NCBI GenBank assembly: GCA_022574775.1
Contig: JACZRI010000006.1
Span: 1 to 42,544 of the forward strand
Direction: 5' to 3'
Length of the DNA: 42,544 nt
From: Patescibacteria group bacterium
Lineage (GTDB): Bacteria; Patescibacteriota; Minisyncoccia; Minisyncoccales; RBG-13-36-15
The notes under the pieces were generated by a model that was not told the origin of the DNA, searched no databases, and saw only the letters and a program-made list of their open reading frames with translations. Positions 1-42,544 of this stretch are shown here, in pieces; the stretch's first letter is position 1, and each line of letters begins with the position of its first letter. Made by a program: the position numbers and the translations under genes.

Positions 1-1
1 A

Positions 2-742
2 ATGATAACAGTTTATGATGATACAACAATTGCATTTCCAATTCTTGCATTATATGTTCTAAGTAATCAAAAAACAAGAAAGCCAAAAAAATTATATCTG
101 TCATTAAAGAAAAAAGGGTTAAATGCTGATCTCTCTGCAGAAAACATTACCCTGAAGGAAAATTTTGTCTCATTTCAAACCTGCAACGGAGCAGTTTGCG
201 CTAATTTCCAGGTAAATGTCGCCGGAGCCCATTTTGTGTCAAACCTTTTAGCTGTAATTTTAGTAGCAAAGGAATTAGGAATGAATCTCCAAGAAATTTA
301 TCATGCTTGTCTCAAGATTAAGCCAATGCAAAAAACGATGCAGATAGTCAAGGGTAATAATGGACTAACTATCATTGATGACTCTTATTCAGCAAACCCC
401 GCAAGTGTTCTTTCTGCTTTAGAGTATCTTAAAATTTATCCAAAGAAAAAAATAATCGTTCTCCCTTGCCTCATAGAGTTAGGAATTGCCTCCAAAGCAA
501 TCCACAGAAAAATAGGAGAAAAAATTGGCAAAACTTGCGACATGGCAATAGTTACAACAAAAGAGAGATTTAAAGAAATCAAAAAAGGGGTTCTCCAAAC
601 AGGTTTCAGCAAAAAGAATATTTTATTCTCAGAAAATCCTGAGCAAATTTTTGAGGAAATTCAAAATTTCTGCGAGCCAGGAGATATAGTTCTTTTGGAG
701 GGAAAAATACCAAGTCAGCTTATTAAGTTATTAACTAGTTAA
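2..742 (+). CDS. murF: Mur ligase family protein, C-terminal part (MurF-like), truncated by window start
   Basis: Motif DDSYSANPASVLSALEYL matches the MurF-type D-[DN]-[SA]-YNANP signature; followed by FemAB and FtsQ. Confidence 0.68.
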   Translation: MITVYDDTTIAFPILALYVLSNQKTRKPKKLYLSLKKKGLNADLSAENITLKENFVSFQTCNGAVCANFQVNVAGAHFVSNLLAVILVAKELGMNLQEIYHACLKIKPMQKTMQIVKGNNGLTIIDDSYSANPASVLSALEYLKIYPKKKIIVLPCLIELGIASKAIHRKIGEKIGKTCDMAIVTTKERFKEIKKGVLQTGFSKKNILFSENPEQIFEEIQNFCEPGDIVLLEGKIPSQLIKLLTS

Positions 743-756
743 TTTATCGGTAGACT

Positions 757-2073
757 ATGACAACCTTTCGACCAATATCAATATCTCTATCACCAAACAC
801 TGAAAGAAATGATATTTATTTAGCTTTGAAATTAATTTTCTCCGCCCTAGGCAAACCAGCCTCTGGAGGAAAACCTTGGAAAAATGGATCTGCAATCAAA
901 AAATTAGAGGAAAATTTCAAGCAATATTTTAAGGTAAAATATACAATCTCCTTTAACAGCGGGAGATCAGCTCTTTTAGCAATTTTAGAATCTTTGAATT
1001 TAAAACCAGGAGATGAGGTTCTATTACAAGCTTTCACTTGTAATGCTGTGTCCAATCCAATTTTATGGTCCCGTCTTAGTCGCTCTCAAGAAAACTTTGA
1101 CAAGCAAGCAGAATTAAAACCCGTGTATGTTGATTGCAATAAGGAAACCTTCAATATTGATATCAAAGATTTAAAAAGGAAAATTACTTCGCGGAGTAGA
1201 GTAATAATAGTTCAACACACTTTTGGCTTACCGGTAGATATTAAGGAAATTTTAGAAATTTGCAAAAAAAATAATCTTATTTTAATTGAAGATTGCGCCC
1301 ATTCCCTGGGAGCTGAATATAAAAATAAAAAAGTTGGAACTTTTGGAAAAGCTGCTTTTTTTAGTTTCTCTCGCGACAAGGTAATTTCTTCAGTCTATGG
1401 AGGAATTGCTATCACGAATGACAATAATTTGGCTGAGAAAATTAAGGATTTTCAAAAAAAAGCAGGTTTTCCATCAAATCTCTGGATTTTCCAGCAGTTA
1501 TTGCACCCTATATTATTGAATTTTTTTATCCTGCCAACTTATTCTCTCCTCAGGCTGGGAAAAACCTCATTAAAGCTCTTTCAGTGGTTGCATATTTTAT
1601 CCAAGGCTGTCCATTGGAAAGAGAAAAGATCACAAAAACCAAATTATTTTCCAAAAGCTCTCCCGAATGCCTTGGCTGTTCTTGCTCATTTTCAATTGCA
1701 AAAATTAGAAAAATTTAATAATCACAGAAAAAAACTAGCTAATTTTTATTTTTCTAATTTAAAAAATACTTCTTTTGAACTCCCTAAAGTTTTCCCTGAT
1801 AGGAAACATATATTTTTAAGATTTCCTATAAGACACCCAAAAGCTCACCAGATTATCAAGAAAGCTTGGAGGAAGAATATTTTGATAGGGGATTGGTATG
1901 ATATTCCTATTGCTCCCAAAGATACTCGGTTAGATAAAATGCAATATCAACCGGGAAGCTGTGAAAAAGCAGAAAAATTAGCTGAAACAACTTTTAATTT
2001 ACCAACCCATATTAATATTTCTCAATCAGATGCTCAAAAAGTCATAGATTTTTTGAAGACTTATGAAAGTTGA
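757..2073 (+). CDS. DegT/DnrJ/EryC1/StrS family PLP-dependent aminotransferase
   Basis: FNSGRSALLAIL, EDCAHSLGAEYKNKKVGTFGKAAFFSFSRDKVIS (PLP lysine region) typical of the family. Confidence 0.85.
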   Translation: MTTFRPISISLSPNTERNDIYLALKLIFSALGKPASGGKPWKNGSAIKKLEENFKQYFKVKYTISFNSGRSALLAILESLNLKPGDEVLLQAFTCNAVSNPILWSRLSRSQENFDKQAELKPVYVDCNKETFNIDIKDLKRKITSRSRVIIVQHTFGLPVDIKEILEICKKNNLILIEDCAHSLGAEYKNKKVGTFGKAAFFSFSRDKVISSVYGGIAITNDNNLAEKIKDFQKKAGFPSNLWIFQQLLHPILLNFFILPTYSLLRLGKTSLKLFQWLHILSKAVHWKEKRSQKPNYFPKALPNALAVLAHFQLQKLEKFNNHRKKLANFYFSNLKNTSFELPKVFPDRKHIFLRFPIRHPKAHQIIKKAWRKNILIGDWYDIPIAPKDTRLDKMQYQPGSCEKAEKLAETTFNLPTHINISQSDAQKVIDFLKTYES

Positions 2074-3214
2074 AGAAATTTCAGAAAAAGAAATCTGGGA
2101 GAATTTTTTCTTAGGCTGTGAAGAAAAAACTTTTCTGGATTCTTGGAATTGGGGAGAATTTCAAAGAAAAATGGGGAATTCCACCGTAGTTCAAAAAGAC
2201 AAAAGTGGAAAAATTTGGAGGCTTGGAATATACAAAGAATCCGATTTAATTGCCGTTGCTTTAATTATTAAAATCTCTGCCAGGAGAGGAACTTTTGTAT
2301 TTTGCCCTCACGCGCCAGCCCTCGCTAAAACTCTGACAAACAACCATTCCTTGAAACATGAAGTATTAAAAACACTCTTGAAAGAACTAAAAAAGATAGC
2401 CAAAGAGGAAAATGCGAGTTTTGTACGAATTAGTCCAATTTGGAAAAACAGTAAAGAAAATATTGAAATTTTTAAAAATTTAAGCTTTCGAACAGCTCCT
2501 ATTCATATGCACCCTGAATTAACCTGGGAATTGGACATTGTTCCGCCTGAAGAAGAACTTTTAATAAAAATGCGCAAGACTACCCGTTATTTAATAAAGC
2601 AGGCCCAAAAAAATAAAGATATTGAAATTACCAAAAGCACTAAAATAGAGGATGTTGAAAGATTTAACGAGCTTTACCAAAAAACAGTAAGTCGGCATCA
2701 CTTTATTCCTTTCTCAATAGATTATCTGACAAACGAGGTCTTGGCGTTTTTACCTGACAATCAGGTTATGATATTTCTGGGCAAATATAAGAACCCTCGT
2801 CGCTCCGCTCCTCAGAACCTTGATTCCTCTGGAATTAAAGAAGAAATCGTCTCAGCAGCCATTATAATCTTCTGGCAGGGGATCGCTTTTTACCATCAGG
2901 GAGCTTCTTCTCCAAAATATCCAAAAATCCCTGTGTCTTATCTTTTGCAATGGGAGGCAATCAAGGAAGCGAAAAAACGAGGGTGTAATGTTTATAATTT
3001 TTGGGGAATCGCTCCTTCGGAAAATAAAAAACTCCATAGGAATCCCTTTGGGATCCTACGGGGCAAGCACCCATGGGCGGGATTAACTTTGTTTAAAACC
3101 GGGTTTGGAGGATATAAAAAAGAATATGTGCGAACACAAGACTTACCCCTATCTTCAAAATATTGGCTCAATTTTATGGTGGAGTTAGTGAGAAGATCAA
3201 AAAGAGGCCTCTAA
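2063..3214 (+). CDS. FemAB-family peptidoglycan bridge aminoacyltransferase
   Basis: MRKTTRYLIKQAQK, YNFWGIAP, HPWAGLTLFKTGFGG motifs characteristic of FemAB/FemX proteins. Confidence 0.85.
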   Translation: MKVEEISEKEIWENFFLGCEEKTFLDSWNWGEFQRKMGNSTVVQKDKSGKIWRLGIYKESDLIAVALIIKISARRGTFVFCPHAPALAKTLTNNHSLKHEVLKTLLKELKKIAKEENASFVRISPIWKNSKENIEIFKNLSFRTAPIHMHPELTWELDIVPPEEELLIKMRKTTRYLIKQAQKNKDIEITKSTKIEDVERFNELYQKTVSRHHFIPFSIDYLTNEVLAFLPDNQVMIFLGKYKNPRRSAPQNLDSSGIKEEIVSAAIIIFWQGIAFYHQGASSPKYPKIPVSYLLQWEAIKEAKKRGCNVYNFWGIAPSENKKLHRNPFGILRGKHPWAGLTLFKTGFGGYKKEYVRTQDLPLSSKYWLNFMVELVRRSKRGL

Positions 3215-3220
3215 CATTCT

Positions 3221-4054
3221 ATGGCTACTCGAGTATTTCGAAAACCTTATCGAGTAAGAAGAAAAAAATCGGTTTTTAAAAATCGTTTTTTTTGGCTTGG
3301 TATACTCGTTGTAATGATTATTGGAATTACTGTCTATTTTGTTGCTTTTTCCTCATTTTTTCAAATAAAAGAAATTCGAATTTCTGGAAACGAAAAAGTC
3401 CAAAAAGAATCTCTTGAAAATTTCATTTGGAAAAATATTAGTAAAAAAATGTTTATTTTTAAAACAAAAAGTATTTTATTGGTTAATCTCCAGAAAGTTG
3501 AAAAAAATCTTTTAGAGAGATTCCCTGAAGTCTCCAAAATATATTTAAAAAGAGATCTTCCAGATATTATAGCTGTAAACATTCAAGAAAGAAAACCGCT
3601 TTTCTTATTATGTAAAAATTCCGATGTTTGTTTTTATTTAGACGAAGAAGGAGTAATTTTTGATCGCGTTAGAAATGGTATTCCGAACGGGGTTGATGAA
3701 ACAAATAAGGCTAAAGAATCACTGATTAAAATAAGAGACGAACGGCATCAAGAAATAAGATTAGGAGAAAAAGTAATTGAAGACGATCTTTTGAAAAACA
3801 TAAAAGAGATTATATCTAAATTGAAAGGTGGCGCTGAAATTTTTACAAAAGAAATTATTCTCTCTGAAAAAAAGATTGTACTCAAAACCGTGCAGAACTG
3901 GGAAATCTATTTTAATCCAGGAGGAAATATTTTAGATCAAGTCCAAAATCTTACCTTAGTTTTTAAAGAAGAAATTCCTCTTGAAAATAGAGAAAATCTT
4001 GAATATGTTGACTTGCGATTTGGAAATAGAGTTTACTACAAATATCGCGAATAA
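3221..4054 (+). CDS. ftsQ: FtsQ/DivIB-like cell division protein (N-terminal TM plus POTRA)
   Basis: Short basic N-terminus, one TM, POTRA-like FFQIKEIRISGNEKVQKESLENFIW, IAVNIQERKPLFLL; next to mur-type gene. Confidence 0.75.
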   Translation: MATRVFRKPYRVRRKKSVFKNRFFWLGILVVMIIGITVYFVAFSSFFQIKEIRISGNEKVQKESLENFIWKNISKKMFIFKTKSILLVNLQKVEKNLLERFPEVSKIYLKRDLPDIIAVNIQERKPLFLLCKNSDVCFYLDEEGVIFDRVRNGIPNGVDETNKAKESLIKIRDERHQEIRLGEKVIEDDLLKNIKEIISKLKGGAEIFTKEIILSEKKIVLKTVQNWEIYFNPGGNILDQVQNLTLVFKEEIPLENRENLEYVDLRFGNRVYYKYRE

Positions 4055-4138
4055 TTAGACCGTGGGCTGGACTCTATCCGTAAGTTGCGCCTCTGTTTGA
4101 GGAACAAGTACGCCTCACAGCGAGCACATCGTACTTTG

Positions 4139-4168
4139 TAAAAGTCCCGACCTGTCGGGACTTTTTTG
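4139..4168 (+). terminator. Rho-independent terminator (AAAGTCCCGA-cctg-TCGGGACTTTTTT)
   Basis: 10-bp perfect stem, 4-nt loop, T tract, between convergent genes. Confidence 0.8.
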
Positions 4169-4195
4169 TTTGAAAAAAATTTTAAATGCTGGTGG

Positions 4196-5977
4196 TTATT
4201 GAATCTGATAAACGAAAATTGAATAACCTATTTTTTCTACTGGCGGTTCTTGTTCATAAAGCCATAGATAGTGTCCGTAAGGCTGGTCAAAACCTACAAC
4301 TGGCATCCCTCTGCCTCCTTGTAAAAAAGTGACAGATACTGCCAAATAATCACCCTTTTGAAGTTCTGCCGGATTTCTATCTCCGCTCCAAGGTCTGAAT
4401 TTTTCTTTAAGATAATATTTCGCATCACCACCACCAAAATAGTCAACATAAATTTTATCAATTCCTTTTTCGTCAACCCAATCTCTCAACCTCTTCAAAT
4501 CCTGCCCCCAATCTAAATTTGAATCAACCGTATAGATGTAGCCGTTCTTTGCCCCTCCTGCCACCTCATTGAAATAAGAGAGAAAGTGAGGATAAATGGA
4601 AATTACAGAAATTGCTTGCCAGAGAATTAAAATAATAAAAATTATATACTTCACAGAAGAAAACATCAAATTTTTTCCTGCTCCTAACCATGAAATAATT
4701 CCGGCGCTAACTAAAATATAAATAAAAGGGAAAGTAGGGAGTAAATGGCGAACACCGATATTTAAATTACTGCTTAAGCTAAATAACCAATACAGAATTA
4801 TCCAAAGAATCATCACAAATTCAGTAAAATGATTTTTAACCAAATTTTTCGCTCGGGTGAAAGTTCTTTCCCAGAATGGTCTCTTGATGCCATATGCTGT
4901 GTATAAAAGAGCTAAAATAGTGAAAATATGAAAAGGAAGGGGCTCTTTGAGAATATAAACTATGGGAAAATAATTTACCCAGCCTCGATTTGATATTTCA
5001 CCCAAAAAATAAGTTGTATGACCACCAGCTGCCCGCTCTGTTACCATAAAAACTCCTAATACATAATAACTCCAGGGCTTTAAAATCGGATTTTCTGCCA
5101 TCCAGGTTACAATTTTTGAAGGATCGGTTATTTTCTGAAGAGGATGGGTCTTTAATAATTCCTGAGAATAAAGTTCTATTTTTTCTGTAGGGATGTTAAT
5201 TGTATGAAATTGATAAACCGGCCATAAAACCAAAAAGCCAATAAAGAAAATAAGAGCCAACTTTATCCCGTATGAGATAAACTCCCTGATTTTCCCGTTT
5301 TCTACTTTAAACACAATCCAGAAAAATACAATCAAGAAGAAAAACGGATAAAGCAAAACTAGGGAGAATTTTAGAAGTTGCGCTATCCCAAACGCAACAC
5401 CCGCTATAACTATATTTTTTTCGGTAGGGGAATATAAAAACTTTAAAAAATAATAGCTCGCAAGAACTACTCCAGCTGCAGCTGCAACATCCGTAGTGAC
5501 GAGCCTTCCGTGAGCTATGAAAGTAGGGGAGAACGAATAGAAAAAAAGAGTCAATAAAGCTACTTTATTCCCGAAACGTTCCCTCGCCCATTTGAAAATC
5601 AAAAATCCAAGCAAAACCAAGAGTAAAATCATTGGAATTCTTCCCCAAAATATCATCTGGTCAACTGGATTCCCCATGCCGTAAAAGAAATGAAAACCAA
5701 ATCCCCATTGGCCATTAATATCTTTCTGCCAGTCTTTTATCTCGGAAGGGAATTTTATCCCGTCTATAAACAGCAAAGGAAAAGCTGCAAAATCTTTAAT
5801 GAGCGGCGGGTGTTCTGGGTTTAACCTCATATCTCTTTGGGTAAGATAGGAGTAACCAGAGGGTAAATGAGCTACTTCATCCATGCTAGCCGAATCTCCA
5901 GCCATACTGAAAACAGCCAGGAAAAACATAAATACCAGAAGTAAAATTGCGATGATATTGGTGAAAAAATTAGACAT
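4196..5977 (-). CDS. Glycosyltransferase family 39 / ArnT-like membrane protein
   Basis: DEVAHLPSGYSYLTQRDMRLNPEHPPLIK near N-terminus (GT-C/PMT-like acidic motif), many TMs. Confidence 0.75.
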   Translation of the reverse strand: MSNFFTNIIAILLLVFMFFLAVFSMAGDSASMDEVAHLPSGYSYLTQRDMRLNPEHPPLIKDFAAFPLLFIDGIKFPSEIKDWQKDINGQWGFGFHFFYGMGNPVDQMIFWGRIPMILLLVLLGFLIFKWARERFGNKVALLTLFFYSFSPTFIAHGRLVTTDVAAAAGVVLASYYFLKFLYSPTEKNIVIAGVAFGIAQLLKFSLVLLYPFFFLIVFFWIVFKVENGKIREFISYGIKLALIFFIGFLVLWPVYQFHTINIPTEKIELYSQELLKTHPLQKITDPSKIVTWMAENPILKPWSYYVLGVFMVTERAAGGHTTYFLGEISNRGWVNYFPIVYILKEPLPFHIFTILALLYTAYGIKRPFWERTFTRAKNLVKNHFTEFVMILWIILYWLFSLSSNLNIGVRHLLPTFPFIYILVSAGIISWLGAGKNLMFSSVKYIIFIILILWQAISVISIYPHFLSYFNEVAGGAKNGYIYTVDSNLDWGQDLKRLRDWVDEKGIDKIYVDYFGGGDAKYYLKEKFRPWSGDRNPAELQKGDYLAVSVTFLQGGRGMPVVGFDQPYGHYLWLYEQEPPVEKIGYSIFVYQIQ

Positions 5978-6093
5978 CGTTTTATAGCTAGCAACCGATA
6001 GCTGATAGACAGAAAATTGTTTTTAATCTGAAGACTAAAAATACAAGCTACCTTAGCACCAGAGTAAAGCTCGGTGCGGGGCGCAGCAAGATA

Positions 6094-7746
6094 CTAACTG
6101 TCAATTTTGTATATCCAAACCCCGTCTTTTTCTTGAATCTCTCCGCCCGGAAATCTCATTTTAAGCTCATCCAACAAATCCTTGTCATACTTCATCGGCA
6201 CGATTACTGTTCTTTTTTCTATTTTAATTTTATCTAAATCTTTTGGCAGTAAATATATTGACTCTGGCTTACCAAACTTTGTGCTTTCAATAAACATCAC
6301 TGTTTGGGCTGGCATGGGAAGTCCATCTAACAAAGGAACAAGAACACCTGACTCATTCACAATAACATATTTCTGTGCATCGAGGGGAATAGAATTTAGC
6401 AAATTGCCTATCTGAACAAACTTTTTTGTAAAAGCCCCTTCAACATTTGGATTTTTAGCCCAGCTGTAAAAATATTTATTAAATGCAGCGAACGTTACGA
6501 AAATAAGAAACAAAGAACAAAAAACGAAAAACAGTTTTCGATTATGAATTACTTGCTTTATTTTTTCATAAAGCAGCCAGCCGCCAATTCCTGCAAAAAT
6601 GTACACTGCCGGAATTATTCCAATAACCCTTAAAGCGTGCGGAACGCCTTCATAGGTCAAAACACCTGGTAATAGCATAATGAATAACCAGGAAAGAAGT
6701 ATGAAATATGCCTGCCCGCCAGCGGCCTGAGCCGCAGGCTCTGGCAGGCGGGAAGTATACAGTGTGAAGTTTTTCGTCTTGAAAAACTTTAAAAATTCTT
6801 TAATAGAGAATATAAACCCGGCTAAGAATAAAATACCTATTGGCCAAAAGAATTGGGGAGAACCTGAAAAATTGTGACGCCAATTAAAGTCTCCAGAAAT
6901 ATTAAACATTCCTAAGTGAGAAACAAAACTTACTAAAAAAGCTTTTACTGGGTTATCCTGAGCAAAAACAGTAATATGGCTAGCTCTCGACACTAAATCT
7001 TGCGGATTCTGGAGAAAATAAACACCGATGGGCAGGGCAACAATAAAAGTAAAAACTAAAAGCAAAAAACTAAAAACTAAAAATTGTTTTTGAAGCCCCT
7101 CTCTTTGATAAATAAACCAAAAACTGATCAAAACTATGGGCAACAATAAAACAATAAAGCGATAGGAAATGTAAGTATGGAAACCTAAGCCAAAAAATAT
7201 GCCAGATATTATAAAATAAAATATTTTCTTTGTGCGGAAACCCCTAAACAAAAAGTAAAAAGCGAAAACCGAAAGAAGTGGGAGCAAAATTGCCCGGAAA
7301 TCAATCCTTGAAAAATTGATATGCCAAAAAGAAATGGCAAGGAAAAAAGAAGAGAAAAGGGCGATACTTGTAGCTTGTATTTTGTATACAACCCTTTTGG
7401 AAGTTCTCCTTGAGTCCAGCGTATTTTGGAATATTTCTTTAGTCAATAAATATAAGCCCAGGACAGTTAAAATTCCAATAACTGCCGGAACAATTTTTAA
7501 AGACCAAATAGAGATTCCAAAAATTGAGAAAGATAAAAAGATTAAATTAATAAAAAGGCCTTCTCTACCATTGTTTTCCGGATAGAAAACTTTCCATGGA
7601 TTTGATAGAGCTTCGTTTCCATTAATTGCTTCATCTGGATAAAGCCCGGGAGGAATTGTATCTAATTGCCACAAGCGAAAAAAAGAAGCAATAAGTAAAA
7701 TAGCCAACAATAATACAAAGGTTTTATTTTTCATTAGCCATGGCAT
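6094..7746 (-). CDS. Glycosyltransferase family 39-like membrane protein
   Basis: FRLWQLDTIPPGLYPDEAINGNEAL motif plus many TMs; typical of GT39/PMT_2 proteins. Confidence 0.72.
   Translation of the reverse strand: MPWLMKNKTFVLLLAILLIASFFRLWQLDTIPPGLYPDEAINGNEALSNPWKVFYPENNGREGLFINLIFLSFSIFGISIWSLKIVPAVIGILTVLGLYLLTKEIFQNTLDSRRTSKRVVYKIQATSIALFSSFFLAISFWHINFSRIDFRAILLPLLSVFAFYFLFRGFRTKKIFYFIISGIFFGLGFHTYISYRFIVLLLPIVLISFWFIYQREGLQKQFLVFSFLLLVFTFIVALPIGVYFLQNPQDLVSRASHITVFAQDNPVKAFLVSFVSHLGMFNISGDFNWRHNFSGSPQFFWPIGILFLAGFIFSIKEFLKFFKTKNFTLYTSRLPEPAAQAAGGQAYFILLSWLFIMLLPGVLTYEGVPHALRVIGIIPAVYIFAGIGGWLLYEKIKQVIHNRKLFFVFCSLFLIFVTFAAFNKYFYSWAKNPNVEGAFTKKFVQIGNLLNSIPLDAQKYVIVNESGVLVPLLDGLPMPAQTVMFIESTKFGKPESIYLLPKDLDKIKIEKRTVIVPMKYDKDLLDELKMRFPGGEIQEKDGVWIYKIDS
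6711..6752. repeat. GC-rich imperfect palindrome inserted in frame in a GT39 CDS
   Basis: CCTGCCCGCCAGCGGCCTGAGCCGCAGGCTCTGGCAGGCGGG; encodes LPEPAAQAAGGQA on the - strand. Confidence 0.8.
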
Positions 7747-7875
7747 TAAATTATTCTACCTCGTACATGTTTTACTAGTCAATACTCTGGCGACACACGG
7801 TAAACGTGGACAACTGGAGCCTTGACTAAACTAATTGATCTAGCGTTCCTATCCTCTTTTTATACGAATATAGAA

Positions 7876-7902
7876 CTATCACTCTCAACACTTGACTGCT
7901 AA
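7876..7902. promoter_or_regulatory. CIRCE operator (HrcA binding site)
   Basis: CTATCACTC-N9-GACTGCTAA versus TTAGCACTC-N9-GAGTGCTAA: 7/9 and 8/9 matches, exact 9-nt spacer, directly upstream of hrcA. Confidence 0.88.
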
Positions 7903-7919
7903 TTTGGGTTTGCTACAAT
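7892..7919 (+). promoter_or_regulatory. Sigma70-type promoter of the hrcA operon (TTGACT-N16-TGC-TACAAT counted with extended -10)
   Basis: -35 at 7892-7897, -10 at 7914-7919; overlaps the CIRCE right arm; ATG begins 8 nt after the -10. Confidence 0.75.
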
Positions 7920-7927
7920 TAAAGATA

Positions 7928-8647
7928 ATGGATATAACTGAACGTCAGGAAAAAATATTAAATAAGGCAGTCCAAGAATATATCAACTTGGTTCAGCCAG
8001 TTAGCTCTCAATTACTTGAGAGGAAGGGCAGCTTTGGAGTTTCCCCCGCAACCTTGAGAATTGAAATGCAGCAACTGACTGACAAAGGATACCTTTTCCA
8101 GCCCCATACTTCAGCAGGGAGGGTGCCTACCGATAAAGGATATAGATTTTTTGTGGATAATTTATTAGAAAAAAAAGAAGCTTTAGGCTTTGAGGAAGAT
8201 AAATTTTTTGATGAAATTGAGAAAATAGAAAAAGAAATAAAAAATTCTTTTCAATTCGCCCAAGCTTTAACGAAAAGAATAGCAGAACTCACATCAAATT
8301 TAGCAATGAGTTACTTGCCAGAAGAAAAAATTGTTTTAAAGGAAGGATGGGTAGAAATTCTGAAAGAACCAGAATTTGAAGACACAAATTACCTTTTGCA
8401 ATTTGCAGAAACTGTTGATGATTGCGAAAAGAATATCGAAGGATTTTTTAGAGATTCTTTGGATTTTAAAATTTACATTGGGAAAGAGAATCCATCATCA
8501 AAGGTTGAAAATTTCACTATTATCTTCTCCAGATGTCATTTCCCAAACGAAGAGGGAATTGTAGCAATTTTAGGGCCAAAAAGAATGGCCTACCAAAAAA
8601 ACATAGGTTTAATAAGTTCCGTAGTAAAATCTCTGGAAAAATTCTAA
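7928..8647 (+). CDS. hrcA: Heat-inducible transcription repressor HrcA
   Basis: MDITERQEKILNKAVQEYINLVQPVSSQLLERKGSFGVSPATLRIEMQQLTDKGYLFQPHTSAGRVPTDKGYRFFVD; start chosen at 7928 from promoter position rather than 7892. Confidence 0.92.
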   Translation: MDITERQEKILNKAVQEYINLVQPVSSQLLERKGSFGVSPATLRIEMQQLTDKGYLFQPHTSAGRVPTDKGYRFFVDNLLEKKEALGFEEDKFFDEIEKIEKEIKNSFQFAQALTKRIAELTSNLAMSYLPEEKIVLKEGWVEILKEPEFEDTNYLLQFAETVDDCEKNIEGFFRDSLDFKIYIGKENPSSKVENFTIIFSRCHFPNEEGIVAILGPKRMAYQKNIGLISSVVKSLEKF

Positions 8648-8661
8648 AATCTAAAATTTTT

Positions 8662-9204
8662 GTGGCAACAGGAAAAAAAGATAAAAAAGAAATTGATATT
8701 TTAAAACAGGAGTTTAAAGAATCGGAAAAACAAAAAGATGAGTATCTTGCGGGTTGGCAGCGTTCAAGAGCTGATTTTTTAAATTATAAAAAGGAAGAGG
8801 CAGAGAGAATTGGAGAAATTTTAAAATATGCAACCACTGACTTTATTTTTGAGATTTTGCCAATTTTAGCCAGCTTTGAAAAAGCTGAAAAAGAAATACG
8901 AAGTATGAAGACTTCGGTGAGCTCAGTCGAACCGTATGAAGAAACGAAGATCGAAGATTTAATGAAAGGCTTTTTACAAATCAAAACTCAACTCCAGAAT
9001 TTCTTAAAAAATCATGGGCTGGAAGAAATAAAAAGTTTAGGAGAGAAATTTGATCCAAATTTCCATGAAATAATAGAGGAAGTTGAAACAAAAAACAAAG
9101 AATCCGGCATAATCATTGAGGAAATCCAGAAGGGCTATAAAATCAAAAATAGATTATTAAGGCCTGCTAAGGTGAAAATCTCAAAACAAACCAAGCTTAA
9201 ATAA
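8662..9204 (+). CDS. grpE: GrpE nucleotide exchange factor
   Basis: AGWQRSRADFLNYKKEE, GEKFDPNFHEIIEEVE, GYKIKNRLLRPAKVKIS; no in-frame ATG near the domain start, GTG at 8662 proposed. Confidence 0.88.
   Translation: MATGKKDKKEIDILKQEFKESEKQKDEYLAGWQRSRADFLNYKKEEAERIGEILKYATTDFIFEILPILASFEKAEKEIRSMKTSVSSVEPYEETKIEDLMKGFLQIKTQLQNFLKNHGLEEIKSLGEKFDPNFHEIIEEVETKNKESGIIIEEIQKGYKIKNRLLRPAKVKISKQTKLK
8911..8934. repeat. Near-palindrome in grpE coding sequence
   Basis: ACTTCGGTGAGCTCAGTCGAACCG; related to TTGACAAGCTCAGG / CCTGAGCTTGTCGAAGG elements at 18.9 and 21.8 kb. Confidence 0.6.
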
Positions 9205-9301
9205 AAGGAGTTTAAAATAGTAGCTTGCATTTTGTAGTTTGTATTTTGGGCTTTAATTTCCAAAATTACAAGCTATCAGCTGTCGGCTACAAAATAAAAA
9301 T

Positions 9302-11251
9302 ATGTCAAAAATATTAGGTATTGATCTCGGGACCACTTTTTCTGCCATGGCTGTGGTAGAAGCAGGGGAACCAAAAATAATTGAAAATAAAGAAGGGGCA
9401 AGGACCACTCCTTCGGTTGTCGCTTTGACCAAAAATGGGGAGAGACTGGTCGGGATTTTGGCTCGGCGGCAGCAAATCACAAATCCCCAAAATACTATTT
9501 ACTCCGTAAAAAGGCTGATGGGGAGAAAATTCTCAGATTCAGAAGTGCAAAAGGATAAAAAAATCTTACTCTATGAAATTAGAGCAAAATCAAATGGTGG
9601 AGTAGAAGTAAAAATGGGAGATAAATGGCATTCCCCTCCTGAAATTTCTGCTATGATATTGCAAAAAATAAAACAAGATGCCGAGCAAAAATTGGGAGAG
9701 AAAATTACTGATGCCATCATTACCTGTCCTGCTTATTTCGATGATTCTCAAAGAAAAGCAACAAAGGTTGCTGGCGAGATCGCTGGTTTGAATGTAAAAA
9801 TGGTCTTAAATGAACCTACGGCTGCAGCGCTGGCTTATGGTTTGACCAAAAAAGAAAATCAGAGAATTGTGGTTTATGATTTTGGCGGAGGAACTTTTGA
9901 TATTTCAGTCTTGGATATCCGGAAAGACCCAGATACAGTTGAAGTAATTGGAGTCGGAGGGAATACTCATCTTGGAGGAGAAGATTTTGACCAAAAAATA
10001 ATGGATTGGATAGTTGGGCAATTTAAAAAAGATCAAGGAATCGATCTTTCCAAAGATCAATTAGCTCTTCAAAGATTAAAAGAAACTGCAGAAAAAGCAA
10101 AAATTGAGCTTTCGTCTACTTTGGAAACAGAGATAAACCTCCCTTTTATCACCTCAGACAGCTCTGGCCCAAAACATCTTTATTACAAATTAAGCAGGGC
10201 AAAATTAGAAGATCTCGTAGGAGATTTTATCACAAAATCTATTGATCTTCTAAAACAGACTTTAAAAGAGGCGAAATTAGAGCCAAAGGATATTGACGAA
10301 ATAATTTTAGTGGGAGGACAGACAAGAATGCCAAAAATACAAGAGGAAATAAAAAATATTTTTGGCAAAGAGGCTCATAAAGGAATTAATCCAGATGAAG
10401 CAGTGGCAATTGGAGCTGCAATGCAAGCAGCAATTATGGGAGGGGAAGCAAAGGAAGTACTTTTATTGGATGCCACGCCTCTTTCTTTGGGAATTGAAAC
10501 TCTAGGCCAGGTAAGCACAGTTTTAATCCCGAAAAATATCACGATTCCAACCTCCAAAACCCAGATTTTTTCCACAGCTGCTGATAATCAACCCTCAGTT
10601 GAAATTCATGTTTTGCAAGGGGAAAGATCAATTGCAACCGGTAATAAGTCTTTAGGAAGATTTATTTTAGATGGGATCCCTCCTTCTCCCAGAGGAATTC
10701 CACAAATTGAAGTAACATTTGATATTGATGCGAATGGCATCCTAAACGTTACTGCAAAAGACAAGGCAACGGGAAAGGAACAGTCAATCCGGGTCGAGGA
10801 TTCAACTGACATCTCCAAAGAAGAAGTGGAAAGAATGAAAAAAGAAGCTGAACTTCACATGGAAGAAGATCGAAAAAAGCAAGAGTCTATTGAAGTAAAA
10901 AACATAGCTGACAACTTAATTTACACTACCGAAAAAACCTTAAGGGAAGCCGGAGACAAAGTTTCCCCTGACGCAAAAAAAGAGATTGAGGAAAAAATTG
11001 AATCCTTGAAGAAAATAAAAGACGGTGATAAAATAGATGAAATAAAGAGTAAAACTTCAGAGCTTTCCCAGATTATCCAAAAAATCGGAACTGAATTATA
11101 TCAAAAAACCAAAGAACAAAAATCTGCCCCCGAAGACCCGCGAAACGAGCAAAACAAAGAGAGCAAGACTAGCCAGGGACAGGAAGAAAAAGGACAAGAA
11201 GAAAAAGAGAAAAAATCAGACACAGAAGAAGGGGAATATAAAGAGAAATAA
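9302..11251 (+). CDS. dnaK: Chaperone DnaK (Hsp70)
   Basis: [45 protein letters not shown]; full length. Confidence 0.97.
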
Positions 11252-11321
11252 AATCATTTTAGCATTTAAGCATTGTGAATCTAACTCTGTTTAAATACTA
11301 ATATGCTTAGATATTTATATG

Positions 11322-12428
11322 ATGCAGAAAGATTATTATAAAATCTTAGGTGTTGCTCGAAATGCATCGCCAGAAGATATCAAAAAAGCTTTCCATAGAT
11401 TAGCTCATAAACATCATCCACACAAAGGAGGCAACGAAAAAAAATTCAAAGAAATCAATGAAGCATACCAGGTTCTCTCGAACAAAGAAAAAAGGGCGCA
11501 GTATGATCAGTTCGGCAGAGTATCTGAAGGCGGAGGATCGGATTTCGCTTCAGGTTTCGGAGGATACAGCTGGGGGAAAACCGGAGAAGGCTTCGACTTC
11601 ACTCAGTCTAAAGGTTTTGAATTTGATCTAGAAGACTTAGGAGAAATTTTTGAAGATTTCTTTGGTTTTGGAAAAACTGCAACAAGAAAAGATTTCAAAA
11701 CAGGAAAAGACATTGAAGTTGATTTGGAAATATCACTTCAAGACACCCTCAAAGGACAAGAAAAGGAAATCTCTTTGTATAAAATGGTTTTATGCTCCAG
11801 GTGCCAAGGAAAAGGAGCTGAACCCGGTACCACAATCAATGAATGCTTCTCTTGCAGAGGAATTGGTAATGTGAAACAAATCAAAAGAACACTACTTGGC
11901 TCCTTTACAATAGATACTGTCTGTCCTGAATGTAAAGGAGAGGGTCAAAAACCAGAAAAACCTTGCAATGTTTGTAAAGGAGAGGGAAGAGTTAGAGGAA
12001 CTGATAATATTAGAATTTTTGTCCCAGCTGGTGTTGATTCAAACCAAGTGATTAAAATTGAAGGGAAAGGAGAAGCTGGAAAAAAAGGAGGAAAACCAGG
12101 AGACCTGTATGCGAGGATTTTAATAAAGCCGCATCCAATTTTTAAAAGAAAGGGAGATGATTTATATGCTTCCTTGCCAATTTCCTTCCCGCAAGCTGCT
12201 TTGGGAGACGAGATTGAAACACCGACATTAGAAGGAATTAAAATCTTGCTAAAAGTTCCCTCCGGCACTGAGTCAGGAAAAATCTTAAGAATATCTGGAA
12301 AGGGCGTTCCGCGTTTTTCAGGCGCAGGAATAGGAAATTTGTATATTCAATTAATCGTCAAAACACCGAAAAAATTAACAAAAAAACAAAAAGAGTTGTT
12401 GGAAAAATTGAAAGAAGAAGAACTCTAA
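11322..12428 (+). CDS. dnaJ: Chaperone DnaJ (Hsp40) with HPH instead of HPD
   Basis: J domain DYYKILGVARNASPEDIKKAFHRLAHKHHPHKGGN; four CxxCxGxG zinc motifs intact; C-terminal domains present. Confidence 0.95.
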   Translation: MQKDYYKILGVARNASPEDIKKAFHRLAHKHHPHKGGNEKKFKEINEAYQVLSNKEKRAQYDQFGRVSEGGGSDFASGFGGYSWGKTGEGFDFTQSKGFEFDLEDLGEIFEDFFGFGKTATRKDFKTGKDIEVDLEISLQDTLKGQEKEISLYKMVLCSRCQGKGAEPGTTINECFSCRGIGNVKQIKRTLLGSFTIDTVCPECKGEGQKPEKPCNVCKGEGRVRGTDNIRIFVPAGVDSNQVIKIEGKGEAGKKGGKPGDLYARILIKPHPIFKRKGDDLYASLPISFPQAALGDEIETPTLEGIKILLKVPSGTESGKILRISGKGVPRFSGAGIGNLYIQLIVKTPKKLTKKQKELLEKLKEEEL

Positions 12429-12436
12429 CTTCTTTA

Positions 12437-12509
12437 GCCCCCATAGCTCAATTGGTAGAGCAGTGGCCTTTTAAGCCATTGGTTCCCCGTTCGAGTCGGG
12501 GTGGGGGCA
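12437..12509 (+). tRNA. tRNA-Lys (anticodon TTT)
   Basis: Acceptor GCCCCCA/TGGGGGC, D arm GCTC-ATTGGTA-GAGC, anticodon stem GTGGC/GCCAT with loop CTTTTAA, T arm CCCCG-TTCGAGT-CGGGG; 3' CCA not encoded. Confidence 0.96.
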
Positions 12510-12720
12510 CATTCGTTTCACTCAAAATAAAAGATAAAAAAATCAAAAATCAAAAACACAATTAAAAATTTTAAAATCCTCCTAAGGATTCCGTAGCCTT
12601 GCGAAAGAGGGAACCACATTTTTGCTTTGTCCTTCCGTAGCTTTAACGAAAAAGGGTAAAAGAAAATTTTTAAAACTATTTTTAGAAAGGTAGAAAATAT
12701 ATACTTAATTAATATAAACT

Positions 12721-13260
12721 ATGAATTTGAAATACATTTTAATTGTCGTTATTCTGGCTGTTATTGTTGGCGGAGGGATTTTAGGTTATCAGTATCTGTT
12801 GGTTCCCAAAGAGGAGTCTAAGATGCCAGAAGTGAAACCGCCAGAAGCGCCACCAGAAGAGTCAAAAGAAATAATAGAAGTTAGAGTATATTTTGTAGAT
12901 AAGCAAATGATGATCGAAGGTAAAGTACCATATCCAGACATGGTTAAGCCACTTTCTCGAATCATTCCCAAAACGGAAGGTGTGGCTATGACTGCTATGA
13001 ATACATTATTAGAAGGACCGACCTTGGAGGAGCAAAATCAATATGTAACTTCTATCCCTGTCGGAGTCGAAGTAAAAAACTTGAGGATAGAAAAAGGAAT
13101 TGCTTATATTAATTTTAATGAAGCCTTAAATAAAGTCGCTGGTTCAGCTACGGTTTCCACTATAAGAACACAGATTGAGAAGACCTTAAAGCAATTTTCT
13201 ACGGTGGATAAAGTAGTTATATCTATAGAGGGCGAAACAGAAGCAATTTTGCAGCCATAG
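12721..13260 (+). CDS. GerMN-domain protein with N-terminal membrane anchor
   Basis: N-terminal TM; VYFVDKQ...AMNTLLEGPTLEEQ...TSIPVGVEVKNLRIEKGIAYINFNEAL typical of GerMN. Confidence 0.82.
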   Translation: MNLKYILIVVILAVIVGGGILGYQYLLVPKEESKMPEVKPPEAPPEESKEIIEVRVYFVDKQMMIEGKVPYPDMVKPLSRIIPKTEGVAMTAMNTLLEGPTLEEQNQYVTSIPVGVEVKNLRIEKGIAYINFNEALNKVAGSATVSTIRTQIEKTLKQFSTVDKVVISIEGETEAILQP

Positions 13261-13527
13261 TTATAAAATAATTTCATTAAATGCTTTCTGTTTTTCGGTT
13301 TTTAGAATAATTTACCGTATACTACGCTACCTCCTGCGCTAAGGCTACGGAATGTCAAGAAAGCTTCGTAGCGCAAAGCCAAATAAGATAACTTACACTC
13401 AGCTATTTACCCGTCGGTGTTATAGACAAGTTTCTTTATTTTTTAGAATGTAGTATAATAAAAAATCGCAGAATGATATATAAAAAGGTCGATTATTCTT
13501 AATATAAAACATACTTACATAACATTT

Positions 13528-14091
13528 ATGGTATTTTCTCTTATTTCACGTCTGGTAAATGGAGTTAAGGGCGGTGTGACTGCCGGCCTCGAGGGTGTTA
13601 CTGATGTCGGAAGCACGGTTGTTGGCGTCGTAAAGGATGTAACGGTTACTACCCTCAAAGAAACGACTGAGTTTGTTACAGCTGGCATTGATGTCCCAGC
13701 TTCCATTGTGAAAGGCGCTATTTCTGGCGTTGCTGATATTGGAGGATCGGTCATAGGAGCCATAAAGGGTATTGTCAGCGGAACGATAGAGGGAGTTATG
13801 GAATCTGGAGGAAAGCAGGATGAAGCAGTGCGGGGCGCTGTCGCTCAGACAGTTTCCAGCGCCAAAGAATTGGGGTTGAATATTGGAGACACAGCAGTCG
13901 AGGCGGTGAAGGGCTCTGTTGATGCCGTGGAGAAAGTTGGAGGTGACACCGTAACAGCAACCAAAGAAGCAGTTTTGGCAGCTATTGATGCCGCGAAAGA
14001 AATTAGCACCGAGGCAACAGATGCAGTAGCAGAGGCACTCAATGCTGGCGTCGAAGGAGCAAGAGATATTATCAAGGCGGTAAAAAAGTAG
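13528..14091 (+). CDS. Repetitive Gly/Ala/Val-rich amphipathic protein (LEA/phasin-like composition), unknown function
   Basis: Recurrent GxVxGVxK / AVEAVKGSVDAVEKVG / AATDAVAEALNAG pattern, no Cys; followed by a good terminator. Confidence 0.65.
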   Translation: MVFSLISRLVNGVKGGVTAGLEGVTDVGSTVVGVVKDVTVTTLKETTEFVTAGIDVPASIVKGAISGVADIGGSVIGAIKGIVSGTIEGVMESGGKQDEAVRGAVAQTVSSAKELGLNIGDTAVEAVKGSVDAVEKVGGDTVTATKEAVLAAIDAAKEISTEATDAVAEALNAGVEGARDIIKAVKK

Positions 14092-14134
14092 TTCTCCAGC
14101 GCCACCTCTAAAGAACAGTAAAAAGAATCTCATC

Positions 14135-14170
14135 AAACAGGAAGACCCAACTCTTCCTGTTTTTCTTTTT
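14135..14170 (+). terminator. Rho-independent terminator
   Basis: AAACAGGAAG-acccaact-CTTCCTGTTT followed by TTCTTTTTT. Confidence 0.85.
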
Positions 14171-14196
14171 TGTATACAGGTTGATATAATTAGAAT

Positions 14197-15258
14197 ATGG
14201 TTCAAAAGAAAAGAATCATTCTTCATATCGACATGGACTATTTCTTCGCACAAATCGAGGAAAGGGAAAACCCTCAATTTAAAGGAAGACCAGTAGTAGT
14301 AGGAGCTGACCCAAAAGAAGGCAGAGGGAGGGGAGTGGTATCCACGGCAAATTATGAAGCTCGAAAATATGGGGTTAATTCAGCTATGCCTATTTCTTTG
14401 GCCTGGCAAGCCTGCCCGAAAGCAATATTTTTACCTGTGAATATGGAGCTTTATAAAAAAGTTACAGAAAGAATTATGATTATCATTAAAAAATATTCAA
14501 AAATCTGGGAAGTGGTTTCTTTGGATGAAGCTTATTTAGATATAAGTTCTCTAAATGATTATAAAAATGTGGACGAGCTGGCTAAAAAATTAAAAAAAGA
14601 AATTTTTGAAAAAGAAAAAATTACTTCAACTATTGGTATTGGACCAAATAAACTGATTGCGAAAATGGCAACCAATAAAGCAAAGCCCAATGGTCTTTTG
14701 GTAATTAAACTAAATCAAGTCAAAAATTTTCTTGAACCTTTAGATGTTGAAGATTTACCAGGAATTGGTCCGAAAACAGGTGAGAGGTTAAAAAGTCTGA
14801 AAATACAAAAAATTAAAAATCTTAAAAAATTATCAAAGGAGAAACTCCAAAACCTTTTTGGTAAATGGGGAATCTCCATGTATGAAAAGGTAAGAGGTAT
14901 TGATGAAAACCCAGTTATCCCGGAAAAAATTATTAAATCAATCGGCAAAGAACACACTTTTGCAAGAGATACGAGAGATCCTGAGATTATCTTTGGAACC
15001 TTCGATACAATTATTAAGGGGGTTCATGAAGAACTCTTGGAAAACGGCTTTTCTTTCAAAATCATTACCGTTGTTTGCCGCTATCAAGGATTTGAAACTC
15101 ATACCAAATCAAAAACTTTAAAAGAAGCAACAGACAATTTGGAAATTTTAAAAAAAGAGGCGAAAAATTTGCTTTTACGCTTTCTTATTGAAAATCCCAA
15201 ATTAATCCGCTTAATTGGAACCAGAGTATCTTCTTTACAAAAAATAGCCCTGAACTAG
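14197..15258 (+). CDS. dinB: DNA polymerase IV (Y family)
   Basis: ILHIDMDYFFAQIEERENP, SLDEAYLDIS, PGIGPKTGERLKSL. Confidence 0.95.
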   Translation: MVQKKRIILHIDMDYFFAQIEERENPQFKGRPVVVGADPKEGRGRGVVSTANYEARKYGVNSAMPISLAWQACPKAIFLPVNMELYKKVTERIMIIIKKYSKIWEVVSLDEAYLDISSLNDYKNVDELAKKLKKEIFEKEKITSTIGIGPNKLIAKMATNKAKPNGLLVIKLNQVKNFLEPLDVEDLPGIGPKTGERLKSLKIQKIKNLKKLSKEKLQNLFGKWGISMYEKVRGIDENPVIPEKIIKSIGKEHTFARDTRDPEIIFGTFDTIIKGVHEELLENGFSFKIITVVCRYQGFETHTKSKTLKEATDNLEILKKEAKNLLLRFLIENPKLIRLIGTRVSSLQKIALN

Positions 15259-15320
15259 AACGATTCAGGGCTACAGAGCACCATCTGATGCTCTGTACAC
15301 AGGGCACCAGATGGTGCTCT
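15245..15320. repeat. Cluster of inverted repeats at the 3' end of dinB
   Basis: TAGCCCTGAA-N9-TTCAGGGCTA (10 bp, spanning the stop) then AGAGCACCATCTG ... CAGATGGTGCTCT (13 bp), with alternative CAGAGCA/TGCTCTG hairpin. Confidence 0.8.
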
Positions 15321-15374
15321 TGTGGAAAACTTTCTTTTCATTCACGGCTACAATAGTATAATAAAATATGATCT

Positions 15375-15632
15375 ATGGATAAGAAAATTTTAACCATATT
15401 TACCATTGTGGTTTTGGTTGTAGCGGCCGGAGCATATTTGCTTGGCAATCAAATTGGCTATGGAAAAGGAAAGCAAATCGGGTACGAGGAAGGAAAAGAA
15501 ATAGGAAGAGCAGCTGCTCAAATTGAGGCGGCGCAGGCTGTCACAAATCCCTTGGAAGAGTTGCCTTCGACCAATCCCTTTGAGGAAACAGTGAATCCAT
15601 TTGAGGATGCGTACCAGAATCCGTTTAAATAA
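15375..15632 (+). CDS. Small single-TM protein with glycine-zipper-like segment and NPF repeats
   Basis: MDKKILTIFTIVVLVVAAGAYLLG, GYGKGKQIGYEEGKEIG, NPLEE...NPFEE...NPFED...NPFK. Confidence 0.7.
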   Translation: MDKKILTIFTIVVLVVAAGAYLLGNQIGYGKGKQIGYEEGKEIGRAAAQIEAAQAVTNPLEELPSTNPFEETVNPFEDAYQNPFK

Positions 15633-15648
15633 ACCTTTTAGAATTGAT

Positions 15649-17233
15649 ATGAAAAAATATTCCTTTATTTTTGCTGGAATTTTTATTGTTTTAGGAATTT
15701 TTGTTTTTGCTCTCATTTCGGCCCAGGAAGAATTAGCTGGGATAATTTATCCTATTCCTGAATTAGATAATTGCGAGAGTCAAACTGCATGTGAAGCTTA
15801 TTGTGAGTTGCCAGGAAATATGTCAGCTTGCCTTGATTTTGGAGAAGCTCATAATTTGATTTCTCAAGAGGAACTCGAGATCGCCAGAAGAATGCTTGCG
15901 GCAGGAGAAACTGCAGGACCTGGAGGTTGTCAAGGATTTACTCAATGCAACGCATATTGCAATGACATTTCGCATATTGAGGAATGTCTGGCTTTTGGTG
16001 AAAAGCACGATTTAATCCCGCCAGAAGAACTGGAAAAAGCGAAAAAAGTAGCAGCCGCTATTAAACAGGGGATTACACCACCAAATTGCAATAATAAAGC
16101 AGAATGCGAAATCTATTGCTCCCAGCCAGAACACATGGAAGAATGCATTATTTTCGCTGAAGCTGCAGGTTTAATTCCACCAGATGAACTTGAAGAGGTC
16201 AAAAAATATCTGGCGGCAATACAAAGAGGACTGGAGCCACTACCCTGTTGGAGGAAAAGCAGAATGTGAGATTTATTGCCAAGCCCCTGAGCATTTAGAA
16301 GAATGTCTAGTCTTTGCTGAAGCGACTGGTTTTATTACTCCTGAAGAAGCAACCATGATGAGAAAAACTGGAGGGAAAGGGCCAGGTGACTGCCAAGGAA
16401 AAGAAGAATGTGAACAATATTGTGACGATCCAGCCAACATAGAAGAGTGTATAAATTTTGCTGTTGAGGCTGGTTTTATGCCTCTCAAAGAGGCTGAACA
16501 GGCAAGAAAAATGCTTGAGGCAGGGATAACAGGTGGACCTGGAGGTTGTACAGAAATGGAAGCATGTGAAACCTATTGCAACGACTTGAGCCATATGGAA
16601 GAATGTATGAATTTTGCTGTGGAAGCTGGTTTTATGTCGCCAGAAGAAGCAGCACAGGCCAGGAAATTTACTGAGAGCGGCATTACTACAGGCCCTGGTG
16701 GTTGTCAGGGTGAACAAGAATGTCGTGCTTTCTGTGAAAATCCTAATAATCTTGAGGAATGTCTGGGGTTTTCTGAACAAATTGGACACATCTCTCCGGA
16801 TGAAGCCCAGACAATGTTTCAAATACAAACAGTTGGAGGTCCTGGTGGTTGTAAAGGAGAAGAGGAATGCATTGCATATTGCAATGATCCTGCTCATTTG
16901 GAAGAATGTATCAATTTTTCTCTTAAGGAAAATCTCATGTCGCCTGAGGAAGCTCAAAAGATATTAGAGGATCTAGCGCCTGAAGAGACAATACCTCCTC
17001 ATGAGGAATTTCCTGAAAAGTTTGAGCAGTTTATACCACCTGAGGGAATTGAGCAGTTTATACCACCCGAAGGATTTATAATACCACCTGAAGGATTTGA
17101 GCAATTCATACCGCCTGAAGAAATAATATCTCCTCCAGAAGAATTTGTTCCTCCTCCAGAGGAAGCCCCTCAATCACTTTTTTATCAGTTAAAAAGTTTT
17201 TTAGCTGGTCTTATTTCTGTTATTGGATTCTGA
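15649..17233 (+). CDS. Secreted Cys-repeat surface protein: 8 repeats C-x5-C-x3-C-x8-C, Pro-rich stalk, hydrophobic C-terminus; reading frame broken at about 16248
   Basis: Signal peptide MKKYSFIFAGIFIVLGIFVFALISA; ORFs 15601-16269 and 16184-17233 join as one repeat protein if one T is removed from TGTTGG at 16246-16251. Confidence 0.85.
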
Positions 17234-17250
17234 AAGCATCTCTTTGATTA

Positions 17251-17290
17251 AATAAAGTAGCCATTTTAAAGTAGCTACTTTATTGATTTT
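17251..17290 (+). terminator. Rho-independent terminator
   Basis: AATAAAGTAGC ... GCTACTTTATT (11-bp stem) then TGATTTT. Confidence 0.7.
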
Positions 17291-17311
17291 AAATTAAAAT
17301 CTTGCTATTGT
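17283..17311 (+). promoter_or_regulatory. Promoter TTGATT-N17-TATTGT with TGC extended -10
   Basis: -10 ends 9 nt before the ATG at 17321. Confidence 0.55.
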
Positions 17312-17320
17312 AACTTTGTT

Positions 17321-18514
17321 ATGTTAAAAAATAATATGCGGTTTTCAGGCAAAAATTTTTTTATTTTTATTTTCTTAATTTCAGCTATCCTGATTAGTTT
17401 CTGGTTTGGAAGTTTGGTAGGAACGTCCCGGGTAGAATGTAAAATTTGCTCCCCAGAAGACATTGATTTCTCGCTGTTTTGGGAGGCCTATAATCAAATT
17501 CAGGAAAAATATTCAGATCCAGAGGATATTGATATTAAGAAAATAATTTATGGGGCTATTGCAGGAATGGTAAAAAGTATTGGAGATCCTTATACGGTTT
17601 TCTTTACCCCTGAAGAAGCCAGAATATTCCAAGAAGATGTTGCCGGAGTATTTGAAGGAGTAGGCATGGAGGTTGGAATAAGAAAGGGTGGATTAACTGT
17701 AATTTCTCCTCTGGAGGGAACACCTGCCCAAAAAGCTGGAATCAGAGCGGGAGATAAAATTATTAAAATAAATGATGTTTTAACCGCAGATATCACCATT
17801 GATGAGGCAATTAGTCTCATTCGGGGAAAAAAAGGAACAGAAGTAACCTTAACTGTTTTTAGAGAAAAACTGGAAGAAACGAAAGAAATTAAAATTATCA
17901 GAGGCGTTATTGAAATCCCTTCTCTTGAATTGAAAATGCTTGAAAACAATATTGCCTATATCAAACTTTATCATTTTACTGAAAGAGCAAGATTTGATTT
18001 TAACGAAATTGCTGTTGAAATTTTAAACAGCCCTTCGGAAAAAATAATTTTAGACCTAAGAAACAACCCTGGAGGTTTTTTGGGTGTATCCCAGGATATT
18101 GCTGGCTGGTTCTTAGAAAAAGGAGAAATTGTTGTTATTGAAGATTTTGGTGAAGGAAAAGATAGAAAAGAGTATAAAGCTAAAGGAAACGGAAGGCTCT
18201 CGGGGTATCCGACTGTAATTTTAATCAATCAAGGATCTGCTTCGGCTTCTGAAATTTTAGCCGGAGCTTTGAGAGACAACCGGGGCATAAAATTGATTGG
18301 GGAAAAATCTTTCGGCAAAGGCTCAATCCAAGAATTAATAGAATTAAAGGAAGGCTCTTCTTTAAAAATTACAATAGCTAAATGGCTGACTCCAAATGGT
18401 GATTTTATTACTGATATCGGCCTCGCACCCGATATCACGGTAGAAATGACCGAAGAAGACTATAATGAAGGACGTGACCCACAGTTGGATAAAGCAATTG
18501 AAATAATCAAATAA
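17321..18514 (+). CDS. S41 family C-terminal processing peptidase (PDZ plus protease)
   Basis: GVFEGVGMEVGIRKGGLTVISPLEGTPAQKAGIRAGDKI (PDZ); NQGSASASEILAGALRDN and GEKSFGKGSIQE (Ser/Lys). Confidence 0.95.
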   Translation: MLKNNMRFSGKNFFIFIFLISAILISFWFGSLVGTSRVECKICSPEDIDFSLFWEAYNQIQEKYSDPEDIDIKKIIYGAIAGMVKSIGDPYTVFFTPEEARIFQEDVAGVFEGVGMEVGIRKGGLTVISPLEGTPAQKAGIRAGDKIIKINDVLTADITIDEAISLIRGKKGTEVTLTVFREKLEETKEIKIIRGVIEIPSLELKMLENNIAYIKLYHFTERARFDFNEIAVEILNSPSEKIILDLRNNPGGFLGVSQDIAGWFLEKGEIVVIEDFGEGKDRKEYKAKGNGRLSGYPTVILINQGSASASEILAGALRDNRGIKLIGEKSFGKGSIQELIELKEGSSLKITIAKWLTPNGDFITDIGLAPDITVEMTEEDYNEGRDPQLDKAIEIIK

Positions 18515-18613
18515 AATTATAATCGCTGATCATGCGCTGATATTTTTTGATTTGTATCTGATCCACGGAAGTATAGAGATCCGCGTTTGATCTGCGTTTT
18601 CAAGAATTGAAAA

Positions 18614-18889
18614 ATGAGAAAACGGATAACTATCTTAATTTCAGGTCGGGTTCAAGGAGTGCTTTATCGCGCTAACACTATAGAAAAAGCAAAACAACTG
18701 AACTTAACCGGCTGGGCGAAAAATGAGGCTAATGGCAAAGTTAAAATTATAGCCGAAGGAACTGAGGAAAATTTAGAACAGTTAATTAAATGGGCAAAAC
18801 AAGGTTCTGCCCTTGCAAAAGTGGACAAAATTGAGCTAAAATGGGATAAAAGACAGGGAGAATTCAAAGATTTCGTGATAGTATACTAA
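18614..18889 (+). CDS. acyP: Acylphosphatase
   Basis: ISGRVQGVLYRANTIEKAKQLNLTGWAKNEANGKVKIIAEG. Confidence 0.93.
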   Translation: MRKRITILISGRVQGVLYRANTIEKAKQLNLTGWAKNEANGKVKIIAEGTEENLEQLIKWAKQGSALAKVDKIELKWDKRQGEFKDFVIVY

Positions 18890-18975
18890 TAATATTGTAT
18901 CCTTTGACAAGCTCAGGGTATTTCGACTTACTTGCACTAAGCAAGGCCTGAGCGAAGCGAAGGACGCGTCGAAGT

Positions 18976-19422
18976 GTGAGAGTTATTTTGCTCCAAGAAG
19001 TCAAAAGTTTAGGGAAAAAATATGATATTAAAAACGTTAAAGCAGGGTATGCCCGGAATTTTTTGATTCCAAAAGGTCTTGCAAAACAGGTGACAGAAAA
19101 AACCCTGAAATTAATAGAAACCCAAAAGGAGATTGAAGAAAAGAAGGCTACAGAAGAACTAAAGAAAGTTCAGACCTCTGTCTCAAAGGTAGATGGTTTA
19201 GAAATAACTATTTCTATTAAGCTAGGCAAAGAAGGACAGCTTTTTGAATCAATTACCTCACAAAAAATTGCCGAAAAATTAAAAATCGAAGGTTTTAAAA
19301 TCAAAAAAAGTCAAATTATTTTAGAAGAACCGATTAAAGAATTAGGAGAATTTTCAATAAAAATTAGCTTCGCCCATGGTTTAGAAGCTGAAATAAGCGT
19401 AATAGTCGTTGAAGAAAAATAA
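18976..19422 (+). CDS. rplI: 50S ribosomal protein L9 (GTG start)
   Basis: MRVILLQEVKSLGKKYDIKNVKAGYARNFLIPKGLA signature. Confidence 0.95.
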   Translation: MRVILLQEVKSLGKKYDIKNVKAGYARNFLIPKGLAKQVTEKTLKLIETQKEIEEKKATEELKKVQTSVSKVDGLEITISIKLGKEGQLFESITSQKIAEKLKIEGFKIKKSQIILEEPIKELGEFSIKISFAHGLEAEISVIVVEEK

Positions 19423-19521
19423 GCTAATATAATTCAAATTCGCTGAATTAATATCTGAATGCTTCGAATAGTTTGTTTGTAGTTTCGGATGTTATTCGTT
19501 GATTAGGATTAAATTTGGCTG

Positions 19522-21171
19522 ATGGCCAAATATATTTTTATATCCGGCGGGGTTATGTCTGGTATCGGTAAAGGAATAACTACTTCTTCAATAGGAAAAA
19601 TTTTACAAAATAAAGGATTTGAAATAACCGCTGTTAAAATTGATCCATATGTAAACGTTGATGCTGGAACTATGAATCCAATTGAACACGGAGAGATCTT
19701 TGTAACCGTCGACGGAACAGAATGTGATCAGGATATTGGTAATTATGAAAGGTTCCTCAACGTAAATTTAACCACTGCCAATTACATCACTACCGGTAGA
19801 GTGTACCAAGCAGTAATCAAACGAGAAAGAAATTTAGAATATCGAGGAAAATGCGTTGAGGTTGTACCTCATATCCCAGAAGAAATAATTTCCAGAATTA
19901 ACAAGGTTGCAAAAAAAACCAAGGCTGATTTTGTTTTAATAGAGATCGGAGGAACAGTAGGGGAATATCAAAACCTTTTATTCCTGGAAGCAGCGAGAAT
20001 GATGAAGCTGTCTAGCCCGAAAGATGTTCTTTTTATCTTGGTTTCTTACCTGCCAGTTCCAAAAATGATAGGAGAAATGAAAACTAAACCAACGCAACAT
20101 GCAGTCAGATCTTTAAATATGGCAGGTATTCAACCAGATATCATCCTAGCCCGTTCCCAAAATCCCGTTGATAAACCCAGGAAAAGAAAAATTTCTATTT
20201 TTTGCAATATGGCAAAGGATGATGTTATTTCTGCTCCTGACGTTGAATCAATTTATGAGGTCCCGGTTAATTTTGAAAAAGAAAATTTAGGAAATAGAAT
20301 TTTAAAAAAATTTGGCCTAAATCAAAGAAATAACAAGCTTAAAGATTGGGAAAATTTAGTTAAAACAATAAAAACTGTAAAAAAGAAAGTGCGGATCGGA
20401 ATAGTTGGAAAATATTTTGAGACGGGAAAATTTACCCTGATGGATTCCTATATCTCTGTTATTGAAGCAGTTAAGCATGCTTGTTGGTTCCACAAAAGAA
20501 AACCAGAAATTGTCTGGCTGTCAGCTGGAAAATACGATCCTACAAAACTACCCGATGGAAACCGTAAGGCCAAAAAAAATCTGGAGGAAAAATTAAAAAA
20601 CCTTGATGGAATAATTATCCCCGGCGGCTTTGGCAGCAGGGGAGTGGAAGGAAAGATAAAAGCAATTGAGTTTTGCAGAAAAAATAAAATCCCCTTTTTT
20701 GGATTATGTTTCGGGATGCAATTAGCAGTAATTGAGTTTGCAAGAAATGTTTGCGGTCTAAAAAAAGCGAATTCTACTGAATTTTCTAAAAACTGCGAGG
20801 TACCTGTGATTGATATTATACCAGAACAAAAGGCTCTCTTGAAAGAAAAAAAGTATGGTGGAACAATGAGGTTAGGAGCATATAAGTGCAAAATAAAGCC
20901 AAAAACTATCAGTTTTAGAGCTTATAAAGGTTCTGAAACCTCCGAGCGCCATAGACACCGCTATGAGCTAAATAACAGCTTTAGAGAAGCTTTAGAAGCC
21001 AAAGGAATGGTGATGGCAGGCATTAATCCAGAGAGGGATCTTGTAGAGATTATTGAGCTTAAAAACCATCCCTTTTTTATTGGAACCCAATTTCATCCAG
21101 AATTCCAGTCAAGACCATTAAATCCACATCCTTTGTATAGAGAATTCATTAAGGCTTGTTTAAAAAAATAA
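19522..21171 (+). CDS. pyrG: CTP synthase
   Basis: YIFISGGVMSGIGKGITTSSIGKIL; KIDPYVNVDAGTMNPIEHGEIFV; GATase PFFGLCFGMQLAVIEFAR. Confidence 0.97.
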   Translation: MAKYIFISGGVMSGIGKGITTSSIGKILQNKGFEITAVKIDPYVNVDAGTMNPIEHGEIFVTVDGTECDQDIGNYERFLNVNLTTANYITTGRVYQAVIKRERNLEYRGKCVEVVPHIPEEIISRINKVAKKTKADFVLIEIGGTVGEYQNLLFLEAARMMKLSSPKDVLFILVSYLPVPKMIGEMKTKPTQHAVRSLNMAGIQPDIILARSQNPVDKPRKRKISIFCNMAKDDVISAPDVESIYEVPVNFEKENLGNRILKKFGLNQRNNKLKDWENLVKTIKTVKKKVRIGIVGKYFETGKFTLMDSYISVIEAVKHACWFHKRKPEIVWLSAGKYDPTKLPDGNRKAKKNLEEKLKNLDGIIIPGGFGSRGVEGKIKAIEFCRKNKIPFFGLCFGMQLAVIEFARNVCGLKKANSTEFSKNCEVPVIDIIPEQKALLKEKKYGGTMRLGAYKCKIKPKTISFRAYKGSETSERHRHRYELNNSFREALEAKGMVMAGINPERDLVEIIELKNHPFFIGTQFHPEFQSRPLNPHPLYREFIKACLKK

Positions 21172-21186
21172 AAAACTCGCCATTGA

Positions 21187-21465
21187 TTAGCGAGCTTCCA
21201 CATTCACAATCTTGGCAATTCTTTGAGAATTATCAAATCCTCTTTTTCTTTTCGTTCCAAACCAAATCACGCCTTTTTTTACAGCATAAAGGGTATCGTC
21301 TCTTCCTCGTTTGACGTTCTTGCCAGGAAGAAATTTCGTGCCGCGCTGACGAATAATAATCATTCCAGGTTGAGCTTTCTGTCCTGCAAACAGCTTCACT
21401 CCCAAGTACTTTGGCAAAGAATCCCTTCCTAATTTTGTTGCACCTTTAGCTTTAGTTTTTGCCAT
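21187..21465 (-). CDS. rpmA: 50S ribosomal protein L27
   Basis: GRDSLPKYLGVKLFAGQKAQPGMIIIRQRGTKFLPGKNVKRGRDDTLYA. Confidence 0.96.
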   Translation of the reverse strand: MAKTKAKGATKLGRDSLPKYLGVKLFAGQKAQPGMIIIRQRGTKFLPGKNVKRGRDDTLYAVKKGVIWFGTKRKRGFDNSQRIAKIVNVEAR

Positions 21466-21544
21466 ATCTACAATAGTTTAAATTATATTATCAAAACTTC
21501 TCCGATTTGTCAAACCCCGTTAAATATGCGACAATATACAAACT

Positions 21545-21748
21545 ATGAGAGATTTCTTATCTAAGATATCTAACGGGGTCAAAGATTATCAAAGTGATAT
21601 AATACTACTAATTGGAGTTATTTTAATTTCTCTGCTTTCCTTTGCCGCAGGATACATTGCGGCAAAGCAGCAAAATAAAGAGCCAATACAGTTTGAAATG
21701 ACTAATGACCAATTGCTAATGACTGAAATTCCAAACAAATCATCATAA
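21545..21748 (+). CDS. Small membrane protein, unknown function
   Basis: Single TM DIILLIGVILISLLSFAAGYIAA; promoter TTGTCA-N17-GACAAT ends 9 nt before ATG. Confidence 0.55.
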   Translation: MRDFLSKISNGVKDYQSDIILLIGVILISLLSFAAGYIAAKQQNKEPIQFEMTNDQLLMTEIPNKSS

Positions 21749-21821
21749 ATTAGTAATTATGGTTCGGTATTGCTCACAATCCTGAGCTTGTCGAAGGAGA
21801 AATTAGGATTTAGAAATTATC

Positions 21822-22511
21822 ATGGATGTTCCATATCATATCGTTCTATTTCCCGACGGAAATCGCCGCTGGGCGAAAAAGAAGGGATTATCAACCATTC
21901 AAGGTCATTGGGAAGGTTTTGATAATCTAAAAAAATTTTGTATATGGTGTAAAAATAGGGGAGTGAAAATCGGAACTGCCTTTGGCTTTTCAACAGAAAA
22001 CTGGAAACGTGTAAAAGATGAAGTCGGCTATCTAATGGAATTATTCGAGAAAGTTCTTTCGGACCAAAAATATATCCAAGAACTTCAGACAGAAGGAATA
22101 AGAGTGAAAATAATCGGCCAAAAAGAAAGATTGCCGAAATCATTACAAAGAGTAATAGAAAAAATTGAAAATATAACTAAGAATAATAAAAACTTCTATT
22201 TAAATCTTGCAGTAAGCTATGGCGGCAGATGGGATGTTTTACAGGCAGTTAAAAAAATTGTTGCAAAAAAAATCCCGGCTGAAAAAATTACGGAAGAATT
22301 AATCAGTGAACACCTTTCAACCGCCGGTTTTCCTGATCCAAATTTAATCATTAGAGCAGGAGGAGAAAAACGTCTTTCAAATTTCGTCTTGTGGCAAGGG
22401 GCTTATTCTGAATTATATTTTTCAAAAAAGCTATGGCCAGATTTTACTGAAAGCGATTTAGACAAAGCTATTGAAGAATACAACAAACGTCAAAGAAGAT
22501 TTGGTGGATAA
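21822..22511 (+). CDS. uppS: Isoprenyl transferase / undecaprenyl diphosphate synthase
   Basis: HIVLFPDGNRRWAKKKG, FGFSTENWKR, DLIIRAGGEKRLSNFVLWQGAYSELYF. Confidence 0.95.
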   Translation: MDVPYHIVLFPDGNRRWAKKKGLSTIQGHWEGFDNLKKFCIWCKNRGVKIGTAFGFSTENWKRVKDEVGYLMELFEKVLSDQKYIQELQTEGIRVKIIGQKERLPKSLQRVIEKIENITKNNKNFYLNLAVSYGGRWDVLQAVKKIVAKKIPAEKITEELISEHLSTAGFPDPNLIIRAGGEKRLSNFVLWQGAYSELYFSKKLWPDFTESDLDKAIEEYNKRQRRFGG

Positions 22512-22662
22512 TTATGAATGTTGCTATTTTTTTTAAAAAAAGTGAAAATAAAGTGGTGGTTTGTAGTTTTAATCTCTATTCTTTTTGGTAGTTTAATTAT
22601 TTTATTAGAAGTTCTAGTAATAAAATAACCCTTTAAACCGTGCAACATTGAATTGCTGACGG

Positions 22663-22692
22663 AAAACCGTTGGGAAAATAACGGTTTTTTTA
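22663..22692 (+). terminator. Rho-independent terminator after uppS
   Basis: AAAACCGTT-gggaaaat-AACGGTTTTTTT. Confidence 0.8.
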
Positions 22693-23742
22693 TTCTTTTA
22701 AATTTTTACCGCTATGGAATTTTCGATGGATATCACGTAATCTTTTATTTGTTACGTGAGTATATATCTGGGTTGTAATAATACTCTGATGACCTAAAAA
22801 TTCTTGAATTGTTCTTAAATCAACTCCTTGTTCCAGCAAGTCCGTAGCGTAGGAATGCCGGATAGTATGAGGAGTAGTGAAAAATGGTACGCCAGCTGAT
22901 ATTGCGTATTTTTTAACGATTCTTTCTATAGAACGAGCCGTAAGACGAGTCTCGGCGCCCTTTTTAGTTCTCTGATTAATAAACAGAGCTTTTTCTTTAT
23001 CTTTGCGGGTTTCCAGGTATTTCTTAAGCCAAGATAAAGCCCTTTCAGAAAAATAAACTGTTCTGGGACGAGCCCCTTTGCCGATAATCCCGAGCTCTAA
23101 TTCTTTTTTATTTCTAATATTAACAAATTGCTCTCGGTTAAGAGCGACTAATTCAGCAATTCTCAAACCAGTAGAGAAAAAAGTCTCCAGAATGGTTCTG
23201 TTTCTTAGCCCGGTTGGGGTTGTAATTTTAGGAGCCAATAGAAGTCTTTCAATCTGTTCTAAACTAAGGAATTTTACAGTTTTCTCCTTTTTAGCATCCC
23301 TGGGAAGGTTAATCTTGCCAGCCGGAAGGGAAAGTATGTCTTTGGCTGTAAAATAGCCTAAAAGAGCTCTTAGAGCGATTAAATAATAGTTCTGGGTCAC
23401 TTTCTTGAGGGGTTTGCCTTTATCGTCCTGAAATCGGGATAGATAAAGCCTGTAACTCCAGATATCATCAGCGGTAAGTTCGTGAGGTAGAAGATTATCT
23501 TTCTTGGTCTTTTTTAACCAATAAATGAATTTCTGGAGGTAGCGATGATAATTCACTTGAGTTTTTTCTGCTAATCCTTTTTCTATTTCGCAATAATCTA
23601 AAAAGTCTGGGATATATTTTATAATACTTTTATTTGATTTATTCATAAGGTAGCTTCTTATAATTTGTTTAAGAGGGGGGTTTGCGAGGTTGTTATATCT
23701 CTCGATTATAGTTGTCGCTTTACCTACATTGTGCGACATCAT
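22690..23742 (-). CDS. Tyrosine recombinase, XerC/XerD-like
   Basis: R-H-R-Y set: FSTGLRIAELVAL, PHTIRHSYATDLLEQGVDLRTIQEFLGHQSIITTQIYTHV; N-terminal SAM-like domain; no IntI-specific insertion seen. Confidence 0.93.
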   Translation of the reverse strand: MMSHNVGKATTIIERYNNLANPPLKQIIRSYLMNKSNKSIIKYIPDFLDYCEIEKGLAEKTQVNYHRYLQKFIYWLKKTKKDNLLPHELTADDIWSYRLYLSRFQDDKGKPLKKVTQNYYLIALRALLGYFTAKDILSLPAGKINLPRDAKKEKTVKFLSLEQIERLLLAPKITTPTGLRNRTILETFFSTGLRIAELVALNREQFVNIRNKKELELGIIGKGARPRTVYFSERALSWLKKYLETRKDKEKALFINQRTKKGAETRLTARSIERIVKKYAISAGVPFFTTPHTIRHSYATDLLEQGVDLRTIQEFLGHQSIITTQIYTHVTNKRLRDIHRKFHSGKNLKE

Positions 23743-23839
23743 TTATCTTTATAATAACGACAACGAAAGCCGTGTCAAGTACTCCCCCATAGGTTTTGTG
23801 TGATATATTTTAAAAAAGTTTTTTAGAGAATTTTTAAAA

Positions 23840-23876
23840 ATAAAAACCTCTAAATTCTCGTGATGAGATTTAGAGG
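23840..23876 (-). terminator. Rho-independent terminator for the 23925-24083 gene
   Basis: - strand CCTCTAAATCTC-atcac-GAGAATTTAGAGG followed by TTTTTATTTTT. Confidence 0.8.
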
Positions 23877-23924
23877 CTATGGAACGAAAAGAAACTTAAT
23901 TATTTTCTATGAAGATTTGCTGCC

Positions 23925-24083
23925 TTATTCGCTGAATTCCCAATCGCATTTACCGCCAGGACAATCACATGACCCTAATCTTTGACCTTTCTTTCTATGC
24001 AGGGTATAGCCTAGTCCGGTACAACGATATATCCCTGTTCTTGTAGCAAGTTGCCAGCTTTGCTGAAAAGTTTCCGTACTCAT
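23925..24083 (-). CDS. 52-aa Cys-containing small protein (below ORF-track cutoff)
   Basis: MSTETFQQSWQLATRTGIYRCTGLGYTLHRKKGQRLGSCDCPGGKCDWEFSE; strong SD GAAGGAGGAACG-ATG; promoter TTGACA-N17-TAATGT upstream; terminator downstream. Confidence 0.72.
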   Translation of the reverse strand: MSTETFQQSWQLATRTGIYRCTGLGYTLHRKKGQRLGSCDCPGGKCDWEFSE

Positions 24084-24149
24084 CGTTCCTCCTTCTCGTG
24101 AAATGTACTATCTAATATTACATTATCACATCCTTGGTTATTTGTCAAA

Positions 24150-24300
24150 CAAAAAAAGTTGCCAGGGATAGCCTACCGCTATCCCTGGCTTGAAGAGTAG
24201 GCTGTGTGTGGTGTGCTTTGCCGAAGTCTCTTCCCCTTCCACCTCCTGTATTGCGTCGTGGTTGCCATAAAACCTTCGGATTAGCACCACAGCCAGACTC
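24150..24300 (-). ncRNA. Putative small RNA gene, copy B of a tandem pair
   Basis: - strand promoter TTGACA (24331-24336)-N18-TAATTT (24307-24312) with TGC extension; conserved 5' GTCTGGCTGTGGTGCTAATCCGAAGG; 12-bp terminator hairpin GCCAGGGATAGC/GCTATCCCTGGC plus T tract at 24150-24189. Confidence 0.75.
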
Positions 24301-24340
24301 ACTTATAAATTAGCATAAATTACAAATATCTGTCAAACAA

Positions 24341-24362
24341 AAATCGCCTAAATGGCGATTTA
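24341..24362. repeat. Hairpin repeat E copy 1 (AAATCGCC-taaat-GGCGATTT)
   Basis: Directly upstream of the copy B sRNA promoter. Confidence 0.8.
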
Positions 24363-24406
24363 AAAGCTAAGGTATTCTAGCGGGTGAGATTAGAATTTTT
24401 TTGGCA

Positions 24407-24550
24407 AATAAAAAGTGCCAGGGACAGAGGCTCGAGTTCTGTCCCTGGCTTGCGAAAGGAGGGTAGGCTGATTAGCTTTACCGATGAGATTCAGTGCAGG
24501 AGACTCACTCTGCACTTCAAGCCTTCGGATTAGCACCACAGCCAGACCTA
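24407..24550 (-). ncRNA. Putative small RNA gene, copy A of a tandem pair
   Basis: - strand promoter TTGACA (24580-24585)-N18-TAACTT (24556-24561); same 26-nt 5' block; 12-bp terminator hairpin GCCAGGGACAGA/TCTGTCCCTGGC plus T tract. Confidence 0.75.
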
Positions 24551-24587
24551 CGTATAAGTTAGCATAGATTACAAATATCTGTCAAAT

Positions 24588-24611
24588 AAAAAAACCGCCT
24601 TTTTGGCGATT
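24588..24611. repeat. Hairpin repeat E copy 2
   Basis: AAAAAAACCGCC-ttttt-GGCGATT, directly upstream of the copy A sRNA promoter. Confidence 0.8.
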
Positions 24612-24690
24612 GAAAAACAGTAAATCCCCTACCCGTCTCGCCATAGCTTTCAGTATCAAGGAATCCACGACAGTTTTTCTATATTACTCG
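24612..24690. repeat. Mosaic repeat D, partial copy
   Basis: aaaacagtaaatccccta...aatccacgacagttttt shared with copies at 27.4, 28.7, 35.5 and 41.5 kb. Confidence 0.7.
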
Positions 24691-24743
24691 CCCAACAAAT
24701 CATCAATAATATATCCGTGAAAAGAATTATCTTTTTTTATGTC

Positions 24744-25316
24744 TTAGAATTTGTTATACCTAAAACAATCAATCGTGTGGTCGTTTACCATACCTATTCC
24801 TTGCATGATCGCGTAGACGATCGTGGAACCCACGAAGTTCATGCCGCGGCGTTTGAGGTCTTTGCTGACGGTATCGGACAACTCTGTGTATGCGGGCAGA
24901 TCGGACATGCGTTTCCATTTGTTTTTTATCGGTTTGCCTTTTACGAACCCCCACACATAGGCGTCAAACGAACCGAATTCTTTTTGTATTTCCATAAATA
25001 CCTTCGCGTTCCTCACGGCCGAGGCGATCTTCAATTTGTTCCGCACTATCCCTTCATCTTGGAGTAATTCTTGTATTTTCTTTGCGTCGTACTTGGCGAC
25101 CTTTTTCACGTCAAAATTATCAAATGCTTTTCGGTAATTCTCACGCTTGTTCAAGATAGTTCTCCAAGAAAGTCCCGCTTGCGCGCCATCTAGGATAAGC
25201 ACTTCAAACAAGTGACGGTCATCGTGCACAGGCACACCCCATTCCTTGTCGTGATACTCCCCCATCAACGTGTCACTTCCATCCAACCCCCAACATCGTT
25301 TTATTTCTTTTTTCAT
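24744..25316 (-). CDS. tag: DNA-3-methyladenine glycosylase I
   Basis: RCWGLDGSDTLMGEYHDKEWGVPVHDDRHLFEVLILDGAQAGLSWRTILNKR signature. Confidence 0.95.
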   Translation of the reverse strand: MKKEIKRCWGLDGSDTLMGEYHDKEWGVPVHDDRHLFEVLILDGAQAGLSWRTILNKRENYRKAFDNFDVKKVAKYDAKKIQELLQDEGIVRNKLKIASAVRNAKVFMEIQKEFGSFDAYVWGFVKGKPIKNKWKRMSDLPAYTELSDTVSKDLKRRGMNFVGSTIVYAIMQGIGMVNDHTIDCFRYNKF

Positions 25317-25330
25317 ACCTGCACTCTATC

Positions 25331-25355
25331 AAAAAATCGCCTTCTTGGCGATTTT
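25331..25355. repeat. Hairpin repeat E copy 3
   Basis: AAAAAATCGCC-ttctt-GGCGATTTT immediately 5' of tag. Confidence 0.85.
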
Positions 25356-25367
25356 ACATCAAGGTAA

Positions 25368-25395
25368 ACAAAAAAGGGTTATCGTGGATAACCCT
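25368..25395 (-). terminator. Rho-independent terminator
   Basis: - strand AGGGTTATC-cac-GATAACCCT followed by TTTTTG. Confidence 0.8.
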
Positions 25396-25443
25396 CTACG
25401 CTATAAAACAGAGTTTTTACCAAGAGACTACAAGATAATTAGG

Positions 25444-25728
25444 TCAAGGATTATGATAGCTACCTTTGGGAGTTATCGGCTCTCCAAGAGATCCTGGTTC
25501 CTTTTCGCATTTCGGACAATAAGGAATCGTTTTAGATTCGCACCGACCGCTTCCAGAAAGTGGAGTGGGACCATCCCAAATAGGGTAAGATACGCTTTTT
25601 CCCAGAATTTCTGTGCCACAATCGTGCACATAATTCACGCTCGGCTCCCCAGTGCTTTCGGTTAAAACTAACCATTTTCCGTCTCTAACCTGTCCGCTTT
25701 GTCGCTTGGTTTCAGTTGCCTCTGTCAC
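25444..25728 (-). CDS. Small Cys-containing (possible Zn-ribbon) protein, GTG start
   Basis: SD AAAGGAGGCGAAAA-GTG; promoter TTGACT-N16-TAAAAT; C-terminal YCPKCEKEPGSLG. Confidence 0.7.
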   Translation of the reverse strand: MTEATETKRQSGQVRDGKWLVLTESTGEPSVNYVHDCGTEILGKSVSYPIWDGPTPLSGSGRCESKTIPYCPKCEKEPGSLGEPITPKGSYHNP

Positions 25729-25812
25729 TTTTCGCCTCCTTTAAAGTGCTGTCCTCCTTTATTATTTTCCATTTTATCACTAATTACAAATCAGTCAAGT
25801 AAAAAATAAATC

Positions 25813-25838
25813 AAAAAATCGCCTTCTTGGCGATTTTT
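25813..25838. repeat. Hairpin repeat E copy 4
   Basis: CAAAAAATCGCC-ttctt-GGCGATTTTTG. Confidence 0.85.
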
Positions 25839-25974
25839 GTTTACTTACTATTATTTATTGATATATTTTTGTCTAAATGATATAATAAAGCATCGCGATA
25901 GAGAAAAATTTTCATAAGAAAAGGGTCGGGCTCTATCGAATTTTAAAACGGTTAAAATAAAACAAATTATAAGT

Positions 25975-26169
25975 ATGGACCAAACAACAGTAAAAGAAAA
26001 AATGACGGAACTTACGCAATCTTGTGCATGCGGAGCTGGAAAACAAGCGTGGACATGTTGTAAAAAAGATGCAGTAAAAGAAATTGAAAATGAGCAGTGT
26101 GGATGCGGATCTGGAAAACAAGTAAAAGACTGCTGTATGAAAAGTCCTGAAACGCAAGAAAATACATAG
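25975..26169 (+). CDS. 64-aa double SEC-C-motif protein
   Basis: Two CxCGxGKxxxxCC motifs: CACGAGKQAWTCC and CGCGSGKQVKDCC. Confidence 0.75.
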   Translation: MDQTTVKEKMTELTQSCACGAGKQAWTCCKKDAVKEIENEQCGCGSGKQVKDCCMKSPETQENT

Positions 26170-26189
26170 ATTTTTTTGCAAACTTCAAA

Positions 26190-26222
26190 AAAAACAACCA
26201 CTTTCATTTAGTGGTTGTTTTG
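26190..26222 (+). terminator. Rho-independent terminator
   Basis: AAACAACCACT-ttcattt-AGTGGTTGTTT then TGT. Confidence 0.8.
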
Positions 26223-26359
26223 TATAGAATTTTCTAACTGTCCCCTATCTACCACACAAGTTACGATTTCTAAAAGTGGTAAAAGTTGAATTTCGTCTTC
26301 AATCCATAGCTCCTTCTACGAGAAGATGTTAGAACCAGAATAAGGTTAAGTGGCAGGTT

Positions 26360-26758
26360 TTATGTGCCGAATTTGGTTTTATGTCCAGCTAAAAGATAGC
26401 CAACAACGATAGGAATTATCAGAACTTTGAACTGTAATAAAATCAATGGGAACCAAAGCTCTAATTCCAAGCCAAAAAGTACGACTAAAACAATCAAATC
26501 CATCAGCAATATTATTACATACCATGCTATTCCAGTTTCCCAAGCCGTACGTTTATAGTTTTGCTCTTTATCTCTATAAACTAAAAATAACGCCGAGGCT
26601 AAAGCAATCACTACGACAAATGCCTCAATACCCATAATCCAGATTATCTCAGTTGAGGAGCCGTCTTCCCCCGCGATAGCAAAACCGATACCACCTACTA
26701 TGAATTTTATTATCCATATCATCAACCCCAATAATACAATTTTCACTCTTTTGTTCAT
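26360..26758 (-). CDS. Four-TM membrane protein, unknown function
   Basis: Four hydrophobic segments. Confidence 0.65.
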   Translation of the reverse strand: MNKRVKIVLLGLMIWIIKFIVGGIGFAIAGEDGSSTEIIWIMGIEAFVVVIALASALFLVYRDKEQNYKRTAWETGIAWYVIILLMDLIVLVVLFGLELELWFPLILLQFKVLIIPIVVGYLLAGHKTKFGT

Positions 26759-26884
26759 AAATAAATTGCTTAACTTTATAGAAAGACCTTTTGTTTATTC
26801 TACCAAAAAATTTACCTCGTATAAAGCTTTGCTTTTTTACGGAGCCGCCTTCTTTCCTCACCTAACTGTTTTGAAAAAATATTA

Positions 26885-27346
26885 TTATTCTGAATATTTT
26901 ATATGTATTTTATCTCCGACAGCCAACCCAATTTCCTTTGAAATACCTCCATTTATTTCTAAGACATATTTTGCATTTCGATTTGGTTTTATGATTGGAC
27001 AAGAAAATTCTTTGCAGGGTTGAGTATTTTCACTGATAAAAACAACTTCTTTTTCTTCGTTTATCCAGATTATATCTAAAGGAATCAAAGTGTTTTTCAT
27101 CCAAAAAGAATACTCTCCTTCTTTCTCAAAAACAAACAGCATACCGTTTTTGAAATCTAGGCTTTCCCTGAACATTAAACCGCTATTTTTTTCCTCAGAT
27201 GTTACGGCCAACTCAATGAAAAAGCAATAATTTTCAAAACAGGCTCGGTTTTGTTTTTCTGTGCGGTAATTTTGTAATACGAGCAGCACTATTACGAATA
27301 AGAGTAAAAGTAAAGAAATGGTAATGAAGAGAATTTTCTTTTTCAT
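26885..27346 (-). CDS. DUF192 family protein with N-terminal TM
   Basis: NSGLMFRESLDFKNGMLFVFEKEGEYSFWMKNTLIPLDIIWINEEKEVVFI is the DUF192 signature. Confidence 0.9.
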   Translation of the reverse strand: MKKKILFITISLLLLLFVIVLLVLQNYRTEKQNRACFENYCFFIELAVTSEEKNSGLMFRESLDFKNGMLFVFEKEGEYSFWMKNTLIPLDIIWINEEKEVVFISENTQPCKEFSCPIIKPNRNAKYVLEINGGISKEIGLAVGDKIHIKYSE

Positions 27347-27360
27347 AAAAATATTCTACC

Positions 27361-27385
27361 AAAAAATCGCCTAAATAGCGATAAA
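27361..27385. repeat. Hairpin repeat E copy 5
   Basis: AAAAAATCGCC-taaat-AGCGATAAAA. Confidence 0.75.
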
Positions 27386-27500
27386 AAAAACTGTTAATCC
27401 CCTATCTTGAAAAATCCACGACGGTTTTATACCTTATACGGTATTAAAATACAAGTTCTATCATCTGACAATCGTGGACGATTTTCGAGCTTCAGTCAGT
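27386..27500. repeat. Mosaic repeat D
   Basis: actgttaatcccctatcttgaaaaatccacgacggttttatacc ... ; closing stem CCACGA/TCGTGG. Confidence 0.75.
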
Positions 27501-27525
27501 TCCAATGCAGGAATAATTTACCTAG

Positions 27526-28488
27526 CTAATTATTAGAAATGTCTTCAAAAAACGAGACCACTAATTTCGAACCTCTTGGTGTTCTGCGCCAAAGCTGGCC
27601 AATGCGCCAGTCATCCCACTGATGGCCTAGGTTTGGATAAATAACGCTGCGAACCAAGGCATCACATCCTTTGTAGTCTATAATCTCACGAGTGTTAGAT
27701 TGTTCTATGATTTTACTTTCTTGGCTGCAGCCGTTTACATTTTTCCAAGTATTTACGGTAGTGCCAAAATCTAACCAATTAAAAAATAAGTCATCATCAC
27801 CCGAGGCTCCGCCTTTGAATGGAATACTGGTATCCCTCATACCATGGGCTAGTAATATCGGAATTGCAGTCGATGGTTTCAATACTTTTTTTTTGACTCC
27901 TACTGATCCAGATATAGCAGCTACTCCAGCAAATTTGTCCGGCTGCTCAGTAGCTAAATATTGAGACATTGTTGCACCGTTAGAAAATCCTGTTATAAAA
28001 ATTTTTGACTGGTCTATATCATAATCCTGAGTAAGCCTCTCTATAAGAGCCAGAATGAATCCAGCATCATCAATATTATTCTCCAATCCAGTTCCACAGC
28101 AGTAAGTCGAGTTCCAACCTGCTTGCAATCCCTTCTTATTTGATGGAACGGCATCAGGATAAACTACGATTGTATTTTCGTCGGTGACATTGTGAAGTCC
28201 AGTATAGTAAGAAAAACGTCGGCTGCTTCCTCCTAAAGCATGAAGCCCAATGATTAATGATTTCTTCCCGCCACTTTTAGGATTATATATTCTGTAGGTT
28301 CGTTCTAATCCATCATGGGTCAGATTTTTCGGGCTGGATAATAATATCTGTCTATCGGCTGGAGTGAACACGAATAATAATATTAAGACCGAAACTGCTA
28401 ACAAAAAGCCTAATATTGTTAAAATTATCATAGATGGAATCGTACTTATTTCCTTAACTTCTGACGGTTCTTTCTTACTTTCAATCAT
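27526..28488 (-). CDS. PHB depolymerase-family / LpqC-like esterase with N-terminal TM
   Basis: LIIGLHALGGSSRRF, VVYPDAV, GWNSTYCCGTGLENNIDDAGFI, ITGFSNGATMSQYLA. Confidence 0.85.
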   Translation of the reverse strand: MIESKKEPSEVKEISTIPSMIILTILGFLLAVSVLILLFVFTPADRQILLSSPKNLTHDGLERTYRIYNPKSGGKKSLIIGLHALGGSSRRFSYYTGLHNVTDENTIVVYPDAVPSNKKGLQAGWNSTYCCGTGLENNIDDAGFILALIERLTQDYDIDQSKIFITGFSNGATMSQYLATEQPDKFAGVAAISGSVGVKKKVLKPSTAIPILLAHGMRDTSIPFKGGASGDDDLFFNWLDFGTTVNTWKNVNGCSQESKIIEQSNTREIIDYKGCDALVRSVIYPNLGHQWDDWRIGQLWRRTPRGSKLVVSFFEDISNN

Positions 28489-28683
28489 ATATTAATTTTC
28501 TCAAACTAACAGTCATATTCTTTGCCTTAGAAAGGTCAACCCATTCGACTGGCTCAGGATTGATGTTGAGTCTATCGAAACATCAAGCCGGTTCTAAAAA
28601 ACGGTGCTTGCAAGATGAGAAGATTTTCCTCGTCCGCCAAAGTTTTCTTGTCCACCATAGTTTTAACGAAAGTGGAAAAAACG

Positions 28684-28795
28684 TAGGAGAACCCTAAAAA
28701 ATCCACGACGGTTTTTATACCTTTTGAGACCCTTAAAATAGGGTTTAGGTCGTCATTTGTAAGGCATCCTAACGCCATGCGAGTATTGGACGATA
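28684..28795. repeat. Mosaic repeat D
   Basis: aaaaaatccacgacggtttttataccttttgagacccttaaaatagggtttaggtcgtcatttgtaaggcatcctaacgccatg. Confidence 0.8.
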
Positions 28796-28805
28796 TTAGA
28801 ATCTT

Positions 28806-30341
28806 TTATTCATACTCGATAGTGGCGGGTGGCTTCTGAGAAATATCATAAACAACTCTATTAACTTCCATTACCTCATTGATAATTCTACTCGAAATCT
28901 TTTCTAAAACTTTTGGAGGAATTTTGGCCCAATCGGCCGTCATCCCGTCCTTTGAAGTTACCGCCCGTAAGGAAATAATGTATTCATAGGTTCTTAAGTC
29001 ACCCATAACTCCTACCGTTTTTAAAGGAAGTAACACGGCAAAAGCCTGCCAAATTTTATCGTATAATTTATTTTTTCTAAGTTCAGAAAGGAAAATATCG
29101 TCTGTTTCTCTCAAAATGCTCAGTCTTTCGTCTGTAATTTCTCCTAAGATTCTTATTGCTAATCCAGGCCCGGGAAACGGATGTCTTCCGATAATTGGTT
29201 TGGGCAATCCCAATTCTCTGCCCAATTCTCTTACTTCGTCTTTATAAAGTTCTTTTATTGGTTCAATAATTTGGAATTTCAATTTCTTGGGTAAAGTAAT
29301 GTTATGATGGCTCTTTATTTTAGTCGCATCTTTAGATGGTTGAGCAGATTCAATTCTGTCTGGGTAAATAGTCCCTTGTGCCAAAAATTTAATCTTAACT
29401 TGCTTTTTTTCTAGCTCTTTAGCTTTCTTTTCAAATACTCTAATAAAAGTATGTCCAATTATTTCTCTTTTTTTCTCTGGATCAACTATTCCCCTGAGAG
29501 CTGTAAGGAATTGTTTTTTTGCATCAATCATTAAAAAATTACGGAATCCTCTTTTTTGAAAAAGATTTTTAACCTCTTCTGGTTCATTTTTTCTAAGTAA
29601 ACCATTATCTACAAATACACAATAAAGCCTATTTCCAATTGTATTTTTAATTAGAGTTGCCACTACAAAAGAATCAATACCTCCAGAGACACCAATAAGA
29701 ACCGGCTCTTCTCCTATTTGTTTCTTTAATTCGCTAATCAAACGTCTTTTAGTGTCGCTGATTTTCCAAGATTCTTTTTCTTTGCAAATGTTATAAGTAA
29801 AATTTTTCAAAATCTTTAATCCATTAACCGTATGAGTAACCTCTGGATGAAATTGAATTCCAAAAACTCTACTGTCGTAATTCTCAAAAGCAGCAATTTT
29901 GGAGGACTTACTACTACCTATTTTCTTAAACCTTTTGGGTAATTCTGTCACCGTATCACCGTGAGAAAACCATACCGTTTCTTTATTTTTGCATCCTTTA
30001 AATAGGCTACTCTTATCTAAAATTGTTATTGTTTCTCTACCAAATTCTCTTAGTTTTTTTGCTTTAGTCTTACCTCCAAGTATTTTAGCTATAACTTGTT
30101 GACCATAACAAATACCGAGAATTGGGATATTTAAATTAAAAACCCTCTTTTTAGGAAAAGGAGCGTTTTTGTCATAAACAGAGGAAGGACTGCCAGAAAG
30201 AATTATTCCTTGAGGTTTAAGTTTTATAATTTTTGTTACAGATATATTGAATGGTAGAATTTCAGCATAACTCCCTAGTTCTCTTATGCGTCTGGCAATC
30301 AAATGAGTATATTGACTTCCAAAATCTAAAATAAGAATCAT
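28806..30341 (-). CDS. guaA: GMP synthase (glutamine-hydrolysing)
   Basis: ILDFGSQYTHLIARRIRELG, ILGICYGQQV, GVSGGIDSFVVATL, PFPGPGLAIRILGE. Confidence 0.97.
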   Translation of the reverse strand: MILILDFGSQYTHLIARRIRELGSYAEILPFNISVTKIIKLKPQGIILSGSPSSVYDKNAPFPKKRVFNLNIPILGICYGQQVIAKILGGKTKAKKLREFGRETITILDKSSLFKGCKNKETVWFSHGDTVTELPKRFKKIGSSKSSKIAAFENYDSRVFGIQFHPEVTHTVNGLKILKNFTYNICKEKESWKISDTKRRLISELKKQIGEEPVLIGVSGGIDSFVVATLIKNTIGNRLYCVFVDNGLLRKNEPEEVKNLFQKRGFRNFLMIDAKKQFLTALRGIVDPEKKREIIGHTFIRVFEKKAKELEKKQVKIKFLAQGTIYPDRIESAQPSKDATKIKSHHNITLPKKLKFQIIEPIKELYKDEVRELGRELGLPKPIIGRHPFPGPGLAIRILGEITDERLSILRETDDIFLSELRKNKLYDKIWQAFAVLLPLKTVGVMGDLRTYEYIISLRAVTSKDGMTADWAKIPPKVLEKISSRIINEVMEVNRVVYDISQKPPATIEYE

Positions 30342-30356
30342 ATATCTTATTTTATC

Positions 30357-30382
30357 AAAAAACCGCCTTCTTGGCGATTTTC
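30357..30382. repeat. Hairpin repeat E copy 6
   Basis: AAAAAACCGCC-ttctt-GGCGATTTT just 5' of guaA. Confidence 0.85.
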
Positions 30383-30399
30383 TGATTAGTCTATTTTTG

Positions 30400-30485
30400 A
30401 TAGGCCTCTCGGTCAGGGCGTTTTGAAGCTAAAATGAGACAAATGAGACACTACTCAAAGGTATGTTTTGGTGTCTCATTCCGCC
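30400..30485. repeat. Mosaic repeat A/B (TGAGACAC hairpin module)
   Basis: aatgagacaaatgagacactactcaaaggtatgttttggtgtctcatt; long stem TGAGACAC/GTGTCTCA. Confidence 0.8.
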
Positions 30486-30693
30486 GCGCCCTCGCTTGGG
30501 CTGGCGAATTTTTTGGAGGCGGCTATTGTTGAGATCCAAACTGCGCCATCCCTTCAACGAAAGTGAAACGTTTTTTAAGTAATGCAGTTCGACCTAATTG
30601 AACAAAGCTGAAAGTATTATTCTTAAAAGTTCTACTTTTGGCAAAAGCTTTCGCGATGAAGGGAAAGAAAACTTATCCTAACTATTTAAAGTG

Positions 30694-32355
30694 TCACCAT
30701 TGCTCGCAAATTCCCTTCGCATCTCCAGTTAAGTATTGAACCTGGTGACATAAAAGTCGTTCGTTTGATTTTCCAAATGATTGAGAACCGCTACGGCTGC
30801 TCATAATAGAACGAAAGGTGCTTCTAAAAATTCCAGTCTCGACCCAACACCCCTCGTAGCAGCTTATCTCAAGATCGTAATTTGAGTCTTCCTGACAACT
30901 CGGACAGGATTCACAACTCCTAGCTCCTTGATTTATTACAGAAACATCCCGCGTACAGCAATCGATAACCCCATCTTTACCGCATCCATCTCCTATAAGA
31001 TCTCCAAAAAGCGTATTCTCTTGAGACATACATGCCTCATATGTTCCTACAAAACAGTTCGAACGTTCTTTCACGATATTCATATAATCCCTTCCCGAAG
31101 AATAGGCTCCTGGGAACCGAGCATACTCATCGAGGATTTCATAATACTCATCCGGTCTATATTTCTCATTAATATTTGGGAAGGTAAATATATGAGCAAA
31201 CTCGTGAACAAAATCATGGATGTTCGATTTGGTTGGGTTATCTCTGGTAATACCCATTTGTAGACCTTTCAGACCACATCTGCCGTTATGCTTTTCTAAA
31301 CTACACTTACTGTTCTCACCAACATAAACAAAAGAGGCGGGCATCTCTTTATTGAAAATGAGTAGTGTAAACATTTTTTCACTAAAAAGTGGCTCCTGTG
31401 GAGAAAATTGGTGGTCTTCTATTCCTAATTTATTTCGGCACAGTGAAGAGTAGTCCCATGTATCTTTTGCCTGATTTTGTGTGTTTGCTATTGTGGCAAC
31501 GTACCAGATATTAAATAAGTGTTTGTTAGATTTAAAGGGCTCAAGAGAGAACAAACCTCTATCTTCGGAACGAAAATCTATGGCTTGTTCTATAATGTTT
31601 ATAAATTTATCAAGCGAAGTGTAATCAAAACCAATTAACACAAGATCAATCCTATTCTCATTCATGTTATTGTAGCCAGATGTTAATTCGAGACACTCAA
31701 GCGATTCAGAGATTTTTGACGTTGTATCGGGCTCATTAAATTTTATAATGCAACCAGGAGTTTTTTCATAGTAATCTCCGCCCCTGTTAACACATTCATT
31801 CATCAATTTGGTGGCAACCTCCTTATTAAGTGCTTTGGAGGGCTCAATGGATATTAAGCACGTTTTTGGACGAAGAATCCCTTCTACAGTTGATCCGTCA
31901 CCACCAAGAATATATCCTTTATTTTCGTCCTCGCATTCATTGAAATTTTCTGGGAAGACATAATTGGGATTGTAAAAAAGTATTTGGCAGAAATTAGAAC
32001 TGAAAGAACCAGCCGGGCCAAAAGTGTCACTGATTTCGGTAATTTTCCTTCCTCCTATTTTTAGACAGCTGGCAAATTTATCAGGTTCATCTTCTTCCCA
32101 TACAGTATATTGACATTCAAGTCTCAATCCTTTTTGAATGATATATTTTTCTTCGGTTTTAATGCATTCGGAATAATTACTAGGGACCCCTTCAAATACT
32201 CCAGAAGATTCTTGTATTATGGTTGGAGGTAAAGGTGCTTTTTGAAGCTCTGGAAGGATAACAAGGAAAAATATCGGTAGGAATGTAAACATAAACAATA
32301 AGAATGCTCCTGCCAATACCGCTGGTTTTTTAATTGGGAAATCGAATTTCCACAT
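30694..32355 (-). CDS. Membrane-anchored M64 (IgA peptidase)-like metallopeptidase, Cys-rich C-terminus
   Basis: LVLIGFDYTSLDKFINI, SLEPFKSNKHLFNIWYVA, HEFAHIFTFPN (HExxH), ILDEYARFPG, RSIMSSRSG (Met-turn-like). Confidence 0.72.
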   Translation of the reverse strand: MWKFDFPIKKPAVLAGAFLLFMFTFLPIFFLVILPELQKAPLPPTIIQESSGVFEGVPSNYSECIKTEEKYIIQKGLRLECQYTVWEEDEPDKFASCLKIGGRKITEISDTFGPAGSFSSNFCQILFYNPNYVFPENFNECEDENKGYILGGDGSTVEGILRPKTCLISIEPSKALNKEVATKLMNECVNRGGDYYEKTPGCIIKFNEPDTTSKISESLECLELTSGYNNMNENRIDLVLIGFDYTSLDKFINIIEQAIDFRSEDRGLFSLEPFKSNKHLFNIWYVATIANTQNQAKDTWDYSSLCRNKLGIEDHQFSPQEPLFSEKMFTLLIFNKEMPASFVYVGENSKCSLEKHNGRCGLKGLQMGITRDNPTKSNIHDFVHEFAHIFTFPNINEKYRPDEYYEILDEYARFPGAYSSGRDYMNIVKERSNCFVGTYEACMSQENTLFGDLIGDGCGKDGVIDCCTRDVSVINQGARSCESCPSCQEDSNYDLEISCYEGCWVETGIFRSTFRSIMSSRSGSQSFGKSNERLLCHQVQYLTGDAKGICEQW

Positions 32356-32378
32356 AAGATTCGTTATTTTATCCTATC

Positions 32379-32402
32379 AAAAAACCGCCTTCTTGGCGAT
32401 TG
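32379..32402. repeat. Hairpin repeat E copy 7
   Basis: AAAAAACCGCC-ttctt-GGCGATTG. Confidence 0.85.
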
Positions 32403-32477
32403 ATTTTTATAGCTGCGGGGCTTGGACGACGTTAGAACCTGTTTTTGAAACAAAAAATGGATTCTTAGCCAGTCCCG

Positions 32478-32852
32478 CTACTCTTTCTTTTCCAACTCAA
32501 GACATACCGAGTTTATACAATAACGCTTTCCACCTTTTTCTTTGGGCCCATCATTAAAAACATGGCCCAAGTGCGCCTTGCATTTTTTACACAAAACTTC
32601 GGTTCTTATCATTCCGTGGCTCAAATTTTCTTTCAATTCAATATTTTTCAGATTCACGGGTTCAGTAAAGCTTGGCCAACCGGTGCTGGAATCAAATTTC
32701 GTATCTGAAGAAAAAAGCTCGCTGCCACATATGGCGCACTTATATATTCCTTTTTCATGGCTGTTCCAGTACTTGTCGCTGAATGGCGCTTCAGTTCCTT
32801 TGCCTCTCGCTATGCGGTAAAGCTCAGGAGACAATTCTTTATCTTTTTTCAT
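32478..32852 (-). CDS. msrB: Peptide-methionine (R)-S-oxide reductase
   Basis: YKCAICGSELFSSDTKFDSSTGWPSFTEP, CKKCKAHLGHVFNDGP, GKRYCINSVCLEL. Confidence 0.97.
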   Translation of the reverse strand: MKKDKELSPELYRIARGKGTEAPFSDKYWNSHEKGIYKCAICGSELFSSDTKFDSSTGWPSFTEPVNLKNIELKENLSHGMIRTEVLCKKCKAHLGHVFNDGPKEKGGKRYCINSVCLELEKKE

Positions 32853-33415
32853 AAGTTATGATTTGCTGTGCGTTTTAAGAGTTCTGCGAATTTTTTTTCA
32901 AGCTTTAGAATCTTAGGAGCAATCACTACCTGACAATAGGATTGTGAAGAATTTTTTTGATAGTATTTCTTATGATAATCTTCTGCTTCGTAAAATTGGG
33001 TGAACTGATTTACTTTTGTCACAACTGACTTTCCTTCTTTCAAAAGAGATTCATTGAGATTTTTTATATATGCTTCAGCTTCCTGTTTTTGCTGTTTATT
33101 CGTGTAAAGAATGATAGAACGGTATTGCGTGCCAACATCAGTCCCCTGCCGATTGTGCATGGTAGGATCGTGCGTTGCAAAAAATACCGTCAGTAAATCC
33201 TTATAACTGATCTGATTCGGGTCAAATTCAATTTTGATTACTTCCGCATGACCCGTTTCTCCGCTGGATACTTCTTCGTAGGTAGGATTTTCTTTTGTTC
33301 CGCCAGCGTATCCTGGCACCACTAAAATCATTCCTCTAAGTTTTTCAAATACTGCTTCAGTGCACCAAAAACATCCCCCACCAAAAATTGCAACCTCTAT
33401 TTTATTTTTCATCAT
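32849..33415 (-). CDS. msrA: Peptide-methionine (S)-S-oxide reductase
   Basis: AIFGGGCFWCTEAVFEKLRGM, YRSIILYTN; overlaps msrB by ATGA. Confidence 0.97.
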   Translation of the reverse strand: MMKNKIEVAIFGGGCFWCTEAVFEKLRGMILVVPGYAGGTKENPTYEEVSSGETGHAEVIKIEFDPNQISYKDLLTVFFATHDPTMHNRQGTDVGTQYRSIILYTNKQQKQEAEAYIKNLNESLLKEGKSVVTKVNQFTQFYEAEDYHKKYYQKNSSQSYCQVVIAPKILKLEKKFAELLKRTANHNL

Positions 33416-33427
33416 TCTTATCCTATC

Positions 33428-33454
33428 AAAAAACCGCCTTCTTGGCGATTTTTT
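33428..33454. repeat. Hairpin repeat E copy 8
   Basis: AAAAAACCGCC-ttctt-GGCGATTTTTT. Confidence 0.85.
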
Positions 33455-33500
33455 AGTGGCTCGCTCTAGCGGACGATTTTAGAACCTGTTTTGTGAAGAT

Positions 33501-34187
33501 TTAAGACTTAAACTCAGTTATAGTTTTAAAGCTGCATATGCAAGGGGTATTTTTACACATATGGCAATTATTAGAAAACATGATAGAAAGTTCTTTTGCC
33601 ATATTTTCTCTTATTGAATTAAAAACTCCCATAAAACAGGAGAATAAATCTGCAGCCTCCAATGGAATATTATTAAAATCCTCTTCCTTGTGTCCTCCTC
33701 TATAAGCTAAGATTGCTTCTGCAAATTCACCGATTTCTTCTGCTAAATGAATACCTGCGTGTTCTAAGGTTCGAGTTTCTGACGGATATATTTTATTAAA
33801 CATGTTTTGGAAATCCTCAAGCGTTTTTGGGCGTTTATTTTCATCTATAAAAACTTTTTGCCTTTTTTCTACTTTATTTTTTTTACAGAAGCATGGACAC
33901 GAAGCACAATAAGAACATAAATAAGGGAATCTTTTCCAAACTTCGTTCTCTAAATCTATGTGAAATTGGTTCATCATAGACGTTAACCAACTAAAAGAAA
34001 TTAATAAATTAACTTTGGTTTTGTCTTTATCTTCTTTCCTGATACCCTTGAGTCCTTTTGTCATGAAACGCTCTACATTGGTGAGCATATCCCACGGGCT
34101 AAAAAACCTATCGTTAGGCAACCCATAAACCTCTTGAACAAACTTCTGGTATTCATTTATTGTGGTGTTTTGTTTGACGGAAGCCAT
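33501..34187 (-). CDS. MazG-like NTP pyrophosphohydrolase with two Cys clusters
   Basis: EEIGEFAEAILAYRGGHKEEDFNNIPLEAADLFSC; CSYCASCPCFC and CHMCKNTPCIC. Confidence 0.65.
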   Translation of the reverse strand: MASVKQNTTINEYQKFVQEVYGLPNDRFFSPWDMLTNVERFMTKGLKGIRKEDKDKTKVNLLISFSWLTSMMNQFHIDLENEVWKRFPYLCSYCASCPCFCKKNKVEKRQKVFIDENKRPKTLEDFQNMFNKIYPSETRTLEHAGIHLAEEIGEFAEAILAYRGGHKEEDFNNIPLEAADLFSCFMGVFNSIRENMAKELSIMFSNNCHMCKNTPCICSFKTITEFKS

Positions 34188-34241
34188 ATCCTAGATGCTT
34201 TATTTTAATATAATTAAAAGTTTAAAACAAGCCCGAAAAAC

Positions 34242-34263
34242 AAAAACCGCCTTCTTGGCGATT
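34242..34263. repeat. Hairpin repeat E copy 9
   Basis: CAAAAACCGCC-ttctt-GGCGATT. Confidence 0.85.
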
Positions 34264-34322
34264 GATTTCATAACTGCGGGGATGGTACAGTATTAGAACT
34301 TGGTTTATGGAGGAATTTGGAG

Positions 34323-35441
34323 TTAAAACAAAGTTTTCTTCCACTTCGTAATTCTAACATCATAGTTACGGGAATGGTCGATATGATGAAGATGCTCATC
34401 GATTTCTTCCTCTTCATGGGCTCTATGGCCGATATCTCCAACATAGATGTTGAGCTTGCTGTCCACGGTGACCACTTTTGGGTTTATAAATACGCTTTCA
34501 TCTCCGAATTTAAAAAGGAATTTTCCGTTGGAGTCAAAAAGCTGAATTCGATGGTTGTTCGTGTCAGCCACATAAATGTTGCCGTTTTTATCAATCTCAA
34601 TTTCGTGAGGAAAATCAAATTCTCCTTCGCCGTTCCCAGGCGTGCCGTCACCGCCGTTCCTGCCCCACTTCAGAATAAATTCTCCGTCCGGACTAAATTT
34701 TTGAATGCGATGGTTGCGGCGGTCCACAACATAGACGTTATCCTTGCTGTCAATTGCGAGATAATAAGGATAATTGAACTCCGCCTCAGCCGTACCCTCA
34801 TAAGAGGCATCAACGTAAAATTGAAAGACATCGGAGGCATCGGCTAATTTTAACGATTGATTCTGATTAAGGAGAGTGTTAAAACCTCTTTTAGCGTTGA
34901 ATTTTATAACCAGATTATTCCCGTTGTTTGAGATATACATAGTATTGGAGCTGTCGAAAGCAATACCCAACGGCTTGGAGAGCACGCTGAAGACAACGGG
35001 CCGGCCGTCTCTCATGCCCTCAACATCGATTTGGAGTTGATCAAGGAAATTCCAGTCTTTATCAAACTTTGAGATGCGGTCATTCCCTTCTTCTACAATC
35101 CAGATGTTTCCGTCCTTATCCACGGCTATATCGGCAGGCGTATTCAGGAGACCCGGCGCTTCGCCTTCACTGCCGAACTTGGAAATGAAATTGCCGTCTA
35201 GATCAAACTTCTGGACATTGTGGTTGTGACAATCAGTAATCAAAAGGAATTCTTCGCCGTTTTCGTCTTTATAAATAACCGAGCCGTATGGTAGCTGAAA
35301 TTTTCCGTCTTCATCCGCGTAGCCGAATCCGCCCCATTCTGCCGCCAATGTGTACCGATGCCGATTACTGGCAAGGTAGAAAACGCCGGCAGCGATGAGA
35401 ACAACCAATGAAAGAGAAATAAGTAACTTGCTGTTTCTCAT
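34323..35441 (-). CDS. NHL-repeat beta-propeller protein with N-terminal anchor
   Basis: Repeated NHRIQKFSPDGEFILKWG..., DKNGNIYVADTNNHRIQLFDSNGKFLFKFG. Confidence 0.9.
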   Translation of the reverse strand: MRNSKLLISLSLVVLIAAGVFYLASNRHRYTLAAEWGGFGYADEDGKFQLPYGSVIYKDENGEEFLLITDCHNHNVQKFDLDGNFISKFGSEGEAPGLLNTPADIAVDKDGNIWIVEEGNDRISKFDKDWNFLDQLQIDVEGMRDGRPVVFSVLSKPLGIAFDSSNTMYISNNGNNLVIKFNAKRGFNTLLNQNQSLKLADASDVFQFYVDASYEGTAEAEFNYPYYLAIDSKDNVYVVDRRNHRIQKFSPDGEFILKWGRNGGDGTPGNGEGEFDFPHEIEIDKNGNIYVADTNNHRIQLFDSNGKFLFKFGDESVFINPKVVTVDSKLNIYVGDIGHRAHEEEEIDEHLHHIDHSRNYDVRITKWKKTLF

Positions 35442-35480
35442 AATTAAACAATAACAAAATAACCTATTATTGCCAAAAAC

Positions 35481-35507
35481 AAAAACCGCCTTCTTGGCGA
35501 TAAAAAA
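35481..35507. repeat. Hairpin repeat E copy 10
   Basis: AAAAACCGCC-ttctt-GGCGATAAAA. Confidence 0.85.
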
Positions 35508-35772
35508 AAGTAAATCCTCTACTCTGTCCGTCCATAGCTCGTCGAGCGAAGGAGGACCCTAACGGCTTCTCGCCGGTTTTTATACCTTTTGAGACCCTTA
35601 ATAGAGTTTAGGTCGTAATTCTGTAAGGCCGCGGTATCCTCGGTCTAGAACCTGATTTTTAAAGGGGGTTTCGGCGGTTTGAAGCGTGTCTCACCGACCC
35701 GTCTCGGTCGGGGTGTTTGAAGCTAAAATGAGACAAGTGAGACACTATTTAAGGGTATATTTTAGTGTCTCA
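35508..35772. repeat. Long mosaic repeat (D+C+B+A modules) ending on the xseB stop codon
   Basis: Shares blocks with 28.7, 30.4, 40.7 and 41.5 kb; its TGAGACAC end supplies the xseB TGA. Confidence 0.8.
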
Positions 35773-36063
35773 AAATGGAATATCTTTTGGGTCTACCTTA
35801 TTTTCTTCTTCGTTGTCGTCTTCGTCATTATTGCTTTCTTCTTCGTCTTCTTCAATATCTATCTCTTTCTTTATTTCTTTAAATTCATTCTCAATCGTTT
35901 TAAGTCGCTCTTTACTAGCTTTAATAAGAACTGCTGCTTCTTTTACTTTTTTCAAGCCTTCTTCAATATCAATATCTTCCTGGTTTTCAAACCATTCGGT
36001 AATTTTAGAAAGCTGTTTAAGATTATTACTTAAATTTTTAATATCTGGTTTTTCTTTAGGCAT
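35770..36063 (-). CDS. xseB: Exodeoxyribonuclease VII small subunit (acidic C-terminal tail)
   Basis: EDIDIEEGLKKVKEAAVLIKASKERLKTIENEFKEIK; overlaps xseA. Confidence 0.8.
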   Translation of the reverse strand: MPKEKPDIKNLSNNLKQLSKITEWFENQEDIDIEEGLKKVKEAAVLIKASKERLKTIENEFKEIKKEIDIEEDEEESNNDEDDNEEENKVDPKDIPF

Positions 36064-37342
36064 TTTGTTTTTTATTGATTTTACTAATATTTTTTACTTT
36101 AGAAATAATTGTTCCATCCACTACTCGGATATCTACATCTTCTCCTATTTTAATATTTCCTATACTTCTAATCAATCTACCATTATATCGTGCAATGCTA
36201 TACCCAAGTTTAAGTTGGGTTTCTGGATTACGAAGATAAACAATTTTATCCGAGTGCTCTAATTGTTGATTAATGATTGATAGTAATGATTTAAATCCAA
36301 ATATGGATTTTCTCCATGAACTTTTTAGATTACTTTTACAATTCTGGAGAGCATTCTTGAATTCTTGAAAAGAAATTTTTAGTGCGGTTTCAATCTCTCT
36401 ATATTTATCAAAAATTAAATTATTTATTTCACGAATTGTATCTACCGATTGATTTATTAATGAATCGGCATTTTCCAATATATCCTCATAAGAACTAATA
36501 ATATCTCTTTCGTATTCTTCTAATAGTAACGCGGCCTGTTCCCATGACTCGCTAAGAACGGTTGCCGCAATGCTGGGCGTAGAAACCGAACGGTCAGCCG
36601 CTGATGCCACAAGGGAAACATCTTTGTGGTGGCCGATAGCCGCAATTACTGGGACTGGAAAATCAGCTATTTCTCTAACTAATAATTCATTATTAAACGC
36701 CAGCATTGATTCTAAAGAACCTCCCCCACGCATAATTACTAATACTTCTATATCGTCTTTCTTAAATGTTTTAATTGAAAGCAATAAGTCGGCAATAGCA
36801 GCTTGCCCTTCTACTCGAGAATCAATCATTTTAACCTTAAAACCAAATCTTCCTAAGTTATTTAAAAAATCAGCAAGAACCGCACCTTGTCGTGATGTAA
36901 TTATTCCGACTTTCTGCGGATACTTTGGGATTGGCCGCTTTCTAGATTCTTCAAAAAGCCCCTCTGTGGTTAATTTTTTCTTTAATTTTTCATATTCTTT
37001 TTTTAAAGTCCCTTCTCCGGCATATTCAATGACTTCGGCTATAAAAGATAGTCTTCCTGTTGGTGGATATATTTCAGGATACCCAGAAGCAATAATTTTC
37101 AGCCCCTCTTTTAATTCAATGCCATAAATATTGTATCTAGATTTCCAGACTATGCAATTTATTACACTCTTATCTTTTTCATCTTTTAAGGAAAAATAGA
37201 CATGGCCCGTGGGGCCAAAACTAACTTCGCTAATTTCTCCTATAATTTTTGCTCTAAAACCTTTCAATCCCTGGTTTACAATTTTAATATAATTCGAAAC
37301 AGAGAAAATTTTCTCTATTTTTTGTTGCTCTTTTTTTTCCAT
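36056..37342 (-). CDS. xseA: Exodeoxyribonuclease VII large subunit
   Basis: OB domain VYFSLKDEKDKSVINCIVWK; VGIITSRQGAVLADFLN; RGGGSLESMLAFNNE; DRSVSTPSIAA. Confidence 0.95.
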   Translation of the reverse strand: MEKKEQQKIEKIFSVSNYIKIVNQGLKGFRAKIIGEISEVSFGPTGHVYFSLKDEKDKSVINCIVWKSRYNIYGIELKEGLKIIASGYPEIYPPTGRLSFIAEVIEYAGEGTLKKEYEKLKKKLTTEGLFEESRKRPIPKYPQKVGIITSRQGAVLADFLNNLGRFGFKVKMIDSRVEGQAAIADLLLSIKTFKKDDIEVLVIMRGGGSLESMLAFNNELLVREIADFPVPVIAAIGHHKDVSLVASAADRSVSTPSIAATVLSESWEQAALLLEEYERDIISSYEDILENADSLINQSVDTIREINNLIFDKYREIETALKISFQEFKNALQNCKSNLKSSWRKSIFGFKSLLSIINQQLEHSDKIVYLRNPETQLKLGYSIARYNGRLIRSIGNIKIGEDVDIRVVDGTIISKVKNISKINKKQNA

Positions 37343-37394
37343 AATTTAGAGATTTAATGAATAAAAATGACTAAAGAATCGAACCGAAAAAATT

Positions 37395-40300
37395 TTACCT
37401 CATCATTTTACGTAATTTACAATATTCACATTTGGAATCATCGCAAGTTTTATCCCAAAAAGACAAAGAAAGAATCTCCTTAACCACTGCTTTTATCTGT
37501 TTTTCAAGCTTAACCACCTCTTCTGGATTTATATCAAACAATTCCTTCCGGTAATTGCCCCTGCTATCAGGTTCTATAAAATTAATTTCTCCGGCCACCA
37601 TGTTGAATTTTCCATCCTGATAATAATTCAAAAGCAGATTATAAAAAACCAATTGGCGCTTGTAGTCCCCGGTGCTCGTTTTAGTCAAACCCTCTATTTC
37701 GTTGCGGGACTTGGGCTTTCCGGTTTTATAATCTATGACGTTGACGTTATTTGAAGAATCAAGAGAAATAATGTTATCCAATTTTCCGTTAATCACAATG
37801 CCATTTCCCAAATCAATGCCATGAATACTGAATTCATTGAGCATATTCATACCCCAGGATTTGTGATAATGGTCGTAATACCCCACAAGTGCAGCCTTTC
37901 CCTTATCTAAAGCCTCCTTATGGTCTTTTTCTTGAATCGGCTGACTATTTAAAGACTCAACGAACCTGTTAATAAGATATTTTTTGCCAGGATTCTCCCC
38001 TTTTATAAATTTGTCAAAAAAACTCTTCAAAGCATTGTGCACAGCCGTACCAAAAATTAAATGCTTATTTGGGGCTCCGGGAATACGCAGCAAATTATTG
38101 TAAAAATATTTCCAAGGACACTTAAGGTAATTATTCAAGGCGGTGACCGAAAGTCCATGTTGAAAGAAAAGCTGGTTCAAAAAAGTTTTTTCTTTGGCGG
38201 TTGAAGAAAGCGAAAGTGTTGGAGCGAATTCCAAATCCTTTTGTTTCTCAACTATTACCTTTGATTCATCAATCTCAACTTCTTTTATTAATTCTGGTTT
38301 TATTTCCATTATGAATCTTGAAGGCAGCTGTTCCCGACCATTCTGGTTCTGCTTTGCATAAAGTATCGAAACCTGCTTTTTGGCTCGAGTTAAAGCAACA
38401 TAGAACAAATTACGCTCGTCTTCATCGCTGTCTTCAGTAAAACTTTCTTCAACCTTCTTTAATAAATAAGCCTGCCGCGGCAACTTAATGTGCTCATGAT
38501 GACGGCGAGAACCCCAATGGCCATCAACGGCATTGATAATATAAACGTACTCAAACTCCAGGCCTTTTGATTTATGGGCTGTCATTAATCTTACTCTACC
38601 AGGAGCCTGTTTAAAAATAGTTGTCTTTATTAAAACATTGTGTTCCTGAATAACGTCAAGGTATTCAAAAAAGTGTTCAAGGGTATAGTCTTTGTGGTTT
38701 TCGATAAGCGACTTTATTTGGTCAAACAAAGCATGAAGTTTAGCCAGTTTTTCAGCAGAAGCTGACTTATTCAAGATATAAACCAAAAAACCAGATTCCC
38801 GGACAATATCTTCAAAGGCCTGAACCGCTCCTTTATTTTTCGCTCCGCTCTTCCAGAAAGAAAGCTTTTGGTATATTTCCAGTAATTTATCTATTTCTTC
38901 TATGCCGGCTTTTTCCATCATTTTATGATCTTTAATGATGTTATATGGGTTTAACCGTAAACTAGCGATTTTATAAACATCGAGGGGCGGAATGCCGAAA
39001 ATATCAACATGAAGCATTTCTATTAATTCAGCCGGAGAACCGAAATTCTGGACCGCTTTAAGAACAATAAGAAGCTTTTTAATATCCTCGTCATTTAAAA
39101 CGTCCTGGTCAGATTCAATAACAAAAGGAACGCCGGCTTTCTCTAATATTCTAATTATAGGAATAACATCTCTATTTTCTCGATAAAGAACTGCGATTTG
39201 ACTAGCTGATACTTTTTGCTTTAAAAGATTCTTAATGCTTTGAGAAAGGAAATATTGCTCTGCCTCTTGAGTCTGCAGAACGTGAAGATTGATAAGGGAT
39301 TCTTTATGTCCAGCTTTAGCTAAAAGCTTGCCAGTTTGAGAGTTAAGACTGTAGGCCGCATTTAGAATAGTTTGTGTTGAACGGTAATTGCGCTGTAGAG
39401 TAATCAACTCGACGTTTTTGTAGAGATTCTTAAAATACATGAAATTTTCCATGGAAGCTCCCTGAAAGCGAAAAATAGCCTGCTTTTCGTCTCCGACGAT
39501 AAAAAGGTTAGGATCTTTATGGTAACTCGCCAAAAGCTCAAGAATTTTGTTCTGAGCAGCGTTGGTATCCTGATGCTCATCCACTAAAATATATAAATAT
39601 TGCTCCTGAAGAGTTAAAAGTAAATCGTTGTTTTTTTTCAAAATAACCATAGCCTGCATAATCATATCGCTGTAATCATAAAATCTGGAAGAGCTCAGAG
39701 ATTCTTGGTAATCAGCGTATATTAAAGCAAGCTCTTTATTACGGAAGATATGCTTTTGCATATCGGTATATTTCCCCTTCATTTTTCCCTTATGGGCTCC
39801 AGTCTTATGATAAAGATCTTCTATTTTAGCAAAGGCTTTTTCCTGTTCTTTTATAATAATGGAGAATTCTTCAGGCAACACGCCTTGCTGCTTCAATTCA
39901 TTGATGGCGTTAATAATCGAACGAAGATAAAAATAGCGGCTACCGAAAGGTTTTAGATTTTTAAGACTTGCAGAATCTATAATTTGACGAACTACCTGCA
40001 CTTGGTCAATATCTGGAATATTAGTTGAGCCGATAATTTCCGGGAAATCATCGGGATAATCCTTGATAACATCGTTGGCAAACCCATGAAAAGTCGTAAT
40101 ATTAACGCGGTAAGCTTGAGACCCTATGAGTTCTGATAATTTTTTGCGCATGGAAACTACCGCAGACTCTGTAAAAGTCAAAGCTAAAATGGCTTCCGGT
40201 GGTGTATCTGTCTGAGTTAAAATATTGGCAATTCTCATCGTCAATAAATGCGTCTTGCCCGTGCCAGGTCCCGCAATAACCATAACAGGCCCTTCAATAG

Positions 40301-40397
40301 TTTCGACGGCCTGTTTTTGTTCGGGGTTCAACTCCTTATAAGCAGCTTTAAATTTGTCTTGAGATACCTTTTCCATATTTTTACCAATCGACTTCAT
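37395..40397 (-). CDS. UvrD/PcrA-type superfamily 1 helicase fused to a PD-(D/E)XK (RecB/AddB-like) nuclease; start may be the ATG at 40376
   Basis: VIAGPGTGKTHLL, VDEHQDTNAAQ, GDEKQAIFRFQGA, LMTAHKSKGLEFEYVYI; C-terminal LKCPWKYFYN, GTAVHNALKSFF, NVIDYKTGK, CDDSKCEYC. Confidence 0.93.
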   Translation of the reverse strand: MKSIGKNMEKVSQDKFKAAYKELNPEQKQAVETIEGPVMVIAGPGTGKTHLLTMRIANILTQTDTPPEAILALTFTESAVVSMRKKLSELIGSQAYRVNITTFHGFANDVIKDYPDDFPEIIGSTNIPDIDQVQVVRQIIDSASLKNLKPFGSRYFYLRSIINAINELKQQGVLPEEFSIIIKEQEKAFAKIEDLYHKTGAHKGKMKGKYTDMQKHIFRNKELALIYADYQESLSSSRFYDYSDMIMQAMVILKKNNDLLLTLQEQYLYILVDEHQDTNAAQNKILELLASYHKDPNLFIVGDEKQAIFRFQGASMENFMYFKNLYKNVELITLQRNYRSTQTILNAAYSLNSQTGKLLAKAGHKESLINLHVLQTQEAEQYFLSQSIKNLLKQKVSASQIAVLYRENRDVIPIIRILEKAGVPFVIESDQDVLNDEDIKKLLIVLKAVQNFGSPAELIEMLHVDIFGIPPLDVYKIASLRLNPYNIIKDHKMMEKAGIEEIDKLLEIYQKLSFWKSGAKNKGAVQAFEDIVRESGFLVYILNKSASAEKLAKLHALFDQIKSLIENHKDYTLEHFFEYLDVIQEHNVLIKTTIFKQAPGRVRLMTAHKSKGLEFEYVYIINAVDGHWGSRRHHEHIKLPRQAYLLKKVEESFTEDSDEDERNLFYVALTRAKKQVSILYAKQNQNGREQLPSRFIMEIKPELIKEVEIDESKVIVEKQKDLEFAPTLSLSSTAKEKTFLNQLFFQHGLSVTALNNYLKCPWKYFYNNLLRIPGAPNKHLIFGTAVHNALKSFFDKFIKGENPGKKYLINRFVESLNSQPIQEKDHKEALDKGKAALVGYYDHYHKSWGMNMLNEFSIHGIDLGNGIVINGKLDNIISLDSSNNVNVIDYKTGKPKSRNEIEGLTKTSTGDYKRQLVFYNLLLNYYQDGKFNMVAGEINFIEPDSRGNYRKELFDINPEEVVKLEKQIKAVVKEILSLSFWDKTCDDSKCEYCKLRKMMR

Positions 40398-40551
40398 TAA
40401 CTTTTTCTATCATTTCTTCTGGTACTTGAATTTTTTCCTTTGGTGTAAACAAAAACTGATAGGCTAAAATCCCTCCGCCAACAATAACAGCCAGGACAAC
40501 AACAATTAAGATGTATTTTAAGTTAGTTTCCCCTTTTGTAATAAAAGACAT
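40381..40551 (-). CDS. 56-aa single-TM protein sharing its membrane anchor with the GerMN protein
   Basis: MSFITKGETNLKYILIVVVLAVIVGGGILAYQFLFTPKEKIQVPEEMIEKVNEVDW; overlaps helicase start; below ORF-track cutoff. Confidence 0.6.
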   Translation of the reverse strand: MSFITKGETNLKYILIVVVLAVIVGGGILAYQFLFTPKEKIQVPEEMIEKVNEVDW

Positions 40552-40589
40552 ATTAGTTTATTATACCCCTCATTTGTAAAATAAAAGTC

Positions 40590-40790
40590 TGAGGAGATAG
40601 ATCTCGGGCGACGACCAGGATTAACCCGGATCGAACCCCTCGGTCGGCCTCGATACTGCGCTGACTGGTGGCTGGCACCCCCGGTCTGGAACCCGTGTTT
40701 TAAGGGTGATTGGGCGGGTTTTCGGAATGAGACACGACCCGTCTCGGTCGGGGGCGTTTTAAAGCTAAAATGAGACAAATGAGTTAAAAT
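40590..40790. repeat. Mosaic repeat (B/C modules) with GC-rich insert
   Basis: gacccgtctcggtcggggg, agctaaaatgagacaaatgag, cggtctggaacccgtgttttaaggg. Confidence 0.7.
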
Positions 40791-41005
40791 CATCTATCTT
40801 TATCCTTTCGGAAAAGATAAAAGATTAGCGACAGAACAACAAATGCAAGTATTACAACATTCGTATTTAGAATTCTAAGAGGTGTAAGAATGGGGTCGCC
40901 ATCGCCCACAGTTCCAAGCTTGATAAACGATAAAAGGGAAAAAAATAAAACAGCACCAGTCCCAAGACTTGTCCAAATAAGTAAAAATTTATTAAACTTA
41001 TTCAT
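40790..41005 (-). CDS. Small two-TM membrane protein
   Basis: Two hydrophobic segments, basic C-terminus. Confidence 0.6.
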   Translation of the reverse strand: MNKFNKFLLIWTSLGTGAVLFFSLLSFIKLGTVGDGDPILTPLRILNTNVVILAFVVLSLIFYLFRKDKDR

Positions 41006-41158
41006 AGTTCTGAGCTTTTATTACGATGTTTATTGCTTTTTATTATTCCATAACCAGGTTAGTTGTGTTTCGTTCTCTCGAACCATGCTCAAGATTAGCT
41101 GCGAGACTTGGACGACGTTAGAACCTATTTTGTTATTTAGAGAAATGACTGCAAAAAA

Positions 41159-41443
41159 TTACTCGTTTTCCCTATCTATCACAAGCTCAATATCAGTGAG
41201 GGCGATTAATTTATGATAAACATCAGGTGCAGTTTCAAATTTTATGGGAGCCTTCACTATTTGAGTTTCTTTACCGATAGTAAGTTCTACTTCTCCTTTT
41301 ACCAAAAATACAACTTCACGTTCTTCGTGTGTATGATCGGCACTAACACTCCCCTTTTTTCTAGAAATAAAGCTTGATTTGCCACAATTATATATTATGC
41401 CCCTGTCATCAGATTTTATTATTTTAATATCTTCTATCTTCAT
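41159..41443 (-). CDS. Cupin-domain protein
   Basis: ADHTHEEREVVFLVKGEVELTIGKETQIVKAPIKFETAPDVYHKLIAL. Confidence 0.75.
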   Translation of the reverse strand: MKIEDIKIIKSDDRGIIYNCGKSSFISRKKGSVSADHTHEEREVVFLVKGEVELTIGKETQIVKAPIKFETAPDVYHKLIALTDIELVIDRENE

Positions 41444-41463
41444 ACTCTTATTTAAATAGTATC

Positions 41464-41527
41464 AAAAAACCGCCTTTTTACCCTGAACCGTGCGGAGCTC
41501 TGGTTTAGGGCTTGGCGATAAAAAAAC
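41464..41527. repeat. Hairpin repeat E copy 11 with a second palindrome inserted in its loop
   Basis: AAAAAACCGCCTTTTTA-CCCTGAACC...GGTTTAGGG-CTTGGCGAT. Confidence 0.75.
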
Positions 41528-41705
41528 AGTAAATCCCCTATCTTGAAAAATCCACGCCGGTTTTTATACCTTGTGCGACGTTTAAATAGGGTTTAGGTCG
41601 TCATTTGTAAGGCGTCCTAGCGCCATGGCTACCTCGGTCTAGAACCCGTGTTTTAAAGGGAAATTTGGCGTTTTAGGTGTGTCTCACCGACGCGTCTCGG
41701 TCGGG
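41528..41705. repeat. Long mosaic repeat (D+C+B modules)
   Basis: cagtaaatcccctatcttgaaaaatccacgccggtttttatacc ... cggtctagaacccgtgttttaaaggg ... tgtctcaccgacgcgtctcggtcggg. Confidence 0.8.
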
Positions 41706-41759
41706 AATAAAAATAGTAATATACTTAATCGTGGTAAACGATAATGAAATTGGGCGCAT

Positions 41760-42335
41760 TTACTTTATCACTTTCAAATTTAAACCCTTGCGAATAACCT
41801 TTATATTCTCTCCTTTTATAAAAGTATTTATCACAAATGGTCCCTCTCTAAGTGGAGTCAAAATTACTGGCTCGTAAATATGGTGTTCCAAGCCATGTAC
41901 ATAATCCGAGTTATAACGAACGATCTGTTTAATTTCATCGGTATAGATTGAATACCCCGTTGACTTTTCAATAATAAAATCTGTTGGGAAAATGAACCCT
42001 ATCTGTACGTTTCTAGCCATAAGCTCTTCAGAATTTGAAAACCCAATATTAAGCTCATGCTTTTTATCAGACTTAATGGTGATTTCGTCGGGTAAAATAT
42101 CATCTATATTCTTTCCATTTAAAGTTATAAAAACTTTCTCCAAAAATTCTGATTTTCCTTTTTCCATTTTTTCTAAAATATTTATCATTAATTGTTCAAG
42201 GTTAGTATTAAATCTTTCTTTGTCATCGTCTATCATCTTTTTTATTTCCATAATAAGAGCTAACAAATCCCATAACACCTTTAACGCGTAAGAGAAAGAT
42301 ATGATACTAATAAAAAGTATTATGTAATAGAACAA
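41760..42335 (-). CDS. Membrane-anchored protein of unknown function; probably N-terminally truncated at about 42416
   Basis: N-terminal TM; the frame stays open upstream as FAKIVFIPLIFSFLGVSLSFLIQKYD with no ATG until TAG at 42416-42418. Confidence 0.6.
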   Translation of the reverse strand: MFYYIILFISIISFSYALKVLWDLLALIMEIKKMIDDDKERFNTNLEQLMINILEKMEKGKSEFLEKVFITLNGKNIDDILPDEITIKSDKKHELNIGFSNSEELMARNVQIGFIFPTDFIIEKSTGYSIYTDEIKQIVRYNSDYVHGLEHHIYEPVILTPLREGPFVINTFIKGENIKVIRKGLNLKVIK

Positions 42336-42427
42336 ATCATATTTTTGAATTAAAAAAGATAGGCTTACTCCTAAAAAGGAAAAAATAAGTGGTATAAAAA
42401 CGATTTTTGCGAACTAAATATCCCACG

Positions 42428-42544
42428 ATGACTTCCTCCAGTGTAACGCCGCAATTGCTTCATGCCGGAATAGAGCTCGTCATAGGGACAGGAATTACTT
42501 TTTGGTTGCACCGGAAAATTTCTCGGGTGGATAAACGCGTGTCT
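42428..42544 (+). CDS. 5' part of an ORF running off the window (MTSSSVTPQLLHAGIELVIGTGITFWLHRKISRVDKRVS)
   Basis: 39 open codons from ATG, coherent hydrophobic helix then basic segment; GC-richer than the flank. Confidence 0.45.
   Translation, partial: MTSSSVTPQLLHAGIELVIGTGITFWLHRKISRVDKRVS

Follow-up and report, generated by a model that had tools for sequence, protein, structure and literature searches.

The Qrr sRNAs of Vibrio comprise several paralogues that share a conserved core, and the parts in which they differ widen the target range; they depend on Hfq and sigma-54. Gram-positive C-rich sRNAs often work without Hfq. In Y RNA and YrlA, a stem is formed by the two ends, and the apical part is variable. 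LhrC1-5 of Listeria monocytogenes are encoded by multicopy sRNA genes, some clustered and others single, and every copy has a promoter of its own (PMC4132741). The sequences of these copies are almost identical, and they form two stem-loops, the second of which lies beside the terminator, and C/U-rich stretches in their loops and linker bind Shine-Dalgarno (SD) regions (PMC4132741).

We analyzed a 42,544-nt stretch of DNA (the window) from a Patescibacteria group bacterium whose genome comprises 702.6 kb in 10 contigs. The sequence-only reading had described a tandem pair of homologous small RNA genes on the minus strand. Both units were found at the position given there, 249 bp apart, and the pair is real, but the term understated the family, as four further copies lie elsewhere in the genome. 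The features of the two window copies and the positions of the other four are as follows.

About 24549-24411, minus strand: predicted transcript of sRNA copy A (C9a), with an estimated start 7 nt past the -10
24585-24556, minus strand: promoter of C9a, with TTGACA (24585-24580), an 18-nt spacer, TG (24564-24563) and TAACTT (24561-24556)
24548-24462, minus strand: predicted hairpin 1 of C9a, 5' arm 24548-24532, 3' arm from 24479 (z -2.98)
24524-24485, minus strand: hypervariable apical part of C9a, with its own AGTGCAG/CTGCACT hairpin and a loop with UCUCC
24449-24417, minus strand: terminator stem-loop of C9a, T tract next
24611-24593, minus strand: intrinsic-terminator-like hairpin AATCGCCAAAAAGGCGGTT before C9a
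24361-24341, minus strand: terminator-like hairpin AAATCGCCATTTAGGCGATTT between C9a and C9b
About 24300-24151, minus strand: predicted transcript of sRNA copy B (C9b)
24336-24307, minus strand: promoter of C9b, with TTGACA (24336-24331), an 18-nt spacer, TGC and TAATTT (24312-24307)
24272-24227, minus strand: hypervariable apical part of C9b, G-rich, AGGAGGUGGAAGGGG
24189-24161, minus strand: terminator stem-loop of C9b, T tract next
24083-23925, minus strand: 52-aa ORF after the C9 pair, behind a separate TTGACA promoter and an AAGGAGG leader
C7:112012-112118 and 112157-112288, plus strand: copies C7a and C7b, a second tandem pair with a 145-bp period
C6:54561-54683, minus strand: single copy C6
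C1:83921-84051, plus strand: single copy C1

As had been described, the 26-nt block is identical in the two window units, and both have the divergent middle and the CGGyAAAGC...CAGCCTAC motif. A search of the genome with the 26-nt block gave two further places beyond the window pair; a second unit beside one of these was recognized by reading the sequence, and the sixth copy was found via a covariance model. As family members in the genome, the two window copies span C9:24411-24552 and C9:24155-24303 (minus strand). With a whole-unit nucleotide profile, the six copies reached E-values of 1e-53 or better, and the next match, a partial one, had 7e-7, a gap that places the six-member family far beyond chance. 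Judged from the sequence, the six-copy small RNA family is real and apparently new, with predicted RNA lengths of ~105-150 nt.

All six copies share the promoter block TTGACA-N18-TGn-TAAyTT (TGyTAAyTT) that had been noticed in the first two units. It occurs in this form only before these six copies, in a search that allowed up to 8 mismatches. The strength of these promoters lies in the -35 and the extended -10 only: the -10 hexamers TAACTT and TAATTT are weak alone and absent from a mechanical promoter scan that needs 4 of 6 positions. As the -10 hexamer is weak, the promoter call depends on a perfect -35 together with the extended -10 and the conservation across six copies. At the other end, each copy has a terminator with a 12-13-bp GC-rich stem (GCCAGGGAyAG.../...CTGTCCCTGGC); in agreement with the proposed 12-bp hairpin with T tract, the stem is 12 bp or longer in both window units. 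None of the reading frames stays open across the six copies, in line with the earlier view that there is no convincing ORF; C9b alone contains a 29-codon ATG frame. Hairpins similar to AATCGCCAAAAAGGCGGTT are present upstream of most copies.

Two other repeats were noted in the intergenic regions. A AAATCGCC-loop-GGCGATTTTT terminator-like hairpin occurs in many of them (C6, C9, C2, C7), mostly followed directly by TTTGACA. The 25-bp element TTCTAATCTCAyCCGCTAGAnnACC is found in three intergenic places (window 24371-24395, minus strand; C1:84536, plus strand; C6:58297, minus strand), with a diverged version after C7b, and its ends form a short inverted repeat.

The predicted RNA starts ~7 nt after the -10, which is the base of hairpin 1. 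The predicted scaffold of this hairpin consists of the helices GGT/ACC, GGCTG/CAGCC, a variable short helix and GCT/AGC, continues through a 3x3 AAn/yAA internal loop and, in most copies, CCGAA/TTCGG, and then carries the apical part; a short linker connects it to the terminator. Without the terminator, hairpin 1 of every copy was more stable than its dinucleotide shuffles (z -2.98, -3.41, -2.84, -4.20, -6.17 and -3.70), and 97.8% of cells pair in the named structure as against 28-49% when the partner was slid. The claim that pairing is preserved between the two window units was borne out for GGCTG/CAGCC, CCGAAG/CTTCGG (copy B) and AGTGCAG/CTGCACT (copy A), all present in the predicted folds, but the accessory pairs differ: C7a has no CCGAA helix, two C-G pairs have become U-G in C1, and C9a has a broken middle helix without the GTGGT pairing. 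A covariation check on the six copies gave one compensatory pair (the outer G-C to A-U in copy B) and a score that was reached by 73 of 500 column shuffles. As the sequence variation is so low, this result neither establishes the fold nor counts against it.

The joint conservation of promoter, fold and terminator also bears on the idea that the copies are DNA-level repeats, that is, recombination sites of a nearby Xer-type recombinase or a small mobile element. The tandem arrangement would fit this idea, as would a tyrosine recombinase gene at 22690-23742 (minus strand, 350 aa), whose product matches XerC/XerD models broadly but below all their curated cut-offs. However, the other copies lie in unrelated places where no recombinase was seen in the stretches read, the copies have no dif-like match, and no target-site duplication was noticed, so that we regard this explanation as highly improbable.

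Genes with an SD leader make up only about 4% of the genes in this genome, and one follows each of the four loci on the same strand: after the C9 pair the 52-aa ORF, for which Pfam and NCBIfam gave no match; at C6 a membrane-protein-like ORF; at C1 an HTH-like ORF; and at C7 a 190-aa ORF. This association is indicative only, because two of the four ORFs were recognized partly by their SD. The setting points to sRNA genes placed among accessory transcription units that are self-contained. It would also suit recently duplicated cis elements, with each unit serving as an insulator or attenuator for the next gene and its RNA having no function in trans, and UCUGGCU of the 5' arm could indeed pair with AGCCAGG of the terminator arm. 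However, the terminator stem is far stronger than this 7-bp alternative, and at C9, C6 and C1 a separate TTGACA promoter for the next gene comes directly behind the terminator. Moreover, two loci contain tandem units, so that the first unit precedes no gene, and the genes after the four loci are unrelated to each other. A role in cis is thus unlikely in our view. As a separate observation, the leaders of several SD genes are alike (C6:52302, 53500 and 34263; C1:84128; window 24083), with GCACATT...AAGGAGG behind TTGACA promoters, as if they had a common origin or regulation.

Mean pairwise identity between the copies is very uneven along the unit. It amounts to 0.98 in the 5' arm, 0.95 and 0.93 in the terminator arms and 0.83 in the promoter spacer, and to 0.68 in the 3' arm plus linker, 0.32 in the terminator loop and 0.30 in the apical part, with 36% gaps. 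In terms of sequence, the scaffold and the putative expression signals are fixed, and the loops are unrelated across the six copies. The loops may be unconstrained or diversified, and we keep both readings because no orthologues were found. If they are unconstrained, the RNAs could act via their constant scaffold, which would bind a protein, the ribosome or the polymerase, and the six copies would raise the dose, a logic comparable to that of sponge or RNP RNAs such as RsmY/Z, 6S and Y RNA. This is the main rival to the reading that we prefer, and it agrees with a conserved part that is the scaffold, with loops that share no sequence and with both scaffold strands keeping their sequence beyond pairing, as in the near-invariant 5' arm. 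On the other hand, it comes without a candidate partner. The predicted folds resemble 6S RNA in being rod-like with paired ends, but they have small internal loops only and no large central bubble, C7a is a short rod, and the 6S model RF00013 gave no match in the genome (E <= 10, controls positive). An end-formed stem with a variable apical part recalls Y RNA and YrlA, but no Ro60/TROVE protein was found in the genome and no Rfam match points to Y RNA. Repeated GGA loops as in CsrA sponges are likewise missing. Overall, we consider action through the scaffold doubtful, if a serious competitor.

With Rfam 15, no family reached its gathering score at the locus, the weak matches in the region are due to chance, and the C1, C6 and C7 copies are also unlisted, which, at the level of sequence comparison, supports the description of the units as homologous, presumably independently expressed and apparently undescribed small RNA genes. 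At gathering scores, the genome scan gave no RNase P RNA, SRP RNA or 6S RNA. Since the tmRNA of the genome lies elsewhere and the SRP model RF00169 matched nothing in it at E <= 10, the statement that the units resemble neither of these RNAs holds. The same scan listed rRNAs, tRNAs, tmRNA and one AdoCbl-II riboswitch.

Conservation outside the contig was found within the genome, where the six paralogues are spread over C1, C6, C7 and C9, but not in other genomes. No true member was detected in 99 relatives, 246 other genomes of the order and samples of the class (392) and the phylum (389), a set that took in three genomes of the same family from other genera and was searched with stricter filters that can miss weak members. 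A direct scan of ~365 kb of G002, a genome of the same family, gave no credible match, and phages, plasmids and viral contigs contained no member. Candidate homologues were discarded: the match in G052 falls in an apparent coding sequence, that in G594 (L201) is merely a look-alike terminator, and the viral matches L023 and L222-L227 are loose, fail the model and are attributed to chance. By sequence, the six-copy family is lineage-restricted as far as the genomes examined show. In L201, from another family of the class, a KGG-like stress-protein gene with an AGGAGG leader (L201:1501-1581, minus strand) has at its end AAGCCGGGGAC...GTCCCCGGCATTTTT, which closely resembles the terminator of the six-copy family.

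The 16S rRNA of the window genome (C5, L155:16030-17535, minus strand) has the tail ...GAAGCTGTCGATGGAACATTACTTTTTTT without the anti-SD sequence CCUCC, and CCTCC after helix 45 was seen in 0 of 17 other readable 16S tails of the order (L183-L200). According to a published survey, organisms with a 16S rRNA that lacks CCUCCU generally also lack a recognizable SD (PMC6107228). When start sites were picked independently of the SD, GGAGG at -16 to -9 was counted in 25 of 660 genes in the window genome (3.8%, 3 expected) and in 19 of 345 genes in G002 (5.5%, 3 expected), so that such leaders are ~6-8 times more frequent than expected in both. The sRNAs do not explain these leaders, because no copy was found in G002. 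One could still imagine that the sRNAs supply an anti-SD in trans for the AAGGAGG genes after the 16S rRNA lost its own, as SD leaders exist and CCUCC is contained in C9a and C6. However, the sequence is absent from the other four copies, and G002 has SD leaders and a 16S rRNA without CCUCC, yet no copy was found there, which makes this idea scarcely credible.

Pairing of the loops with SD leaders in the antisense sense was evaluated with predicted duplexes between the apical parts and 677 leaders, in comparison to 20 shuffles per loop that kept base composition only. In the predicted folds, four of the six copies expose a C-rich loop or linker, namely C9a (UCUCC; linker CUCCUUUC), C6 (UUCCCU), C7a (UUCCCC) and C7b (UAUCCCCGCC); the CCCUC of C1 is paired and C9b is G-rich, so that neither exposes such a stretch. 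The apical part of C9a favors SD-bearing leaders by 2.9 kcal/mol, compared with 1.1 +/- 0.44 for shuffled loops, and that of C6 by 2.4 kcal/mol, compared with 1.6 +/- 0.43, which is marginal. C7a, C7b, C1 and C9b showed no preference beyond shuffles. The best duplex, C9a with C10:14446-14685 (-32.6 kcal/mol), lies about two standard deviations past the shuffled minima, and no single target stood strongly above the rest among the 677 leaders. A model in which C-rich loops pair as antisense with SD leaders is plausible and partly supported by these predictions. As the 16S rRNA has no CCUCC, blocking of the SD may be of less consequence here than it is in Listeria. The partner of C9a is one of two adjacent small SD genes at C10:14446-15114 (minus strand), whose related leaders contain GAAGCTTCGGkGGG. 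Two other pairing schemes were dropped: for a guide RNA, the longest matches of the variable parts elsewhere in the genome are 11-14 nt, none unusually long, and for copy B as a sponge of its C-rich siblings, loop-loop duplexes were no better than shuffles.

Our preferred reading, with a probability of about 0.4, is a lineage-restricted, LhrC-like multicopy family of trans-acting sRNAs of ~105-150 nt that present diversified loops on one scaffold. The scaffold and terminator would stabilize the RNA or bind a common partner, the exposed loop or linker would pair with mRNAs in trans, and each copy would have its own targets, with a single type of promoter for all. For C9a, and possibly for C6, AAGGAGG leaders would be bound by the exposed C-rich stretch, with a change in translation or stability as the result, in the manner of LhrC. 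The family shares with LhrC the layout of multiple copies, each with promoter and terminator. It differs in that only the scaffold and not the whole sequence is alike between copies, in that four of the six copies, rather than every one, expose UCCC/CU-rich stretches, and in that the predicted SD preference exceeds shuffles clearly in one copy (C9a) and marginally in one other (C6); no sequence relation between the two was found. The conserved core with differing parts is reminiscent of Qrr, but Hfq was not found in the window genome and the promoter block is of the sigma-70 type. In a more far-reaching version, one scaffold has been duplicated around the reduced genome, the loops are under diversifying selection, and each loop directs the effector that all copies share to another mRNA or to foreign RNA, in a cell that has no Hfq and whose ribosomes lack an anti-SD; this appears improbable to us.

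Regulatory RNAs of bacteria with such small genomes seem to be little described, and a partial literature collection contained no paper on sRNAs of these lineages. Since AAGGAGG leaders precede a few percent of genes although the 16S rRNA has no CCUCC, one may ask what reads such leaders or blocks them. With its fixed scaffold and changing loops, the six-member family offers a clear case in which to test how post-transcriptional control might be diversified in a reduced genome that has no Hfq.
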